Assembly: GCA_001556125.1 (NCBI GenBank) | Contig: LSIG01000008.1 | Span: 13,150 to 77,149 of the forward strand | Direction: 5' to 3' | Source of the DNA: Rhizobiales bacterium CCH10-E5 | GTDB lineage: Bacteria; Pseudomonadota; Alphaproteobacteria; Rhizobiales; Beijerinckiaceae | DNA: 64,000 bases | In this document: piece after piece, positions 1 through 64,000 of the stretch | How the letters are laid out: every line of letters starts with the position of its first letter | How positions within the stretch are numbered: the stretch's first letter is position 1 | Made by a program: the position numbers and the translations under genes | Notes under the pieces: model-generated | The model's input: the letters and a program-made list of their open reading frames with translations, nothing else | What the model was told of the DNA's origin: nothing | Databases searched by the model: none

Positions 1-30
1 CGGCTCGCCAAACGAGCAAAAGGGAACGCC

Positions 31-1044
31 ATGCTTCGCCTGATCGGCCAGCGCCTGATGACGACGATCCCCTCGGTGATCGGCGTCATCATCGTCACCT
101 TCCTGCTGACGCGGGTGCTGCCGGGCGACACGGCGGCCTATTTCGCCGGCCCGGCCGCCTCGCCGGAGGCGATCATCGAGATCCGCAACAAGCTCGGGCT
201 GGATCGGCCGCTGCCGGTCCAGTTCGTCTCTTATGTCACCGCCCTGGTGAAGGGCGATCTCGGCGTCTCGCTGACGACCGGCCAAGCGGTGACGGCCGAT
301 CTGGCGCAGCGCCTTCCGGCCTCGGCCGAACTGACGCTGGCGGGGCTCCTGCTCGCGATGTCGGTGGCGCTGCCGCTCGGCGTGCTCGCGGCCGTCCGCC
401 AGGGCTCCTGGATCGACCATCTCTGTCGCATCGTGGCGACGGCCGGTGTCTCGCTGCCGGTGTTCTTCACCGGGCTGCTGCTGGTCTATGTGTTCTACTT
501 CATTCTGGGCTGGGCGCCGGCCCCGCTGGGGCGGCTCGACGTCTTCGCCTCGGAGCCCGCACGCGTCACCGGGCTCTATCTGGTCGACTCGCTGCTGGCG
601 CGGGATGGCGAGACCTTCCGGGCCGCGCTGGCGCAAATCGCGCTGCCGGCGATCACATTGGCGATCTTCTCGCTCGCTCCGATCACGCGGATGACGCGCG
701 CCTCGATGCTCGCCGTGCTCGGGGCGGATTTCGTGCGGACCGCGCGCGCCAGCGGGCTCTCCAGCCGAAAGGTCATCGGCACCTACGCCTTCCGCAATGC
801 GATGCTGCCGGTCGTCACTACGCTCGGCATGGTGTTCTCCTTCCTGCTCGGTGCCAATGTGCTGGTCGAGAAGGTGTTCGCCTGGCCGGGCGTCGGCTCC
901 TATGCGGTCGAGGCGCTGATCGCCTCCGACTATGCCCCGATCCAGGGCTTCGTGCTGACGATGGCGATCCTCTACGTCGCGCTGAACCTGATGATCGATC
1001 TGCTCTACGGCGTCATCGACCCGCGCGTCCGGCTGGAGGGCTGA
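31..1044 (+). CDS. Dipeptide/oligopeptide-type ABC transporter permease (DppB-like)
   Basis: Inner-membrane permease of a peptide/nickel-type (PepT) ABC importer, 337 residues. An N-terminal transmembrane anchor (about residues 9-28, IGVIIVTFLLTRVLPGD) and the following PepT-type N-domain are typical of DppB. The C-terminal half carries the coupling segment RTARASGLSSRKVI (about 238-251), the EAA-like loop that contacts the ATPase. The start follows an AAAGGGA ribosome site. The next permease begins 4 bases after the stop, so the two are co-transcribed. The substrate-binding protein is not in the window and may lie just left of it. The substrate is unknown; proximity to the AtzH/AtzF genes suggests a nitrogenous compound, which is inference. 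Family call is secure. Confidence 0.92.
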   Translation: MLRLIGQRLMTTIPSVIGVIIVTFLLTRVLPGDTAAYFAGPAASPEAIIEIRNKLGLDRPLPVQFVSYVTALVKGDLGVSLTTGQAVTADLAQRLPASAELTLAGLLLAMSVALPLGVLAAVRQGSWIDHLCRIVATAGVSLPVFFTGLLLVYVFYFILGWAPAPLGRLDVFASEPARVTGLYLVDSLLARDGETFRAALAQIALPAITLAIFSLAPITRMTRASMLAVLGADFVRTARASGLSSRKVIGTYAFRNAMLPVVTTLGMVFSFLLGANVLVEKVFAWPGVGSYAVEALIASDYAPIQGFVLTMAILYVALNLMIDLLYGVIDPRVRLEG

Positions 1045-1048
1045 GGGC

Positions 1049-1957
1049 ATGAACGACATGACCAAGATCGATCCCGCCGCGGCTCCTGCGCTGCGCTTCG
1101 AGGCGCCGCCCTCGACCAGCCTGCTGGCACATGCCCGCCACATCGTCTCCGAGAACCCGGTGACCGGGCTCGCCTTTGGGCTCTTCGCGTTGATCCTGTT
1201 CGCGGCGATCTTCGGCCCCTCGCTGGTTCCCTATGATCCGCTGGCCAGCAACACCAACTCGGCCCTTCAAGCGCCGAGCGCGCGGCACTGGTTCGGCACG
1301 GACCAGCTCGGGCGCGACATCTTCAGCCGGGTGATCGTGGCGACGCGGCTCGATTTTGCCATCGCGGTCTGCTCGGTCGCGCTCGTCTTCGCGATGGGCG
1401 GGCTCGCCGGCGTCATGGCCGGCTTCTATGGCGGCTGGGTCGACAAGGTCGTCGGGCGGATCGCCGACACCATCATGGCCTTCCCGCTCTTCGTTCTGGC
1501 GATGGGCATCGTCGCGGCGCTGGGGAACAGCGTGACGAACATCGTCATCGCCACCGCGATCATCAACTTTCCGCTCTACGCCCGCGTCGCCCGCGCCGAG
1601 GCGAATGTCCGCCGCGAGGCCGGTTTCGTGCAGGCGGCGCGGCTTTCGGGCAATTCCGACTGGCGGCTACTGCTGACGCAGATCGTGCCCAACATCATGC
1701 CGATCATGGCGGTGCAGATGTCGCTGACCATGGGCTACGCCATCCTCAACGCGGCGGGCCTCTCCTTCATCGGGCTCGGCGTGCGCCCGCCCACCCCGGA
1801 ATGGGGGATCATGGTGGCCGAGGGGGCGAGCTTCATCGTCTCCGGCGAATGGTGGATCGCCTTCTTCCCCGGGCTGGCGCTGATGACGGCGGTGTTCTGC
1901 TTCAATCTGCTCGGCGACGGCGTGCGCGACCTCGTCGATCCGCAGCGGAGGAATTGA
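1049..1957 (+). CDS. Dipeptide/oligopeptide-type ABC transporter permease (DppC-like)
   Basis: Second inner-membrane permease of the same importer, 302 residues. It has the DppC layout: a cytosolic N-terminal stretch, a first transmembrane helix (about 44-64), the periplasmic segment with WFGTDQLGRDIFSRV (about 81-95) that is diagnostic of the OppC/DppC N-terminal module, then five more helices. The coupling loop ARVARAEANVRREAGFVQAA lies near residue 180. It starts 4 bases after the first permease stops. A palindromic repeat separates it from the ATPase gene, which remains in the same direction. Substrate not determinable from sequence. Confidence 0.92.
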   Translation: MNDMTKIDPAAAPALRFEAPPSTSLLAHARHIVSENPVTGLAFGLFALILFAAIFGPSLVPYDPLASNTNSALQAPSARHWFGTDQLGRDIFSRVIVATRLDFAIAVCSVALVFAMGGLAGVMAGFYGGWVDKVVGRIADTIMAFPLFVLAMGIVAALGNSVTNIVIATAIINFPLYARVARAEANVRREAGFVQAARLSGNSDWRLLLTQIVPNIMPIMAVQMSLTMGYAILNAAGLSFIGLGVRPPTPEWGIMVAEGASFIVSGEWWIAFFPGLALMTAVFCFNLLGDGVRDLVDPQRRN

Positions 1958-1980
1958 GGATGGCTCAGGTCCACCAGGCC

Positions 1981-2055
1981 GTCATTCCCGGCCGGAGCGA
2001 AGCGGAGAGCCGGGAACCTCCGGCGAGAGATGCTCGGGTCAAGCCCGAGCATGAC
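1981..2055. repeat. Intergenic double-hairpin repeat, copy 1 (ATGCTCGGG family)
   Basis: Two adjacent perfect hairpins fill the gap between the second permease and the ATPase. TTCCCGGC (1985-1992) pairs with GCCGGGAA (2009-2016). ATGCTCGGG (2030-2038) pairs with CCCGAGCAT (2044-2052) around the loop TCAAG. The second hairpin recurs nearly unchanged at 11146-11168, including the trailing GACGG, so this is a dispersed element and not a unique terminator. Such palindromic units are common in Hyphomicrobiales intergenic DNA. It may modulate expression within the transporter operon. Confidence 0.75.
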
Positions 2056-2069
2056 GGAGTTGTCCGCCC

Positions 2070-3773
2070 ATGACCGCGCCCCCGCTCCTCGACATCCAGA
2101 ACCTCACCGTCGAATTCGCCACGCGGCGCGGCACGGTTCAGGCGGTCAAGGCGATCGATGTCAGCGTCGCCAAGGGCGAGACGGTGGCGATCGTCGGTGA
2201 ATCCGGCTCCGGGAAGTCGGTGACCTCCTATGCCGTGGTGCGGATCCTCGACCGTGCCGGCAAGGTCGCCGAGGGCTCGATCTCGTTTTCCGGAATCGAT
2301 CTGGTCACCGCGACCGAGACGCAGATGCGCGATCTGCGCGGGCGCGAGATCTCGATGATCTTCCAGAACCCGCGCGCCGCGCTGAACCCGATCCGCAAGG
2401 TCGGCAAGCAGATCGAGGACGTGCTGCTCGAGCATGTCCAGGCGACGCGGGCGACGGCCCGAGAGAAGGCGATCGAGGCGCTGGCCAAGGTCAGGATCGC
2501 GCGACCCGAGGAACGCTACGACGCCTATCCGTTCGAGCTGTCCGGCGGCATGTGCCAGCGCGTCGTGATCGCGCTGGCGCTCGCCTGCCAGCCCCAACTC
2601 CTGATCGCCGACGAGCCGACGACGGGCCTCGACGTCACCACCCAGAAGGCGGTGATGGACCTGATCGTCGAGCTCACGCGCGAGCGCGGCATGTCGACGA
2701 TCCTGATCACCCATGACCTCGGTTTGGCGGCCGCCTATTGCGACAAGGTCGTGGTGATGGAGAAGGGCAACGTCGTCGAGACGGCGCAGGCCAGCGAGAT
2801 CTTCCGCAATCCGCAGCACGCCTATACCCGCAAGCTGATGCAGGCGACGCCGCGCATCGGCATGAGCCTGCGCGACCTGCTGCCGGAGGCGCAGAAGGGA
2901 CCGGCCGCACAGCCGTCCGCTCCCAAGGCCGCGCCGGCGCCCGATGCCGCGCCGCTGATGCGGGTCGAAAACCTGGTGAAGGAGTATCCGCGGCCACAGA
3001 GCGGCTCGCTCTTCGCGAAGCTGATGGGCAAGGCGGAGGAGCCGAAAGCCCCGTTCCGCGCCGTCGACGGCATCAGCTTCAGCGTGGCCAGGGGCGAGAC
3101 GCTCGGGCTCGTCGGCGAGTCCGGCTGCGGCAAGTCGACGACCTCGATGATGATCACGCGGCTGATCGACAAGACCAGCGGCTCGATCCTGTTCGACGGC
3201 ACGGATATCGGGGCGATCCCCGCCAAGCAGTTCGCGGCGTCCGCGCATCGCCGGCGCATCCAGATGGTCTTCCAGGACCCGACCGACAGCCTCAATCCGC
3301 GCTTCACGGCGGAGCGCGCCATCGCCGATCCGATCCTGCGGATGGGCGGGATTTCGGGGCGCGACGCCCTGCGGGCGCGCTGCGAGGAGCTGGCGCAACT
3401 GGTCGGGCTGCCGGTCGAGCTGATCGACCGCTTTCCGCACCAGCTCTCGGGCGGGCAGAAGGCGCGGGTCGGCATCGCGCGGGCGATCGCGCTCGACCCC
3501 GATCTCGTCATCCTCGACGAGCCGACGGCGGCGCTCGACGTCTCGGTCCAGGCGGTCGTGCTCAACCTGCTGCAGGAGCTGAAGGAGCGGCTCGGGATGA
3601 GCTATCTCTTCGTCTCGCATGATCTCAACGTTGTGCGCCTGCTCTGCGACCGGGTGATCGTGATGAAAACGGGCGCCATCGTCGAACAGGGCACGGCCGA
3701 AGAGGTGCTCGGCGACCCGAAGGCGGACTATACCAAGGAACTGCTGACGGCGATTCCCCATCCGCCGGCGTGA
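2070..3773 (+). CDS. Dipeptide-type ABC transporter double ATPase (DppD-DppF fusion)
   Basis: Cytoplasmic energy-coupling subunit with two complete nucleotide-binding domains in one 567-residue chain, equivalent to separate DppD and DppF. Domain 1 has Walker A GESGSGKS (K49), signature LSGGMCQRV and Walker B LLIADEPTTGLD. An Ala/Pro-rich linker at about 275-295 leads to domain 2, with Walker A GESGCGKS, signature LSGGQKARVGIARA and LVILDEPTAALD. Each domain ends with the oligopeptide-family C-terminal extension (NPQHAYTRKLM; DPKADYTKELL). It completes the importer with the two upstream permeases. Fused DppDF ATPases are common in alphaproteobacteria. Confidence 0.93.
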   Translation: MTAPPLLDIQNLTVEFATRRGTVQAVKAIDVSVAKGETVAIVGESGSGKSVTSYAVVRILDRAGKVAEGSISFSGIDLVTATETQMRDLRGREISMIFQNPRAALNPIRKVGKQIEDVLLEHVQATRATAREKAIEALAKVRIARPEERYDAYPFELSGGMCQRVVIALALACQPQLLIADEPTTGLDVTTQKAVMDLIVELTRERGMSTILITHDLGLAAAYCDKVVVMEKGNVVETAQASEIFRNPQHAYTRKLMQATPRIGMSLRDLLPEAQKGPAAQPSAPKAAPAPDAAPLMRVENLVKEYPRPQSGSLFAKLMGKAEEPKAPFRAVDGISFSVARGETLGLVGESGCGKSTTSMMITRLIDKTSGSILFDGTDIGAIPAKQFAASAHRRRIQMVFQDPTDSLNPRFTAERAIADPILRMGGISGRDALRARCEELAQLVGLPVELIDRFPHQLSGGQKARVGIARAIALDPDLVILDEPTAALDVSVQAVVLNLLQELKERLGMSYLFVSHDLNVVRLLCDRVIVMKTGAIVEQGTAEEVLGDPKADYTKELLTAIPHPPA

Positions 3774-3785
3774 TGACGTTCCCCC

Positions 3786-3864
3786 GTCATTGCGAGCACA
3801 GCGAAGCAATCTAGAACGGCAGTGCTCGACGTCCCCTGGATTGCTTCGCTGCGCTCGCAATGAC
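3786..3864. repeat. Long palindromic intergenic repeat (GTCATTGCGAGC type)
   Basis: Large stem-loop between the ABC ATPase and the AtzH-like gene. The left arm GTCATTGCGAGC (3786-3797), ACA, GCGAAGCAATC (3801-3811) is matched perfectly by GATTGCTTCGC (3839-3849), TGC, GCTCGCAATGAC (3853-3864), leaving a 27-base loop. This GTCATTGCGAGC..GCGAAGCAATC unit is a widespread REP-like element in alphaproteobacterial intergenic regions (family knowledge). An open frame runs through it into the next gene but should not be counted as coding. It may act as a transcription or mRNA-stability boundary. Confidence 0.8.
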
Positions 3865-3885
3865 GATAGCCGACCGGAGAAACCC

Positions 3886-4266
3886 ATGATCCTCAACGAT
3901 CCCGCCGTCGTCGCCGAAGTCGAGGCCGCCTTCATGGTCTATGAGAAGGCGCTGAACGAGAACGACGTCGCGGTGCTGGACGCCTGCTTCAAGGATGCGC
4001 CCGAGACGATCCGCTACGGCATCGGCGAAAACCTCTACGGCTTCGGCGAGATTGCGGCGTTCCGAGCGGCGCGCCCGTCCGCCGGGCTGAAGCGCACGAT
4101 CGAGCGCACCGTCATCACCACCTATGGCGACGCCTTCGCCACGGCCAATACGCTGTTCCGGCGCGAGAGCATGGCGGGCAAGATCGGCCGCCAGAGCCAG
4201 ACCTGGGTCAAGTTCCCCGAGGGCTGGCGCGTCGTCGCCGCCCATGTCAGCGCCATCGCCGAGTGA
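3886..4266 (+). CDS. hpxZ: AtzH/HpxZ-like protein (1,3-dicarboxyurea decarboxylase or oxalurate-catabolism family)
   Basis: Small cytosolic protein of 126 residues in the SnoaL/NTF2-like fold family containing AtzH and HpxZ (DUF3225). Recognisable features are EVEAAFMVYEKALNENDVAVLDACF at the N-terminus, the RYGIGENLYGFGEI turn, and the C-terminal QTWVKFPEGWRVVAAHVS. In cyanuric acid catabolism AtzH decarboxylates 1,3-dicarboxyurea to allophanate; in Klebsiella HpxZ belongs to oxalurate use. AtzF, AtzG and AtzE homologues nearby favour the first role, by inference. ATG 3886 is chosen because the upstream open frame is only the palindromic repeat, and GGAGAAACCC precedes this ATG. Confidence 0.8.
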   Translation: MILNDPAVVAEVEAAFMVYEKALNENDVAVLDACFKDAPETIRYGIGENLYGFGEIAAFRAARPSAGLKRTIERTVITTYGDAFATANTLFRRESMAGKIGRQSQTWVKFPEGWRVVAAHVSAIAE

Positions 4267-4336
4267 GCGGCCGCTGCGGGAGACCGCGCGCCCCCTTGCT
4301 CATCCTGCCCTTCCTTCTCCCGACGGCGACAGGGTC

Positions 4337-5023
4337 ATGCAGCCAGGTTCCGCCCCCGTCCGAACCGCAAGGGCCGCCACGGCGCCGGTGACGCGTACCG
4401 AGGCGCTGCGGCTGCAGCTTTCCGATGCGATCGTCTCCGGCCAGCTCGAGCCCGGGACGCCGCTGGACGAACAGGAGATCGCGACGCGCTTCGGCGTGTC
4501 GCGCACCCCGGTGCGCGAGGCGATCCGCCAGTTGTCGGCCTCGGGTCTGGTCAGCGTCCGGCCGCATCGCGGGGCGGTGGTGGCGCTGCCGACGCCCCGC
4601 CAGTTGAACGACATGTTCGAGGCGATGGGGGAGCTGGAGGCGCTCTGCGCCGGGCTCGCCGCCCGCAACATGACCGTGCCCGAGCGGCGGGCGCTGGAAG
4701 CCCTGCACGAGGCGCTGCGGCTGCTCGTCCATGAGGGCGATCCGGCGAGCTATCATGCGAAGAACGAGGCCTTTCACGCTGCGATCTATGCCGGATCGCA
4801 TAATGGCTATCTGGCCGAGCTGACGCTGATGACGCGCACCCGCGTCGCGCCCTTCCGCCGGGCGCAGTTCCGCGCCACGGGCCGCCTCGGCGGTTCCTAT
4901 CGGGAGCATGACCTGATCGTGCAGGCGATCCTGCGTGGCGACCAGCCGGGTGCGCAGGAGGCGATGCGCGCCCATATCGGTATCGTCAGGGATGCGTTCA
5001 GGAGCTATGCGGAGACGCGGTGA
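4337..5023 (+). CDS. GntR-family transcriptional regulator (FadR/FCD subfamily)
   Basis: 228-residue regulator. The N-terminal winged helix-turn-helix is clear (about residues 20-80): LRLQLSDAIVSGQLEPGTPL, then EQEIATRFGVSRTPVREAIR and the wing LVSVRPHRGAVV. The C-terminal all-helical FCD ligand domain (about 90-220) contains the metal-ligand pattern of this subfamily: the D/N-H-x3-H-like NEAFHAAIYAGSHN and late REHDLIVQAI and AMRAHI histidines. It lies between the AtzH-like gene and convergently oriented atzF and probably controls the local nitrogen genes. A perfect TTGCATGCAA palindrome upstream of atzF (6900-6909) is a candidate operator. ATG 4337 is chosen over upstream in-frame starts because the domain begins shortly after it. 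Confidence 0.87.
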   Translation: MQPGSAPVRTARAATAPVTRTEALRLQLSDAIVSGQLEPGTPLDEQEIATRFGVSRTPVREAIRQLSASGLVSVRPHRGAVVALPTPRQLNDMFEAMGELEALCAGLAARNMTVPERRALEALHEALRLLVHEGDPASYHAKNEAFHAAIYAGSHNGYLAELTLMTRTRVAPFRRAQFRATGRLGGSYREHDLIVQAILRGDQPGAQEAMRAHIGIVRDAFRSYAETR

Positions 5024-5056
5024 GGGCAGGTCTCAGGCGGTTGCTCAAACGTGCCG

Positions 5057-6853
5057 TCACCCCACCTTCGCCTGCGCGGCCACGAAGGCGCGCCAGCCGC
5101 CGAACTCCGTCACGTCGCGGGCGCCTTCCGTGGCGATGGTCTCGCAGAGGAAGCCCTTGACGCTCGTGCCGTCGGCCAGCGCGAGCGTGCCGATGCCGAG
5201 CGGGGAGGGGATGCCGGAGACGAAGCGGCCGAAGCCCTCCGGCGGCAGCGACCAGACCTCGAGCGCGATCGCGGCGCCGCCGGCCCCGACACGGATCAGG
5301 CCTGGCCGTGCCGGGGGACCGCCCGGCAGGGCGAAGAGGCGGTAGTCGGCGGTGGTGGTGGTGGCGCGCAGGAAGCTGCCGCCCCGGTCCGTCAGTTCGC
5401 GGTTCAGCGGCATGCCGGAGAGATGCGCGCCGACGACGGCGATCTCGATGGCGTCGGGAGCTGCCCCAACCGGCGCGGGTGTCACGGCGGGATGCGGCAG
5501 GCCGGTCGCGCCGAGCGGCAGCCCGGCGGCGGCATGGAGCGCCTGTCCGATGCCCGCGAGCACGGCATCATGCCCGGTGGGGGCGATCAGCGTCACCCCC
5601 GCCGCCGTACCGTCGGCCGCCAGGCTGGCGGGGATGGCCAGCGCGCAGAGATCGAGCAGGTTGACGAAATTGGTGTAGCGCCCGAGCAGCGAATTGGCGC
5701 CGACGGGGTCCGCGGCCATCTCGGCCAGCGTCACCGGGCGCGGCGCTGTCGGCACCATCAGCGCGTCGATGCCCTTCATTGCCGCTTTGGCGACCAGCGC
5801 GAGTTCGGCGACGCGGTAGCGCGCGGCGAAGGTCTCGGCCGCATCGGGCATAGGCCGGCCGGCGATGACCTGGCGGATCACGGGCAGGATCGCCTCTGGG
5901 TCCTTCGCGAGCAGATCGCGGATCGTCAGATAGCGCTCGGCGACCCAGGGTCCCTCATAGAGCAGGCGCGCGGTCTCGTAGAACGGCGCCATGTCGAGCG
6001 GGACGATCTCGGCGCCGAGGGCCTTGGCGCGCTCGACCGCGGCGGCGAAGCTCGCGGCGGCTGCGGCATCGCCCGCGACGTCGAGATCCTCCGGGCGGGG
6101 CACGGCGATCCTGAGCTTTGGCGGCACCGCGCCTCGCCGGCCCAGCGGCAGGGCGTGGGACCAAGGATCGCCGGCATCGGGGCCAGCTGCGACCGACAGC
6201 ACCGCCCAGGCATCCTCGACGGTCAGGGCAAAGACGGAGACGCAGTCCAGCGTGCGGCAGGCCGGCACGACGCCCGCCGTCGAGACGAGACCGAGGCTGG
6301 GCTTGAGGCCGACGAGGTTCTGCAGTCCCGCCGGTACGCGGCCCGAGCCCGCCGTATCGGTGCCCAGCGCCGCGGGCACGATGCCGGCTGCGACGGCGCT
6401 CGCCGAGCCGGAGCTGGAGCCGCCGGGGACGAGATCGGCGCGGAGCGCATTGCGCGGCACACCATAGGGGGAACGGGAGCCGTTCAGGCCGGTGGCGAAC
6501 TGGTCGAGATTGGTCTTGCCGATGACGATCGCACCGGCCGCCCGCAGCCGGGCGACGACGGTCGCGTCGCATTCCGGCTTATAGGCGAAGGCGGGGCAGG
6601 CCGCGGTGGTGGGCAGTCCGGCGACGTCGATGTTGTCCTTCACCGCGACGGGGATGCCCCAGAGCGTGCGGCCGCGCGGTCCTTCCGCCTGCAGGGCCTC
6701 AGCCTCCGCCAGCACCTCGGCTTCGGGCCGCAGCGTGATGAAGATCGCGGCGTCGCCATGGGCGCGGTGGCGGGCATAGCTGGCGGCAATGGTCTGCGAG
6801 ATGGTGGCGCTGCCATCGAGATGGGCGGCGAGCAGGCTGGTCAGGGTCGTCAC
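5057..6853 (-). CDS. atzF: Allophanate hydrolase
   Basis: Hydrolyses allophanate to ammonia and CO2 (via N-carboxycarbamate), the last step of urea, biuret and cyanuric acid use. 598 residues. The N-terminal amidase-signature domain (about 1-440) has the Ser-cisSer-Lys triad: K72 in AVKDN, S145 in GGSSSGSAS, S169 in GTDTAGSGRVP. The C-terminal domain of about 120 residues (about 475-598, including EIAVVGAHLSGMPLNRELT and the DGTSVKGFLCE motif) is specific to allophanate hydrolases and separates them from generic amidases. Translation begins at GTG. It is divergent from the biuret hydrolase-like gene across a 270-base region holding the sigma-54 promoter. No biotin-dependent urea carboxylase is visible here. 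Confidence 0.93.
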   Translation of the reverse strand: MTTLTSLLAAHLDGSATISQTIAASYARHRAHGDAAIFITLRPEAEVLAEAEALQAEGPRGRTLWGIPVAVKDNIDVAGLPTTAACPAFAYKPECDATVVARLRAAGAIVIGKTNLDQFATGLNGSRSPYGVPRNALRADLVPGGSSSGSASAVAAGIVPAALGTDTAGSGRVPAGLQNLVGLKPSLGLVSTAGVVPACRTLDCVSVFALTVEDAWAVLSVAAGPDAGDPWSHALPLGRRGAVPPKLRIAVPRPEDLDVAGDAAAAASFAAAVERAKALGAEIVPLDMAPFYETARLLYEGPWVAERYLTIRDLLAKDPEAILPVIRQVIAGRPMPDAAETFAARYRVAELALVAKAAMKGIDALMVPTAPRPVTLAEMAADPVGANSLLGRYTNFVNLLDLCALAIPASLAADGTAAGVTLIAPTGHDAVLAGIGQALHAAAGLPLGATGLPHPAVTPAPVGAAPDAIEIAVVGAHLSGMPLNRELTDRGGSFLRATTTTADYRLFALPGGPPARPGLIRVGAGGAAIALEVWSLPPEGFGRFVSGIPSPLGIGTLALADGTSVKGFLCETIATEGARDVTEFGGWRAFVAAQAKVG

Positions 6854-6898
6854 GGGGCTCTCTTTCGCGGCGCCTATCGATTAGGCAAAACTCAAGGA

Positions 6899-6921
6899 GT
6901 TGCATGCAAGGATTATGCAAC
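6899..6921. promoter_or_regulatory. Candidate operator: TTGCATGCAA palindrome and GTTGCAT/ATGCAAC inverted repeat
   Basis: TTGCATGCAA (6900-6909) is a perfect 10-base palindrome. In addition GTTGCAT (6899-6905) and ATGCAAC (6915-6921) form a 7-base inverted repeat with a 9-base spacer. The site is 46 bases upstream of the atzF GTG and about 150 bases upstream of the sigma-54-like box for the opposite operon. The TTG..CAA half-sites resemble FCD-GntR operators, and a GntR regulator is encoded at 4337-5023. Binding is inferred. Confidence 0.5.
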
Positions 6922-7068
6922 GAAAGCGACCGGCGGCTGCGCTGTCGACTGCGGATAGCCGAGGTCGTTTCGGCTCAGATTTCGAATCGCCGGAATAGTT
7001 TCGTTCCGGCAATGGGTTCGGCTTCGCTTCTCATGATCCGATTCCGCTTCCGGCGCTGACTCGCGCTC

Positions 7069-7084
7069 AGGCACGGGCCTTGCA
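7069..7084 (+). promoter_or_regulatory. Sigma-54 (RpoN) -24/-12 type promoter
   Basis: AGGCACGGGCCTTGCA places GG (7070-7071) exactly ten bases from GC (7082-7083), and otherwise matches TGGCACG-N4-TTGCA apart from the leading T. It lies 40 bases upstream of the biuret hydrolase-like start, giving a short leader. RpoN control fits genes for scavenging nitrogen from biuret or allophanate precursors. NtrC sites were not confidently seen. Confidence 0.6.
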
Positions 7085-7123
7085 AAGCTCGTTCCGCTGA
7101 TCCGCGATCGGGGGCGCCGCACC

Positions 7124-7810
7124 GTGAGCCGCATCGAAATTCCTGCCCGGCCCTTTCCGCTCGGCGTCGACATGGCGCGCACCGCGCTGATCATCATCGA
7201 CATGCAGAGGGACTTCCTCGAGCCGGGCGGCTTCGGCGCTGCGCTCGGCAACGACGTCTCCCGGCTGATGGCAGCGGTCGAGCCCTGCCGGGCGATCCTG
7301 GTGGCGGCGCGTGCAGCCGGTATGCTCGTGATCCACACCCGCGAAGGGCACCGGCCCGACCTCGCCGACGCGCCGCCGGCCAAGGTTGCGCGCGGCCCGG
7401 CCGACAAGCGCATCGGTGCCTGCGGACCGATGGGGCGCATCCTGATCCGCGGCGAGGCAGGACACGAGATCATTCCCGCGCTGGCGCCACTGCCGGGCGA
7501 GCCGGTGATCGACAAGCCGGGCAAGGGCGCCTTCTACCAGACCGATCTCGAGCTGATGCTGCGCAACCGCGGCATCGAGACGCTGATGGTGACGGGCGTC
7601 ACCACCGAGGTCTGCGTCCACACCACGGTGCGCGAGGCGAATGACCGGGGCTATCGCTGCCTCGTGTTGGGCGATGCCTGCGCCTCCTATTTCCCCGAAT
7701 TCCACGAGGTGGGTCTGCAGATGATCGCGGCCCAGGGCGGAATCTTCGGCTGGGTTTCGACGACGACGGAGGTGCTGGCCGCGCTCTCCGGGCGGGAGAA
7801 GGCGGCCTGA
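7124..7810 (+). CDS. biuH: Cysteine hydrolase, isochorismatase superfamily, probable biuret hydrolase
   Basis: Probable biuret amidohydrolase (biuret to allophanate plus ammonia), 228 residues, cytosolic. The isochorismatase-fold catalytic triad is readable as D26 (LIIIDMQRDF), K131 (VIDKPGKGAF) and C164 (VTGVTTEVCVHTTVREAN). The motif VIHTREGHRPDLAD and the segment CGPMGRILIRGEAG are typical of the biuret hydrolase/ureidoacrylate-hydrolase-like subgroup. The product of biuret hydrolysis is the substrate of the divergently encoded AtzF, which supports the assignment. A sigma-54-like promoter lies just upstream, and the permease gene follows after 33 bases. A RutB-like activity cannot be excluded from sequence alone. 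Confidence 0.78.
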   Translation: MSRIEIPARPFPLGVDMARTALIIIDMQRDFLEPGGFGAALGNDVSRLMAAVEPCRAILVAARAAGMLVIHTREGHRPDLADAPPAKVARGPADKRIGACGPMGRILIRGEAGHEIIPALAPLPGEPVIDKPGKGAFYQTDLELMLRNRGIETLMVTGVTTEVCVHTTVREANDRGYRCLVLGDACASYFPEFHEVGLQMIAAQGGIFGWVSTTTEVLAALSGREKAA

Positions 7811-7843
7811 TGAGGGGCTGAGAGGCCGGGACAGGAGGGGGAC

Positions 7844-9460
7844 ATGGCGACGACGACGGCGACCGCGACGACGACCTCACCGAAGCTTTGGGCACCGGGC
7901 GACTGGAACGCCCTGTTCGGCTTCGGGACCAACATCCTGGTCAACCTGCTGGTGCTGACCGGGCTCCTGCAATTCGTCCTGAAGATGCCGACGGAGCTGA
8001 TCTACGGGCGCATCCTGCCGGCGCTGGGGCTGATGATGGCGCTCTCGACCGGCTACTATGCCTGGCTGGCCTGGAAGCTCGCCAAGGAGACCGGTCGGGA
8101 CGATGTCTGCGCGCTGCCCTCGGGCATCAGCGTGCCGCACATGTTCGTCGTCACCTTCGTGATCATGCTGCCGATCGCGACGATGACCGGCGATCCCGTC
8201 AAGGGCTGGGAGGCGGGCCTCGTCTGGGTGTTCTTCCAGAGCTTCATCCTGATGATCGGCGGCTTCATCGCGCCCTACATCCGCAAGATCACGCCGCGCG
8301 CGGCGCTGCTCGGCACGCTGGCGGGCGTCTCGATCGCCTTCATCTCGATGCGGCCGGCGCTGGAGATCTTCCTGACGCCGGCGATCGGCCTGGTGTGCCT
8401 GGCGATCATCCTGGTGAGCTGGTTCGGCGGCATCCGCTATCCGCGCGGCATCCCGGCCGGGCTCGTCGCGATCGCCTTCGGCCTCGTGATCGCCTGGGGA
8501 TCCTCGCTCATCGGGCTCGATGTCGGCGGGCTCTCGCTGGCCAAGCTCGGCGCGGCCTTCTCGAATTTCGGCTTCTCGCTGCCGGTGCCGGCCTTCGACC
8601 ACGTCTTCTCGGGCTTCACCTATCTCGGGATCATCCTGGTCACGGCCATCCCCTTCGGCATCTACGATCTGGTCGAGGCGATGGACAATGTCGAGAGCGC
8701 GGAGGCGGCGGGCGACCACTACCCGACGACGCAGGTGCTGACCGCCGACGGCGTCGTCTCGCTGATCGGCTGCCTGATGGGCAACCCGTTCATCAACGCC
8801 GTCTATATCGGCCATCCCGGTTGGAAGGCGATGGGCGGACGCATCGGCTATTCGGCCGCCACCGGGCTGATCGTGATCGTGCTCTGCTGGTTCGGCATCG
8901 TCGCGCTGCTGCTGGCGCTGATCCCGATCGTCGCGATCTCGCCGATCCTGCTCTATATCGGCATGTTGATCGGCGCGCAGGCCTTCCAGACCACGCCGAC
9001 CAGCCATGCCCCTGCGATTGTCCTGGCGGTAACGCCGCATCTGGCGGCCTGGGCCAAGGTGCAGATCGACGGGGCGCTGGGCGCCGCGGGCACGAACGCG
9101 GCGGCTGTCGGCATCGACAAGATGGCCAATATGGGCGTGCTCTATCACGGGCTCGAACTGATGGGCGGCGGGGCGATCCTGTCGGGGCTCGTCCTCGGCG
9201 CCATCGCCGTGTTCGTGATCGAGAAGCAGTTCGTGCAGGCCGCGGCCTTCGCGGCGGCCGGCGCCATCCTCACCTATTTCGGACTGATGCATGGCGAGGC
9301 GATCGGGATCGGCAAGGGGCTGGGCGTGACGCCCTCGATCAGCCTGGCCTATGCGATGGTCGCGGGCTTCCTCTGGTACTGCGGCAAGAGCCTCGCGGCG
9401 GAGGGCTCCGCCAAGACGATGACCACGGAGCCACGCGCCAAGCTGGAGCCGGCGGAATGA
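7844..9460 (+). CDS. NCS2/AzgA-like permease (xanthine/uracil permease superfamily)
   Basis: Polytopic inner-membrane carrier, 538 residues, about 12-14 hydrophobic helices. Family-type signatures are the early LPSGISVPHMFV loop and the helix-8/10 region GIYDLVEAMDNVESAEAAG followed by TADGVVSLIGCLMGNPF, which corresponds to the substrate-site region of AzgA/UraA-type permeases. It sits between the biuret hydrolase-like gene and atzG, overlapping the latter by ATGA, so the imported compound is probably a ring or open-chain urea derivative feeding these enzymes (inference). The Thr/Ala-rich first 15 residues look non-conserved, and a later start cannot be excluded. It differs from the ABC uptake system of the Pseudomonas ADP pathway. 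Confidence 0.82.
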   Translation: MATTTATATTTSPKLWAPGDWNALFGFGTNILVNLLVLTGLLQFVLKMPTELIYGRILPALGLMMALSTGYYAWLAWKLAKETGRDDVCALPSGISVPHMFVVTFVIMLPIATMTGDPVKGWEAGLVWVFFQSFILMIGGFIAPYIRKITPRAALLGTLAGVSIAFISMRPALEIFLTPAIGLVCLAIILVSWFGGIRYPRGIPAGLVAIAFGLVIAWGSSLIGLDVGGLSLAKLGAAFSNFGFSLPVPAFDHVFSGFTYLGIILVTAIPFGIYDLVEAMDNVESAEAAGDHYPTTQVLTADGVVSLIGCLMGNPFINAVYIGHPGWKAMGGRIGYSAATGLIVIVLCWFGIVALLLALIPIVAISPILLYIGMLIGAQAFQTTPTSHAPAIVLAVTPHLAAWAKVQIDGALGAAGTNAAAVGIDKMANMGVLYHGLELMGGGAILSGLVLGAIAVFVIEKQFVQAAAFAAAGAILTYFGLMHGEAIGIGKGLGVTPSISLAYAMVAGFLWYCGKSLAAEGSAKTMTTEPRAKLEPAE

Positions 9461-9681
9461 GCGGTGCCGACCCGAAGGCAGGCTTCGACGCCTCGCGCCA
9501 TTGCGATGCGATGGCGCCGGTGCTGGGGCTGACGATCACGGAGGCGCAGCGGCCGGTGGTGCTGCAGTTCCTCGCCATCGCCCATGGCATGGCCGAGATC
9601 GTCCGCACCGCGCCGATGGAAGAGGACGTCCTGGAACTGGCGCCGGTGTTCCGGCCGGGCCTGCCGGAGGCGACCGCGTGA
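9457..9681 (+). CDS. atzG: AtzG-like small subunit (DUF4089 family)
   Basis: 74-residue protein. The central segment MAPVLGLTITEAQRPVVLQF followed by LAIAHGMAEIV matches the AtzG/HpxX (DUF4089) family, a helical small subunit that binds and stabilises the AtzE amidase, related to GatC binding GatA. It is translationally coupled on both sides: the start overlaps the permease stop (ATGA, 9457-9460), and the stop overlaps the AtzE GTG start (GTGA, 9678-9681). Adjacent atzG-atzE order is the family norm. Short but well supported by context. Confidence 0.85.
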   Translation: MSGADPKAGFDASRHCDAMAPVLGLTITEAQRPVVLQFLAIAHGMAEIVRTAPMEEDVLELAPVFRPGLPEATA

Positions 9682-11072
9682 GCGTCGACGTTTTTGCGCC
9701 GGCCCATCGCATCGCGGCGCAGGTCCGGGAGGGGGACGTGACGGCCCTGGCCGTCACGGAGGCCTTCCTTGGCCGCATCGCGGCGCTCGATCCGGTCGTC
9801 AACGCCTTCACCGACGTCATCGTCGAGCGGGCGCTGGCGCAAGCGCGTGCGGTCGATGCCGCCCGCGCGGCGGGCGCGCCGCTGGGGCCGCTGGCGGGCG
9901 TGCCCTTCGCGGCCAAGAATCTGTTCGATATCGAAGGCCTGCCGACGCGGGCGGGTTCGAAGATCAATCGCGAGCGAGAGCCGGCCGCGCGCGACGCGGT
10001 GCTGGTCGAGCGGCTGACGGCGGCGGGCGCCGTGCTGCTCGGCGGGCTGAACATGGGCGAATACGCCTATGACTTCACCGGCGAAAACGCCCATGACGGG
10101 CCCTGCCGCAACCCGCACGATCCCGCCCGCATGGCCGGCGGCTCCTCCTCCGGCTCGGGGGCGGCCACGGCGGCCGGCCTGAGCCCGCTCTCGCTGGGTT
10201 CCGACACCAATGGCTCGATCCGCGTGCCGAGTTCGCTCTGCGGCATCTTCGGGCTGAAGCCGAGCTATGGGCGGCTGCCGCGCACGCGCAGCTTCCCCTT
10301 CTGCGACTCGCTCGACCATCTCGGCCCCTTCGCGCGCGACGTCACCGATCTCGCGACCGCCTATGACGCGTTGCAGGGACCGGATGCGCTCGATCCGGCC
10401 TGCACGCAGCGGCCGGTCGAACCGGCGCTGCCGTCGCTGCAGGCGGGCATCGGTGGCTTGCGGATCGCGGTCGCGGGTGGGCATTTTGCGACCGACGGCA
10501 TGCCGGAGGCAGCTGCGGCCGTGGCGCTTGTTGCGAAGGCGCTGGGCGCGACGGGAACGGTCGCGCTGGAGGGCGCGGCGATCGCTCGCGCCGCCGCTTT
10601 CCTGATCACCAACAGCGAGAGCGCGACCTTCCATCTCGACCGTCTGCGGGCGCGGGCGGATGATTTCGACCCCGAGACCCGCGACCGCTTCCTCGCCGGG
10701 GCGATGCTGCCGGCGCCCTGGTATGTTCAGGCGCAGCGGGCGCGGCGCTGGTTTCACGACGAGATGATGCGGGTCTTCGCCGATGTCGACCTGATCATCG
10801 CGCCGGCCACGCCCTGTCCGGCGCCTCTAGTCGGTCAGAAAACGCTCGAACTGCGCGGCGAGACCGTGCCGCTGCGGCCCAATCTCGGACTCTTCACCCA
10901 GCCGATCTCGGCGATCGGCCTGCCGGTCGCGGCGGTGCCGGTGTTCGGCGACGGCCTGCCGATCGGCGTGCAGATCATTGCCGCGCCCTGGCGCGAGGAT
11001 CTCTGCCTGCGGGCGGCGTTCGCGCTCCAGCGCGAGGGGGTGTGCGAGGCGCGGGCGCCGGTGCTGGGCTAG
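9678..11072 (+). CDS. atzE: AtzE-like amidase (1-carboxybiuret hydrolase family)
   Basis: Amidase-signature enzyme of 464 residues. The triad is K80 (FAAKNLF), S156 (MAGGSSSGSG) and S180 (GSDTNGSIRVP). In cyanuric acid catabolism AtzE, complexed with AtzG, deaminates 1-carboxybiuret to 1,3-dicarboxyurea, which AtzH then decarboxylates to allophanate. The HpxY alternative (oxalurate pathway) is a close homologue. Gene order AtzG-AtzE with AtzF, AtzH-like and biuret hydrolase nearby favours the triazine/biuret role. Starts at GTG overlapping the atzG stop. No cyanuric acid hydrolase (AtzD) or HpxW-like oxamate hydrolase is in the window, so the upstream step is unresolved. A double-hairpin repeat follows the stop. 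Confidence 0.85.
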   Translation: MSVDVFAPAHRIAAQVREGDVTALAVTEAFLGRIAALDPVVNAFTDVIVERALAQARAVDAARAAGAPLGPLAGVPFAAKNLFDIEGLPTRAGSKINREREPAARDAVLVERLTAAGAVLLGGLNMGEYAYDFTGENAHDGPCRNPHDPARMAGGSSSGSGAATAAGLSPLSLGSDTNGSIRVPSSLCGIFGLKPSYGRLPRTRSFPFCDSLDHLGPFARDVTDLATAYDALQGPDALDPACTQRPVEPALPSLQAGIGGLRIAVAGGHFATDGMPEAAAAVALVAKALGATGTVALEGAAIARAAAFLITNSESATFHLDRLRARADDFDPETRDRFLAGAMLPAPWYVQAQRARRWFHDEMMRVFADVDLIIAPATPCPAPLVGQKTLELRGETVPLRPNLGLFTQPISAIGLPVAAVPVFGDGLPIGVQIIAAPWREDLCLRAAFALQREGVCEARAPVLG

Positions 11073-11073
11073 G

Positions 11074-11173
11074 TCGTCATTCTCGGGCCGCGCTTGCGCG
11101 GACCCGAGAAACTCGTGCCGAAAGAGGCGTATCCGTTTGCAAGAGATGCTCGGGGCAAGCCCGAGCATGACGG
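11074..11173. repeat. Intergenic double-hairpin repeat, copy 2 (ATGCTCGGG family)
   Basis: Lies between the converging atzE and mbfA genes. Hairpin one: TTCTCGGG (11080-11087) plus CCGCG pairs with CGCGG plus CCCGAGAA (11103-11110). Hairpin two: ATGCTCGGG (11146-11154) pairs with CCCGAGCAT (11160-11168) and matches copy 1 at 2030-2052 except in the loop (GCAAG versus TCAAG). It probably serves as a bidirectional transcription boundary here. Confidence 0.75.
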
Positions 11174-11177
11174 ATGA

Positions 11178-12170
11178 CTAGGACCCGCCGATCAGGATGC
11201 CTGCCGCCAGCACCAGCCCGCCGCCGAGCACGATCTGGAAGGCGGCGCGCAGGAAGGGTGTCTCCATGTATCGGTTCTGGATCCAGACGATGGCCCAGAG
11301 CTCGATGAAGACGACGATCAGCGCCACCGTGGTGGCGGTCCAGAAATGCGGGATTAGATAGGGCAGGGCATGGCCGAGCCCGCCCAGCGTGGTCATCACG
11401 CCCGAGGCGAGGCCCCGTTTCCAGGGCGCGCCGCGGCCCGAGAGCTTGCCGTCGTCATGGGCAGCTTCGGTGAAGCCCATCGAGATGCCGGCACCGACCG
11501 AGGCCGAGAGGCCGATCAGGAAGGTGGTGTGGGGGTCCTGGGTCGCGAAGGCGGTGGCGAAGATCGGGGCCAGCGTCGAGACCGAGCCGTCCATCAGCCC
11601 GGCCAGCCCCGGCTGGACCCAGGTCAGCACGAACTGGCGCTTGGCGGCGAGGTCCTCCTCGGAGCGGGCATCGTCGCCGAGATGCTCTGCGGTGAGGCCC
11701 TGGGCCTTGGCCTGATGCCCGGCTTCGGCCGCCGCCAGCGTACCGAGGAGCTTGCGCGTCTCGACATCGGTCGAGCGGCCGGCAGCCGCGACATAGAAGT
11801 CTCGCGCCTGCCGCTCCATATCCTCGGCCTCGGCCCGGATCTGGTCGAGGCCGAGGTTTTCGACCAGCCAGACCGGCCTGCGTGCGTAGAAATCCGCGAC
11901 ATGTTCGCGCCGGATCGGCAGGACGACGTCGCCGAAGCGCTGCTGATAGAGCGCGAGCAGACGCTGGCGGTGGCCGTCCTCCTCGCTCGCCATGCCGTCG
12001 AAGACCGCGGCCGAGGCCGGATAGGCCGTCCGCAGCTTCTGCGCGTAGATCGCGTAGATGCGGCCATCCTCCTCTTCCGACGCAATCGCCAGGGCGAGGA
12101 CCTCCTTCTCGGAGAGTTCGTCGAAGCGACGCTTGCCGCCAAAACCCGGAAGGGAAAAACGAGAGAGCAT
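11178..12170 (-). CDS. mbfA: Membrane-bound ferritin MbfA (erythrin-VIT1 fusion)
   Basis: Iron exporter/peroxide-protection protein of alphaproteobacteria, 330 residues. The N-terminal ferritin-like di-iron domain (about 15-155) shows repeated ExxH-type ligands (ASEEEDGRIYA, MASEEDGHRQRL, LAAAEAGHQAKA). The C-terminal CCC1/VIT1-like membrane domain (about 180-330) includes PGLAGLMDGSVSTLAPIF and GISMGFTEA. The first in-frame ATG (12182) lies inside the Irr palindrome, whereas ATG 12170 is preceded by GAGG six bases away, so 12170 is preferred. In Agrobacterium and Bradyrhizobium mbfA is repressed by Irr under low iron; the perfect ICE motif here supports the same control. Confidence 0.93.
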   Translation of the reverse strand: MLSRFSLPGFGGKRRFDELSEKEVLALAIASEEEDGRIYAIYAQKLRTAYPASAAVFDGMASEEDGHRQRLLALYQQRFGDVVLPIRREHVADFYARRPVWLVENLGLDQIRAEAEDMERQARDFYVAAAGRSTDVETRKLLGTLAAAEAGHQAKAQGLTAEHLGDDARSEEDLAAKRQFVLTWVQPGLAGLMDGSVSTLAPIFATAFATQDPHTTFLIGLSASVGAGISMGFTEAAHDDGKLSGRGAPWKRGLASGVMTTLGGLGHALPYLIPHFWTATTVALIVVFIELWAIVWIQNRYMETPFLRAAFQIVLGGGLVLAAGILIGGS

Positions 12171-12180
12171 CGAGCGCCTC

Positions 12181-12205
12181 ATAATTTAGAATAGTTCTAA
12201 ATTAT
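12181..12205. promoter_or_regulatory. Irr-binding ICE box upstream of mbfA
   Basis: A perfect 11-base inverted repeat, ATAATTTAGAA (12181-12191) and TTCTAAATTAT (12195-12205), separated by TAG. The core TTTAGAA-N3-TTCTAAA matches the iron control element bound by Irr in Hyphomicrobiales. It abuts the mbfA ribosome-binding site, which fits repression when iron is scarce. AT-rich and plainly distinct from the surrounding GC-rich DNA. Confidence 0.9.
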
Positions 12206-12262
12206 GGTGGCTGGCCTGTCGATGCAAGCGCGCAGGGCAGGCGCCAGGCATGCCCAGAATGA

Positions 12263-12290
12263 CGATACCCGGCCGATGGGCCGGGTATCG
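12263..12290 (-). terminator. Stem-loop downstream of the superoxide dismutase gene
   Basis: Perfect 12-base stem CGATACCCGGCC (12263-12274) with GGCCGGGTATCG (12279-12290) and a GATG tetraloop (read on the + strand), 25 bases beyond the sod stop. There is no strong U-run after it on the minus strand, so it may be a weak or factor-assisted terminator. Confidence 0.5.
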
Positions 12291-12314
12291 ATCCTGTTCG
12301 CGAGGCTGGCTCGT

Positions 12315-13061
12315 TCAGACGGTCAGCTTGCCGGCCTTGGCAGCGGCGTAGCGCTCGTTGACCTTCGCCCAGTTGACGACGTTCCACCACCCCTTGAGGT
12401 AGTCGGCGCGGCGGTTCTGGTACTTCAGGTAATAGGCGTGCTCCCAGACGTCGTTGCCGAGCAGGACCATCTGCTTGTCCATGAGCGGGCTGTCCTGGTT
12501 GGGCTTGCTCGCCAGCGTCAGCTTGCCGGCCTTGTCGACCGTGACGAAGACCCAGCCCGAGCCGAAGACGCGCAGGCCCGCCGCCTCGAAATCGGCCTTG
12601 AACTTGTCGAATCCGCCGAGATCCTTGGTGATTGCGGCGGCGACGTCGCCGGTGGGTGCGCCACCGGCGCCAGGCCCCATGATCTCCCAGAACATGCTGT
12701 GATTGGCGTGGCCGCCGCCGGCATTGCGGATCGGCACGCGGACCGCCTCCGGCAACGAGCCGATGTCGCCGAGAAGTTCGTTGATCGGCTTCGATGCGAG
12801 GACGCCATGGTCCTTGGCGGCATTGTTAAGGGCCGTGACGAAGGCCGCGTGGTGGCGGGTGTAATGGATGTCCATCGTCATCGCGTCGATATGCGGCTCG
12901 AGCGCCGCGGCCTCATAGGCGCGCTTGGGCAGGGAGAAGGGGCCAGCCGGCGCGGCCGGGGCGGCGGCCTGTGCCCAGACGCGGGGAGCGGCGCTCACGG
13001 CGAGGGCGGCGGCGCCGACCCCGAGGAGCGAGCGGCGGGACAGGAATGCGGTGGTCTTCAT
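12315..13061 (-). CDS. Fe/Mn superoxide dismutase with Tat signal peptide
   Basis: Converts superoxide to hydrogen peroxide and oxygen, 248 residues. The metal-binding motifs of the Fe/Mn family are present: H66 in MDIHYTRHH, the GGGHANHSMFW histidine, and DVWEHAYYLKYQNRR supplying Asp and His. The N-terminus carries a twin-arginine signal, SRRSLLGVGAAALAVSAAP, with likely cleavage after AQA near residue 32, so the enzyme should act in the periplasm, unlike typical cytosolic SodA/SodB. Metal preference cannot be fixed by eye. GAGG precedes the ATG. It is co-oriented with mbfA but separated from it by a stem-loop and the ICE box. Confidence 0.9.
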   Translation of the reverse strand: MKTTAFLSRRSLLGVGAAALAVSAAPRVWAQAAAPAAPAGPFSLPKRAYEAAALEPHIDAMTMDIHYTRHHAAFVTALNNAAKDHGVLASKPINELLGDIGSLPEAVRVPIRNAGGGHANHSMFWEIMGPGAGGAPTGDVAAAITKDLGGFDKFKADFEAAGLRVFGSGWVFVTVDKAGKLTLASKPNQDSPLMDKQMVLLGNDVWEHAYYLKYQNRRADYLKGWWNVVNWAKVNERYAAAKAGKLTV

Positions 13062-13303
13062 CGGGATCCTCCATGAGCGGTCGCGGTATCGGATTGCCCC
13101 AACGTTATGCCGGAGCCGCGTGCGCGGATGCAGAGCATATACGGATTCTTGGGCCGCGCGGTTCCTCCGGTCTCGGTCGCTGCAGGGCAGGTAGGGCAGG
13201 ACGCTCTCATGAAGCTACGCCCAAAAGTTGAGTTAACCCTCGGTTTACCGCGTTTCGCTAGGGTTCGGTAGGAATGCCGAGGCCCGAAAAGGACCCGCCT
13301 ACC

Positions 13304-14758
13304 ATGCATGCGCTTGCGCGAACCGCCCCTGAGCCGGCCAATGAGGACATGCCGACCGAGGCGGCCGCGGAGCGGGCCGTCCGCGACATCGCCGAGCGCT
13401 TCGCCAAGCTCGGCGTCGAGATCACCGATATCTCGGGCCGCATCGGCGACGTGACGCGCCAGCTCGACGGGCAGACCCACGGCCTTCACCGCGTCGTGAT
13501 GGCGGTCGATCAGGTTTCGCGCGCCAACCGCGCGATCGAGCAGGCGGCAGAGGGTGCGCAGAATACCGCTTCGGCCGTGCGTCACGGGCTCGAGCGCGTC
13601 ACCGGCGCGGTGCGCCAGGGGTTGAACTCGGCCCAGTCGGACATCGAGGCCCTGTCGCAGGGCGCCCAGTCGATCTCCGAGGCGCTGTCGCAGGCCGTAA
13701 CCGACGCGCACAAGGTGCGGGCATCGAGCGATGCCATCCAGGCCATTACCCGCGAAATCCAGCTGCTCTCGATCAATGCCGGCGTGGAGGCGGCTCGCAG
13801 CGGCGCCGCCGGACGCGGCTTCGCGGTCATCGCCGCTGCGGTGAAGCACCTCGCCGAGCAGACGCGCGACGCCACCGCTCTCAGCGCCAAGCAGCTCGAT
13901 GCGCTGGTCAAGTCGGTCGATACACTCGCGAGCAAGAGCGAGGAGAACGCCCAGACGGCGCAGCGCGCGAGCCATGAAAGCCGCTCGATCTCCCTGCAGA
14001 TCGGCGAGTTGGACAGTTTCAGCCGCTCGGTGGTCGAACTGATCGGCGAGATCGACGCGATCTCGAACCCGACCCGCGATAACGCCGTCGCCTTTGCGAA
14101 GGTGAGCGAGGATCTCAAGGCGCTCGTCGAGGGCGTCGACCATTCCAGCGAGAACCTCGAGAAGGCCTCGCAGCGGGCGGAGTCGCTCGTCTCGATCAGC
14201 GAGGGCATCCTCGGCGCGATCGCCGCCTCCGGCGTTCGCACCGCCCAATCGGAGCTGATCGCGACGGCGATGGAGACGGCCACGCAGATCGGCCTGCTGT
14301 TCGAGCAGGCCCTCGACCGCGGCGAGGTCACGCCCGCGGACCTCTTCGACGAGGCCTACCAGCCGATCCCGGGAACCGACCCGGTGCAGCACATGACGCG
14401 GTTCGTGAAACTCTGCGATCGGATTTTGCCGCCGATCCAGGAGCCGCTGTTGGCCTCCAACCGGCGCATCGTGTTCTGCGCGGCGGTGGACCGCAACGGC
14501 TTCCTGCCGACGCACAATTTGAAATACGCGCATCCGCAGAGCCAGGACCCGGTCTGGAACAACGCCAATTGCCGCAACCGGCGCATCTTCAACGACCGCA
14601 CCGGCTTGGCGGCGGCGCGCAACCGCAAGCCCTTCCTGCTCCAGACCTATCGCCGGGACATGGGCGGCGGGCAGTTCCTGGTGATGGAGGATCTCTCGGC
14701 GCCGATCATGGTCAAGGGCCGGCACTGGGGCGGGTTCCGCTTCGGCCTGAACGTGTAG
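13304..14758 (+). CDS. Soluble methyl-accepting chemotaxis-type transducer with C-terminal sensor region
   Basis: Cytosolic transducer of about 484 residues, without transmembrane helices. A long helical signalling region (about 15-320) includes the hairpin tip IQLLSINAGVEAARSGAAGR with flanking heptads. The C-terminal part (about 345-484) is globular, with NRRIVFCAAVDRNGFLPTHN, NANCRNRRIFNDRTGLAAA and a final RHWGGFRFGL, resembling the small ligand/redox-sensing domain found at the C-terminus of some cytosolic transducers. ATG 13304 is preferred because AAAAGGA precedes it by ten bases; ATG 13274 (ten residues longer) has its AGGA directly abutting. It heads the chemotaxis block and probably reports to the CheA at 16112. 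Confidence 0.85.
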   Translation: MHALARTAPEPANEDMPTEAAAERAVRDIAERFAKLGVEITDISGRIGDVTRQLDGQTHGLHRVVMAVDQVSRANRAIEQAAEGAQNTASAVRHGLERVTGAVRQGLNSAQSDIEALSQGAQSISEALSQAVTDAHKVRASSDAIQAITREIQLLSINAGVEAARSGAAGRGFAVIAAAVKHLAEQTRDATALSAKQLDALVKSVDTLASKSEENAQTAQRASHESRSISLQIGELDSFSRSVVELIGEIDAISNPTRDNAVAFAKVSEDLKALVEGVDHSSENLEKASQRAESLVSISEGILGAIAASGVRTAQSELIATAMETATQIGLLFEQALDRGEVTPADLFDEAYQPIPGTDPVQHMTRFVKLCDRILPPIQEPLLASNRRIVFCAAVDRNGFLPTHNLKYAHPQSQDPVWNNANCRNRRIFNDRTGLAAARNRKPFLLQTYRRDMGGGQFLVMEDLSAPIMVKGRHWGGFRFGLNV

Positions 14759-14826
14759 CGAGGCCCTTCCAGCCGACCGGTTTTGTTGCGTCAGTCGTTG
14801 TAGAGTGAGTTGTCGGGCCCCGCGTC

Positions 14827-15294
14827 ATGCATATCGCGCCGTCCTTTCCCAATCTGTCGGTGCTCCTGATCGATCCGAGCCCGCATTACCGGCGCATCGT
14901 GCGGACGATGCTCTACCAGGCGCAGCTGCATCGCATCTTCGAGGCATCGGACCTGCCTTCGGCCGCGACGATGTTCATCCAGAAGCAGCCGAACATCGTG
15001 ATCCTGGACTGGGACCTGCCGGACAACGGAAGCACCAAATGTCTGGCTGCGATTCGCTCCTTCAAGACCTCGCCCTTCGCCAAGGCTCCGGTGCTGGTGA
15101 TGATGGAGAAGCCGGACCGTCGCTCTGTCGTGCAGGCGGCAAAGCTCGGCGCGCACGAGATCATCACCAAGCCGATCTCGCCCAACAATCTCTGGCTCCA
15201 CCTGTCGGGAATCATCAACATCCCGCGCAAGTACCGCGAGGCGAATGGCAGCATCACGCTCGTCCCGCGGGCGATCAGCAACGCCATATTCTGA
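14827..15294 (+). CDS. Response regulator receiver-domain protein (CheY-like, atypical)
   Basis: 155-residue stand-alone receiver. The phospho-acceptor is D61 (VILDWDLPDNG) and the conserved lysine is in IITKPISPNN. Two positions deviate from CheY: the N-terminal acidic pair is reduced to D16 (LLIDPSP), and the conserved Thr/Ser of the switch is Met (VLVMMEKP). There is a C-terminal extension of about 25 residues after the receiver fold. It lies between the soluble transducer and the STAS/CheY/CheA genes in the same direction. Phosphorylation may be slow or absent; it could be a phosphate sink or a scaffold. Confidence 0.85.
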   Translation: MHIAPSFPNLSVLLIDPSPHYRRIVRTMLYQAQLHRIFEASDLPSAATMFIQKQPNIVILDWDLPDNGSTKCLAAIRSFKTSPFAKAPVLVMMEKPDRRSVVQAAKLGAHEIITKPISPNNLWLHLSGIINIPRKYREANGSITLVPRAISNAIF

Positions 15295-15376
15295 CGGGCC
15301 GGGCAGTATTTTTCGCCTCCTGACGTAGGGTCATAGCGTCGCCTGTGGCGTTCCGGACAGCCCCTTGCCCAAAAAG

Positions 15377-15405
15377 TTGACGCTACGTCGGGTGGTTAGG
15401 AAAAT
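15377..15405 (+). promoter_or_regulatory. Candidate housekeeping-type promoter for the STAS-cheYA operon
   Basis: TTGACG (15377-15382) is followed after 17 bases by GAAAAT (15400-15405) in an AT-rich patch, about 50 bases upstream of the STAS start. A GCCCAAAAAGTTGA string (15367-15380) overlaps the -35 box, and a near copy lies at 13219-13231 upstream of the soluble transducer at a similar distance. Visual match only. Confidence 0.4.
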
Positions 15406-15455
15406 TTTTACCAGTCTACCGCGATGCTGATTGGCGCAATCCTGGGTCGTGTCAC

Positions 15456-15737
15456 ATGGTCATCACCGTATCGCTCCCCGCCTTCCTCGGCCGCTCCGAA
15501 GCGGCCACCTTCCGCAACCAGCTGCTCGTCGCGCTGGAACAGAAGGAAAGCATCGCCGTGGAATGTGCCGAGGCCGGGCCGCTGCCCAGCCTGTGGATCC
15601 AGCTGCTGCATTCCGCCGCGACCAGCGCGAAGGCGCGGGGACTGTCCGTCTCGCTGAGGGCAGCCTCCGCGGAGTGCCGCGAATCCCTGCGGGCGATCGG
15701 TTTCGATCCCGCTCACAGCGCTCTCGTTCTGGAGTGA
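15456..15737 (+). CDS. STAS-domain protein in chemotaxis operon
   Basis: 93-residue single-domain protein with the STAS layout: VTVSLPAFLGRSEAATFRN-like start, a VECAEAGPLPSLWIQLLHSA segment at the usual anti-sigma-antagonist loop, and SLRAASAECRESLRAIGFD at the C-terminus. The canonical phosphorylatable D-S/T pair is replaced around AGPLPS, so classical kinase control is uncertain. It stops five bases before cheY and is clearly part of the operon. STAS proteins occur at the head of several proteobacterial che clusters; the molecular role is not established from sequence. Confidence 0.75.
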   Translation: MVITVSLPAFLGRSEAATFRNQLLVALEQKESIAVECAEAGPLPSLWIQLLHSAATSAKARGLSVSLRAASAECRESLRAIGFDPAHSALVLE

Positions 15738-15742
15738 TTTGA

Positions 15743-16102
15743 ATGCGCATCCTCGCCATCGACGACACCAAGACCCTGCTCAGTCTGCTCAGCCTGACTC
15801 TGCGCAATGCCGGCCACGAGGTGGCTGAGGCGGAGAACGGTGAGGAAGGCTTGGTGAAGTTCGACCAGTTCAAGCCCGACCTGGTGATCACCGATCTCAA
15901 CATGCCGCTCATGGACGGCATCGAGTTCACCCGTGCCTGCCGCGCCCGCCCGGCCGGCCAGAACACGCCGATCATCGTGCTGACCACGGAAAACGGCGCC
16001 GAGATCAAGGCGGAGGGCCGGCGCGCCGGCGCCAGCGCCTGGATGGTCAAGCCGTTCGAGCCCAACACCCTGCTCGGCCTCGTCGCCCGCTACCAGAACT
16101 GA
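15743..16102 (+). CDS. cheY: Chemotaxis response regulator CheY
   Basis: 119-residue single receiver domain. Canonical residues are all present: acidic pair D7-D8 (AIDDTKT), phospho-acceptor D51 (VITDLNMPLMDG), switch Thr in IVLTTENG and Lys in WMVKPFEP. It sits nine bases upstream of cheA and is the likely cognate phospho-acceptor of this CheA. It may act on the flagellar motor or as a phosphate sink; a second CheY is encoded at 23470. Confidence 0.93.
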   Translation: MRILAIDDTKTLLSLLSLTLRNAGHEVAEAENGEEGLVKFDQFKPDLVITDLNMPLMDGIEFTRACRARPAGQNTPIIVLTTENGAEIKAEGRRAGASAWMVKPFEPNTLLGLVARYQN

Positions 16103-16111
16103 GGCCTGTCC

Positions 16112-18400
16112 ATGGATCCGTTGGCCGAACTCAAGCAGACTTTCTTCCAGGAGTGCGAAGAGCTCCTGGGGGCGCTCGAATCGCGCCTGCAGGCGCTGGA
16201 CGAAGGCTCGACGGACCCTGAGGATGTCAATGCCGCCTTCCGCGCCATTCACTCGATCAAGGGCGGCGCGGGCGCCTTCGGCTGCACCGAACTGGTCTCC
16301 TTCGCGCATGTCTTCGAGGCCTCGCTCGACCATCTGAGGTCGGGCCGCGTCGCCATCGAGGACGCGCCCTTCACGCTGTTCCTGCGCTGCTCCGATGCCG
16401 TCGCGGATCTCGTCTCCGCCGCCCGCAACGACGAACCGGCCCGGCCGCGCCCCGATCTGCTGGAAGCGCTCGAGCAGGTCGGCAAGGCTCCCGGCGAGGC
16501 GCCGAAGGCCGCCGCTCCGGCGCCCGCCGCGCCCGCAGCCCCTGCCGCGGCCAGTGATGATCCTCCCGGCGTCGCGGCGCTCGGCAATTTGCTCGCCATG
16601 GTCGAGGCCAAGACCGCGGCCCCTGCCGACTCCGGCTGGGACGACGCTCCCGTCGCTTCGCAGAAGCCCGGCCGCGATGTCGTGCTGCGCATCTCGCCGG
16701 AGGCGGACCTGTTCCGCCGCGTCATCGAGCCCCGCGTCGTCTTCGCGTCCCTGCCCGCCGATGACATCGTTTCGATCGCCTGCGATCTGAGCCATGTCCC
16801 GGCCCTGGAGACGATCGACGTCTCAGACTGCTTCATGCGCTTCGTCGTGACGATGAGGACGGAGCTCTCGGTCGAGGAGATCGCGAGCCGCTTCGACTTC
16901 ACGCTGGCGACCGAAGAATTCCAGATCGAGATTCTGTCGGAGGCCTCCGCCGCAGCCGCCGCTCCGGCCCCGGCCGCCGAGGCCGCCCCCGCCGCACCCA
17001 GCGGCGAGGTTCCCGGCTCGGTTGCGGCCGATCTCTCGGCCATCCTTGCCAAGCTCGGCCCGGCCACGGCCGCGGCCGCGCAGCCCGACATCCAGCCGGC
17101 TGCGCCCGCGCCGGCTGCGAAGCCCGCCGCCGAAGCACCGGCCGCGCCCAAGCCTGCGGCCCGCGCGCCTGCCAACGACGCCGCAGCCGCGCGCCAGCGC
17201 CAGGCCGTCAGCGTCCGCGTCGATCTCGACCGCATCGACAAGCTGATGAACCTGGTAGGTGAGATCGTCATCACCCAGTCCATGCTCGTCGAATGCGTCC
17301 GTTCGCTGCCCTACGACGTCTACGCCAAGACCGCCGAAGGCATCCTGACGCTCTCGCGCCAGACCCGCGAGCTGCAGGACCACGTCATGGCGGTGCGCGC
17401 GCAGCCGGTTAAGGCCGTGTTCCAGCGCATGCCGCGCCTCGTCCGCGAACTGGCCCAGACGCTCGGCAAGGAAGTGCGCCTCGTGCTCGAGGGCGAGAAC
17501 ACCGAGGTCGACAAGACGATCATCGAGGAACTGGCCGACCCACTGACCCATATGATCCGCAACTCGATGGATCACGGGCTGGAGACGCCGGAAGACCGCA
17601 TCGCCGCCGGCAAGAGCCCGGAAGGCACAATCAAGCTGATCGCCGAGCATCGCGCCGGGCGCATCGTCATCTCGGTTACCGACGACGGGCGCGGTATCGG
17701 CCGCGAAAAGCTGCTCGCCAAGGCCCGCTCGCGTGGCCTGGTCGGCGCCGACGAGAAGCTCGCGCCGGAGGAGATCGACCAGCTGATCTTCGCCGCCGGC
17801 CTCTCCACTGCCGAGGTCATCAGCGACGTCTCGGGCCGCGGCGTCGGCATGGACGTGGTGCGCCGGAACGTGGAATCGCTCGGTGGCCGCATCAGCGTCG
17901 ATTCCGAGCCGGGTCGGGGCTGCAAGTTCACCCTCGCCCTGCCGCTGACGCTGGCCGTGCTCGAGGGCATGGTCATCCGCTGCGGCTCGGACCGCTACGT
18001 CATCCCGATCGCAAGCGTGATCGAGACGCAGCACCTGGCCTCGACGCCGATCGAGCATCTGACCTTCGGCCAGGAGGTTCTGCGCTGGCGCGGCGAGATC
18101 ACTCCGCTGCACCGCCTCGGCGCCGTGATGGGCTCTTCCGGCACGCGCAACGAGAACATCATCATCATCGCCGAGACTGAACGCGGCGACAATGTCGGCA
18201 TCGCGGTCGACGAGATCGTCGGCCAGCAGCAGGTCGTCGTGAAGAGCCTCGAAGGCAATTACGGCACGGTCCACGGCGCTTCCGCCGCGACCATCCTGGG
18301 TGACGGCCTCGTCGCCCTCATCCTCGACGTCGACTCCATGCTCCGCCTCGCCGCCTCCGGCGAGCGCAACCCCGCAACCGAACTGAAACTGGCTGGATGA
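16112..18400 (+). CDS. cheA: Chemotaxis histidine kinase CheA
   Basis: Central kinase of the array, 762 residues. Domains in order: HPt (about 1-110) with phospho-histidine H47 in FRAIHSIKGGAGAFG; Ala/Pro linker; a P2-like segment (about 190-275); a second long Ala/Pro-rich linker (about 280-365); dimerisation helices from VDLDRIDKLMNLVGEIVITQ; ATPase with N box NSMDHGLETPEDR and G boxes DDGRGIG and GRGVGMDVV; C-terminal CheW-like domain (about 620-762). The two linkers are unusually Ala/Pro-rich and low complexity. Its stop overlaps the cheW start (ATGA). Confidence 0.96.
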   Translation: MDPLAELKQTFFQECEELLGALESRLQALDEGSTDPEDVNAAFRAIHSIKGGAGAFGCTELVSFAHVFEASLDHLRSGRVAIEDAPFTLFLRCSDAVADLVSAARNDEPARPRPDLLEALEQVGKAPGEAPKAAAPAPAAPAAPAAASDDPPGVAALGNLLAMVEAKTAAPADSGWDDAPVASQKPGRDVVLRISPEADLFRRVIEPRVVFASLPADDIVSIACDLSHVPALETIDVSDCFMRFVVTMRTELSVEEIASRFDFTLATEEFQIEILSEASAAAAAPAPAAEAAPAAPSGEVPGSVAADLSAILAKLGPATAAAAQPDIQPAAPAPAAKPAAEAPAAPKPAARAPANDAAAARQRQAVSVRVDLDRIDKLMNLVGEIVITQSMLVECVRSLPYDVYAKTAEGILTLSRQTRELQDHVMAVRAQPVKAVFQRMPRLVRELAQTLGKEVRLVLEGENTEVDKTIIEELADPLTHMIRNSMDHGLETPEDRIAAGKSPEGTIKLIAEHRAGRIVISVTDDGRGIGREKLLAKARSRGLVGADEKLAPEEIDQLIFAAGLSTAEVISDVSGRGVGMDVVRRNVESLGGRISVDSEPGRGCKFTLALPLTLAVLEGMVIRCGSDRYVIPIASVIETQHLASTPIEHLTFGQEVLRWRGEITPLHRLGAVMGSSGTRNENIIIIAETERGDNVGIAVDEIVGQQQVVVKSLEGNYGTVHGASAATILGDGLVALILDVDSMLRLAASGERNPATELKLAG

Positions 18401-18915
18401 CCATGACCCTGCAACTCGGCGAAAAGCACTTCTCGTCGGCGCAGCCGGAATCCGCGGCGCGCCGGATCGTGACCTTCAAGGTCGGCGATCGCACCTTCGG
18501 GATCGATGTCGGAATGGTCCGCGAGATCAAGGGCTGGCAGGCCACGACCCCGCTGCCGCATGCGGCTCCGCATGTCCGCGGCGTGCTGAACCTGCGCGGC
18601 GTGATCCTGGCGGTCTACGACCTGCGTACCTCGATCGGCCTCGGCACCACCAACGCCACCGCGACCCATGTGATCGTCGTCGTCGATGTCGAGGACAAGG
18701 TCGCCGGCCTGCTGGTCGACTCGGTGTCGGATATCGTCGACGTGCCGGTCAGCGCGGTTCGCCCGGCGCCGGATCTGGAGCGTGACGAGCACGGCCTGAT
18801 CGAAGGGCTCGTGCTGCTCGACACCGACATCGTCGCGCTGCTCGACCTCGCGGCGGTGATCCGCGACGGTGGCGCCGAGGGTCAGCAGGTGGCGAAGGTC
18901 GCCCGCGCAAGCTGA
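18397..18915 (+). CDS. cheW: Chemotaxis coupling protein CheW
   Basis: Adaptor linking transducers to CheA, 172 residues. The CheW fold is seen from [20 protein letters not shown] through [20 protein letters not shown], the conserved R-G-x-I-L-x-V-x-D-L-R strand, and [15 protein letters not shown]. The start overlaps the cheA stop by ATGA; an in-frame ATG two codons later (18403) is also possible. The gene precedes the membrane transducer by 26 bases in the operon. Confidence 0.94.
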
Positions 18916-18941
18916 ACCTCAAGCAAAGACGGGCCCGAGGA

Positions 18942-20909
18942 GTGGCGTTGCAGGAAGCGCGGGCCGAACAAGAAACGACAGAATCAATGGGCAGCGCCCT
19001 CGGTCCATCCACGCGAACGGGTTTCGAGACCCCGCTCCTCGTCGCCGCCGCCGCGCTCCTGGCCGGCGGCGCGGCCGGGGGTCTCGGTTATCAGGCTGCC
19101 CTCGGCCATCTCGACGCCGTTTCGCTGATCGGGCTCGGCGTTGCTGGGCTCGGCGCTATCGTTGCGTCCAGCTGGGCCGTTTCCCGTCGCATCCACCATC
19201 CGATCCGGAGCTTGCGCGAGGCCGTTCTGCGCAGCGCCGCCGGTGAAAACGTTCCAGCTCCCTATCTCGACCGAGCCGACGCGATCGGCGATCTCGCCCG
19301 CGGGCTGCAGGCGCTTCAGGATGCGGGAGATGAATCTGCCCGTCTGCGCGCCGCGCTCGACGGCTGCCGCACCAGCATGATGGTTTGCGATGGCGAAGGC
19401 CGCGTCGTCTACGTCAACGCCGCGCTGTTGCGTTTCTTCGGCGAGGCGCAGGAGGATTTCCGCCTCGCCTTTCCGGGCTGTTCGGCGAAGGACATGCTCG
19501 GCCGCGTGATGGAGAGCGTGCAGGCGCGCGCGGGATTCCAGACCGGGACGCAGCCGCCGATCCGCTTCACGCTCGGGCGCCGCACGGTGTCGCTGTCGCT
19601 GACGCCGGTGAACCGGGCCGATGGGCGCCGCCTCGGCACCGCCGTCGAATGGGACGAGACAACCGATGAGCTGACCGCCGCTGCGGAAGTGGCCGAGATC
19701 GTTGCAGCGGCGGTTGAAGGCGATTTCTCGCGCCGGGTGCCGCTCGCGGGGAAGTCCGACGCCCTGCAGCGCATCGCAGAGGGCATGAACGAGATCAACG
19801 CCGTGGTCGAAAGCGCGGTCGGCGAGTTTGCCGCCGTCGTCAGCGGACTGGCGGAGGGCGATCTGACGCGGCGCATGAATGGCAGCTATCGCGGCCGTCT
19901 CGCCGATCTGAAGTCGGACCTCAACGCCGCGCTGGCGCATCTCGAGGAGACGGTCGCCACGATCCAGGGGACGGCCGGCCATGTCGCCCGCGCGGCTGCC
20001 GAGATCGACAGCGGTGCCGGCGACCTCGCCGAGCGGACCGAGCAGACCGCCGCCAATCTCGAGGAAACCGCCGCCACCACCGAGCAGCTCGCCGCGTCGG
20101 TGAAGCACAGCGCCGGGCGCTCGCGCGAGGCGACCGACCTCGCCAACGAGGCGATGGGCGTCGCGCAGGACGGCAAGGACGTCGTGTCCCAGGCCGTGGG
20201 CGCGATCGAGCGGATCGAGAGCTCCTCGGAGCGGATCTCCGAGATCGTCTCGGTGATCGACGACATCGCCTTCCAGACCAATCTGCTGGCGCTCAACGCG
20301 GCTGTCGAGGCTGCCCGCGCGGGCGATGCCGGGCGCGGCTTCGCGGTGGTCGCCTCGGAGGTGCGGGCTCTCGCCCAGCGTTCGGGGCAGGCCGCCAAGG
20401 ACATCAAAGGCCTCATCGTCAGCTCGAACGAACAGGTCGGGGAGGGCGTTCGTTTCGTGCGCTCGACCGGCGAGGCGCTGGAGCGGATCGTCACGGCGAC
20501 CGGCAAGGTCTCGGCCACGATCGTCGAGATCTCGCAGGCCGCGGCCGAGCAGGCCCACGGCATCGAGGAGATGAGCCGCGCCGTCGCCCAGATGGACGAG
20601 ACGACGCAGCAGAATTCGGCCTTGGCCGAGCAGAGCGCCACCTCCGCGACCGAGCTGATGAGCGAGATCGCGACGCTGCGGCGTCTGGTTTCGTTCTTCC
20701 GCGCGGACGGCGCGCCGGTGCCGCAGCCGGTGGCCGTCGCTGCACGGGCTCCGGTGGAGACGCCGCGGGCGGCGAGGCCGGCTGCGCCGGTTCGACCGGC
20801 CGCGAAAACACACGAAACGCGTCGGCAGGAGCCGGCGACGAAAACCTGGCAGGAGCCACGCCGGCGTGTCGCCGGCGGCGGACGCGCCGATGACTGGGCG
20901 GAGTTCTAA
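18942..20909 (+). CDS. Methyl-accepting chemotaxis protein with PAS domain and CheR-tether tail
   Basis: 655-residue inner-membrane transducer. Two transmembrane helices (about 30-52 and 60-78) are joined by only a few residues, so there is no periplasmic sensor. Then come a HAMP-like segment ([15 protein letters not shown]), a PAS domain (about 140-235, [20 protein letters not shown]), further HAMP units ([18 protein letters not shown]) and the signalling hairpin with tip [20 protein letters not shown]. An Ala/Pro linker leads to the terminal DWAEF, fitting the x-W-x-x-F pentapeptide that tethers CheR/CheB. Start uncertain: GTG 18942 abuts GAGGA; TTG 18948 has better spacing; ATG 18987 is further in. 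Sensing is probably cytosolic or redox-linked through PAS. Confidence 0.93.
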
Positions 20910-20914
20910 GTTCC

Positions 20915-21778
20915 ATGTCGAGATCCAGTACCGCGCTGGCCCAACCGCAACTGACCGACGTCACGCTGACGCGCGACGACATGGGCTTCATCTCCAAGCT
21001 CGTCTACGAGCATGCGGGCATCGTCATCCGCGAGCACAAGGAGGCGATGACGCGCGGCCGCCTCGCCCGGCGCGTCAAGGCGCTCGGCCTGCACTCCGTC
21101 GCGGAGTACTGCGCCTATCTCAAGACCCCGCAGGCGGCGGACGAAATCCCCGAACTGATCAACGCGGTCACGACCAACCACACCTCGTTCTTCCGCGAGC
21201 GGCACCATTTCGACCATCTGCGCAAGGATGTGCTGCCGCGGCTGGTGCAGGAGCGCTGCGGACGTCGGGGCCGCATCCGGATCTGGTGCTCGGCGGCGTC
21301 CTCCGGCGAGGAGCCCTACAGCATCGCCGCGGTCTCGCGCGACGTGCTCGGCAACCGCAGCGATGTCGACTTCAAGATCCTGGCGACTGACATCGACACC
21401 GACATCCTGGCCAAGGCCGAGGCCGCGGTCTATTCGCCGGACCAGTTCGACCGGCTGCCCTCCGATGTGAAGCCGCTGCTCAAGCTGGAGAACTCCAGCC
21501 GCGGCGAGGCGCGCATCAGCGAGGATCTGCGCCGGATGATCGCGTTCAAGCGGCTGAACCTGATCGAACGCTGGCCGATGAGCGGCCCCTTCGACGTGAT
21601 CTTCTGCCGGAACGTCTTCATTTATTTCGACACGCAGACCAAGGCCTCCATCCTCGATCGCTTCGTCACGCTGCTCGCGCCGGGCGGGTTTCTCTATCTC
21701 GGCCATTCCGAATCGCTGCCCCAGCCCCACCCTCAACTCCGGCTGATCGGCCGCACGATCTATGAGAGACTGCCATGA
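20915..21778 (+). CDS. cheR: Chemotaxis protein methyltransferase CheR
   Basis: Methylates glutamates of transducers using S-adenosylmethionine, 287 residues. The N-terminal helical CheR_N domain (about 17-75, FISKLVYEHAGIVIREHKEA) is followed by the catalytic Rossmann domain with TNHTSFFRERHHF, the SAM motif RIWCSAASSGEEPYSIA, FKILATDIDTDIL, and FDVIFCRNVFIYFD. It starts five bases after the transducer that carries the tether pentapeptide. The stop overlaps the cheD start by ATGA. Confidence 0.96.
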   Translation: MSRSSTALAQPQLTDVTLTRDDMGFISKLVYEHAGIVIREHKEAMTRGRLARRVKALGLHSVAEYCAYLKTPQAADEIPELINAVTTNHTSFFRERHHFDHLRKDVLPRLVQERCGRRGRIRIWCSAASSGEEPYSIAAVSRDVLGNRSDVDFKILATDIDTDILAKAEAAVYSPDQFDRLPSDVKPLLKLENSSRGEARISEDLRRMIAFKRLNLIERWPMSGPFDVIFCRNVFIYFDTQTKASILDRFVTLLAPGGFLYLGHSESLPQPHPQLRLIGRTIYERLP

Positions 21779-22368
21779 GCGTCGCGCGTTCCTCCCGCCG
21801 CTATTTCGATCCGCGCTTCGAGGCGACCATCATCACGGTCGCGCCGGGCGAGCATGAAATCACCGCCGCCAAGGACGAGATCGTGGCGACGGTGCTGGGT
21901 TCCTGCGTCTCCGTCTGCATGCGCGATCCGCAGGCCGGGGTCGGCGGCCTCAACCACTTCCTGCTGCCGAAGAACAACGGCGCCTCCGACGCCAGCGCCG
22001 GCGAGCGCTATGGCGACACGGCGATGGAGGTGCTGATCAATGGGCTGTTGAAGCGTGGCGCGAGGCGCGGCAATCTGGAGGCCAAGGTCTTCGGCGGCGC
22101 GCGCGTTCTCTCCGGAGCGACGATGCTGGCGATCGGCGACGGCAACATCGCCTTCGTGACCGAATTCCTCAATCGCGAGGGCATCCCGGTCGTCTCGAAG
22201 GATGTCGGCGGGACGCGCTCGCGGCGCATCCACTACCAGCCCTCGACGGGGCGGGCCTGGGTCCAGCACGTCCAGTCGACGGCGCGTGATCCCGAGCACC
22301 AGCAGGAAGTCGCGTATCTCAACCGGCTCAAGACGCAGCCCGTGGCGGGTGAAGTGGAGGTCTGGTGA
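21775..22368 (+). CDS. cheD: Chemoreceptor glutamine deamidase CheD
   Basis: Deamidates receptor glutamines and may bind CheC-type phosphatases, 197 residues. The family core is intact: VLGSCVSVCMRDP with the catalytic cysteine, GGLNHFLLP with the catalytic histidine, and KVFGGARVL. The C-terminus is longer than in Thermotoga CheD (DVGGTRSRRIHYQPSTGRAW and a basic tail). No CheC or CheX is seen in the window. It is coupled on both sides: ATGA with cheR, and its TGA (22366-22368) overlaps the cheB start. Confidence 0.95.
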   Translation: MSVARSSRRYFDPRFEATIITVAPGEHEITAAKDEIVATVLGSCVSVCMRDPQAGVGGLNHFLLPKNNGASDASAGERYGDTAMEVLINGLLKRGARRGNLEAKVFGGARVLSGATMLAIGDGNIAFVTEFLNREGIPVVSKDVGGTRSRRIHYQPSTGRAWVQHVQSTARDPEHQQEVAYLNRLKTQPVAGEVEVW

Positions 22369-23459
22369 TGACGGGCATGACCCCTTCCGCCGGCAGTCCG
22401 GTCAAGGTTCTGGTCGTGGACGATTCCGTCCTGATGCAGAAGCTGATGACGCAGATCATCGACGGCGCGCCCGGCTTCAAGGTGATCGGCATCGCCGGCA
22501 GTGCCGAAGAGGGCTGGGACAAGATCCAGGAGCTTCGTCCGGACGTCGTGACGCTCGATCTCGAGCTGCCCGGCCGGCACGGCCTCAAGCTGCTGGCGCG
22601 CGTCCTCAAGCAGGACCCTCTGCCCGTGCTGATCGTCTCGGCGTTCGGCGGGCCCGGCGCCGACAACACGATTCAGGCGCTCGAACTCGGCGCAATAGAC
22701 TTCATCGAGAAGCCGGACGGCACGACGTACACGCTCGAAGGCTTCATGAAGCATCTGGTGGGCGCGCTTCAGCGCGCCTCGGCCAGCCGCCGCATGTTCG
22801 CCTCGCGGCGCGAGAGCGCGCCCGCCCGGGTGGCGGCGCCGCGCGAGCCGGTAAGGGCAGGGGGCAAGGCCTCCTTCATCGCCATCGGCGCCTCGACCGG
22901 GGGCGTGCCGGCGGTGCAGGTGGTGATGCGCGATCTTGCGCATCTGCGTCTGCCAATCGCGGTCGTCCAGCACATGCCTCCGGGCTATACGGCGAAGTTC
23001 GCCGCGCGCCTGGCCACGGCCACGGGGCTCGACGTGCGCGAAGCGAGCGACGGGGACCGGCTGAAGCCCGGCATGGCGGTGGTCGCGCCCGGCGGGCCGC
23101 GCCATCTCGAGATCGAGGAGCGGCGCGGCGAGTTCGTCTGCGCCCTGCGCGAGGGGCCGCTGGTCAGCGGGCATTCGCCCTCGGTCGACGTGATGTTCCA
23201 CTCGGTCGCGCGCAGCATCGGCCAGCATGCGATTGGCATCCTGCTGACGGGCATGGGCCGAGACGGCGCTGATGGTTTGTTAGCCATGCGCAAATCGGGC
23301 GCGGAGACGTTAATCCAAAGTGGGGAAACCTGTGTGGTAAACGGGATGCCGAAAGCGGCGTTCGAGATCGGTGCCGCCGACCGGGTTGTGGCCCTCGACC
23401 AGATCGGGGCCGCGGTGAGCAACCTGCTCGGCGAGCGGTCGCATCTGCGGTCCGCATAA
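22368..23459 (+). CDS. cheB: Chemotaxis methylesterase/response regulator CheB
   Basis: Removes methyl groups from transducers when phosphorylated, 363 residues. Receiver domain (about 12-130) with D18-D19 and phospho-acceptor D64 (VTLDLELPG), a short basic linker, then the esterase domain with active-site Ser in IGASTGGVPA, His in VVQHMPPGYTAKFA and Asp in LLTGMGRDGADGL. ATG 22368 is chosen because GGAGG lies seven bases upstream; GTG 22365 would add one residue. The following cheY starts eleven bases downstream. Confidence 0.95.
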   Translation: MTGMTPSAGSPVKVLVVDDSVLMQKLMTQIIDGAPGFKVIGIAGSAEEGWDKIQELRPDVVTLDLELPGRHGLKLLARVLKQDPLPVLIVSAFGGPGADNTIQALELGAIDFIEKPDGTTYTLEGFMKHLVGALQRASASRRMFASRRESAPARVAAPREPVRAGGKASFIAIGASTGGVPAVQVVMRDLAHLRLPIAVVQHMPPGYTAKFAARLATATGLDVREASDGDRLKPGMAVVAPGGPRHLEIEERRGEFVCALREGPLVSGHSPSVDVMFHSVARSIGQHAIGILLTGMGRDGADGLLAMRKSGAETLIQSGETCVVNGMPKAAFEIGAADRVVALDQIGAAVSNLLGERSHLRSA

Positions 23460-23469
23460 GGAGATCGTG

Positions 23470-23859
23470 ATGAAGGCGAGAAGCGAGTACAGGATCCTCG
23501 TGGTCGACGACCAGAAGAGCATGCGCGGCCTCGCGACGTACTTCCTGAAGCAGATCGAGTTTCAGGACATCGACGAGGCCGAGAACGCGCGCGAAGCGCT
23601 GATGAAGATGCAGACGAAGCGCTATGATCTGCTTCTGCTCGACTGGAACATGGACGGCATGAGCGGCATCGATCTGCTGCGCGCCATCCGCTCCGTGCCG
23701 GAGCTGAACCAGATCAAGATCATCATGGCGACCTCGGAGCGTTCGGTCGACAAGATGGACGAGGCGACCTCGAACGGCGCCGACCACTATGTCGTGAAGC
23801 CCTATGAGCTGCGCGACCTCGAGGTCCGCGTGAAGAAGGTGCTGTCACTGAGCAACTAA
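23470..23859 (+). CDS. cheY: Chemotaxis response regulator CheY (second copy)
   Basis: 129-residue receiver with VVDDQKS acidic pair, phospho-acceptor in LLLLDWNMDGMSG, switch Thr in IIMATSERS and Lys in YVVKPYELRD. The DWNMDGMSG context and the internal IEFQDIDEAENAREAL are typical of motor-directed CheY proteins. ATG 23470 is preferred since AAGGAG lies six bases upstream; GTG 23467 has only three bases spacing. Last gene of the operon, followed by a terminator hairpin. Confidence 0.93.
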   Translation: MKARSEYRILVVDDQKSMRGLATYFLKQIEFQDIDEAENAREALMKMQTKRYDLLLLDWNMDGMSGIDLLRAIRSVPELNQIKIIMATSERSVDKMDEATSNGADHYVVKPYELRDLEVRVKKVLSLSN

Positions 23860-23914
23860 GCGGCGTCGGTGGGTTCTCCCGGCTCCCTCCGCGCGTCTGC
23901 GAACGAGACGAAAC

Positions 23915-23951
23915 GTGCCCCGGGCCGAAAGGCCGCGGGGCACATCCGTTT
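23915..23951 (+). terminator. Intrinsic terminator of the chemotaxis operon
   Basis: GTGCCCCG-GGCC (23915-23926), GAAA tetraloop, GGCC-g-CGGGGCAC (23931-23943) with one bulged G, followed by ATCCGTTTT. It starts 56 bases after the second cheY stop. Stable GC-rich stem with a short U-run. Confidence 0.75.
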
Positions 23952-24029
23952 TGGATCGGGCAACGTATAGGGCATGATCTGCAACGCCGGGTGGTGGAAC
24001 GCCGCCCGCCAGCCAGGAGGGATCATGTC

Positions 24030-24599
24030 ATGACCTTGCGGCGTCGAGAGGTTCTGGGATGGCTGGCCGGGGCCTGCGCCCTGCCGGCAACGGCGGGCGG
24101 CGCGGCGGCGCAGACGGCAGCCACGGCCTCCTCCTTCACCTTCACGCGCGCCGGCGGCGGCCGGATGCCGCTGGCGGATTACCGTGGCCGACCGGTGCTG
24201 ATCGTCAACACCGCGACGAATTGCGGCTTCGCCGGGCAGTTCGCCTCGCTGGAACAGCTCTGGCAGCGCTATCGCGCCCGCGGCCTGATGCTGATCGCCG
24301 TGCCGAGCAATGATTTCGGCGGGCAGGAGCCGCTGGAGGGCGCCGCCATCGCCGAGGCTGCCCGCCAGACCCACGGGGCGACCTATGCCTTCGCCGAGAA
24401 GAGCGTGGTGAGGGGCCCTGAGGCGCACCCCTTCTATCGCTGGGCCGCGGCCCAGCGCCCGAGCGAGACGCCGCGCTGGAACTTCCACAAATATCTCGTC
24501 GGCCGCTCCGGCGAGCTGCTCGGCGGCTACTCCTCGATCACCGATCCGATCGGGCCGCAGCTGGTGCGGGCGATCGGCCAGGAGCTCCAGGCAGGCTGA
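24030..24599 (+). CDS. Glutathione peroxidase-family protein, Tat-exported
   Basis: Thiol peroxidase of the glutathione peroxidase family, 189 residues. Peroxidatic C65 lies in NTATNCGFAGQF; the VPSNDFGGQEP and WNFHKYLVG motifs supply the Gln, Trp and Asn of the catalytic tetrad. The N-terminus is a twin-arginine signal (RRREVLGWLAG, then ALPATAGGAAAQ), so the protein is probably periplasmic. ATG 24030 follows AGGAGG at nine bases and begins directly at the signal; upstream in-frame codons read through the terminator region. It probably uses thioredoxin-like or other thiol donors rather than glutathione. Monocistronic by position. Confidence 0.9.
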   Translation: MTLRRREVLGWLAGACALPATAGGAAAQTAATASSFTFTRAGGGRMPLADYRGRPVLIVNTATNCGFAGQFASLEQLWQRYRARGLMLIAVPSNDFGGQEPLEGAAIAEAARQTHGATYAFAEKSVVRGPEAHPFYRWAAAQRPSETPRWNFHKYLVGRSGELLGGYSSITDPIGPQLVRAIGQELQAG

Positions 24600-24702
24600 C
24601 GACGCAGGCGTGGCGAGCGCGGCGGACATGGGCGCGGGATAGGCGGCTGGCACCGATTTCGCTAAGCCGCGTCGTCGCCCCCGCCTGCCGCCGAGGTTTT
24701 CC

Positions 24703-25632
24703 ATGTCCCGCATCGTGACCGTCGCCGCCGCCCAGCTCGGGCCGATCCAGAAGGCCGAGACGCGGGAGCAGGTGGTCGCGCGCATGCTCGCGCTGATGGA
24801 CGACGCGAAGGCGAAGGGCGCGAACCTCATCGTCTATCCGGAACTCGCGCTGACGACCTTCTTCCCGCGCTGGTACCATGAGGATCGCGCCGAGGCCGAT
24901 GCCTGGTTCGAGGCGGCCATGCCCAATCCCGCGGTTCAGCCGCTGTTCGACCGGGCCCGCGCGCATGGCATGGGCATGAGCTTCGGCTATGCCGAGCTGA
25001 CGCCCGAAGGACGGCATTTCAACAGCTCGATCCTGGTCGACAAGAGCGGCACCATCGTCGGCAAGTACCGCAAGATCCATCTGCCGGGCCATGTCGAGTA
25101 CGATCCGACGCGGGCGCATCAGCATCTCGAGAAGCGCTATTTCGAGCCCGGCGATCTCGGCTTCCCGGTCTGGCGGACTATGGGCGGACTGATGGGCATG
25201 TGCATCTGCAACGACCGGCGCTGGCCCGAGACCTATCGCGTGATGGGGCTGCAGGGCGTCGAGATGATCGTCCTCGGCTTCAACACGCCCTCGGTCAACG
25301 GCCACAAGGCGAAGGAGGGGATGGCGCAGCGCCTGTTCCACCATCGCCTGTCGGTGCAGGCGGGCGCCTACCAGAATTCCTGCTGGGTCGTGGCGGTCGC
25401 CAAGGCCGGCAGCGAGGACGGCCACCATCTGATGGGGGGCACGCTGATCGTGAACCCCGACGGCGAGATCGTCGCCGAGCTGGAAGGCGAGGCCGACGGG
25501 GTGATCGTCCACGCCTGCGATCTCGACGACACCCGCTTCGGCAAGCAGACGATCTTCGACTTCAAGATGCACCGGCGGATCGAGCATTACGGGCCGATCA
25601 CCGGCCAGGTCGGCGTGGTCGAGCCGGAGTGA
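24703..25632 (+). CDS. Nitrilase-superfamily amidohydrolase, N-carbamoyl-D-amino acid hydrolase-like
   Basis: 309-residue carbon-nitrogen hydrolase. The catalytic triad is E47 (VYPELALTTFFPRW), K124 (KYRKIHLPGH) and C169 (MCICNDRRWPE). The blocks HLEKRYFEPGDLGFPV and NDRRWPETYRVMGLQG are characteristic of D-carbamoylases, which convert N-carbamoyl-D-amino acids to D-amino acids, CO2 and ammonia. A hydantoinase partner is not visible, so the physiological substrate is open, but ureido-type substrates match the nitrogen theme of the window. The flavin reductase-like gene begins four bases after its stop. Confidence 0.88.
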   Translation: MSRIVTVAAAQLGPIQKAETREQVVARMLALMDDAKAKGANLIVYPELALTTFFPRWYHEDRAEADAWFEAAMPNPAVQPLFDRARAHGMGMSFGYAELTPEGRHFNSSILVDKSGTIVGKYRKIHLPGHVEYDPTRAHQHLEKRYFEPGDLGFPVWRTMGGLMGMCICNDRRWPETYRVMGLQGVEMIVLGFNTPSVNGHKAKEGMAQRLFHHRLSVQAGAYQNSCWVVAVAKAGSEDGHHLMGGTLIVNPDGEIVAELEGEADGVIVHACDLDDTRFGKQTIFDFKMHRRIEHYGPITGQVGVVEPE

Positions 25633-25636
25633 ACCG

Positions 25637-26278
25637 ATGAGCGCCTTCACCGTCGCCTTTTCCGAACTCGCCCCGCGCGATCGCTACAAGCTGCTCTGCG
25701 CCAGCGTGACCCCGCGCCCGATCGCGCTCGTCACCAGCCTGTCGCCGGACGGCGTGGTGAATGCCGCCCCCTTCAGCTTCTTCAACGTCTTCTCCGAGGA
25801 CCCGGCGCTGATCGTGCTCGGGCTGCAGCACCGGCCGGGCAACAATCCGAAAGACACGACCCGCAACATCGCCGGGGCGGGGGAATTCGTCGTCAACCTC
25901 GTCGATGAGGGGATGGCCGAGGCGATGAACATCTGCGCGGTCGATTTCCCGCCCGAGATCAGCGAGATCGACGCGGCGGGGTTATCGCTGAAGCCCGGCG
26001 TCTCGGTCGGCGTGCCGCATATCGCGGAGGCGCCCTTCGCGCTCGAATGCCGCAAGACGATGTCGCTGGTCTTCTCGCCGACGCGCGAGATGCTGATCGG
26101 CGAGGTCGTCCGCATCCATGCCCGCGAGGGCCTCGTCGATCCCGCGACGCTGCGCGTCAGCCTGGACGATTACAAGCCGGTCGGGCGGATGTTCGGCGAT
26201 GGCTATGCGCGCCAAAACGACCGTTTCGACCTGACGCGTGGCACCTATGCGGAGTGGCTGGCGCAGCGCCAGGGCTGA
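25637..26278 (+). CDS. Flavin reductase-like FMN-binding split-barrel protein
   Basis: 213-residue cytosolic flavoprotein of the flavin reductase-like family. The split-barrel core runs from about 15 to 175: ASVTPRPIALVTSLSPDGVVN, APFSFFNVFSEDPALIVLG, then KDTTRNI and FVVNLVDEGMAEAMN. The long form with a C-terminal YKPVGRMFGDGYARQNDRFDL segment resembles the subgroup often found with catabolic genes. It is translationally close to the carbamoylase-like gene (four-base gap), suggesting a shared operon. Whether it reduces flavin for a monooxygenase or acts alone is unknown. Confidence 0.87.
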   Translation: MSAFTVAFSELAPRDRYKLLCASVTPRPIALVTSLSPDGVVNAAPFSFFNVFSEDPALIVLGLQHRPGNNPKDTTRNIAGAGEFVVNLVDEGMAEAMNICAVDFPPEISEIDAAGLSLKPGVSVGVPHIAEAPFALECRKTMSLVFSPTREMLIGEVVRIHAREGLVDPATLRVSLDDYKPVGRMFGDGYARQNDRFDLTRGTYAEWLAQRQG

Positions 26279-26299
26279 GTCCGCCTTTGCGGAAGGCTG

Positions 26300-26845
26300 T
26301 CAGGCTTTCGGTTTCTGCCCCGGACGGAAGGCCACGATCACCGCCGGGTCGGTCTCCAGGTAGGGACCCTCGATCAGGTCGATGCAGTAGGGGATCGCCG
26401 GCATGACCGCATCGAGGCATTCCGCGATGGCGCGCGGACGGCCGGGGAGATTGACGATCAGGCTGCGGCCGCGAATGCCGGCGGTCTGCCGCGAGAGGAT
26501 CGCGGTCGGCACCTTGGCGAGACTGACCTGCCGCATCAATTCGCCGAAACCCGGCATCGGCTTCTCGACGACATCCTCGGTGGCCTCCGGCGTGACATCG
26601 CGCGGGGCAGGGCCGGTTCCCCCGGTGGTGACGATCAGGCAGCAGCCCTCGCTGTCCGCCAGCTCGATCAGGGTCTGCGCGATCAGGGCGCGGTCGTCGG
26701 GGATGACGCGGGCGACCGGCGTCCAGGGCGAGGTCAGCGCCTTCTCGAGATAGGCCCTGATGGCGGGGCCACCCTCGTCTTCGTAGACCCCTGCCGAGGC
26801 GCGGTCCGAAACCGTGACGATACCGATCCTGATGCCGACGTCCAT
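26300..26845 (-). CDS. mogA: Molybdopterin adenylyltransferase MogA/MoaB family
   Basis: Adenylylates molybdopterin before molybdenum insertion in molybdenum cofactor synthesis, 181 residues. The MogA fold is plain: IGIVTVSDRASAGVYEDEGG at the N-terminus, the binding motif LIVTTGGTGPAPRDVTPEAT in the middle, and LIVNLPGRPRAIAECLDAV near the end. ATG 26845 is chosen because GGAGGG lies upstream and the fold begins at once; an open frame further upstream has no supporting signal. Convergent with the flavin reductase gene. No other cofactor gene is adjacent. Confidence 0.92.
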   Translation of the reverse strand: MDVGIRIGIVTVSDRASAGVYEDEGGPAIRAYLEKALTSPWTPVARVIPDDRALIAQTLIELADSEGCCLIVTTGGTGPAPRDVTPEATEDVVEKPMPGFGELMRQVSLAKVPTAILSRQTAGIRGRSLIVNLPGRPRAIAECLDAVMPAIPYCIDLIEGPYLETDPAVIVAFRPGQKPKA

Positions 26846-26894
26846 GTCCTGCCCTCCACTGCTGTCGGGCGCAGATGTGGCCGATCGCGATGCC

Positions 26895-28046
26895 TTACGC
26901 CACCGTTTTCGCCCGCTTCCGCTGCAGCTGAGTGCGAAGCGCGCGCAAGCCCTGGCGCAGGCGGGCCGCACCCTCCGGCAGGCCCGGCTCCGGCTCGCCC
27001 AGCCGGATCAGGGCATTGCCCATCTCCCGGCGCTCGCCCCAGACATAGGTGCCGGCATCGACCCCGTCGCCCGCACCGCTGTCGAAGACGGCGGGCGGCG
27101 TGCCGGCGAAATCCGCCTGCAACATCGCGATCGTCAGGGCCCGTCCGGGGGAATGGCGCGCCTGCGTCTCGTCATAGGCGATCTTCAGGAAATGCCGGGT
27201 GCCGGCACTCTCGATCAGAAGGCCCATCGCCAGCGGCTGCCCGTCGAGCAGCAGCATGTCGAGCTGGAGTGCGTCGGTGGCGGCGAATTGCGCGGCCAGG
27301 CTGTCGAAATAGGCCTGCGCCTGCGGCAGCCTCGCGATTGCCGTTCCGGCGGCGCCCTTCCAGCCCGCGGCCTCCAGCGCCAGAAACTGCGGCAGCGCCT
27401 CGCGCGCCTCCACGCCGCGCAGCCGTCGGAAGGTCAGCACGCCGTGTTTCCCGACAGCGCGGAACTGCTGCATTCGTTTCTTGTAGCTCTGGCCGAGAGC
27501 CCGGCGCAGATAGCGCTCGGCATCGTCGCCGGCTTGCGGCAGCATCATCGGGCGCTGCCAGCGCTCGCTGGTCGAGAGGCGGCTGCCCGTGACGCGGCAG
27601 GCCTCCTGCAAGGCCGCGAAGCCGAAGCCTTGCAGCGGCAGCAATGGCAGGGCCAGGGTCCGGGGCAGGTCGGTCGCCGCCAGGACATGCCGCAGCATCG
27701 CCTGCATGGCGTCCTCGCCATGGTCGGCGTCGAGGACGGGGAGGGAGGAAACTTCGTAGAGCGGCAGCAGCGGTGCCGTCAGAGCGGGGGCAAAGCCGGT
27801 GCGCCAGTCGCGCTGGCGGCGCAGCGCCCAAAGGCCGGTCAGTCGCTCGGAGCCCAGCGCCTCGCTGAGCCATGCCGCGAGAATGACGATGCGGTCCTCC
27901 GGCACCACGACGCGCGCGGCTGCGATCGCCGCCGGCGACATATGCGGGTTGGGCTCGAGCGAGCGAGCAGCGAGTGCGGCGAAGGCCGCCGCATAGGCGG
28001 GGTAGTCGGCCGCGCCGATGCGCCTGACGACGATGCCGGAGGTCAC
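26895..28046 (-). CDS. GNAT-type acyltransferase (CelD/FemAB-like)
   Basis: 383-residue cytosolic protein with a C-terminal GNAT fold of the BcsL/CelD-like class (Acetyltransf_6). The most family-like part is about 195-340: LGQSYKKRMQQFRAVGKHGV, LALEAAGWKGAAGTAI, MGLLIESAGTRHFLKIAYDE, with SPGRALTIAML at the acyl-CoA position. The C-terminus is basic. The start overlaps the FlhB-like stop by four bases (ATGA), so the gene is the third cistron after fliK and the FlhB-like gene. The substrate is unknown; such enzymes modify surface polysaccharides or aminoacylate peptide chains. Confidence 0.75.
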   Translation of the reverse strand: MTSGIVVRRIGAADYPAYAAAFAALAARSLEPNPHMSPAAIAAARVVVPEDRIVILAAWLSEALGSERLTGLWALRRQRDWRTGFAPALTAPLLPLYEVSSLPVLDADHGEDAMQAMLRHVLAATDLPRTLALPLLPLQGFGFAALQEACRVTGSRLSTSERWQRPMMLPQAGDDAERYLRRALGQSYKKRMQQFRAVGKHGVLTFRRLRGVEAREALPQFLALEAAGWKGAAGTAIARLPQAQAYFDSLAAQFAATDALQLDMLLLDGQPLAMGLLIESAGTRHFLKIAYDETQARHSPGRALTIAMLQADFAGTPPAVFDSGAGDGVDAGTYVWGERREMGNALIRLGEPEPGLPEGAARLRQGLRALRTQLQRKRAKTVA

Positions 28047-28336
28047 ACCGAGCCACCCTCGCGCCGGGGCCGGCCGAGTTCGCCACGCAGCGAGAGCACG
28101 AAGGCGATGACCTGCGCCGTGGCCCGGTAGAGCTCCTCCGGGATCTGGTCGTCGAGTTCGACCGCCGAGAGCGCCTGGGCCAGAACCGCATTTTCCTCCA
28201 CCGCGACGCCATGGGCGCGACCGGTCTCGACGATGCGCTCGGCCAGTTCGCCTCGGCCCTTGGCCGTGACGCGCGGCGCGCTCTCGCCGTCATATTCGAG
28301 AGCCACCGCGATCCGCGGGCGGGGGGGTATCGTCAT
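28043..28336 (-). CDS. FlhB C-terminal domain homologue (FlhX-like), no membrane part
   Basis: 97-residue protein matching only the cytosolic C-terminal domain of the flagellar export switch FlhB: RIAVALEYD, APRVTAKGRGELAERIVE, VEENAVLAQALSAVELDDQI, PEELYRATAQVIAFVLSLR. The autocleavage motif NPTH that precedes this domain in FlhB is absent, as are the four transmembrane helices. Such FlhX/YlqH-type proteins may stand in for the cleaved FlhB tail. Start and stop overlap the neighbours by four bases each, so it is translated with the FliK-like and GNAT genes. Confidence 0.85.
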   Translation of the reverse strand: MTIPPRPRIAVALEYDGESAPRVTAKGRGELAERIVETGRAHGVAVEENAVLAQALSAVELDDQIPEELYRATAQVIAFVLSLRGELGRPRREGGSV

Positions 28337-29922
28337 GACAGGCGATCCAGAAACTGCCCGGCGGTGGGCTGGGCGATCCGCGGTTGGCCGGTGTGGATGT
28401 CGATGGCGCGGTTCTCGAAGCGGGCCTCGGCGAGGGCCGCCTCCAGCCCCGGCGCGGCGCCGCGCAGCACGCGGCTGGTGTCCTCGCGCTCGGCCCAGAG
28501 CGTGATGCCGACGCTGCGGCCCTGCAGCGTGACGACGCCCTGAAGCGGCCCGAGCGGTTCGACATCGAGCGCGAAGCGGACCCGCCAGAGCGGTCCCGCG
28601 GCAGCGTCCGTCTCCCGGCGCGGCGGCTCCCTCTCGATCTGGAGCGGCAGCATCGTCGCGCCCTGCTGAAGCGCGACCGGCAGTTCGGTCAGCCAGCGCT
28701 GCGGCTGCGGCGCCTCGGCGCGCGGCCCTTCCGCGGGCAGCGAGGCGTATTGGGACAGAGTGATCCGATCCAGCGCCGACTCGGTCTGCTCCAGCAGCGT
28801 GCGGACGACGCTAAGAGGCGTATCGCCCCCGCCGAGGCTCGCTTCGGCGAGCGGAGGCGGGATCAGCGGGCCGTCGCGGCGCGGCGGCGGCGGCTTCGCA
28901 GCGGGCTCGCCCGTCGGCAAGGGCAGGAGATCGGCTGGCAGCGCCCTGCCCGTCTTGGCAGGGAGCGCGGTCTCGGGCGGTGACAGCGCCTGCATCAGCG
29001 GAGCGAGACTGTCGCGCAGAGTCTGGAGATTGGCCTTGAGATCGCCCTGAGGCGGCGGGGGACGGCCCTGCGCCTGCCGCGCCTCGAGAAAGAGGCCCGA
29101 GCCCTGGACGGCCGCCTTCAGCGCCGGCGCGGTAATGGGGCGGCGATCGATCGGCAGGGCCTGCGCGAGGACGCGCTCGATCAGGGTTAGGACCGGGCGT
29201 GGCAAGGCAAGGGCGACGTTGCCGGCGGACAAGGCGCGCATATTGGCGAGAAGCGGCGCGAGGCTGTCCTGGCCCGCCAGCGCCGGGCCGAGCAGCGGCC
29301 CGGCCTGGGCACGAGGAGATGCGGCCTGCAGTGTTGCAGGTGGGTCGGCGAGGGGCGACGCCGTGGTCGCCGCCACGGGAGCGGATCGAGCGGACAGGCC
29401 TTGGGGTGCAACCGAAGCCGCAGGGCCCGCAAGTGTCGCCGCTGTGGTTGCAGGCTGGTTACTGCCGGATGCGGGCACGCTAAGGCTCGGCGGTGCCTGC
29501 GATGTGCCGGGGGCTGGCTGGGGGGCAGGCGAGGGCGCGAAGAGAGAAAGGGGCGCTCCTGACTGCGTCTCGCCATGGAGGGCCGGAAGCGCTGTCGGAG
29601 CGCTTTGCGGGCCGACGGCGGGAGGCGGACGGACCTCCACCAGCGTCGCCTGCAGGGCGGCAGGGGTGCGGCCGTTTGGCGGCGCCGGGTCGAACCTCAG
29701 GACGAGCGTCGCACCGGGCTGCAGAGTGGCCTGCCTGGCGACCGGGCCGGAGACGACGAGCGAGAAGGTCTCCTGGCCGAGCTGGGCGGTCGCCGTGCCG
29801 TCGCCCGCCAGCGCGAGCAGCCGCGCCTCCACCGTCCGACCCGCGACGAGGCCGGAGGCGGGCGCGAGCGCCTGCAGCAGCGTGGCCAGCGACTGGCTCT
29901 GGGCGAGGGTGGCGAGGTTCAT
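28333..29922 (-). CDS. fliK: Flagellar hook-length control protein FliK-like
   Basis: 529-residue Ala/Pro-rich protein. An N-terminal segment (about 1-110) is followed by a long low-complexity region and a conserved C-terminal domain (about 415-525) with WLTELPVALQQGATMLPLQI, WRVRFALDVEPLGPLQGVV and LWAEREDTSRVLRGAAPGLE, the FliK/Flg_hook substrate-switch domain. FliK measures hook length and switches export specificity through the FlhB C-terminus, so its pairing with an FlhB-tail protein is meaningful. ATG 29922 is chosen because the upstream codons show no homology. No hook or basal body gene is in the window. Confidence 0.82.
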   Translation of the reverse strand: MNLATLAQSQSLATLLQALAPASGLVAGRTVEARLLALAGDGTATAQLGQETFSLVVSGPVARQATLQPGATLVLRFDPAPPNGRTPAALQATLVEVRPPPAVGPQSAPTALPALHGETQSGAPLSLFAPSPAPQPAPGTSQAPPSLSVPASGSNQPATTAATLAGPAASVAPQGLSARSAPVAATTASPLADPPATLQAASPRAQAGPLLGPALAGQDSLAPLLANMRALSAGNVALALPRPVLTLIERVLAQALPIDRRPITAPALKAAVQGSGLFLEARQAQGRPPPPQGDLKANLQTLRDSLAPLMQALSPPETALPAKTGRALPADLLPLPTGEPAAKPPPPRRDGPLIPPPLAEASLGGGDTPLSVVRTLLEQTESALDRITLSQYASLPAEGPRAEAPQPQRWLTELPVALQQGATMLPLQIEREPPRRETDAAAGPLWRVRFALDVEPLGPLQGVVTLQGRSVGITLWAEREDTSRVLRGAAPGLEAALAEARFENRAIDIHTGQPRIAQPTAGQFLDRLS

Positions 29923-30134
29923 CGGCTCCGGCCATCGGATCGAGCGCGAGCGTGGCACGAAAGGTTAAGCATTTCCTTGCACTTGGCCGGGGACTTCCGC
30001 TGCCGTCGGGCCTGCGCTCGCGTGCCTTGCAGGGCGCGGCTGCACGCAGCGTGCTGGCGGGAGGGGCGGGGCTGGGGCAGGCTGCCCGCAGGCCCGGATC
30101 GTCGGCGGGCCGATCGCCTGAAGGGAGCGTTTCG

Positions 30135-31148
30135 ATGGAATACCGCCAGCTCGGCCGGTCCGGCCTCAAGGTGTCGCCGATCTGCCTGGGCACGATGATG
30201 TTCGGCGGCGCCACCGACGAGGTCGCCTCCCGCGCCATCGTCGATCACGCCCGCGAGGCCGGCATCAACTTCATCGACACGGCCGACGCCTACAGCGACG
30301 GCCGCTCCGAGGAGATCACCGGGCGGGCGATCGCCGCGCAGCGGCACGACTGGGTGCTGGCGACCAAGGTCGCCAATCCGATGGGAGCAGGTCCCAACCG
30401 CGCCGGGCTCTCGCGCAAATGGCTGATCCAGGCCTGCGACGACAGCCTGCGCCGGCTCGGCACCGACTTCATCGACATCTACTATCTGCACAAGGAAGAT
30501 CATGCGACGCCGCTGGCGGAAACGGTCCGCGCGCTCGGGGATCTCGTGCGGCAGGGCAAGATCCGGCATTTCGGCGTGTCGAACTACCGCTCCTGGCGGG
30601 TCGCCGAGATCTGCCGGCTCTGCGACGAACTCGGGATCGACCGGCCGGTCGTCAGCCAACCCTATTACAACGCGATGAACCGCATGCCCGAGGTCGAGCA
30701 CCTCCCGGCCTGCGGCTATTACGGGCTCGGCGTCGCGTCCTACTCGCCGCTGGCGCGGGGCGTGCTGACGGGGAAATACGCCCCCGGCGAGGCGCCGCAG
30801 CAGGGCACACGCGCCGCGAGGGGCGACAAGCGCATCCTGCAGACGGAGTGGCGCGAGGAGAGCCTCGTGATCGCGCAGACAATCAAGCAGCATGCCGAGG
30901 CGCGCGGCATGACCACGATCCAGTTCGCAGTGGGCTGGGTGCTGAACAACCGCTTCCTGACGGCCGCCATCGCCGGCCCGCGCACGCTCGAGCAGTGGCA
31001 GGCCTATCTGGCGGCGCTCGACATCACTTTCACGCCCGAGGACGAGGCGCTGATCGACCGTCTGGTGCCGGCGGGCCACCCCTCGACGCCGGGCTACAGC
31101 GACCCCGCCTACCCGATCGAGGGGCGGCCGACGCGCACGGCTGCGTGA
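30135..31148 (+). CDS. Aldo/keto reductase
   Basis: NADPH-dependent oxidoreductase of the aldo-keto reductase superfamily, TIM barrel, 337 residues. The catalytic tetrad is D48 and Y53 (FIDTADAYSDGRSEE), K78 (LATKVANP) and H119 (YYLHKED). The cofactor segment AVGWVLNNRFLTAAIAGPRT lies near residue 270. It resembles the YajO/IolS-type group acting on aldehydes or sugars. ATG 30135 follows AAGGGAG. Divergent from fliK across 212 bases, in which I see no clear regulatory palindrome. Specific substrate not predictable. Confidence 0.9.
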   Translation: MEYRQLGRSGLKVSPICLGTMMFGGATDEVASRAIVDHAREAGINFIDTADAYSDGRSEEITGRAIAAQRHDWVLATKVANPMGAGPNRAGLSRKWLIQACDDSLRRLGTDFIDIYYLHKEDHATPLAETVRALGDLVRQGKIRHFGVSNYRSWRVAEICRLCDELGIDRPVVSQPYYNAMNRMPEVEHLPACGYYGLGVASYSPLARGVLTGKYAPGEAPQQGTRAARGDKRILQTEWREESLVIAQTIKQHAEARGMTTIQFAVGWVLNNRFLTAAIAGPRTLEQWQAYLAALDITFTPEDEALIDRLVPAGHPSTPGYSDPAYPIEGRPTRTAA

Positions 31149-31235
31149 GCGGGCGGCCCGGCATTTGCCTTGTCGCTGTGTCGCACCTAACTGAGCGCGG
31201 TCGCGCCGGCTGAGGGCGCAGGCGGGAGGTGCGGA

Positions 31236-33044
31236 ATGGCGGCCGAAGGACTCACGGGCGATCTGATCAAGGTGGTGAGCCTGCTGGGTGCCGGCGTGGT
31301 CGCCGTGCCGCTGTTCCGGCGGCTCGGGCTCGGCTCCGTGCTGGGCTATTTCACCGCCGGCCTCGCCATCGGCCCCTATGGCGTGGGCCTGTTTCCGAAC
31401 CCCGAATCCGTGCTGCACGTCGCCGAACTCGGCGTGGTGATGTTCCTCTTCATCATCGGGCTCGAGATGCAGCCCTCACGATTGTGGAACTTGCGGCGCG
31501 AGATTTTCGGCCTCGGCGTGTCGCAGGTGGTCCTCTGCGGCACCTTGTTGACAGGCGTCGGCTATGCCTATGGCCTGCCGCTGCCGGCCGCCTTCATTGC
31601 CGGAATGGGCTTCGTCCTGTCATCCACCGCGGTCGTCATGCAGATGCTGAACGAGCGCGGCGAAAGTTCGACGCCGCAGGGCCAGCAGGCGGTCTCGATC
31701 CTGCTGCTGGAGGATCTCGCCATCGTGCCGTTGCTGGCGGTGGTGGCGCTGTTGGCGCCGGCCTCCTCGGCGCAGAGCAATGGCTGGCTCTCGGTCGGCA
31801 TCGCGGCGGCCGCCGTCGCCGGGCTCGTCATCGCTGGGCGCTATCTGCTGAATCCGATGTTCCGTCTGCTGGCGCTCGCCCATGCGCGCGAGGTGATGAC
31901 GGCCGCCGCGCTGCTGGTCGTGCTCGGCTCGGCGCTGACGATGCAGCTCAGCGGGCTCTCCATGGCGATGGGGGCCTTCCTCGCCGGTGTGCTGCTCTCG
32001 GAGTCGAGCTTCCGGCATCAGCTCGAGGCCGATATCGAGCCTTTCCGCGGCATCCTGCTCGGGTTGTTTTTCCTGGCCGTCGGCATGTCGCTCGATCTCG
32101 GCGTCATCGCCCGCAACTGGATGCTGATCGGTTTTGCCGTGATCGCCTTCATGAGCGTCAAGGCACTCGGCATCTTCATCGTCGCCAAGGTGTCCGGTTC
32201 GCGGACGCGCGAGGCGGTGACGCGGGTCGCGCTGTTCTCGCAGGGCGGCGAGTTCGCCTTCGTGCTCTACTCGGCCGCCGCCTCGGCCGGCATCTTCGAT
32301 GCCCAGACCAATGCGGTGGCGAGCGCCACGGTCATCCTCTCGATGGCGCTGACACCGCTGCTGGTGCTGGCGCTCGACCGCTTTCTGCCGCCGGAGGAGA
32401 CCTCTCTCGACGGCGTCGACCTCGCCGACGGGCTCAATGGCCGCGCGCTGATCATCGGTTTCGGCCGCTTCGGTCAGGTTGCCTCGCAGGCCCTGCTCGC
32501 GCGGGGTTTCAGCGTCTCGATCATCGAGGTCGATGTCGAACTGATCCAGGCGGCGGCCGGTTTCGGCTTCAAGGTGCATTACGGCGACGGCACGCGGCCC
32601 GAGATCCTGCATGCGTCGGGGGCCGAGCGGGCCGAGGTGATCCTGGTCTGCGTCGACGACCGCGAGACGAGCAACCGCATCGTCGCCGTGGCGCAGGAGG
32701 CGTTCCCGCACGCCAAGCTGTTCGTTCGCGCCTATGACCGTGGTCATGCGATGGATCTGATCCGGGCCGGGGTCGAGTACCAGATCCGCGAAACCTTCGA
32801 ATCGGCCATGTCCTTCGGCACGGCGGTGCTGCTCGGCATGGGCGTGCCGGAGCAGGAGGCGGCCGAGATCGCCGAGGACGTCCGCAGGCGCGATGCGGAG
32901 CGCCTCGACCTTCAGGTCGCCAGCGACAACTATGCTGGCGTCAGCCTGATCCGTGGCAATGCGCCGGTGCCGGCTCCGCTGACCAAGCCGAAGACCGCCG
33001 GCAAGATCCACGGCAACGTCCCGGACGATCTCGGCGACATCTGA
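31236..33044 (+). CDS. KefB/KefC-type monovalent cation:proton antiporter
   Basis: Inner-membrane CPA2-family antiporter, 602 residues. About 12 helices occupy residues 1-390, with the FVLSSTAVVMQML and LLLEDLAIVPLLAV motifs and FLAGVLLSESSFRHQLEADI of the exchange core. A cytosolic RCK/TrkA-N domain follows (about 400-525): ALIIGFGRFGQVASQALLARG with the dinucleotide-binding GxGxxG, then YGDGTRPEILHASG. The C-terminal 70 residues are not strongly conserved. It likely exports potassium or sodium for pH or electrophile protection. No KefF/KefG ancillary subunit is adjacent. Confidence 0.9.
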   Translation: MAAEGLTGDLIKVVSLLGAGVVAVPLFRRLGLGSVLGYFTAGLAIGPYGVGLFPNPESVLHVAELGVVMFLFIIGLEMQPSRLWNLRREIFGLGVSQVVLCGTLLTGVGYAYGLPLPAAFIAGMGFVLSSTAVVMQMLNERGESSTPQGQQAVSILLLEDLAIVPLLAVVALLAPASSAQSNGWLSVGIAAAAVAGLVIAGRYLLNPMFRLLALAHAREVMTAAALLVVLGSALTMQLSGLSMAMGAFLAGVLLSESSFRHQLEADIEPFRGILLGLFFLAVGMSLDLGVIARNWMLIGFAVIAFMSVKALGIFIVAKVSGSRTREAVTRVALFSQGGEFAFVLYSAAASAGIFDAQTNAVASATVILSMALTPLLVLALDRFLPPEETSLDGVDLADGLNGRALIIGFGRFGQVASQALLARGFSVSIIEVDVELIQAAAGFGFKVHYGDGTRPEILHASGAERAEVILVCVDDRETSNRIVAVAQEAFPHAKLFVRAYDRGHAMDLIRAGVEYQIRETFESAMSFGTAVLLGMGVPEQEAAEIAEDVRRRDAERLDLQVASDNYAGVSLIRGNAPVPAPLTKPKTAGKIHGNVPDDLGDI

Positions 33045-33054
33045 GAGGATGGGA

Positions 33055-33891
33055 TCAGTTCCCCGGCAGCACGATCATCGTCGGCCGGGCCGGGAGTCCC
33101 GCCTTCGTCACCGTGATCACCGGCTGATCGCGCCGCTCGATCGGCCAGTTGTCCTGAGAGCGGGCGAGGAAGCGGCTGAGCGTGCCGCCGCCGAAGAAGT
33201 GCATCGGGATCATCACCCGCGCCTGCAGCGATTTCAGCACCTCGAGCATGCCTTCCTGGTCGAGGGTGTAGCTGCCGTCGACCGGGAAGAGCACGACGTC
33301 GACGCGGCCGAGCGCGCGCAGATGGCCGGGTTCCAGCGGGTGATGCAGATGGCCGAGATGGGCGATGCAGAGCTCGCCGATCTCGAAGACGAAGATCGAG
33401 TTGCCGTCGAAATCGGTCGAGCCGGAATAGGAGCGGATATTGGTCGGCACGTTGCGAACGCGCAGATCGGCCATGGTCACGTCGTGCTTCGCCGCGCCGC
33501 GGCCGGTGGGGTCCCAGCCCGGCAGCACCTGTTTGATGCCGGGATCGGGGTTGCGCGAGTAATGCGTCGAATGGGCCTTGTTCATCGTGGCGACGTCGGG
33601 CGTCACCTGCGGCCGGACATAATCGTTGTAGTCGGTCGCGATCTTCACCCCGGCAGGCGTCTCGATCAGGAAGGTGGCGTGGCCGACGAAGGTGATGCGC
33701 ACCTCGTCCTTGCCGAGGGCGGCGAGCGTCAGATTGGCCCGATGGACGGGGAGTCCGAGCGAGGCCATCTCCGGTCGGCAGCCCGGCTCGTCGGACTGGG
33801 CGCGGGAGGGGGATGGCAGGAGCAGAACCGTCGCGGCTAGGGCGAGAAGCCCGTTGCGAACCGTTCTCCAGGATCTCGTCCAGTCCCGCAT
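33055..33891 (-). CDS. Exported MBL-fold (UlaG-like) metallo-hydrolase family protein
   Basis: 278-residue protein with a Sec signal peptide (RNGLLALAATVLLLPSPSRA, cleavage near residue 31) and a metallo-beta-lactamase fold of the UlaG-like type: ITFVGHATFLIETPAGVKIA, GSTDFDGNSIFVFEIGELCI, DVVLFPVDGSYTLDQEGM and MIPMHFFGG. The usual HxHxDH is replaced by HSTHY, and the HLGDLGH-type motif reads HLGHLHH, so metal ligation is altered. Periplasmic location is likely. Convergent with the antiporter, ten bases apart. Activity unknown; possibly a lactonase or a non-catalytic relative. Confidence 0.8.
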   Translation of the reverse strand: MRDWTRSWRTVRNGLLALAATVLLLPSPSRAQSDEPGCRPEMASLGLPVHRANLTLAALGKDEVRITFVGHATFLIETPAGVKIATDYNDYVRPQVTPDVATMNKAHSTHYSRNPDPGIKQVLPGWDPTGRGAAKHDVTMADLRVRNVPTNIRSYSGSTDFDGNSIFVFEIGELCIAHLGHLHHPLEPGHLRALGRVDVVLFPVDGSYTLDQEGMLEVLKSLQARVMIPMHFFGGGTLSRFLARSQDNWPIERRDQPVITVTKAGLPARPTMIVLPGN

Positions 33892-33905
33892 CGCCGCTCT
33901 CCCAA

Positions 33906-33946
33906 CCTTCGGCCCCGCCAGTGTGATGCACGGTCCGGGCCGAAGG
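33906..33946. repeat. Perfect inverted repeat between the MBL-fold and Bug genes
   Basis: CCTTCGGCCC (33906-33915) pairs with GGGCCGAAGG (33937-33946) across 21 bases. It lies after the stop of the minus-strand binding-protein gene and just upstream of the minus-strand MBL-fold gene, so it could terminate the former or shape the leader of the latter. No U-run follows. Confidence 0.5.
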
Positions 33947-34001
33947 AAAGGGAGGTTGGCCGCCGCTGGCGCGTTTGTGAAAGGCCGCGGCGGCGCCGTC
34001 G

Positions 34002-34967
34002 TTACTGCTTGGCGAGGCCGAGATCCTTCAGCACGCCATTGCCACGCTCGGTGAAGGTCTTGGCATAGGCGGCGAACTCGCCGGGCTTGTCCCAGACGGG
34101 GGTGATGCCGCGATCGGCCATCGCCTTGCGGACCTCGGGGCGTTGCATCGTGCGTTCGGCCGCCTCGAACAGGATCTTGCGGCGGTCGGCCGGGATTCCC
34201 TTCGGGGCGGCCAGCGCGAACCAGTTCTGATAGGTCCAGTCCAGCCCGGCCTCCTTGGCGCTCGGCACGTCCGGGAAGTTGGGGTGGCGCTCCTCGGTCA
34301 TCAGCAGGATGGTGCGGACGCGGCCGGCATCGAGCATCGCCTTGGCCTCGATCGGCGAGCCGGTGAAGACGCTGATGCCGCCGGAGGCGAGGTCCTGAAG
34401 AGCCGGTGCGCCGCCATTGCTCGGCACCCAGCGAACGGCGTCGGGCGCGATGCCCGCCGATTTGAGCAGGCCGCCCGAGGCGATGTGCCAGGAGCCGCCG
34501 ACGCCGGTGCCCGAGGCCATGAAGGTGCCCTTGGGATTCTCCTTGACTGCCTTGATGTAATCGGCCGCCGTCTTGATCGGGCTGTCGGCCTTGACCGTCA
34601 CGCCGGCCGGAATGAGCGAGACGCGCGAGAAGGAATCGACGCTGTCGATGGTGATGTCGCCGAGACCGAGCGTCTTGAAGAAGGAGATCTCGGGGCTGAT
34701 GCCGCCGACGGTGTAGCCGTCAGGCGTGGCGGTGGCGATCGCGGTGTGGCCGGTCAGCCCGCCGCCGCCGGTGCGGTTGACGACGTTGACCGGCTGCTTC
34801 AGCTCGGCCTCGTAGCCGGCGGCGAAGATGCGCATGACCGCGTCCATGCCGCCGCCCGCGGCCCATGGCACGATGAGCTGAACCGGACGATCCGGAAAGG
34901 CCCAGGACGGGCCGGCGACAGCGAGCAGGGCGGCCGCGCCGAGCGCAGCCTTGACGATGATCTTCAT
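34002..34967 (-). CDS. Tripartite tricarboxylate transporter (Bug/TctC) substrate-binding protein
   Basis: Periplasmic solute receptor of the Bug family, 321 residues. Signal peptide at 1-23 (AALGAAALLAVAGPSWAF), then the family opening FPDRPVQLIVPWAAGGGMD, VNRTGGGGLTGHTAIATATPDGYT and a characteristic SVPSAKEAGLDW-like segment (VPSAKEAGLDWTYQNWFALAAP). Bug proteins bind carboxylates or small amides for TTT import or sensing. No TctA or TctB membrane gene is nearby, so this is an orphan receptor. GGGGAGGGACC precedes the ATG. Confidence 0.92.
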   Translation of the reverse strand: MKIIVKAALGAAALLAVAGPSWAFPDRPVQLIVPWAAGGGMDAVMRIFAAGYEAELKQPVNVVNRTGGGGLTGHTAIATATPDGYTVGGISPEISFFKTLGLGDITIDSVDSFSRVSLIPAGVTVKADSPIKTAADYIKAVKENPKGTFMASGTGVGGSWHIASGGLLKSAGIAPDAVRWVPSNGGAPALQDLASGGISVFTGSPIEAKAMLDAGRVRTILLMTEERHPNFPDVPSAKEAGLDWTYQNWFALAAPKGIPADRRKILFEAAERTMQRPEVRKAMADRGITPVWDKPGEFAAYAKTFTERGNGVLKDLGLAKQ

Positions 34968-35151
34968 GGTCCCTCCCCAGGGATGGCCGCCGGCTTGGTC
35001 CGGCTGGTCCTGACAGGAGATTAGACTGCTTTGCGGCCGGCCATCAAGATATGCTGCATACAGTGTTCAGGCTGCGGGCGTCCCGGTGATGGCAGCCCGT
35101 CCGTGCCGCTCAGCGAAGGCCGATGGAACCGCAGCCGCTTCCCAAGGCTCG

Positions 35152-38100
35152 TCAGTGATAGCGGTTGAAAGAGTAGCGGCGGACGGTCCGGGCCATGGCG
35201 AGCATCTCGCCGCAGGTCGCGGTCCTGCCCCCGCGCGTCTCGCGGATACTCTCGCTAACTGCCCGTAGGGCGGGGCATGCCCGCCTCATTCGATCGATCG
35301 CTTCATAAGGGCGACGATCGTCGACCGCGTCATCGTCGAGGGGTGCAAATGGTTCGGCGTCATGATCCGCAATCTCGGCCAGGGTTCGCTCGGGTTCGAC
35401 GCCCTTCAGGCCAGCGTACAGATCATCCGCCACCTCCACGGGCTGCCCGCACTCAACAGCCGCCAGCAGGGCAGCGATCGGCCAGCTCGGAGGCTCGTCG
35501 GCGGCGCCGAGGAAGGCGGCCAGCTCTGCCTCCTCCAGCCGCGCCCGGACGATCCTGTAGACATTGATCATCCGCTTGACGGCACGAGGGCTTTTGGCGG
35601 CGAGTGCACCGATTTCCGGGCTGGCGAGGAAGTCGATCTCGGCCTGGGTCAGCTTCACGGTGGCGAGCGCCAGGTCGAGTGCTTCCGCATCGGAACTGTC
35701 GCTGAAGTCCTTCATGTCGGCAAACAGATCAGCCACCGGTTCGGCGTCTGGCTCGTCCTCGGGCTCCGCCTCGCGCTTCGGGCGCCTGGTTGCGCCTTCC
35801 GCCGATGGTGTGGGGCCGACTGCTTCGCGGTTGGCCTCGAGCAGGCCACGCACATAGGCCGCGTAGCTCGCATTTTCGCCCTCGGTCGCGAGGGGGCGGA
35901 GCCAGAACGGCAGCTGGAAGATCTTCTCGAGATAGTCGATCGCTCGTTTGCGGCGGGCCATCTCGGCCCGCTGCCGGGCCTTCTCCCGCTCCTCCGCCGT
36001 AGCGCTGTCTGGAAGATCCTCGATCGGGATGACGAACTGGCGGGCCACTGCCTCCTCGACCCAGCGCACATCGACACCGACAATCACGACGAAGAGCTGG
36101 AAGGCGAGCAGCAGGTGGATCGCCTGCAGCACGTCGTAGACCTGCGCGTGGGTGCAGCGGTCGAGATCGTCGATGTAGAGCACGATGCGATCGGGAACGG
36201 CGCCGTCATTCGCCTCTCCGGCCCGGCGCTTCCGGCGCTCTTCCTTGACCACCTCTTCGACGGAGTGGAACAGACGTCTGGCGCGGCTGATCAGGCCGAT
36301 CTGCGCGCCCACCGCCTTGGTCTCGGGGTCGTCCTCGATGATGTAGTGCAGGAGGCGCGGCGGGCTGGTGGCCCCATCGGCATCGACATAGCGGGTCAGG
36401 GCCTGCTGCGCGCGCTCCATGGCGTCGCGGCGCGCCCTGGCTTCGGCCGCGGCCTGCTTCAGTTCCGTTTCCCGCGCGAGAAGCTCCTTCAATCTGTCCT
36501 TCGTCAGGCTGTCGAGCTTTCCGGCGAAGTCGGCGGTGCTCCTTGCAATCCCTGCGACGATCCGGATCGCCGGCAGCACCGCGCCCGAGACCGAGGCCAC
36601 GGCCCCGATCCAGCCCCAGAAGCCGAACCGGGTCAGCCAGTTCGTCGCATCCGCCTTGTCGGTCGTTGCCCAGCCGGCCATCGCGGCGGCCACGAAAGCC
36701 AGGGCCACCAGCATCAGGGCAACACGCCAGCCCCGCGCCATCACGACCGCCGCGATCGTCTTCAGCTGGCCGCCGATGGTCTGCACGTCCCGGGCGACGG
36801 CGACGAAATCGTCGATGCCCTTCGAGGGGTCGTCCTGATAGGCGCGCCGCCCGAGCTCGGCCAGATCGGATTTGTGCTTTTCATAGGCGCTGCCGATCGT
36901 ATCGATCAGGGTCTGCGAGAGAGCGTCGCGCTGCCCGGCCGGCACGGCCGCGACAGCCTTGTCGCGGGCTTTTTGCGCATCGATGAGCGTGCGTTCGCTT
37001 TCGTTCAGCGCTTCGCGCGTCGCGGTCAGGGTGCTCGCCAGATTGTGGACATGGGCATTGACCCGCTCGACGAGCCGCGCGTGGAGATTGCGTCCCTGCC
37101 GCTCCGAGCCCCCCGCCCTCAGCTGATCGAAGAACTCCGCCGTCAGGCTGGCCCAGAGATTGGCATCGGCATAGTGCCAGGCGTTGAAGCGGATCTGGAC
37201 GACGTTCTCGACGAAGCGTGTCCCGGGCTGCGCACCCGCTTCCCCATAGGCGGGATCGCTCGCCCGTCTGAGCCGTGCCGCGCGCTCGTTGGCGGTCAGC
37301 TGGCCGATCTCGCGCTGCAATCGCTCCATGAAGCTCGATTTGCCCGAGCCCCATTCCCCGAACAGCCCGATGGAAAGGGGCGTCGTCGCCTCTTCGACAC
37401 AGATTAGCCGGGCGAAGGCGGACACGTCTGGCCCGATGCCGAGCGGGTCCGCGTCGCTGGTCGACGCGCGATCGGCGTCGAAACCCGGATAGGCGTCTGG
37501 TTTCGCTCCTTCGGGCACAAGCGCGCCGAGTGCTGCCCAGGCTGTGCCCGGCGTCTTCAGGAAGCGCGACCAGATCTCGACATTCTCCCCGATCTCGGGC
37601 GTCTCGAGAATGCGCTCGATCAGGCTTTCGCGAAGGGCCGACAGATCGAGCCCGATCGCGAGAGCCTCCTTGCGCATCTCGCGGACAACGGCCCGATCCG
37701 GAGAATCGAGGGCGGCAACGATCAGATGGCGCGCATCGAAGCGCGACCGGCCGACCGTCGCTTTCGCCAGCTCCACCGCCATCCGGATCGCGCGTGAAGC
37801 CGCCTCCCGCAGCATGATGCCGCGACGGGGCGAGGCCAGCCTCGTGGTGGCGCCGTAGGACGCGATCGTTTCGGCGCGAACACCCTGCGCCTCCGCGAAG
37901 TCGACGAGCCACCGCGGTGCGGACCATGTGCCGGGCGGCTGCGTCACGCCCACCGCGACGGCCGCCTGCAGGATCAGCATCACGCCGATGGTGGCGGCAT
38001 CTTCGCCGTCGCGGCGGATGGCCCGATCTCCCGCTGCTCGCAGGATTTCACGGGCGGCATCGGAATGAGCGAGACGGAGCGCCTCGGTTAGAGAGATCGG

Positions 38101-38445
38101 AGCCGCGAGATCCGGTGACGGCGCCGATGTGGATGACTCTCCGGCGGCCTGATCCGCCCGCCGCCGGGGGCTTGAAGGCTGAGGCCGGTCGTCGGGATCA
38201 GGCGGGGCGGATGCGTCCGGGATTGATGCCAGCTGTGGCTCGGGCCGGGGCGGCCGATGGTCCGCTCCCGTATCGGGTGGAGGGATCTGGTCGGATCGAA
38301 AGGGCGTCGAAAAGGACGAGGTCGCGTTCGAGGATGATAGGGAGGAGACGTCCAAGGGCGGCGTGGAAGTCTGAGGCGTCGGCTCGGATGCGCCCTTGCG
38401 GGACGATGAGCGCCTCGATGCCTTGGCCCGACCCGTCAATTCCAT
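35152..38445 (-). CDS. KAP-family P-loop NTPase with Clp-N-like N-terminal domain
   Basis: 1097-residue membrane-associated NTPase. Order: disordered Ser/Pro-rich N-terminus (1-115); a helical region (about 120-290) with two repeats resembling Clp-N, the second reading RFDARHLIVAALDSPD; the KAP core with Walker A GLFGEWGSGKSSFM (K369) and Walker B IVLYIDDLDRCT (D759-D760). Between the Walker motifs lies an insert of nearly 400 residues with two transmembrane helices (about 570-592 and 608-633) and a coiled coil, as in the KAP family (Kidins220, ARMS, PifA). The C-terminal part has KSPRAVKRMINVYRIVRA, the KAP sensor-like motif. ATG 38445 follows AGGAG. KAP NTPases include the T7-excluding PifA, so defence is possible but unproven. 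Stand-alone gene. Confidence 0.88.
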   Translation of the reverse strand: MELTGRAKASRRSSSRKGASEPTPQTSTPPLDVSSLSSSNATSSFSTPFRSDQIPPPDTGADHRPPRPEPQLASIPDASAPPDPDDRPQPSSPRRRADQAAGESSTSAPSPDLAAPISLTEALRLAHSDAAREILRAAGDRAIRRDGEDAATIGVMLILQAAVAVGVTQPPGTWSAPRWLVDFAEAQGVRAETIASYGATTRLASPRRGIMLREAASRAIRMAVELAKATVGRSRFDARHLIVAALDSPDRAVVREMRKEALAIGLDLSALRESLIERILETPEIGENVEIWSRFLKTPGTAWAALGALVPEGAKPDAYPGFDADRASTSDADPLGIGPDVSAFARLICVEEATTPLSIGLFGEWGSGKSSFMERLQREIGQLTANERAARLRRASDPAYGEAGAQPGTRFVENVVQIRFNAWHYADANLWASLTAEFFDQLRAGGSERQGRNLHARLVERVNAHVHNLASTLTATREALNESERTLIDAQKARDKAVAAVPAGQRDALSQTLIDTIGSAYEKHKSDLAELGRRAYQDDPSKGIDDFVAVARDVQTIGGQLKTIAAVVMARGWRVALMLVALAFVAAAMAGWATTDKADATNWLTRFGFWGWIGAVASVSGAVLPAIRIVAGIARSTADFAGKLDSLTKDRLKELLARETELKQAAAEARARRDAMERAQQALTRYVDADGATSPPRLLHYIIEDDPETKAVGAQIGLISRARRLFHSVEEVVKEERRKRRAGEANDGAVPDRIVLYIDDLDRCTHAQVYDVLQAIHLLLAFQLFVVIVGVDVRWVEEAVARQFVIPIEDLPDSATAEEREKARQRAEMARRKRAIDYLEKIFQLPFWLRPLATEGENASYAAYVRGLLEANREAVGPTPSAEGATRRPKREAEPEDEPDAEPVADLFADMKDFSDSSDAEALDLALATVKLTQAEIDFLASPEIGALAAKSPRAVKRMINVYRIVRARLEEAELAAFLGAADEPPSWPIAALLAAVECGQPVEVADDLYAGLKGVEPERTLAEIADHDAEPFAPLDDDAVDDRRPYEAIDRMRRACPALRAVSESIRETRGGRTATCGEMLAMARTVRRYSFNRYH

Positions 38446-38508
38446 CGCCTGCTCCTGCGGCAAACGGCGGCAGTCAGTCGCTGTGAATGGTCCCCGCCAC
38501 GCACATTG

Positions 38509-38524
38509 TGATAGGCGTCTATCA
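38509..38524. promoter_or_regulatory. Inverted repeat in the AT-richer KAP/ettA divergent promoter region
   Basis: TGATAG (38509-38514) and CTATCA (38519-38524) flank GCGT in a locally AT-rich patch (about 38503-38550) of an otherwise GC-rich 206-base gap between the divergent KAP and ettA genes. The position, 64 bases from the KAP start, suits an operator or promoter element. No regulator is known; low-certainty call. Confidence 0.35.
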
Positions 38525-38651
38525 ATTATGCAAGCAATGGTTGTATTTGTCCGGCGTTCGGCGCCCGTTGCCTTCGCCGGCCCCGTCGCCTATCTAGCGG
38601 CCAGATTCCCGAAAGCCCGAAGCCCACGCCCGCAGCGGAGCCCGCACGCCC

Positions 38652-40304
<1,653 letters not shown>

Positions 40305-40320
40305 GGCGCTCTTCACCAAG

Positions 40321-40356
40321 AAGCCCCGCGGCATCGAGCGAGCCGCGGGGCTTTTT
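40321..40356 (+). terminator. Intrinsic terminator of ettA
   Basis: Perfect 12-base stem AAGCCCCGCGGC (40321-40332) with GCCGCGGGGCTT (40342-40353), nine-base loop, running into a T tract (CTTTTTCTGTTT). Seventeen bases after the ettA stop. Classical Rho-independent structure. Confidence 0.9.
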
Positions 40357-40395
40357 CTGTTTCTGGGCAACGCCAGCGCTGCCGAAGCCGAGCGC

Positions 40396-40845
40396 CTAGC
40401 CTGACAGCGTCGTCCGCAGGGCGCCGATCCGGTCGGTGAGGCTGCGGGCCTCCTCCGCCGTCAGCCCCGTGGCTTCCTGGACGCAGGGCGGCACGCTGCG
40501 GGCCTTGTCCAGCAGTGCCTTGCCGCTCGCCGTCAGCCGCAGGCGGACCTGACGCTCGTCGGCCGGGTCGCGGCTGCGCGAGACGAGCCCCGCCGTCTCC
40601 ATGCGCTTCAGCAGCGGCGTCAGCGTGTTGGATTCGAGGAAGAGCCGTTCGCCGATCTCGCCCACGGTGCGGTCGTCGCGCTCCCAGAGCGTCACCATGA
40701 CGAGATATTGCGGGTAGGTCAGGTCGAGTTCGTCCAGCAGCGGCTTGTAGAGCCGGTTGAAAGCATGGCTGGCGGAATAGATCGCGAAGCACAGGAAGTC
40801 ATCGAGCTTCGGATCGGATGGCGGGGCGGGGGCGGTCATCGGCAT
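40396..40845 (-). CDS. ohrR: Organic hydroperoxide-sensing MarR-family repressor OhrR
   Basis: 149-residue MarR-type repressor. The sensing cysteine C19 lies in the OhrR signature [20 protein letters not shown]; a second cysteine, C121, near the C-terminus marks the 2-Cys subclass. The winged helix runs through [37 protein letters not shown] and the wing [17 protein letters not shown]. Oxidation by organic peroxides releases it from DNA. It is divergent from an exported alpha/beta hydrolase rather than from ohr, with two matching operator-like sequences between the genes. Confidence 0.92.
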
Positions 40846-40868
40846 CTCCTCGGTGTCGCCCTTAAAAT

Positions 40869-40899
40869 AATCGCGCGCGATCCAATCGCAAGAGATTGA
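40869..40899. promoter_or_regulatory. OhrR-type operator copy 1
   Basis: 31-base element beginning AATCGCGCGCGATCC and ending GAGATTGA. It matches the copy at 40924-40954 at 25 of 31 positions and contains TCGCGCGCGA, a perfect palindrome. It lies 24 bases upstream of the ohrR start, in position for autoregulation. Assignment to OhrR is by location and duplication. Confidence 0.65.
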
Positions 40900-40923
40900 C
40901 AGCGGCGTGGCTCGCTCTTATTA

Positions 40924-40954
40924 AATCGCTCACGATCTAATCGATAGCGATTGA
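40924..40954. promoter_or_regulatory. OhrR-type operator copy 2
   Basis: 31-base element with outer arms AATCGCT (40924-40930) and AGCGATT (40946-40952) in perfect inverted orientation. Same orientation as copy 1, 55 bases apart. It lies about 54 bases upstream of the hydrolase start and probably controls that gene. Confidence 0.65.
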
Positions 40955-41007
40955 AGATCGGCCGACGGTTCTCCGCCGGGCCACCCGAACCAGAAGGAGA
41001 CGAGATC

Positions 41008-42003
41008 ATGTCGAACGCCAACGAAACCGCTCCCGCCCGCCGCGACCTGCTGAGCGGCCTCGCACTCGCCGCTGCGACCGCGGCCGCCGCGTCCCTGCCC
41101 GCGAGCGAAGCCGTCGCCCAGTCGACGACGCCGAAGAAGGCGCCCGCGCGCCGGGCCAAGCCCGTCATCGATGGCGACCATGTCGTCACTCGCGAGGGCG
41201 TGCGGCTCTATTTCAAGGATTGGGGTCCAAAGGACGGCCCGGTCGTGACGCTGAGCCATGGCTGGCCGCTCTCCTCCGACAGCTGGGAGAACCAGGCGTT
41301 CTTCCTCGCCAGCAACGGCTTCCGGGTCATCAGCCATGACCGGCGCGGCCATGGCCGCTCCAGCCAGGTCTGGGACGGCAACGATATGGACCACTATGCC
41401 GACGATCTGGCGGAGGTGATCGAGGCGCTCGACCTGAAGAATGTCTCGGCCTTCGGCTTCTCGACCGGCGGCGGCGAGGTGGCGCGCTATGTCGGCCGCC
41501 ACGGCACCAAGCGGCTCGCCAGGGTCGGCTTCATCGCCGCGGTGACGCCGATCATGCTGCGCAAGCCCAGCAATCCCGACGGTATGCCGCTGGAGGTCTT
41601 CGACGGCCTCCGCAAGGGCTTCCTCGCCGACCGCGGCCAGCTCTTCCGCGACATCGCGGCAGGCCCCTTCTTCGGCTACAACCGCCCCGGCGCCAAGGCG
41701 AGCCAGGGTGCGATCGAGGCCTGGTATGCGCAGGGCATGCAGGCGGGCTTCAAGAACACCTTCGACTCGATCAAGGCGTTCTCGGAGACCGATTTCGTCG
41801 CGGATCTGAAGAAGGTCGACCGGCCGACGCTGATCGTCCATGGTGACGACGACCAGATCGTCCCGATCGAGACGACCGCGCGCGCCGTGAAGCGGCTGCT
41901 GCCGAGCGCGATCCTGAAGGTCTATGAGGGTGCCCCGCACGGCCTCTCTGAGACCCACAAGGACCGCCTGAACCAGGACATGCTCGCCTTCCTGAAGGCC
42001 TAA
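41008..42003 (+). CDS. Exported alpha/beta hydrolase, non-haem haloperoxidase (perhydrolase) family
   Basis: 331-residue serine hydrolase. The Tat-type N-terminus ([20 protein letters not shown], cleavage near AVAQ at about 38) predicts a periplasmic protein. The catalytic triad is nucleophilic Ser in [14 protein letters not shown], Asp in [11 protein letters not shown] and His in [19 protein letters not shown] is the cofactor-free haloperoxidase/perhydrolase signature. ATG 41008 follows AGAAGGAGACGAG. Divergent from ohrR with two shared operators, so peroxide-inducible expression is likely. It could hydrolyse peresters or generate peracids; the natural substrate is unknown. Confidence 0.87.
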
Positions 42004-42026
42004 GCCTTTCAGAACCAATGATGGAA

Positions 42027-42057
42027 GCGGGGGCGCGGTGCGCCCCCGCAGCCGTTT
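42027..42057 (+). terminator. Intrinsic terminator of the alpha/beta hydrolase gene
   Basis: GCGGGGGCG (42027-42035), loop CGGTG, CGCCCCCGC (42041-42049), then AGCCGTTTT. Twenty-three bases after the stop and strand-appropriate. Confidence 0.8.
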
Positions 42058-42125
42058 TCGCGTTGGTTGCCTCGCCCGCAAAGTCCCCGACATCGCCGCG
42101 CGGGTTCGAACCCAAGCTGCGGGCT

Positions 42126-43028
42126 TTACGTCTCCGGCGGTGGCGCCAGGGCTTGCTGCAATTCCTGCAGGAACAGCGCACTGGCCGGCGGGAGGGTCCG
42201 GCCGGCGCGGCGGATGACGGTGATCCGACGGGCGAAGGCGGGCGAGCCGATGCGTCGGGAGCGCAAAGCAGGCACGGCTCTGACCTCCATCGCCGAGCCG
42301 GGCAGGATCGCCACACCGAGGCCGGCGCTCGCCAGCGCAGCGGCCGTGCTCATATAGGTCGCCTCAGCCGCCACCTCGATGCGCAGCCCCGCGCCCGAGA
42401 ATGCCTCATCAACGACCTGTCGCACGCTCGTGGCGCTGTCCATCAGGATGAGTGGGTGAGCGGCCAGATCCGCCAGCGACACCTCGCCTTCATGCTCCAG
42501 TGCGTGGCCTTGGGGAAAGACGGCGTGCATGTGGTCGGTCGTCGTCAGCAGCGCTTCGAGGTCCTGAAGGTCCAGGTTGCCGCCCGTGATGCCGAGATCA
42601 ACCTCCTCGGATCGCGTCGCGGCGTTGACCGTGGCGGCGATGGCGTCGCGGATGACGAAGAGAACGTCCGGATGGGCACGGCGGAAGCGCGCGATGATGT
42701 CCGGCAGCAGTCCCGAGGCAATCGACGGCAGCACGGCCAGCCGGACCACGCCGCGATGGAGACTGGCCTGGGCCCGGCTGTCGCTGACGATGCCGTCGAG
42801 TTCGCGAACGAGCCGTTCGAAGACCGGCAGGAGGTCCCGCCCCGCCCGCGTCAGCGCAACGCTGCGGGTGTTGCGGTCGAAGATGCGCAGCGCAAGTGCC
42901 TGTTCGAGCTTGCGGATCTGAACCGTCAGCGCCGGCTGCGAGAGGGCGAGCCGGTCGGCCGCGCGGGTGAAGCTTCCCGTGGCTGCGACCGCCAGGAAAG
43001 CCCGCATTTGGCGAATGTCGATATTCAT
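42126..43028 (-). CDS. LysR-family transcriptional regulator
   Basis: 300-residue LysR regulator. The N-terminal helix-turn-helix is canonical: MNIDIRQMRAFLAVAATGSF, TRAADRLALSQPALTVQIRKLEQAL and RNTRSVALTRAGRDLL. The C-terminal periplasmic-binding-type effector domain begins near residue 90 (VVRLAVLPSIASGLLPDIIA). It is divergent from the AtuA-like operon with a 54-base gap containing a palindrome, so it very likely controls that operon; the inducer is probably a related carboxylate (inference). Confidence 0.92.
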   Translation of the reverse strand: MNIDIRQMRAFLAVAATGSFTRAADRLALSQPALTVQIRKLEQALALRIFDRNTRSVALTRAGRDLLPVFERLVRELDGIVSDSRAQASLHRGVVRLAVLPSIASGLLPDIIARFRRAHPDVLFVIRDAIAATVNAATRSEEVDLGITGGNLDLQDLEALLTTTDHMHAVFPQGHALEHEGEVSLADLAAHPLILMDSATSVRQVVDEAFSGAGLRIEVAAEATYMSTAAALASAGLGVAILPGSAMEVRAVPALRSRRIGSPAFARRITVIRRAGRTLPPASALFLQELQQALAPPPET

Positions 43029-43048
43029 ACCAGAAGATAATCACTGCG

Positions 43049-43077
43049 ATCCGATCAATTCAATTGTCCTATCGGAT
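43049..43077. promoter_or_regulatory. Candidate LysR operator
   Basis: ATCCGAT (43049-43055) and ATCGGAT (43071-43077) form a perfect inverted repeat with a 15-base AT-rich spacer, fitting the T-N11-A style of LysR sites. It lies between the divergent LysR and AtuA-like genes and reaches to six bases from ATG 43083, favouring the later GTG 43116 as the real start of that gene. Confidence 0.55.
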
Positions 43078-43082
43078 GGCCC

Positions 43083-44456
43083 ATGGTCCCTTTCCCAGCA
43101 TCAGGGGGCAGGGTCGTGCGGCAGGTTCGGCTGGGAGCGGGAGCAGGGTTTTCGGCCGACAGGATCGAGCCGGCCGTCGAGCTGGCCGAGCAGGGGAAGC
43201 TCGACTATCTCGTGTTCGAATGCTTGGCCGAACGGACCATCGCCCTGGCCCAGCAGGCGCGCCGCCTCAATCCCGAAAGCGGCTTCGATCCGCTGCTGAC
43301 TGCCCGGCTAGCGGCCGTGCTCCCGGCCTGTCGTGCCGCCGGGACGCGCATCATCACCAATATGGGGGCTGCCAACCCGCTCGCCGCGGCTGCGGAGGCT
43401 CGCCGGGTCGCGCAGGAACTGAGCCTAGGACCGCTCCGGATCGCGGCCGTGACCGGCGACGACGTGCTGGCGGCTCTCGACGGCGACAGCGTCATCGAGG
43501 AGACCGGAGAGCGAGTTTGCGATCTGGACGACAGGCTGGTGTCGGCCAATGCCTATCTCGGGGCCGAGCCGATCGCCGAGGCGCTGGCGAGCGGAGCGGA
43601 TCTCGTCATCACCGGACGTGCCGCCGACCCCTCGCTCTATGTCGGGCCGATCCTGCACGCCTTCGGCTGGGCGGCCGATGACTGGCACCGGCTCGGCCAA
43701 GCGACGCTGGCGGGCCATCTGCTCGAATGTGCCGGACAGGTGACCGGCGGCTATTTCGCGGATCCCGGCTTCAAGGATGTGGCAGGACTGGCGCGGCTCG
43801 GCTTCCCGATCGGCGAGTTCGGCGAGGACGGATCGCTCGTCGTCACCAAGGTGGCCGGCAGCGGCGGAGTGGTGTCGCCGGCGACCTGCAAGGAGCAGAT
43901 CCTCTACGAGGTGCACGACCCCGCGCGCTATCTGACGCCCGACGTCACCGCCGATTTCTCGCGCGTCCGCGTCGAGCCCATCGGGCCGGATCGGGTCGCC
44001 GTCAGCGGCGCGACCGGTCGTTCCCGGCCCGACGATCTCAAGGTCTCGCTCGGACTGATGGAAGGCTTCGTCGGCGAAGGGCAGATCGCCTATGCCGGGT
44101 CCGGTGCGGTGGCCCGCGCGGCGTTGGCGCGCGAGATCGTGCGCGAGCGCCTGTCCCGGACAGGCATCGCGCTGCAGGATCTGCGCTGTGATCTGATCGG
44201 CCTCGATGCGCTGCACGGCGAGGCGCTGTCCGGTGCCAGCGGCCGTGAGCCCTATGAGGTCCGCCTGCGGGTCGCCGCCCGCACGGCCGATGCCGCAACC
44301 GCCGCGCTGATCGGCGCCGAGATCGAAGCCCTCTACACCAACGGGCCCGCCGGGGGCGGCGGCGTCAGCCGGCAGGTGCGGGAGGTGCTCGGCATCCGCT
44401 CCGTGACGATCCCGCGGGCGAGTGTGCGGCCGACCATCAACTGGCTGGAGGCGTGA
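43083..44456 (+). CDS. AtuA-family protein (DUF1446)
   Basis: 457-residue protein of the acyclic terpene utilisation AtuA/DUF1446 family. Characteristic parts are VRQVRLGAGAGFSADRIEPA near the N-terminus, LVFECLAERTIALAQ, TNMGAANPLAAAAEA, ITGRAADPSLYVGPI, LECAGQVTGGYFADPG and KVAGSGGVVSPATCKEQ. Start uncertain: ATG 43083 has no ribosome site and touches the LysR operator, while GTG 43116 follows GGGGGCAGGG. Reaction unknown; family members appear in terpenoid and aromatic acid catabolism. The second half of the usual AtuA architecture is the next gene, which starts one base after the stop. Confidence 0.85.
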   Translation: MVPFPASGGRVVRQVRLGAGAGFSADRIEPAVELAEQGKLDYLVFECLAERTIALAQQARRLNPESGFDPLLTARLAAVLPACRAAGTRIITNMGAANPLAAAAEARRVAQELSLGPLRIAAVTGDDVLAALDGDSVIEETGERVCDLDDRLVSANAYLGAEPIAEALASGADLVITGRAADPSLYVGPILHAFGWAADDWHRLGQATLAGHLLECAGQVTGGYFADPGFKDVAGLARLGFPIGEFGEDGSLVVTKVAGSGGVVSPATCKEQILYEVHDPARYLTPDVTADFSRVRVEPIGPDRVAVSGATGRSRPDDLKVSLGLMEGFVGEGQIAYAGSGAVARAALAREIVRERLSRTGIALQDLRCDLIGLDALHGEALSGASGREPYEVRLRVAARTADAATAALIGAEIEALYTNGPAGGGGVSRQVREVLGIRSVTIPRASVRPTINWLEA

Positions 44457-44457
44457 G

Positions 44458-44823
44458 ATGAAGCTTCGCGCCATCGCCCATTCGCGTTCCGGCGACAAGG
44501 GTGACGTCTCCAACCTCTCGCTGATCGCGTACGACCCGGCCGATTTCCCGCTGCTCGTCCGCGAGGTCACGGCGGCGCGCGTCAAGGCGCATTTCGGCTC
44601 GCTCGTGGCAGGAGAGGTGGTTCGCTACGAGGTCGAGAGCCTCGGCGCGCTGAATTTCGTGATGCGCCAGGCGCTCGGCGGTGGTGTGACGCGCTCGCTC
44701 TGCCTCGACACCCACGGCAAGAGCCTGAGCTCCGCGCTGCTCGATCTCGAGATCGAGCCAGGCAAGGCGGCGGCCGAAAGCGGTCCCATCCAACAAGAAC
44801 AGCATAAGGAGGAAAAGCCATGA
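44458..44823 (+). CDS. AtuA C-terminal ferredoxin-fold-like domain protein
   Basis: 121-residue protein corresponding to the C-terminal domain that follows DUF1446 in fused AtuA proteins. Conserved parts are KLRAIAHSRSGDKGDVSNLS and, later, RYEVESLGALNFVMRQALGG with LCLDTHGKSLSSALLDLE. The final 20 residues are hydrophilic and variable. The upstream gene stops one base before its ATG and the binding-protein gene overlaps its end by four bases, giving a tightly coupled three-gene operon. Its function must be joint with the DUF1446 protein. Confidence 0.82.
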   Translation: MKLRAIAHSRSGDKGDVSNLSLIAYDPADFPLLVREVTAARVKAHFGSLVAGEVVRYEVESLGALNFVMRQALGGGVTRSLCLDTHGKSLSSALLDLEIEPGKAAAESGPIQQEQHKEEKP

Positions 44824-45776
44824 AGACGATGATCACCGCGCTGGTTGCGGGGCTGGTGCTGGCGCTACCGGCCGGCGCGCAGGATTTCCCGAGCCGCAAC
44901 ATCAAGTTCGTCGTGCCCTTCGCCGCGGGCAGCGCCACCGACGCCGTCGCACGCATCCTCGGCGACCATGTCTCCAAGACATTGGGCAAGCCGGTCGTGG
45001 TGGAGAACCTGGCCGGCGCCAGCGGGGTCATCGCCGCGCAGAACGTCGCCCGCGCCGAGCCCGATGGGCACACCGTCCTGATCACCACCAATACCACGCA
45101 TGGTGCCAATCAGAGCCTGCTGAAATCGGTGCCCTATGACGCGGTGGGCGGTTTCGAGGCGATCGGCAAGATCGGGACGATCACGCTGGCCCTGACCACC
45201 CACCCCTCCGTTCCGGCCAAGACCGTCGCCGAACTGGTGGCCCACGCCAAGGCTAATCCCGGCAAGCTGACCTTCGGCGCCGGGTCGAGCTCGTCGCGCA
45301 TCGCCGGCGAGATGCTGAAGTCGATGGCCGGTATCGACCTGACCTATGTGCCCTATCGCAGCAACCCGCAGGCGATCACCGATCTGCTCGGCGGCCAGAT
45401 CAGCATCGTCTTTGCCGACATCTCGACGACGATGCCTCAGGTCCGCGCCGGCAAGGTCAATGGTCTGGCGGTCTCGACAGCCAGCCGCAGCGCCCTTGCA
45501 CCCGAACTGCCGACGATGGCCGAGGCTGGCGTGGCCGGCTACGATCTCGCGGCGTGGTTTGCCGCCTTTGCGCCGGCCAAGACGCCTGCACCTGTCGTGG
45601 AGGCGCTGCACAAGGCCATTGCCGCGGCGCTGGCCGACAAGGCGACCCAGGACCGGCTTCTCGCCGCCGGCATCGAGCCGGAGGGCAGCTCGCCCGAGGC
45701 GTTGAGGGCGTTCGTCGTGGCCGAGATCGCCAAATGGGCCGACATCGTCAAGAAGGCCGGCATCCAGCCCGAGTGA
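44820..45776 (+). CDS. Tripartite tricarboxylate transporter (Bug/TctC) substrate-binding protein
   Basis: Periplasmic Bug receptor of 318 residues. Signal peptide 1-20 (TALVAGLVLALPAGAQ), then FPSRNIKFVVPFAAGSATDA, VENLAGASGVIAAQNVARAE and LPTMAEAGVAGYDLAAWFA, all family landmarks. It overlaps the AtuA C-terminal-like gene (ATGA), so the ligand it captures is probably the substrate or inducer of the AtuA-type pathway. TctA/TctB membrane subunits are absent from the window, which is common for Bug proteins. AGGAGGAAAAGCC precedes the start. Confidence 0.92.
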   Translation: MKTMITALVAGLVLALPAGAQDFPSRNIKFVVPFAAGSATDAVARILGDHVSKTLGKPVVVENLAGASGVIAAQNVARAEPDGHTVLITTNTTHGANQSLLKSVPYDAVGGFEAIGKIGTITLALTTHPSVPAKTVAELVAHAKANPGKLTFGAGSSSSRIAGEMLKSMAGIDLTYVPYRSNPQAITDLLGGQISIVFADISTTMPQVRAGKVNGLAVSTASRSALAPELPTMAEAGVAGYDLAAWFAAFAPAKTPAPVVEALHKAIAAALADKATQDRLLAAGIEPEGSSPEALRAFVVAEIAKWADIVKKAGIQPE

Positions 45777-45792
45777 GGCGTGGGGCGGCGGA

Positions 45793-46968
45793 TCAGACCG
45801 CCGCCGCCAGCCGCTGCATCGCGCCCTCGCGCCCGCCGACGAGGATCTTCTCGTCGACCGCCTTGATGTCACGTAGGCCGCAGAGCGCCATGGTGACGTC
45901 GAGCTCCTTGCGGATGATCTCGAGGCAGCGGGTGACGCCGGCCTCGCCCATCGCGCCGAGGCCGTAGAGGAAGGCGCGGCCGATGAAGGTGCCGTGGGCG
46001 CCGAGCGCCAGCGCCTTGATGACGTCCTGGCCCGAGCGGATGCCGCCGTCGAACAGCACCTCGATGCGGTTGCCGACCTGGTCGACGATGGCCGGCAGCG
46101 CCTCGATCGAGGACAGCGCGCCGTCGAGCTGGCGGCCGCCATGGTTGGAGACGATCAGCGCGTCGGCGCCGCTGCGGGCGGCGTTCTCGGCGTCCTCGGG
46201 ATCGAGGATGCCTTTCAGGATCAGCTTGCCGCCCCACTGGTCCTTGATCCGCTTGACGTCGTCCCAGTCGAGGCGGGGATCGAACTGGTCGGCGGTCCAG
46301 GAGGAGAGGGAGGACATGTCGGCGACGCCGGAGACATGGCCGACGATGTTGCCGAAGCTGCGCCGCGGCGTGTCGAGCATCTTGAGGCACCAGCGCGGCT
46401 TGGTGGCGAGGTTGATCAGGTTGGCGAGCGTCGGCTTCGGTGGGGCGGAGAGGCCGTTGCGGATGTCCTTGTGGCGCTGGCCGAGGATCTGCAGGTCGAG
46501 CGTGAGCACGAGCGCCGAGACGCCGGCCGCCTTGGCGCGCTGGATCAGCCGCGCGCTGAAGTCGCGGTCCTTCATCACATAGAGCTGGAACCAGAACGGG
46601 TTGCCGACATGGTTCGCGATGTCCTCGATCGAGCAGATGCTCATGGTCGAGAGGGTGAAGGGCACGCCCGCCTTGGCGGCGGCCTTGGCGGCCAGGATCT
46701 CGCCATCGGGATGCTGCATCCCGGTCATGCCGGTGGGCGCGAGCGCGACAGGCATCGCGACGGTCTCGCCGATCATGGTCGATTCCAGCGTGCGGTTCGT
46801 CATGTCGACGGCGACGCGCTGGCGCAGCTTGATCTTGGCGAAATCGGTCTCGTTGGCGCGGTAGGTGCCCTCGGTCCAGGCGCCGGAATCGGCATAGTCG
46901 TAGAACATGCGCGGGACGCGGCGCTTCGCCAGCAGGCGCAGATCTTCGATCGTCAGGGGCTGGGCCAT
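45793..46968 (-). CDS. lldD: FMN-dependent alpha-hydroxy acid dehydrogenase (L-lactate dehydrogenase-like)
   Basis: Oxidises an L-2-hydroxy acid to the keto acid, 391 residues, FMN-binding TIM barrel. The N-terminus LTIEDLRLLAKRRVPRMFYD, the FMN-site MPVALAPTGMTGMQHPDGE, and the catalytic block LIVSNHGGRQLDGALSSIEA with the active-site His are diagnostic. FDGGIRSGQDVIKALALGA binds phosphate. ATG 46968 is taken because the fold starts there; the longer open frame adds 16 residues without support. It converges with the Bug gene 16 bases apart. Lactate is the default guess; mandelate or glycolate are possible. Confidence 0.9.
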   Translation of the reverse strand: MAQPLTIEDLRLLAKRRVPRMFYDYADSGAWTEGTYRANETDFAKIKLRQRVAVDMTNRTLESTMIGETVAMPVALAPTGMTGMQHPDGEILAAKAAAKAGVPFTLSTMSICSIEDIANHVGNPFWFQLYVMKDRDFSARLIQRAKAAGVSALVLTLDLQILGQRHKDIRNGLSAPPKPTLANLINLATKPRWCLKMLDTPRRSFGNIVGHVSGVADMSSLSSWTADQFDPRLDWDDVKRIKDQWGGKLILKGILDPEDAENAARSGADALIVSNHGGRQLDGALSSIEALPAIVDQVGNRIEVLFDGGIRSGQDVIKALALGAHGTFIGRAFLYGLGAMGEAGVTRCLEIIRKELDVTMALCGLRDIKAVDEKILVGGREGAMQRLAAAV

Positions 46969-47054
46969 GGTGTCGAGCCTCGTCGCTTTCAGGTCACCCG
47001 CGGCGGTGACTCGCATGAGCGGCGGCGGGGCGCAAGGCCGCTGCCCTGCGGCGT

Positions 47055-47684
47055 TCAGGACACGCCCATATAGCGGCCCGGCTTGTGGTTCATGCCCAGC
47101 ACCGCGTTGAGGACGAGCGTGCCGATCAGCGAGATCGCCAGCCGGTCCGGCGGCAGGATGAAGGCCGCTCCGACGAAGATGGCGGCGTCGATGGCGAGTT
47201 GTACCCAGCCGGCGCGCCAGCCGCGTTTCTCCTGCAGATAGAGCGCGAGGATGTTGACCCCGCCGATGGCAGTGCGGTGGCGGGCGAGCGCAAGCAGGCC
47301 CAGCCCCATAATGCTGCCGCCCGCGAGCGCGGCATAGAGCGGCTGGATGCGGGCGATGTCGAGCCAGAGCGGCGTCGCCTGCACCAGCAGGGAGACGAGC
47401 CCGACCGCGACGAAGGTGCGTAGCGTGAAGGGCAGGCCCATGCGGCGGAAGGCGAGCCAGTAGAACGGCAGATTGATCGCCGAAAAAAGCAGGCCGAAAT
47501 CGAGCCCCGTCGCATATTGCATCAGCAGGGCGAAGCCGGCCGCGCCGCCGGTCATGATCGTGGCCTTGGCGAAGAGCGCGATGCCGATCGAGACCATCAG
47601 CGTGCCGAGCAGGATCGCCAGCGCATCCTCGTAGAGGCGGTGGCGGTCGATCGACGAGGCAAGAGGGGCGGTGGTCTGCGACAT
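47055..47684 (-). CDS. YitT-family membrane protein
   Basis: 209-residue integral membrane protein of the YitT (DUF161-type) family. Five to six hydrophobic helices are visible, with AILLGTLMVSIGIALFAKAT, GGAAGFALLMQYATG, the second-half NLPFYWLAFRRMG motif and GSIMGLGLLALARHRTAIGG. The last residues (GMNHKPGRYMG) are typical of short members without the C-terminal DUF2179 domain. Function is unknown for the family. It is transcribed away from the GH3 gene across 167 bases. Confidence 0.85.
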   Translation of the reverse strand: MSQTTAPLASSIDRHRLYEDALAILLGTLMVSIGIALFAKATIMTGGAAGFALLMQYATGLDFGLLFSAINLPFYWLAFRRMGLPFTLRTFVAVGLVSLLVQATPLWLDIARIQPLYAALAGGSIMGLGLLALARHRTAIGGVNILALYLQEKRGWRAGWVQLAIDAAIFVGAAFILPPDRLAISLIGTLVLNAVLGMNHKPGRYMGVS

Positions 47685-47851
47685 GGGAATCGTCCGATTC
47701 AGGGCGCGTTCAGCCGGGCACTGCGATGCAACGGTCGAGCCAGCGGCGCGACCGGCCGGGATGGTTGAGCCGGTCCGGCCATTCCTGTAGGGCGGCGGTC
47801 GGCGTCCGTCACCTGTCTCGCCACCCGCCCGGCCCGGTCTCCTGTCGAAAG

Positions 47852-50095
47852 ATGCGTTTCATGACCCTGCGGTTCGCCGCCACGCTCCTCGCTCTCGGCC
47901 TGCTCATGCCGGCTGCCGCCACCGTCGCCCCCGCGCAGACGGCAGCCGTTCCGGCCGCAAGGCCCGTCGCCTGGAAGACCGGGGCCGAGGCCAAGGCGAT
48001 CGAGCGGCGGATCGACGCGCTGCTGGGGAAGATGACGCTCGAGGAGAAGGTCGGCCAGCTGCATCTGTCGGGGCGCGGCGATGGCTTCGACATCGGCCAG
48101 GTCAAGGCCGGCCGCATGGGCGGGGTGATGAACTTCGTCGTGCCGGCCGAGGTTCTGGCGGTTCAGAAGGCGGTGCGCGAGAGTCGTCTCAAGATCCCGC
48201 TGATCATCGGGCTCGATGCCGTCCACGGCTTCTCCACCTATTTCCCGCTGCCGCTCGGCCAAGCCTCGACCTGGAACCCGGCGCTGATCGAGGAGGCCGC
48301 CTACTGGACCGGGCGCGAGGCGTCGGCTGCCGGCATCAACTGGACCTTCGCGCCGATGGTCGACATGTCGCGCGATCCGCGCTGGGGCCGCGTGCTCGAG
48401 GGTGCGGGCGAGGACGTACATCTGGCGTCCGTCGTCGCGGCGGCGCGCACGCGCGGCTATCAGCGTGGTGGCGTCGCGACTTCGGTGAAGCATTTCGTCG
48501 GCTACGGCGCGGGGGAGGCCGGGCGCGACTACAACTCGACCTGGATCCCGACCAGCCAGCTCTTCGACTTGCATCTGCCGCCCTTCAAGGCCTCCTTCGA
48601 TGCGGGCTCGATGACCGCCATGGCGGCCTTCAACGCGCTGAACGGGATCCCGGCGACAGCAAACAAGGCCATGCTGACCGATCTGCTGCGCGGGCAATGG
48701 GGCTTCCGCGGCTTCGTGACCTCGGATTTCGGTTCGATCACCGAGCTGCGCCTGCATGGCATCGCCAGGGATGACGCGGAGGCCGCGCGCAAGGCGCTGC
48801 TCGCCGGTATCGACATGGACATGATGGGCGACGTCTACCACAAGCACCTCGCCGCCGAGGTGAAGGCCGGGCGTGTCCCCGTGAAGGCGCTGGACGAGGC
48901 CGTTCGGCGGGTGCTGCGGGTCAAGTTCCATCTCGGCCTGTTCGACAGACCCGATGTCGATCCCGCTGCCGCGCCGTCGCTGATGCAGACGGAAGGCGCC
49001 CGCCAGGTGGCGCTGCAGGCGGCCCGGGAAGGCGCGATGCTGCTGAAGAACGCCGGCGGCGTGCTGCCGATCGGTGCGTCGGTGAAGTCCGTCGCCGTCA
49101 TCGGCGCGATGGCGCGGCCCGAGGATGAGCGCGTCTGGACCGACCCCGCGGGGCTCGGCCGCCGCGTCGTGCAGGGGCTGCCCGAGGCGCTGAAGGAGCG
49201 CCTGCCGGCCGATGTCGCCGTGACCTATGAACCGGCCTTCACCAAGGCCTGCGGCACGGAGTTCGCCGATAAGGAGGCCGCCATCCGCGCCGCCGCCGCG
49301 AGCGACCTGATCGTCGCGATGCTGGGCGAGGACTGCGAGTTCATGGGGGAGGGCGCCTCGCGCACGAAGCTCGATCTGCCCGGTGTCCAGCAGCCCCTGC
49401 TCGAGGCGCTGGTCGCGACGGGCAAGCCGGTCGTGCTGGTGCTGGCGACCGGGCGCCCGCTCGTCCTGACCTGGGCCGATGCCCATGTCGCCGCCATCCT
49501 GCAGACCTTCCATGGCGGCACGGAAGGCCGCACCGCCATCGCCGACATCCTCACCGGCAAGATCAACCCGTCGGGGCGGGTGCCGATGAGCTTCCCGCGC
49601 TCGGTCGGGCAGATTCCGGTCTATTACGACCATCTGCCGACGGGGCGGCCGCAGAAGATCCGCCAGCGCTATGAATCGATCTTCATGGACGAGGCCAACG
49701 AGCCGCTCTACCCCTTCGGCCACGGGCTGTCCTACACCACCTTCACCTATGCGAATGCGCGGGTGTCACGGCCGAGCATGGGGCTCTACGGCAGCGTCGA
49801 GGTGTCGGTCGATGTCACCAATGCCGGCAGCCGCGAGGGGCAGGAGGTGGTGCAGCTCTATATCCGCCAGCCGGTCGCCAGCCGCTCGCGACCGGTTAGG
49901 GAACTGAAGGCGTTCGACAAGCCCATGCTGCGGCCCGGCGAGACCCGCACGATGCGCTTCCGCCTCGAGGCGCGACATCTCGGCGCACATGATGATGCCG
50001 GCCGCTACGTCGTGGAGCCGGGCCTGATCGAGATATATCTAGGCGGATCGTCGCAAACCTCTGTGATGACGCAGGTGACGCTGACCAAGTCTTGA
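47852..50095 (+). CDS. bglX: GH3 beta-glucosidase (BglX-like), exported
   Basis: Glycoside hydrolase family 3 enzyme of 747 residues with a Sec signal peptide (TLRFAATLLALGLLMPAAATVAPAQ), so periplasmic. Domain one is a TIM-like barrel with the nucleophile D292 in GFRGFVTSDFGSI; then an alpha/beta sandwich (about 380-600, AMLGEDCEFMGEGASRTKLD, TFHGGTEGRTAIADIL) and a C-terminal fibronectin-III-like domain (about 660-740, VSVDVTNAGSREGQEVVQLY). ATG 47852 is used; ATG 47861 is three codons later. It likely hydrolyses beta-gluco-oligosaccharides. No adjacent sugar transporter or regulator is visible. Confidence 0.92.
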   Translation: MRFMTLRFAATLLALGLLMPAAATVAPAQTAAVPAARPVAWKTGAEAKAIERRIDALLGKMTLEEKVGQLHLSGRGDGFDIGQVKAGRMGGVMNFVVPAEVLAVQKAVRESRLKIPLIIGLDAVHGFSTYFPLPLGQASTWNPALIEEAAYWTGREASAAGINWTFAPMVDMSRDPRWGRVLEGAGEDVHLASVVAAARTRGYQRGGVATSVKHFVGYGAGEAGRDYNSTWIPTSQLFDLHLPPFKASFDAGSMTAMAAFNALNGIPATANKAMLTDLLRGQWGFRGFVTSDFGSITELRLHGIARDDAEAARKALLAGIDMDMMGDVYHKHLAAEVKAGRVPVKALDEAVRRVLRVKFHLGLFDRPDVDPAAAPSLMQTEGARQVALQAAREGAMLLKNAGGVLPIGASVKSVAVIGAMARPEDERVWTDPAGLGRRVVQGLPEALKERLPADVAVTYEPAFTKACGTEFADKEAAIRAAAASDLIVAMLGEDCEFMGEGASRTKLDLPGVQQPLLEALVATGKPVVLVLATGRPLVLTWADAHVAAILQTFHGGTEGRTAIADILTGKINPSGRVPMSFPRSVGQIPVYYDHLPTGRPQKIRQRYESIFMDEANEPLYPFGHGLSYTTFTYANARVSRPSMGLYGSVEVSVDVTNAGSREGQEVVQLYIRQPVASRSRPVRELKAFDKPMLRPGETRTMRFRLEARHLGAHDDAGRYVVEPGLIEIYLGGSSQTSVMTQVTLTKS

Positions 50096-50224
50096 ACGGC
50101 GAGGCTTTATTTGCCGACGCTTTGCTCTCGACAACACTGACGTTTCGGACAATCCTTGCCGCGTGGCTGTCGGGGCAGTGCATCCGGCAGTCGTAACGAC
50201 GCTTTGGCTTCAAGGGATGCGGCG

Positions 50225-50428
50225 ATGGCGACCGGGACCGTCAAGTGGTTCAATACAGAAAAGGGCTTCGGCTTCATTCAGCCTTCGGATGGCGGCAAGG
50301 ATGTGTTCGTGCACATCACTGCCGTTAAGGAAGCGGGCATGATGACACTGACCGAGGGGCAGAAAGTCTCGTTCGAACTGAAAACCGAACGGGGCAAGAC
50401 CGCGGCGGGCTCGCTGCAGTTGCTGTGA
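50225..50428 (+). CDS. cspA: Cold-shock domain protein
   Basis: 67-residue single cold-shock domain. RNP1 KGFGFIQ and RNP2 VFVHI are intact within [15 protein letters not shown] and [10 protein letters not shown]. It binds single-stranded RNA/DNA and melts mRNA structure. ATG 50225 is exact for the fold. A 129-base leader separates it from the GH3 stop and could hold the 5' structure common to csp transcripts, though I cannot define one. Confidence 0.95.
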
Positions 50429-50476
50429 CCCGCGGCCGCGGTTGACAGCGTCGTCGGCGGACAGCATGCCGCCGGT

Positions 50477-51079
50477 GTGAAAAGCACGCCTGTCATCGGC
50501 CGCATTTCAGGCGTCCTCGTCGCGGCCGGTGACGCCTCGTCGCGACACCCCTTCGTGACCTCGGCGGTCACGGCCCTGATGCTCGACCATGCGGGCATTG
50601 TCGGCGATCTTCATTCCGGCGCGGTGCGACCCTCGGGGCCGCGCGAGCCTTGGCTGCCGCGCGGGTTGCCCCTGCGAAACGACCGCCAGCTCTCGGCACT
50701 CTGCCCGGACGAACTGGCGACGATCGCCGCGGCGCTCGATCTCCCGGCGCTGCCGCCCGGCTGGCTCGGCGGCAATCTGCTGATCGAGGGGCTGCCGGCT
50801 TTTTCGCGCATCGCACCAGGCAGCCGGCTCGCTATCGGCGGAAGCTGGGCCGGGCGAGGGCGGTTCGACGGCAGCGCGGTCCTGCGGGTGGAAGCCTATA
50901 ATCCGCCCTGTCGGCGTGCGGGGGCCGCGGTCGCGGCTGCGAGCGGGCGCCCCGAACTCCAGTTTCGGTTCGTCAAGGCGGCTGCCGGTCTGCGCGGGCT
51001 GGTGCTGAGCGTCGACCTGGCCGGCCCGATCGCAGTGGGCGACGCGGTGGTCGTGATCCCGCCGGTCACGACAGGCTAG
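50477..51079 (+). CDS. MOSC-domain protein
   Basis: 200-residue MOSC (molybdenum cofactor sulfurase C-terminal) domain protein. GIVGDLHSGAVRPSGPREP and YNPPCRRAGAAV supply the conserved region and the cysteine that binds sulfur or molybdenum cofactor; GGNLLIEGLP is also typical. Begins at GTG. The stop overlaps the convergent DMT gene by four bases. Possible role in sulfur transfer to or binding of molybdenum cofactor; partners unknown. Confidence 0.85.
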   Translation: MKSTPVIGRISGVLVAAGDASSRHPFVTSAVTALMLDHAGIVGDLHSGAVRPSGPREPWLPRGLPLRNDRQLSALCPDELATIAAALDLPALPPGWLGGNLLIEGLPAFSRIAPGSRLAIGGSWAGRGRFDGSAVLRVEAYNPPCRRAGAAVAAASGRPELQFRFVKAAAGLRGLVLSVDLAGPIAVGDAVVVIPPVTTG

Positions 51080-51942
51080 CGGGCGAAGCGCCGCGCGCCG
51101 GCGACGCAGGCCGCGACGGCCGCGCAGGCCATCAGCATCGGCCAGGTCACGGTCTCGCCCAGCAGCAGCCCGGCGAGGGCGAGGCCGAAAAAGGGCTGCA
51201 GCAGTTGCAGTTGCCCAACCGCCGCGATGCCGCCCAGGGCGAGGCCGCGATACCAGAAGACGAAGCCGATCAGCATGCTGAAGAGCGAGACATAGGCGAG
51301 GCCGAGCCAGGCCGGCAGCGCTGTCGCCGCCATGCTGGCGGGGCGCAGCGCCAACGCGGCGCTCGCCGTGATGGGCAGGGCCAGCAGCAGCGCCCAGGAG
51401 ATGACCTGCCAGCCGCCGAGCCGCCGCGACAGCGTCGCGCCCTCGGCATAGCCCCAGCCGCAGACGACGATGGCCGCGAGCATCAGCAGGTCGCCGGTCG
51501 GAGCGGCGGCGAAGCCCTGCGTCAGGGCAAAGCCGACGACGAGAGCGCTGCCGAGACCCGAGAGCAGCCAGAAGGCCGGACGCGGGCGCTCGCCGCCGCG
51601 CAGTACGCCGAACAGCGCGGTGGCGAGCGGCAACAGGCCGATGAAGACGATCGAATGCGCCGCCGTAACGTGCCGCAGCGCCAGCGCCGTCAGCAGCGGG
51701 AAGCCGATGACGACGCAGAGCGAGACCACCACCAAAGGCAGGATGTCGGCTCGCGAGGGCCGCTTTTCGCGGAAGAGGAGCAGCAGGGCCAGCCCGAGGA
51801 GGCCTGCGATGGCGGCGCGGGCGAGCGTCAGGAACACCGGCTCGAAATCCGACACCGCGACCCGGGTCGCCGGCAGCGAGCCCGCGAAGATGATCACCCC
51901 CAGCAGGCCGTTCACCAGCCCGCTCGTCCTGTCTTCGACCAT
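51076..51942 (-). CDS. EamA/DMT-superfamily transporter
   Basis: 288-residue ten-helix permease of the drug/metabolite transporter family, two EamA repeats: VNGLLGVIIFAGSLPATRVA opening repeat one and GDLLMLAAIVVCGWGYAEGA opening repeat two. ATG 51942 is chosen because GGAGGA lies seven bases upstream; the open frame on this strand continues far into the next gene and is not coding there. Divergent from a MocR-type regulator, a pairing common for amino-acid or amine exporters. Confidence 0.88.
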   Translation of the reverse strand: MVEDRTSGLVNGLLGVIIFAGSLPATRVAVSDFEPVFLTLARAAIAGLLGLALLLLFREKRPSRADILPLVVVSLCVVIGFPLLTALALRHVTAAHSIVFIGLLPLATALFGVLRGGERPRPAFWLLSGLGSALVVGFALTQGFAAAPTGDLLMLAAIVVCGWGYAEGATLSRRLGGWQVISWALLLALPITASAALALRPASMAATALPAWLGLAYVSLFSMLIGFVFWYRGLALGGIAAVGQLQLLQPFFGLALAGLLLGETVTWPMLMACAAVAACVAGARRFAR

Positions 51943-52035
51943 GCGCAGTTCCTCCATCGCCGGGGGAGCGGTCATTGCTGCGGACCCAGCACATCTGCCA
52001 GAGACAGGTCCGGACAATTGAGGCAAACTGTACTG

Positions 52036-53460
52036 ATGACAGAGTCGGAACAGCTGGTGGCTGACACGAGCGAGCTGCAGCGTCCTGAAACCCGCGTTGG
52101 TGCCGTCATGGGCGCCATCCGCGAGCGCATCACGGGGCGGAGATTGGCGCCGGGCGCGCGGCTTCCCTCGATCCGCGCCTTCGCCACCGCGATGGCGGTG
52201 TCGAAATCGACCGTGGTCGAGGCCTATGACCGGCTGGCGGCGGAGGGCGCGATCGAGGCGCGACGCGGCTCCGGCTTCTTCGTCGCCGGCCCGCCGCAGC
52301 CCTTCTCGCCCGCCGATCTCGGGCCGCGGCTGGAGCGCGCGGTCGATCCCTTCTGGGTGTCGCGGCAGACGCTGGATGCCGGCGACACGGTCCTGAAGCC
52401 GGGCTGTGGCTGGCTTCCGGCGGAGTGGCTGCCGCAGGAGAGCCTGCGTCGTTCGTTGCGGGCGCTCTCGCGAGCGCCGGCCGAGACGCTGGCCGATTAC
52501 GGCACGCCGTTGGGGCTGGCGCCGCTGCGACTGTGGCTGTCGCGCCGGCTGGCGGGGCATGGCATCGAAGCCGCGCCGGACCAGATCCTGCTCACCGAAT
52601 CCGGTACGCAGGCGCTCGATCTCGTCTGCAGCCTCCTCGTCGAGCCCGGCGACACGGTGCTCGTCGACGATCCCTGCTACTTCAACTTCCATGCCCTGCT
52701 GAGGGCGCATCGCGTGCGGATGGTGGGCGTGCCCTTCGGGCCGAACGGTCCCGATCTCGCCGCCTTCGAGCAGGTTCTGTCCGAGCATCGGCCGCGCCTC
52801 TACGTCACCAATTCGGGCCTGCACAATCCGACCGGGGCTGGCCTCTCGCCGGTCGTCGCGCATCGGCTTCTCAAACTGTCCGACCCTTTCGGCCTGACCA
52901 TCGTCGAGGACGACATCTTCGCCGATTTCGAGCTGGAGCCGGCGCCGCGTCTCGCCGCCTTCGACGGGCTGGAGCGCGTCGTCCAGATCGGCAGCTTCTC
53001 CAAGTCGCTCTCGGCCTCGGTGCGCTGCGGCTACATCGCCGCTCGGCGCGACTGGATCGAGGGGCTGATCGACCTGAAGATCGCGGGCTCCTTCGGGACA
53101 GGGCGGCTGGCGGCCGAACTCGTGCTCGGCGTGTTGAAGGATGGCGGCTATCGCCGGCATATGGACGGGCTCCGCACGCGGCTCGCGCGGGCGATGGGCG
53201 AGACGGCGGCCAGGCTCCATGACATCGGCATCGAGCCCTGGATCGAGCCGCGCGGCGGCATGTTCCTGTGGTGCCGATTGCCAGAAGGGCTGGATTCCGC
53301 CGTCATCGCGCAGCGCTTGCTGGCGCAGGACATCGTGCTGGCGCCCGGGAACGTCTACAGCCTGTCGCAGAGTGCCAGCCGCTTCATGCGCTTCAACGTC
53401 GCCCAGTCGGGCGATCCGCGGCTGTTCGAGGCGCTCCGACACGCCGTGACGAATTGTTAA
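52036..53460 (+). CDS. MocR-type regulator (GntR helix-turn-helix fused to aminotransferase-like domain)
   Basis: 474-residue regulator. The N-terminal GntR winged helix (about 20-85, RITGRRLAPGARLPSIRAFA, VSKSTVVEAYDRLAAEGAIE, RRGSGFFV) is fused to a fold-type I aminotransferase-like domain (about 115-470) with PLP-binding K323 in GSFSKSLSASVRCGYI and NPTGAGLS. MocR proteins sense PLP or amino-donor ligands and usually control an adjacent transporter or synthesis gene; here that is the divergent DMT gene. The ATG is preceded by no ribosome site, so a leaderless transcript is possible. Confidence 0.9.
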   Translation: MTESEQLVADTSELQRPETRVGAVMGAIRERITGRRLAPGARLPSIRAFATAMAVSKSTVVEAYDRLAAEGAIEARRGSGFFVAGPPQPFSPADLGPRLERAVDPFWVSRQTLDAGDTVLKPGCGWLPAEWLPQESLRRSLRALSRAPAETLADYGTPLGLAPLRLWLSRRLAGHGIEAAPDQILLTESGTQALDLVCSLLVEPGDTVLVDDPCYFNFHALLRAHRVRMVGVPFGPNGPDLAAFEQVLSEHRPRLYVTNSGLHNPTGAGLSPVVAHRLLKLSDPFGLTIVEDDIFADFELEPAPRLAAFDGLERVVQIGSFSKSLSASVRCGYIAARRDWIEGLIDLKIAGSFGTGRLAAELVLGVLKDGGYRRHMDGLRTRLARAMGETAARLHDIGIEPWIEPRGGMFLWCRLPEGLDSAVIAQRLLAQDIVLAPGNVYSLSQSASRFMRFNVAQSGDPRLFEALRHAVTNC

Positions 53461-53523
53461 CCGCTGCGGGGGCGGTCGTGCGCCGGGCCGAGAAAGCTGT
53501 TGCACGGGCGAGCAAGGCGACAT

Positions 53524-53543
53524 AAACATATCTTTATATGTTT
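53524..53543. promoter_or_regulatory. Perfect palindrome over the start of the ArsR-methyltransferase gene
   Basis: AAACATAT (53524-53531), CTTT, ATATGTTT (53536-53543): a perfect 8-base inverted repeat in an AT-rich island within GC-rich DNA. It covers ATG 53538, so it can act as an operator at the promoter or initiation region of the methionine operon. ArsR-type self-control is the likely explanation (inference). Confidence 0.7.
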
Positions 53544-54578
53544 TTGGCTGATGCGGAGCCTGCTTTGCGCCTACCGACCACCCTGCCGTCCGATGTCCTG
53601 CTGGCTGCGCTGCGCGCGGCGGGGGAAGAGACGCGGCTGCGCATCCTGGCGCTGCTGTCGGAGGGCGAATTGTCGGTCTCGGACCTCACCGACATCCTCG
53701 GTCAGTCGCAGCCGCGCATCTCGCGTCATCTCAAGCTCTTGGCGGAGGCGGGGCTGGTGCGTCGCTCGCGCGAGGGCGCCTGGGCCTTTTTCCGCCTGGA
53801 CGAAACTGGAGCGGGCGGGGCCTTCGCCGCTTCTCTCGCCACCTGGCTCGACCGCTCCGACCCGGTCCTGACGGCCGATCGCGAGCGGCTCGCCGCGGTG
53901 CGGGGCACCCGGGCGGAGGCGGCGCAGGCCTATTTCGCCAGCGTGGCGCGCGACTGGGACCGGCTGCGCTCGCTGCATGTGCCCGACGAGGCGGTGGAGG
54001 CCGCCGTCGAGGCTGCCGTCGGCAAGGGCACGCCTGGCAGCCTGCTCGATCTCGGCACCGGCACGGGCCGGATGCTCCAGCGCATCGCGCCGAAATTCGG
54101 CCGCGCCGTCGGCGTCGACGCCAACCACGCCATGCTGGCGGTGGCCCGCGCCAATCTCGAGGCCGCCGGTCTGGCCCGCGTCGAGCTGCGCCAGGGCGAC
54201 ATCTATGCGCTGCCTTTTCCGCGCGGCAGCTTCGACCTCGTGGTGATCCACCAGGTTCTGCACTTCCTCGACGATCCCGGCCGCGCCGTGCGCGAAGCGG
54301 CGGCGATGCTCGCCCCCGGCGGGCGGCTGATCGTCGTCGATTTCGCCCCGCACGAGATGGAGTTCCTGCGAACCGAGCACGCGCATCGCCGCCTCGGCTT
54401 CTCGCGGGCGCAGATTGCCGGCTGGTTCGCCGAGAGCGGGCTCGCCTGCGATCTCTCCGAGGAAATCACGCTCGCCGGCGGCGGCTCCGGCCAGTTGCCG
54501 GTCATGCTCTGGCGGGGTTGCGACCGGCGCGTCCAGTCCGATCCGATGCCGCGACGCACCAATCTCGAGGTGGCCTGA
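53538..54578 (+). CDS. ArsR-family regulator fused to SAM-dependent methyltransferase domain
   Basis: 346-residue fusion. Residues about 15-95 form an ArsR winged helix (LRAAGEETRLRILALLSEGE, LTDILGQSQPRISRHLKLLA, RSREGAWAFFRL); the rest is a class I methyltransferase (about 150-330) with SAM motif LLDLGTGTGRMLQRIA, GVDANHAMLAVARANL and VIHQVLHFLDDPGRAVREAA. It overlaps metF and precedes metH, so it probably regulates methionine-cycle genes, perhaps sensing SAM or SAH. ATG 53538 lies inside a perfect palindrome; TTG 53565 follows GGAG by six bases and may be the true start. Enzymatic activity of the methyltransferase domain is unproven. Confidence 0.85.
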   Translation: MFLADAEPALRLPTTLPSDVLLAALRAAGEETRLRILALLSEGELSVSDLTDILGQSQPRISRHLKLLAEAGLVRRSREGAWAFFRLDETGAGGAFAASLATWLDRSDPVLTADRERLAAVRGTRAEAAQAYFASVARDWDRLRSLHVPDEAVEAAVEAAVGKGTPGSLLDLGTGTGRMLQRIAPKFGRAVGVDANHAMLAVARANLEAAGLARVELRQGDIYALPFPRGSFDLVVIHQVLHFLDDPGRAVREAAAMLAPGGRLIVVDFAPHEMEFLRTEHAHRRLGFSRAQIAGWFAESGLACDLSEEITLAGGGSGQLPVMLWRGCDRRVQSDPMPRRTNLEVA

Positions 54579-55489
54579 TGAACGCTTTCCGACCCAGCCG
54601 GCACGGCACCCGCCGCCCGAAGATCTCCTTCGAGTTCTTCCCGCCAAAGACGCCGGAGATGGAGGTTTCGCTCTGGGAGAGCGTGCGCCGGCTGGAGCCG
54701 CTCGCGCCCTCCTTCGTTTCGGTGACCTATGGCGCCGGCGGTTCGACGCGCGAGCGCACCCACGCCACCGTCAAGCGCATGGTCGAAGAGACGGCGCTGA
54801 AGCCGGCGGCGCATCTCACCTGCGTTTCCGCCTCGCGCGATGAGGTCGACGAGGTGATCCGCGGCTATTGGGAGGCCGGCGTCCGCCATGTCGTGGCGCT
54901 GCGCGGCGATCCGGCGGGCGGGCTCGGCACGGTCTACGAGCCGCATCCGCAGGGCTATCACCAGACCTCGGATCTGGTGGCGGGGCTGAAGCGCATCGGC
55001 GATTTCGAGGTCACGGTCTCGGCCTATCCGGAGAAGCATCCGGAGGCCGCGTCGCTGGACGCCGATATCGACGCGCTGAAGAAGAAGGTCGATGCGGGAG
55101 CGACGCGCGCGATCACCCAGTTCTTCTTCGATAACGACGTCTATTTCCGCTATCTCGACAAGGTCCGCGCCGTCGGGATCGACATTCCGATCCTGCCCGG
55201 CATCGTGCCCGTGCAGAACTTCAAGCAGACCGCCAATTTCGCCCGCAAGACGGGGGCGAGCGTGCCGCAATGGCTGGCTGATCGCTTCGAGGGGCTCGAG
55301 GACGATGCCGCGACGCGCCGTCTCGTCGCGGCCGCCGTCTGCGCCGAGCAGGTGCTGGATCTGATCGACCGCGGCGTGGGCGACCTGCACTTCTACACGA
55401 TGAATAAAGCCGATCTGGTCTATGCCATCTGCCATCTGGTCGGGGTGAAGCCGGAGCGTGGCGAACCGCAGGCGGCTGCGGCGGAGTGA
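54578..55489 (+). CDS. metF: 5,10-Methylenetetrahydrofolate reductase MetF
   Basis: Flavoenzyme that reduces methylene-tetrahydrofolate to 5-methyl-tetrahydrofolate, the methyl donor for MetH, 303 residues. Motifs: [16 protein letters not shown] with the catalytic Glu, [55 protein letters not shown] and PGIVPVQNF. The ATG overlaps the upstream TGA (TGATG), implying translational coupling with the regulator. metH lies 100 bases downstream after two hairpins. Confidence 0.96.
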
Positions 55490-55500
55490 TCTCAACACGA

Positions 55501-55571
55501 CCTCGTCCTTAGAGGCGCTTGCCCGGCGCTCCCAAGGACGAGGGCTGCCGGATCGAGCGAGTCGATCCGGC
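55501..55571. repeat. Two perfect hairpins between metF and metH
   Basis: CCTCGTCCTT (55501-55510) pairs with AAGGACGAGG (55534-55543). Next GCCGGATCGA (55547-55556) pairs with TCGATCCGGC (55562-55571) around GCGAG. The first resembles the CTCGTCCTT..AAGGACGAG class of REP-like elements in related genomes. The pair occupies most of the 100-base gap inside the operon and may set the metF:metH ratio. No SAM riboswitch consensus was recognised. Confidence 0.65.
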
Positions 55572-55589
55572 TTCGATGAAGGCGTGACA

Positions 55590-59345
<3,756 letters not shown>

Positions 59346-59453
59346 GGCAGGCGGCCTCCGTCTTTTCTACATTCCGGTCTTGTGGATTGGAGGCGGGGCG
59401 GCGTATAGCCCCGCAGGGCCGATCGGCTCGAAACCGGATGCGGAAGAACGGCC

Positions 59454-59756
59454 ATGGCTGACGACGACTACGTCTATGACGAGGTGACGGGCGAGTGGCG
59501 CCCCGCCTCCGAGATGGCCGCAGCGGCCGCAACCGACAGCGTGGTCGTGCGCGATGCCGCGGGCAATGTGCTCGCCGACGGCGATTCCGTGGTGCTGATC
59601 AAGGATCTCAAGGTCAAGGGCGCCGGCCAGACGCTTAAGCAGGGCACGGTCATCCGCTCGATCCGCCTCACCGACGATCCCGACGAGATCGACTGCCGGC
59701 ACGAGACGATCCGCGGGCTCGTGCTGCGCACCGAATTCGTGCGCAAGCGCTCATGA
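59454..59756 (+). CDS. PhnA/YjdM-like protein lacking the zinc ribbon
   Basis: 100-residue protein. The C-terminal part VVVRDAAGNVLADGDSVVLI, KDLKVKGAGQTLKQGTVIRS and IRGLVLRTEFVRK matches the PhnA (YjdM) SH3-like C-terminal domain. The N-terminal zinc-ribbon cysteines of full YjdM are missing, replaced by a short acidic YVYDEVTGEW stretch. Despite the old phosphonate name, YjdM function is not settled. It is monocistronic or leads the GNAT gene, 13 bases downstream. Confidence 0.82.
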   Translation: MADDDYVYDEVTGEWRPASEMAAAAATDSVVVRDAAGNVLADGDSVVLIKDLKVKGAGQTLKQGTVIRSIRLTDDPDEIDCRHETIRGLVLRTEFVRKRS

Positions 59757-59769
59757 CCGCAGCCTCCCC

Positions 59770-60186
59770 GTGATCCGCAAGGCGACCCTAGCCGATCAGC
59801 CGCGCATCCATGCGATCCGCATGGGCGTGCGCGAGAACGTGCTGTCGGACCCCTCGCGCGTGACCGATGCAGAAGTCGCCTGGTACCGCGATCACGCGAT
59901 CTTCCTGGTGTCGGAGGCCGATGGCGAGATCGCCGGCTTTACCTGCGCCAATCCCCAGACGGGGCTGATCTGGGGGCTGTTCGTCGATCCGGACCATGAG
60001 GGGCAGGGCCATGGCCGGGCGCTGCTTGACGCGGCCCTCGCGGGTCTGGTGGCGGCCGGGATCGTTCAGGCCCATCTCACCACCGGTGCCGGCACGAGGG
60101 CGGAGCGCTTCTATCGCCGCCATGGCTGGCGGGAAACCGGCCGCTCGCTCGACGGCAACATCGTCTTCATCAAGCCGCTGGGTTGA
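59770..60186 (+). CDS. GNAT-family N-acetyltransferase
   Basis: 138-residue single GNAT domain. Acetyl-CoA binding is seen in IWGLFVDPDHEGQGHGRALLDA, with the R/Q-x-x-G-x-A-type loop EGQGHGRA. ITTG-like HLTTGAGTRAERFYRRHGWRETG is the typical C-terminal region. Begins at GTG. Substrate unknown. It follows the PhnA-like gene closely and may be co-transcribed. Confidence 0.87.
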   Translation: MIRKATLADQPRIHAIRMGVRENVLSDPSRVTDAEVAWYRDHAIFLVSEADGEIAGFTCANPQTGLIWGLFVDPDHEGQGHGRALLDAALAGLVAAGIVQAHLTTGAGTRAERFYRRHGWRETGRSLDGNIVFIKPLG

Positions 60187-60311
60187 GCCTCGGCCGGCAT
60201 TGCACCGGCGCCATTCCGAGCCTGCGCGGAGGCAATCGTTTGACCGTTGCGGACGTCGCCGCGCCGCAACATCTTGGAGCCACCTTACAGATTGATCCTC
60301 AGGAGGCTCTC

Positions 60312-60881
60312 ATGACCCAGATCGCTATCGTGTTCCATTCCGGCTATGGCCATACCGCCAAGGTCGCCGAGCATGTCGCCAAGGGTGCGCGCGGCACGGG
60401 CGCGACCGTCGAATTGCTGGCGATCGATGCGGACGGAAATCTGCCCGAGGCCGCCTGGGCCACGCTCAAGGCCGCCGACGGCATCGTCTTCGGTTCGCCG
60501 ACCTATATGGGCAGCGTCTCCTGGCAGTTCAAAAAATTCGCCGACGCCTCCAGCAAGCCTTGGTACACGATGGACTGGAAGGGCAAGATCGCGGCCGGTT
60601 TCACCAATTCCGCGACGCTGAACGGCGACAAGGGCTCGACTATCGCCTATCTCGCGCTGCTCGCCGCCCAGCACAAGATGCTCTGGACCGGCACGGGGAT
60701 GCATCCGTCCAACGCCAAGTCGAGCACCCGCGACGATCTCAACAATCTCGGCGGCTATCAGGGCCTGCTCGTAACCTCGCCCTCCGATGCGGGCGTCGAC
60801 GAGATGATCCCGGGCGACCTCAAGACGGCGGAAGCCTTCGGCGCCAATGTCGCCGACGTGGTCAAGAGCGTCAAAGGCTGA
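60312..60881 (+). CDS. Flavodoxin-family NAD(P)H:quinone oxidoreductase (WrbA-like)
   Basis: 189-residue flavodoxin fold, probably FMN-dependent quinone reductase. The phosphate-binding loop FHSGYGHTAKVAEHVAKGAR is at the N-terminus, FGSPTYMGSVSWQFKKFADA forms the flavin ring loop, and WKGKIAAGFTNSATLNGDKG follows as in WrbA-type proteins. It lacks some WrbA-specific insertions, so the exact subfamily is open. ATG 60312 follows AGGAGG. The stop overlaps the convergent GGDEF gene by 11 bases. Confidence 0.88.
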   Translation: MTQIAIVFHSGYGHTAKVAEHVAKGARGTGATVELLAIDADGNLPEAAWATLKAADGIVFGSPTYMGSVSWQFKKFADASSKPWYTMDWKGKIAAGFTNSATLNGDKGSTIAYLALLAAQHKMLWTGTGMHPSNAKSSTRDDLNNLGGYQGLLVTSPSDAGVDEMIPGDLKTAEAFGANVADVVKSVKG

Positions 60882-61827
60882 GCCCAGCGGCTGCGATCGG
60901 CGCGGTCGCAGGCGGCCGCGCGATCATGCCGTCGAAGACCCGCACGACATTGCCGCCGGCCGCCCGCGCGACATAAAGCGCGGAATCCGCCTCGGCAAAG
61001 AGCCGCTTCGGATCGTTGCTGTGAGAGGGTTTCAGCAAAGCGGCGCCGATCGACAGTCGCAGTTCGATCGCGCCGCTGCCGTGCGGCACCGGGCGAGCCA
61101 GCAGCCGGTGCGCGTTGGCCAGAGTTGCCTCCATCGCCTTGGCGGTGCCGCCGCGAAGCAGCAGGGCGAATTCGGCCCCGCCGATGCGCGCGACCAGGAT
61201 CGCATCCGGAAACAGGCGTGCCAGACGTTCGCCGACGCAGCGCAGGCAGTCGACCGCACCGGCATGGTCATGGCGCTCGCGCAGCCCCTCGACATCGTCG
61301 ATCGCGACCACGGCGAGAGCGAAGCCGTGGGACTCGTTCGCATGACGGCTGAGTTCGCGCGTGGCCTCCTCGAAGGCGCGCCGGTTCGTCAGGCCGGTCA
61401 GCGGATCTTTGGATGAGACAGTCACGAGCCCGTCCCACATCTTCTTCTCGGCGGTGACGTCCTGCTTGGAGCCGAAGATCCGGATCGGGCGACCCTGGTC
61501 GTAGCTGACGCCGAGGCGCAGGCGCATCCAGCGGCTGCGGCCGCCCAAGCGAAGCTGGCAGTCCAGCACGAAACCCTTCCCGCTGCGGATGGCGGCAGCC
61601 CGGTGCCGCTCCATCTCACTGCGGCTTTGGCTTTGATAGACGTCGAGCGCCATCGAGCGATGGAGGGTCTGCCCGCGCCGAATCTCGAAGAGGTCGTAAA
61701 CGCCGTCCGTCCAGCTCACGGCCTCGGTGGCGAGGTCGCAGGACCACGCACCACCGGGCCCCGACAGAGCCTGGCTGTAGAGGCTTGCGGCGCCGAGAGC
61801 GCCCGGGGGCGTCGAGGTCTCGAGCAT
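60871..61827 (-). CDS. PAS-GGDEF protein with degenerate active site
   Basis: 318-residue protein with an N-terminal PAS-like domain (about 25-130, WTDGVYDLFEIRRGQTL, IRIFGSKQDVTAEKKMWDGL) and a C-terminal diguanylate cyclase fold (about 135-300, SKDPLTGLTNRRAFEEAT). The signature reads GGAEF (216-220) instead of GGDEF/GGEEF, and the substrate strand reads AIDDVEGLRERHDHAGAVD in place of DxDxFKxxND. Loss of the third acidic residue should abolish metal binding, so it is probably inactive and may bind nucleotide or act as a sensor. No transmembrane segment. Confidence 0.88.
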   Translation of the reverse strand: MLETSTPPGALGAASLYSQALSGPGGAWSCDLATEAVSWTDGVYDLFEIRRGQTLHRSMALDVYQSQSRSEMERHRAAAIRSGKGFVLDCQLRLGGRSRWMRLRLGVSYDQGRPIRIFGSKQDVTAEKKMWDGLVTVSSKDPLTGLTNRRAFEEATRELSRHANESHGFALAVVAIDDVEGLRERHDHAGAVDCLRCVGERLARLFPDAILVARIGGAEFALLLRGGTAKAMEATLANAHRLLARPVPHGSGAIELRLSIGAALLKPSHSNDPKRLFAEADSALYVARAAGGNVVRVFDGMIARPPATAPIAAAGLSL

Positions 61828-61918
61828 CAGATCCGGTTTGCGACGGGCTTGGACATGCCCGAAACACTAGCCCAGCCGTGTTAAACGACCCTTTCGGCGA
61901 TGCGCGAAAGCGCGCCGG

Positions 61919-63147
<1,229 letters not shown>

Positions 63148-63151
<4 letters not shown>

Positions 63152-63912
63152 GGGACGGGCTCCGGCGCGGGATCGGGCTCCGCCGCTGCACGGGAGTCGA
63201 TGGACGCCAGCGCCGTGCGGGCGTCGGCCGCCTCCTGCCGCTGGTCGCTGAGGAGCCGGCCGTCGCGGAAGCGGATGACGCGGCGGGCGTGGCGCGCGAC
63301 CTCGGCGTCATGGGTGACGAGGACGACGGTGACGCCCTCGCGATTGAGATCCTGGAAGAGCGCGAGGATCTCCAGCGCGGTGCGGCTGTCGAGCGCGCCC
63401 GTCGGCTCGTCGGCCAGCAGCAGGCGAGGCTCGTTGACCAGCGCACGGGCGATGGCGACGCGCTGCTGCTGCCCGCCCGAAAGCTGCATCGGCCGGTGAT
63501 GGGCGCGTTCGGCCAGCCCGACCCGGCCGAGAGCGGCGAGCGCGCGCTGGCGCCGCGTCTTGCGGTCGGCCCCGGCATAGACCATCGGCAGCTCGACATT
63601 GGCGCAGGCGTCGACGCGCGGCAGCAGGTTGAACTGCTGAAAGACGAAGCCGAGCTTGCGGTTGCGCAGTTCTGCAAGGCCATCACTGCCGAGCGTTTCG
63701 ACCGCGACGCCGTCGAGCCGGTAATGTCCGCCGGTCGGCCGGTCGAGGCAGCCGATCAGGTTCATGAAGGTGGATTTGCCCGAGCCGGACGGGCCCATCA
63801 CCGCCACGAGGTCGCCGGCCTCGATGTCGAGCGAGACCCGGTCAAGCGCGGTCACCCGGCCGGAATCGAGGTCGTAGACGCGGGAGAGCGCGCGGGCTTC
63901 GATCAGCGACAT
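63148..63912 (-). CDS. MacB/LolD-type ABC transporter ATPase
   Basis: 254-residue ATPase of the MacB/LolD subfamily. Walker A MGPSGSGKSTFMNLIGCLD, Q-loop FVFQQFNLLPRVDA, signature LSGGQQQRVAIARALVNEP and Walker B LLLADEPTGALDSRT; the adenine-stacking aromatic VYDLDSGRV lies near the N-terminus. It precedes the permease in the operon and overlaps it by four bases. A C-terminal extension of about 30 residues after the H-loop is Ala/Glu-rich. Confidence 0.94.
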
Positions 63913-63943
63913 GGCTGCGCCGCGGAGGTAGAGGGCGCGCCCA

Positions 63944-64000
63944 TCAGAACAGACGCGGCGGGCCGCCGCGCATGGGCGGGCCGGCGGGGGTGGCGGGCGC
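63944..64000 (-). CDS. Partial: C-terminal end of an upstream gene, possibly a MacA-like periplasmic adaptor
   Basis: Eighteen open codons ending in TGA at 63944-63946 run off the right edge. The readable tail is rich in Pro and Gly and ends MRGGPPRLF. Position just upstream of the ATPase in the same direction fits the usual adaptor-ATPase-permease order. Too short for family assignment; it could be chance. Confidence 0.4.
   Translation of the reverse strand, partial: APATPAGPPMRGGPPRLF

Follow-up and report, generated by a model that had tools for sequence, protein, structure and literature searches.

Triuret is an impurity of urea fertilizer and a product of urate oxidation (PMC7948467). 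As set out in PMC7948467 and PMC12625717, Herbaspirillum sp. BH-1 and R. leguminosarum 3841 degrade it through a TrtA-TrtB-BiuH-AtzF pathway, in which the product of TrtA is 1-carboxybiuret, i.e. the substrate of AtzEG. The same compound is metabolized by the atzDGEHF products of pADP-1 (Pseudomonas sp. ADP, NC_004956; PMC6219798), where it derives from cyanuric acid by way of AtzD. The latter report, the 2018 paper on AtzH, notes that atzGEH clusters are far more widely spread than the genes for cyanuric acid and that their role could not be told from their gene contexts; those of the Comamonadaceae and Burkholderiales were thought to serve nitrogen compounds that were left unnamed (PMC6219798).

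The locus described here lies in a 64-kb stretch of DNA, which we call the window, and appears to join two half-pathways so far described apart; we found no published report of a TrtA-AtzEG cluster. Like the pathway of BH-1 and 3841, it starts from triuret with a TrtA-type enzyme (60% identical, with all active-site and specificity residues) and ends with AtzF. Unlike that pathway, it is predicted to process carboxybiuret via AtzEG and AtzH, not via TrtB or spontaneous decarboxylation and BiuH; the locus has no BiuH, and three syntenic genomes gave no second hydrolase of the class, with about seven candidates scored per genome. Like pADP-1, it has AtzG, AtzE, AtzH and AtzF, acting in the same order on 1-carboxybiuret, but here that compound is predicted to come from triuret through TrtA and not from cyanuric acid through AtzD, and there is no ring-opening enzyme. 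Further, compared with the pADP-1 system, the regulator is of the GntR and not the LysR type, atzF is divergent, and the transporters are Dpp-type and UraA/SLC26-fold; the nitrifier triuret loci have a bmpA-nupABC ABC transporter. The Comamonadaceae and Burkholderiales clusters resemble the locus in that atzGEH stands with AtzF and an ABC transporter (PMC6219798, text to Fig 6C), whereas the isochorismatase-like hydrolase that the window has goes unmentioned in the available text of that paper. Finally, hpxXYZ of Klebsiella (oxalurate; CP125156 annotation) encodes a homologous trio of GatC-like, amidase and NTF2-fold proteins; the window differs in having no HpxW/Ggt, in having AtzF and a TrtA in the same operon, and in the separate place of its AtzE in the tree.

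Results

The features of the locus are collected in Table 1. Open frames with such high scores against curated families are not the product of chance, and the original prediction of AtzH/HpxZ-like, GntR, AtzF, AtzG-like and AtzE genes was borne out at the coordinates given, for AtzH, AtzF and AtzE by scores above curated cut-offs and for AtzG and the regulator by Pfam domains. AtzE also exceeds the cut-off of TIGR02715, and the AtzG gene lies directly upstream and overlaps it. The best PDB match of AtzF is 4gyr, an allophanate hydrolase; AtzG has no match in the PDB.

Table 1. Features of the locus, in window coordinates
Feature	Position	Strand	Evidence
DppB/OppB-type ABC permease	31..1044	+	PF00528, PF19300; Opp2B-like score under equivalog cut-off
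DppC/OppC-type ABC permease	1049..1957	+	PF00528, PF12911
Fused DppDF-type ABC ATPase, two ABC domains	2070..3773	+	Two PF00005 stretches
AtzH-type 1,3-dicarboxyurea decarboxylase (HpxZ in other annotations)	3886..4266	+	NF033625 189.7 bits (cut-off 135); PF11533
GntR/FCD transcriptional regulator	4337..5023	+	PF00392 and PF07729
AtzF allophanate hydrolase, amidase and C-terminal AH_C	5057..6853	-	TIGR02713 779 bits (cut-off 511); PF01425 and PF21986
Palindrome TTGCAT-N9-ATGCAA, upstream of atzF	6900..6920	.	Candidate operator for the GntR regulator, from its position
Putative sigma-54 (RpoN) -24/-12 element of trtA operon	7069..7084	+	Matches the consensus, TGGCACGNNNNTTGCA, at 11 of its 12 specified positions
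TrtA-type triuret hydrolase, isochorismatase-like	7124..7810	+	PDB matches, specificity residues, BiuH model below cut-off
Permease, UraA/NCS2/SLC26 fold; candidate triuret transporter	7844..9460	+	Predicted fold
AtzG-type GatC-like subunit	9457..9681	+	PF13318 42.2 bits (cut-off 24); start overlaps permease stop
AtzE 1-carboxybiuret hydrolase catalytic subunit	9678..11072	+	NF006631 698 bits (cut-off 461); start overlaps atzG stop

Two transport systems are encoded. The predicted structure of the permease has the UraA/SLC26 elevator fold, which upholds the fold implied by its earlier description as NCS2/AzgA-like, but the protein has no Pfam match even at E ≤ 10, nor a sequence match in the PDB; we regard it as a candidate triuret transporter. 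The earlier inventory of transporters was right about this permease and left out the Dpp/Opp-type ABC importer (31-3773) that lies directly upstream of atzH. Relatives of this importer adjoin atzE in L136, L137, L086 and L094, and in some relatives the importer accompanies atzE/atzH/atzF.

The gene that follows the putative promoter had been described as biuret-hydrolase-like; its product is, judging from sequence, a TrtA-type triuret hydrolase. Its best PDB matches are 6xix and 6xj4 (281 and 276 bits), the enzyme that PMC7948467 names TrtA, versus 255 and 223 bits for BiuH, and it is 60% identical to the published TrtA and 53% to BiuH. Against the NCBIfam equivalog for BiuH, NF050097, it scores 274.2 bits, under the cut-off of 370. 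The catalytic triad (D26, K131, C164) and the substrate-binding glutamate, lysine and glutamine (E74, K134, Q204) are present. Further, the protein has all six TrtA specificity residues (F37, N43, A136, E162, Y189 and I207, corresponding to F35, N41, A134, E160, Y187 and I205 in the BH-1 numbering of PMC7948467) and none of their BiuH counterparts (Y, Y, S, D, T, V). These sets are bimodal across the fetched loci, being FNAEYI or close to it, or YYSDTV or close to it. The cut-off and the residue set led us to reject a BiuH identity; because the hydrolase is TrtA-type and not BiuH-type, the BiuH branch is absent from the locus. No other BiuH-type gene was found in the 64-kb window. At E ≤ 1e-55 the syntenic genomes G002, G310 and G375 likewise gave one such hydrolase each and no second, in a search that scored about seven candidates per genome and could thus miss one.

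In the tree of these hydrolases (IHL; 60 rows out of 191, some of them picked at random), the window hydrolase stands outside the clade of the BiuH-type proteins (100/100). The characterized BH-1 TrtA occupies a clade of its own (100/99) with the window protein outside it, so the assignment of TrtA function rests on residues and context. As drawn, with an unreliable root that rests on one very long branch, the BH-1 TrtA clade stands next to BiuH (94/77) and not next to the window group.

The best PDB match of AtzE is 6c62 (E = 2.8e-154), whose sequence equals that of pADP-1 AtzE across the 146 residues compared. The window AtzE is 56.0% identical to pADP-1 AtzE (411 bits) versus 50.8% to Klebsiella HpxY (358 bits). 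Because the outgroup of the AtzE tree is on a very long branch, only the inner supported groups were used. The window protein belongs to a group of 13 TrtA-linked rows (100/96), and the protein nearest to pADP-1 AtzE, that of L145 (same place as L180; 100/89), is encoded adjoining a TrtA gene. pADP-1 AtzE and Klebsiella HpxY fall together, and L092, a Ggt-bearing plasmid, has an AtzE that is sister to the one found beside TrtA in L146 (100/99); the functions are therefore not neatly resolved by AtzE sequence. Nor do the three Hpx/Ggt rows form a group (three changes). A grouping of all three proteins with HpxXYZ, which the original prediction held would speak against it, is not seen in this tree, which covers AtzE only and in which the contexts are not cleanly parted.

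The AtzH pocket has nine of nine residues, including Tyr22, Arg46 and the arginine-rich pocket. Klebsiella HpxZ has the identical nine, so this gene cannot discriminate, and the pocket was dropped as a discriminator between AtzH and HpxZ. The view that the locus lacks a ring-opening enzyme held, in that the pADP-1 AtzD reference has no match in the 64-kb window. AtzD (PF09663) was found in one of nine genomes with TrtA and AtzE and not in the syntenic G002; with no match in the window or G002, an AtzD-fed cyanuric acid role for the locus was rejected. HpxW/Ggt, sought with one Ggt reference (A. caldus), has no match in the 64 kb.

A search of 397 genomes of the order gave 102 AtzE hits in 98 genomes, and every one of these entered the counts. 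A TrtA/BiuH-type hydrolase lies within 10 kb of at least 48 of these 102 genes, a lower bound in that hits weaker than about 4e-70 were counted only via a per-genome tally. In all 48 loci the nearest hydrolase is TrtA-type; a BiuH-type gene is nearer in none, HpxW/Ggt is found in none, and AtzD is present in 17. A BiuH-type gene also occurs in 33, the other 15 including stretches that stop at contig ends. The AtzG count in these loci is a lower bound, since BLAST missed AtzG in 17 of the 48. Counted by genome, with kinship ignored, AtzE is found in 44 of the 46 genomes with a window-like TrtA versus 98 of 397 overall, and in 21 of the 23 that have a window-like TrtA and in which no second such hydrolase was found (about seven candidates scored per genome).

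The same gene order recurs exactly in L002, L139 and L140. In L001, the closest relative, TrtA and AtzG stand without a permease between them. Several different gene orders join TrtA and AtzE (L002, L007, L015, L023, L036, L056, L084, L125). The analysis covered 12 of 27 AtzE-bearing plasmid records. A Terrarubrum plasmid has one collinear operon, SBP-dppBCDF-IHL-permease-atzF-atzG-atzE-hpxZ, whose IHL bears the TrtA residues. In two loci, AtzE and AtzH flank a 5-FTHF cyclo-ligase-like gene.

In 18 of the 98 AtzE genomes the search found nothing of the TrtA/BiuH type at E ≤ 1e-55, and AtzE and the ABC importer occur without TrtA nearby in L086 and L094; AtzEGH must therefore have other feeds. 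The two modules lie apart in G384 and G203. Of the 80 loci fetched with TrtA, 57 lack both AtzE and BiuH within the stretch; for one of them, L029, the whole genome gave no AtzE-grade hit. Where TrtA and the permease stand beside BiuH (L024, L055, L043), none of the three genomes has an AtzE-grade hit. When HpxY was the starting point, in the class to which G405 belongs, 4 of 274 genomes gave a hit, two with TrtA beside AtzE and one with Ggt.

The -24/-12 sequence recognized by sigma-54, TGGCACG-N4-TTGCA, is matched upstream of trtA with one mismatch in the 12 specified positions. Exact copies of its core are found in 34 of the 136 regions upstream of trtA genes, versus 0.58 expected, although these rows are not independent, many being close kin (Bradyrhizobium). 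All 34 lie upstream of window-like TrtA genes; two of the 35 BH-1-like TrtA genes have a one-mismatch match, which fits cases in which TrtA is internal to an operon. This element suggests that sigma-54 drives the trtA-permease-atzG-atzE operon, which, going by its promoter sequence, is probably controlled by nitrogen limitation. Both arms of the palindrome are kept in L139, one letter is changed in L140, and the right arm is lost in L002; the GntR protein may be the substrate sensor.

Discussion

We consider it likely that the locus encodes a nitrogen-scavenging route for triuret that is linear and needs no BiuH. Triuret would enter through the UraA/SLC26-fold permease, the Dpp-type ABC importer, or both. 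Given its resemblance to the published enzyme in identity and residues, TrtA would release NH3 to leave 1-carboxybiuret, and AtzEG, acting as its characterized homologs do, would convert this to 1,3-dicarboxyurea and a second NH3 ahead of its decay to biuret. By the same reasoning from homologs, AtzH would decarboxylate 1,3-dicarboxyurea to allophanate and AtzF would liberate the last two NH3. Each triuret would yield four NH3, and biuret would not be an intermediate.

The original prediction had both branches from carboxybiuret in this one locus, namely spontaneous decarboxylation with a BiuH-type enzyme and AtzEG with AtzH, both ending at AtzF. Its AtzEG-AtzH-AtzF arm is well supported. The biuret arm gave way with the hydrolase, which, for all its 53% identity to BiuH and its 274 bits, is under the BiuH cut-off, has the TrtA and not the BiuH residues and is excluded from the BiuH clade. 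Nor does a two-branch scheme have a source of carboxybiuret, AtzD being without a match in the window or G002; the gene supposed to form that second branch most likely provides the carboxybiuret that is otherwise lacking. Both enzymes do occur together in relatives, in the 33 of 48 loci noted above, but for the window we judge two branches very improbable. Oxalurate had been named as the main rival. Under that explanation AtzG, AtzE and AtzH would be HpxX, HpxY and HpxZ, converting oxalurate to oxamate, and the hydrolase and AtzF would act on other ureides. NCBIfam does name the AtzH gene HpxZ, the pocket residues are equal, and HpxY and the L092-L146 pair blur the AtzE tree. The idea is weakened by the lack of an HpxW/Ggt match in the window and the 48 loci, by the presence of AtzF, for which oxalurate has no need, and by an AtzE that is nearer to pADP-1 AtzE than to HpxY and lies within the TrtA-linked set. 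On the HpxW/Ggt result and the tree we rejected oxalurate as first choice, and we hold it to be very improbable.

The locus could also consist of two independent, adjacent modules, with trtA-permease serving triuret and dpp-atzGEH-atzF-gntR serving some other ureide or amide that the ABC importer takes up; their joining would then have little metabolic meaning. The modules are indeed far apart in G384 and G203 (L135-L138), the second is found in L094, and most of it in L086, without TrtA in 19 kb, and the majority of TrtA loci (57 of 80) have neither AtzE nor BiuH; in other bacteria, too, atzGEH is reported to neighbor the genes for allophanate hydrolase and ABC transporters (PMC6219798). Against this stand the co-occurrence of AtzE and window-like TrtA by genome, their joining in several gene orders with BiuH-type genes nearer in none of 48, and the fact that the product of TrtA is the substrate of AtzEG. 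An unconnected pair of modules seems very unlikely to us.

The linear triuret route bears on the wider family. It may be, though we would venture this only tentatively, that AtzEGH is at root a system for salvage of triuret (as 1-carboxybiuret), that TrtA-AtzEG-AtzH-AtzF is its natural and more common use in Alphaproteobacteria, and that the pADP-1 operon arose when AtzD replaced TrtA. The AtzE nearest to that of pADP-1 (L145/L180) agrees with this notion, given the TrtA gene beside it. The analysis names a candidate triuret permease without a Pfam family and places the operon under putative sigma-54 control. It predicts a second triuret route, one that would avoid biuret. In this order, the recurring TrtA-AtzG-AtzE link offers a concrete and testable answer to what roughly half of the sampled AtzE genes are for: their carboxybiuret would come from triuret.

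Results

The original prediction placed two parallel routes from carboxybiuret to allophanate in one locus, one through a biuret hydrolase (BiuH) and the other through AtzEG and AtzH. Its gene list was right. In family scores, AtzF, AtzE and HpxZ/AtzH exceed curated NCBIfam cut-offs, and AtzG exceeds its Pfam cut-off. After an ABC importer come the AtzH/HpxZ-like gene and a GntR/FCD regulator; atzF, which is divergent, separates these from a tight operon encoding an isochorismatase-like hydrolase (its gene here called trtA), a permease, AtzG and AtzE, with overlaps of a few bases at permease/AtzG and AtzG/AtzE. The 64-kb window contains no match to AtzD of pADP-1 or, for HpxW, to a reference gamma-glutamyltransferase.

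Features of the window and of loci from relatives (L numbers)
Source	Positions	Feature	Remark
Window	31-3773	Dpp/Opp-type ABC importer	First in window; binding protein, if any, outside it
Window	2041-2057; 11157-11173	AAGCCCGAGCATGACGG	Identical 17 bases, both intergenic, beside inverted-repeat-like sequence; look like dispersed repeats
Window	7069-7084	-24/-12 element AGGCACGGGCCTTGCA	About 40 bases before trtA
Window	7124-7810	Hydrolase	
Window	7844-9460	Permease	
Window	11178-25632	Matches to MbfA iron exporter, superoxide dismutase and clustered chemotaxis proteins (CheA, receptor, CheR, CheB); beyond these, a nitrilase-family gene	Right side; nitrilase weakly matches N-carbamoylputrescine amidase
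L084; L085	5334-6935; 7208-8791	Permease	Plasmids; called "regulator" by RefSeq
L092	1294-12994	Xanthine-dehydrogenase genes, ureidoglycolate lyase, AtzD-like ring-opening amidohydrolase, XdhC, AtzG-AtzE-HpxZ, gamma-glutamyltransferase	Acidithiobacillus caldus plasmid p1
L125; L127	10637-11446; 5373-6365	5-Formyltetrahydrofolate cyclo-ligase-like gene	Between AtzE and AtzH in BiuH-TrtA-AtzE loci; candidate for the carboxybiuret decarboxylase step

By the NCBIfam equivalog model for BiuH, the hydrolase is not the biuret hydrolase that had been proposed: it scores 274 bits, below the cut-off of 370. Its best solved relatives are 6xix and 6xj4 (281 and 276 bits), and scores for two BiuH structures are lower, at 255 and 223 bits. 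Structure 6xix is TrtA of Herbaspirillum sp. BH-1, which is specific for triuret and yields 1-carboxybiuret; the same report lists residues that set TrtA apart from BiuH (PMC7948467). At all six positions the window protein agrees with TrtA, and its triad and binding residues are conserved. Among hydrolases of the fetched loci these residue sets are bimodal (FNAEYI or close versus YYSDTV or close); the two exceptions, L093 and L090, are more distant members. In the hydrolase tree, BiuH forms one clade (branch supports 100/100) and BH-1-like TrtA another (100/99); the window protein lies outside both, in the remaining group with TrtA residues. The BH-1-like clade is drawn nearer to BiuH (94/77) on an unreliable root. 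The characterised TrtA is a cousin of the window protein and no close orthologue, which is the weakest link of our reading.

A search that started from AtzE, independently of TrtA, gave 102 matches in 98 of 397 genomes from the order of one surveyed genome (G002), and at least 48 matches had a TrtA/BiuH-type hydrolase within 10 kb. These 48 loci, some of which stop at contig ends, were read for residues; the hydrolase closest to AtzE was TrtA-type (5 or 6 of 6 residues) in every one. They also held AtzH (44), BiuH-type hydrolases (33), AtzG (seen in 31), AtzF (23), AtzD (17) and the permease (8), and none held Ggt. AtzE occurs in 44 of the 46 genomes with a window-like TrtA (at least 64% identity), versus 98/397 overall (Fisher p = 1.6e-28, uncorrected for kinship), and in 21 of the 23 window-like-TrtA genomes for which a search at E<=1e-55 gave only a single hydrolase of this class. 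At that threshold, none was seen in 18 of the 98 genomes with AtzE.

Starting from TrtA in named genomes, the best 80 of 579 candidate loci held, within the fetched stretch, AtzE in 9, BiuH in 15, both in 1 and neither in 57; many of the last are from Bradyrhizobium. The permease tracks TrtA: in 64 of these best 80 it follows on the same strand, no more than 3 kb downstream. Four further TrtA-permease genomes gave no AtzE-grade match (best 39% identity, in the genome of L055). BiuH adjoins TrtA in three of them (L024, L055, L043); the fetched stretch of the fourth, L029, lacks BiuH as well, a case unexplained by a triuret TrtA-AtzE pathway.

The exact window arrangement recurs in three relatives (L002, L139, L140). 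L001, the nearest by sequence, has AtzF, TrtA, AtzG and AtzE with no permease between, and gene order differs in L007, L015, L023, L036 and L056. A Terrarubrum flagellatum plasmid carries one collinear operon, SBP-dppBCDF-hydrolase-permease-atzF-atzG-atzE-hpxZ, whose hydrolase has the TrtA residues. Two genomes (G384, G203) have an ABC-AtzE-AtzH-GntR module apart from the TrtA locus, with AtzF beside it in G203. The arrangement BiuH-(ABC)-TrtA-AtzG-AtzE-AtzH, often with AtzD, is also common among relatives; the presence of both branches in one locus, predicted for the window, fails there and holds in these relatives. One locus (L023, L132, L169) unites BiuH, AtzD, AtzF, AtzE, AtzH and TrtA, and can be read as a hub where carboxybiuret would arise from both cyanuric acid and triuret and leave through either branch. 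The predicted fold of the permease is that of a UraA/SLC26 transporter; the RefSeq name is probably a spread misannotation in a family without a Pfam model.

The -24/-12 element has two window matches versus 0.22 expected, a number reached by 3 of 100 shuffles. Of 136 regions upstream of trtA, 34 carry an exact copy of its core, GGCAC-N5-TTGC, and 59 carry it with at most one mismatch, where 0.58 and 4.6 would be expected from these loci; nearly all trtA genes with the core encode window-like TrtA. This sequence pattern points to RpoN control of the trtA operon, probably acting through nitrogen control. Upstream of atzF, a palindrome (TTGCAT-N9-ATGCAA) that is intact or almost intact in two of the three relatives may be a GntR operator.

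Discussion

The main rival named in the original prediction is a role in oxalurate metabolism (HpxXYZ). The window AtzE falls in a 13-row set (100/96) drawn wholly from TrtA-bearing loci, and HpxY of Klebsiella joins the set of pADP-1 AtzE (96/89); a grouping of the window with HpxY is therefore not borne out for AtzE. Yet the tree does not cleanly part AtzE from HpxY. The sister of pADP-1 AtzE, L145 (100/89), adjoins TrtA, as does L146, the sister (100/99) of AtzE from the A. caldus plasmid. This plasmid bears Ggt, and its L092 cluster is possibly a urate-to-oxalurate route with an AtzD-type enzyme. Klebsiella HpxY, used as query in 274 genomes from the class of G405, matched four: TrtA lies beside AtzE in two (L180, L181), Ggt occurs in one (L182), and the last (L148), with short flanks, shows neither.

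We consider it likely, from the sequence evidence, that the locus is a BiuH-free triuret operon uniting two known half-pathways. By homology, TrtA would convert triuret to 1-carboxybiuret and NH3, AtzEG would convert this to 1,3-dicarboxyurea and NH3, AtzH would release CO2 to give allophanate, and AtzF would yield 2 NH3 and CO2; the last three roles follow PMC6219798. Because the TrtA product is the AtzEG substrate, what had been taken for a parallel branch is most simply read as the first step that a single chain still lacked; the AtzEG-AtzH-AtzF arm of the original prediction is well supported, and its second branch is not. Carboxybiuret has a half-life of about 20 min and then gives biuret (PMC7948467). 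AtzEG and AtzH have been argued to keep the pathway away from dead-end biuret and urea (PMC6219798), a logic that a BiuH-free locus fits.

In the triuret pathway of PMC7948467, TrtB and BiuH follow TrtA and AtzF is included, whereas AtzEG and AtzH are predicted to take their place here; that report mentions AtzEG as a carboxybiuret hydrolase that exists, and links it to Pseudomonas ADP. PMC12625717 describes trtA-trtB-biuH-atzF loci; its abstract once gives "trtA, biuH, and atzH", and its text passages give atzF and trtB. In the parts available to us, it mentions AtzEG only in a hypothesis on herbicide evolution. According to PMC6219798, atzGEH is found next to ggt, next to genes for allophanate hydrolase and ABC transport, and in further contexts, all of which say little about its function. 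In R. leguminosarum 3841 there is no homologue of atzE (PMC5806882). We found no report of a TrtA-AtzEG cluster in the open-licence literature seen in part, supplementary figures aside. Both half-pathways were already known; what appears new is the joining of TrtA and AtzEG in one operon.
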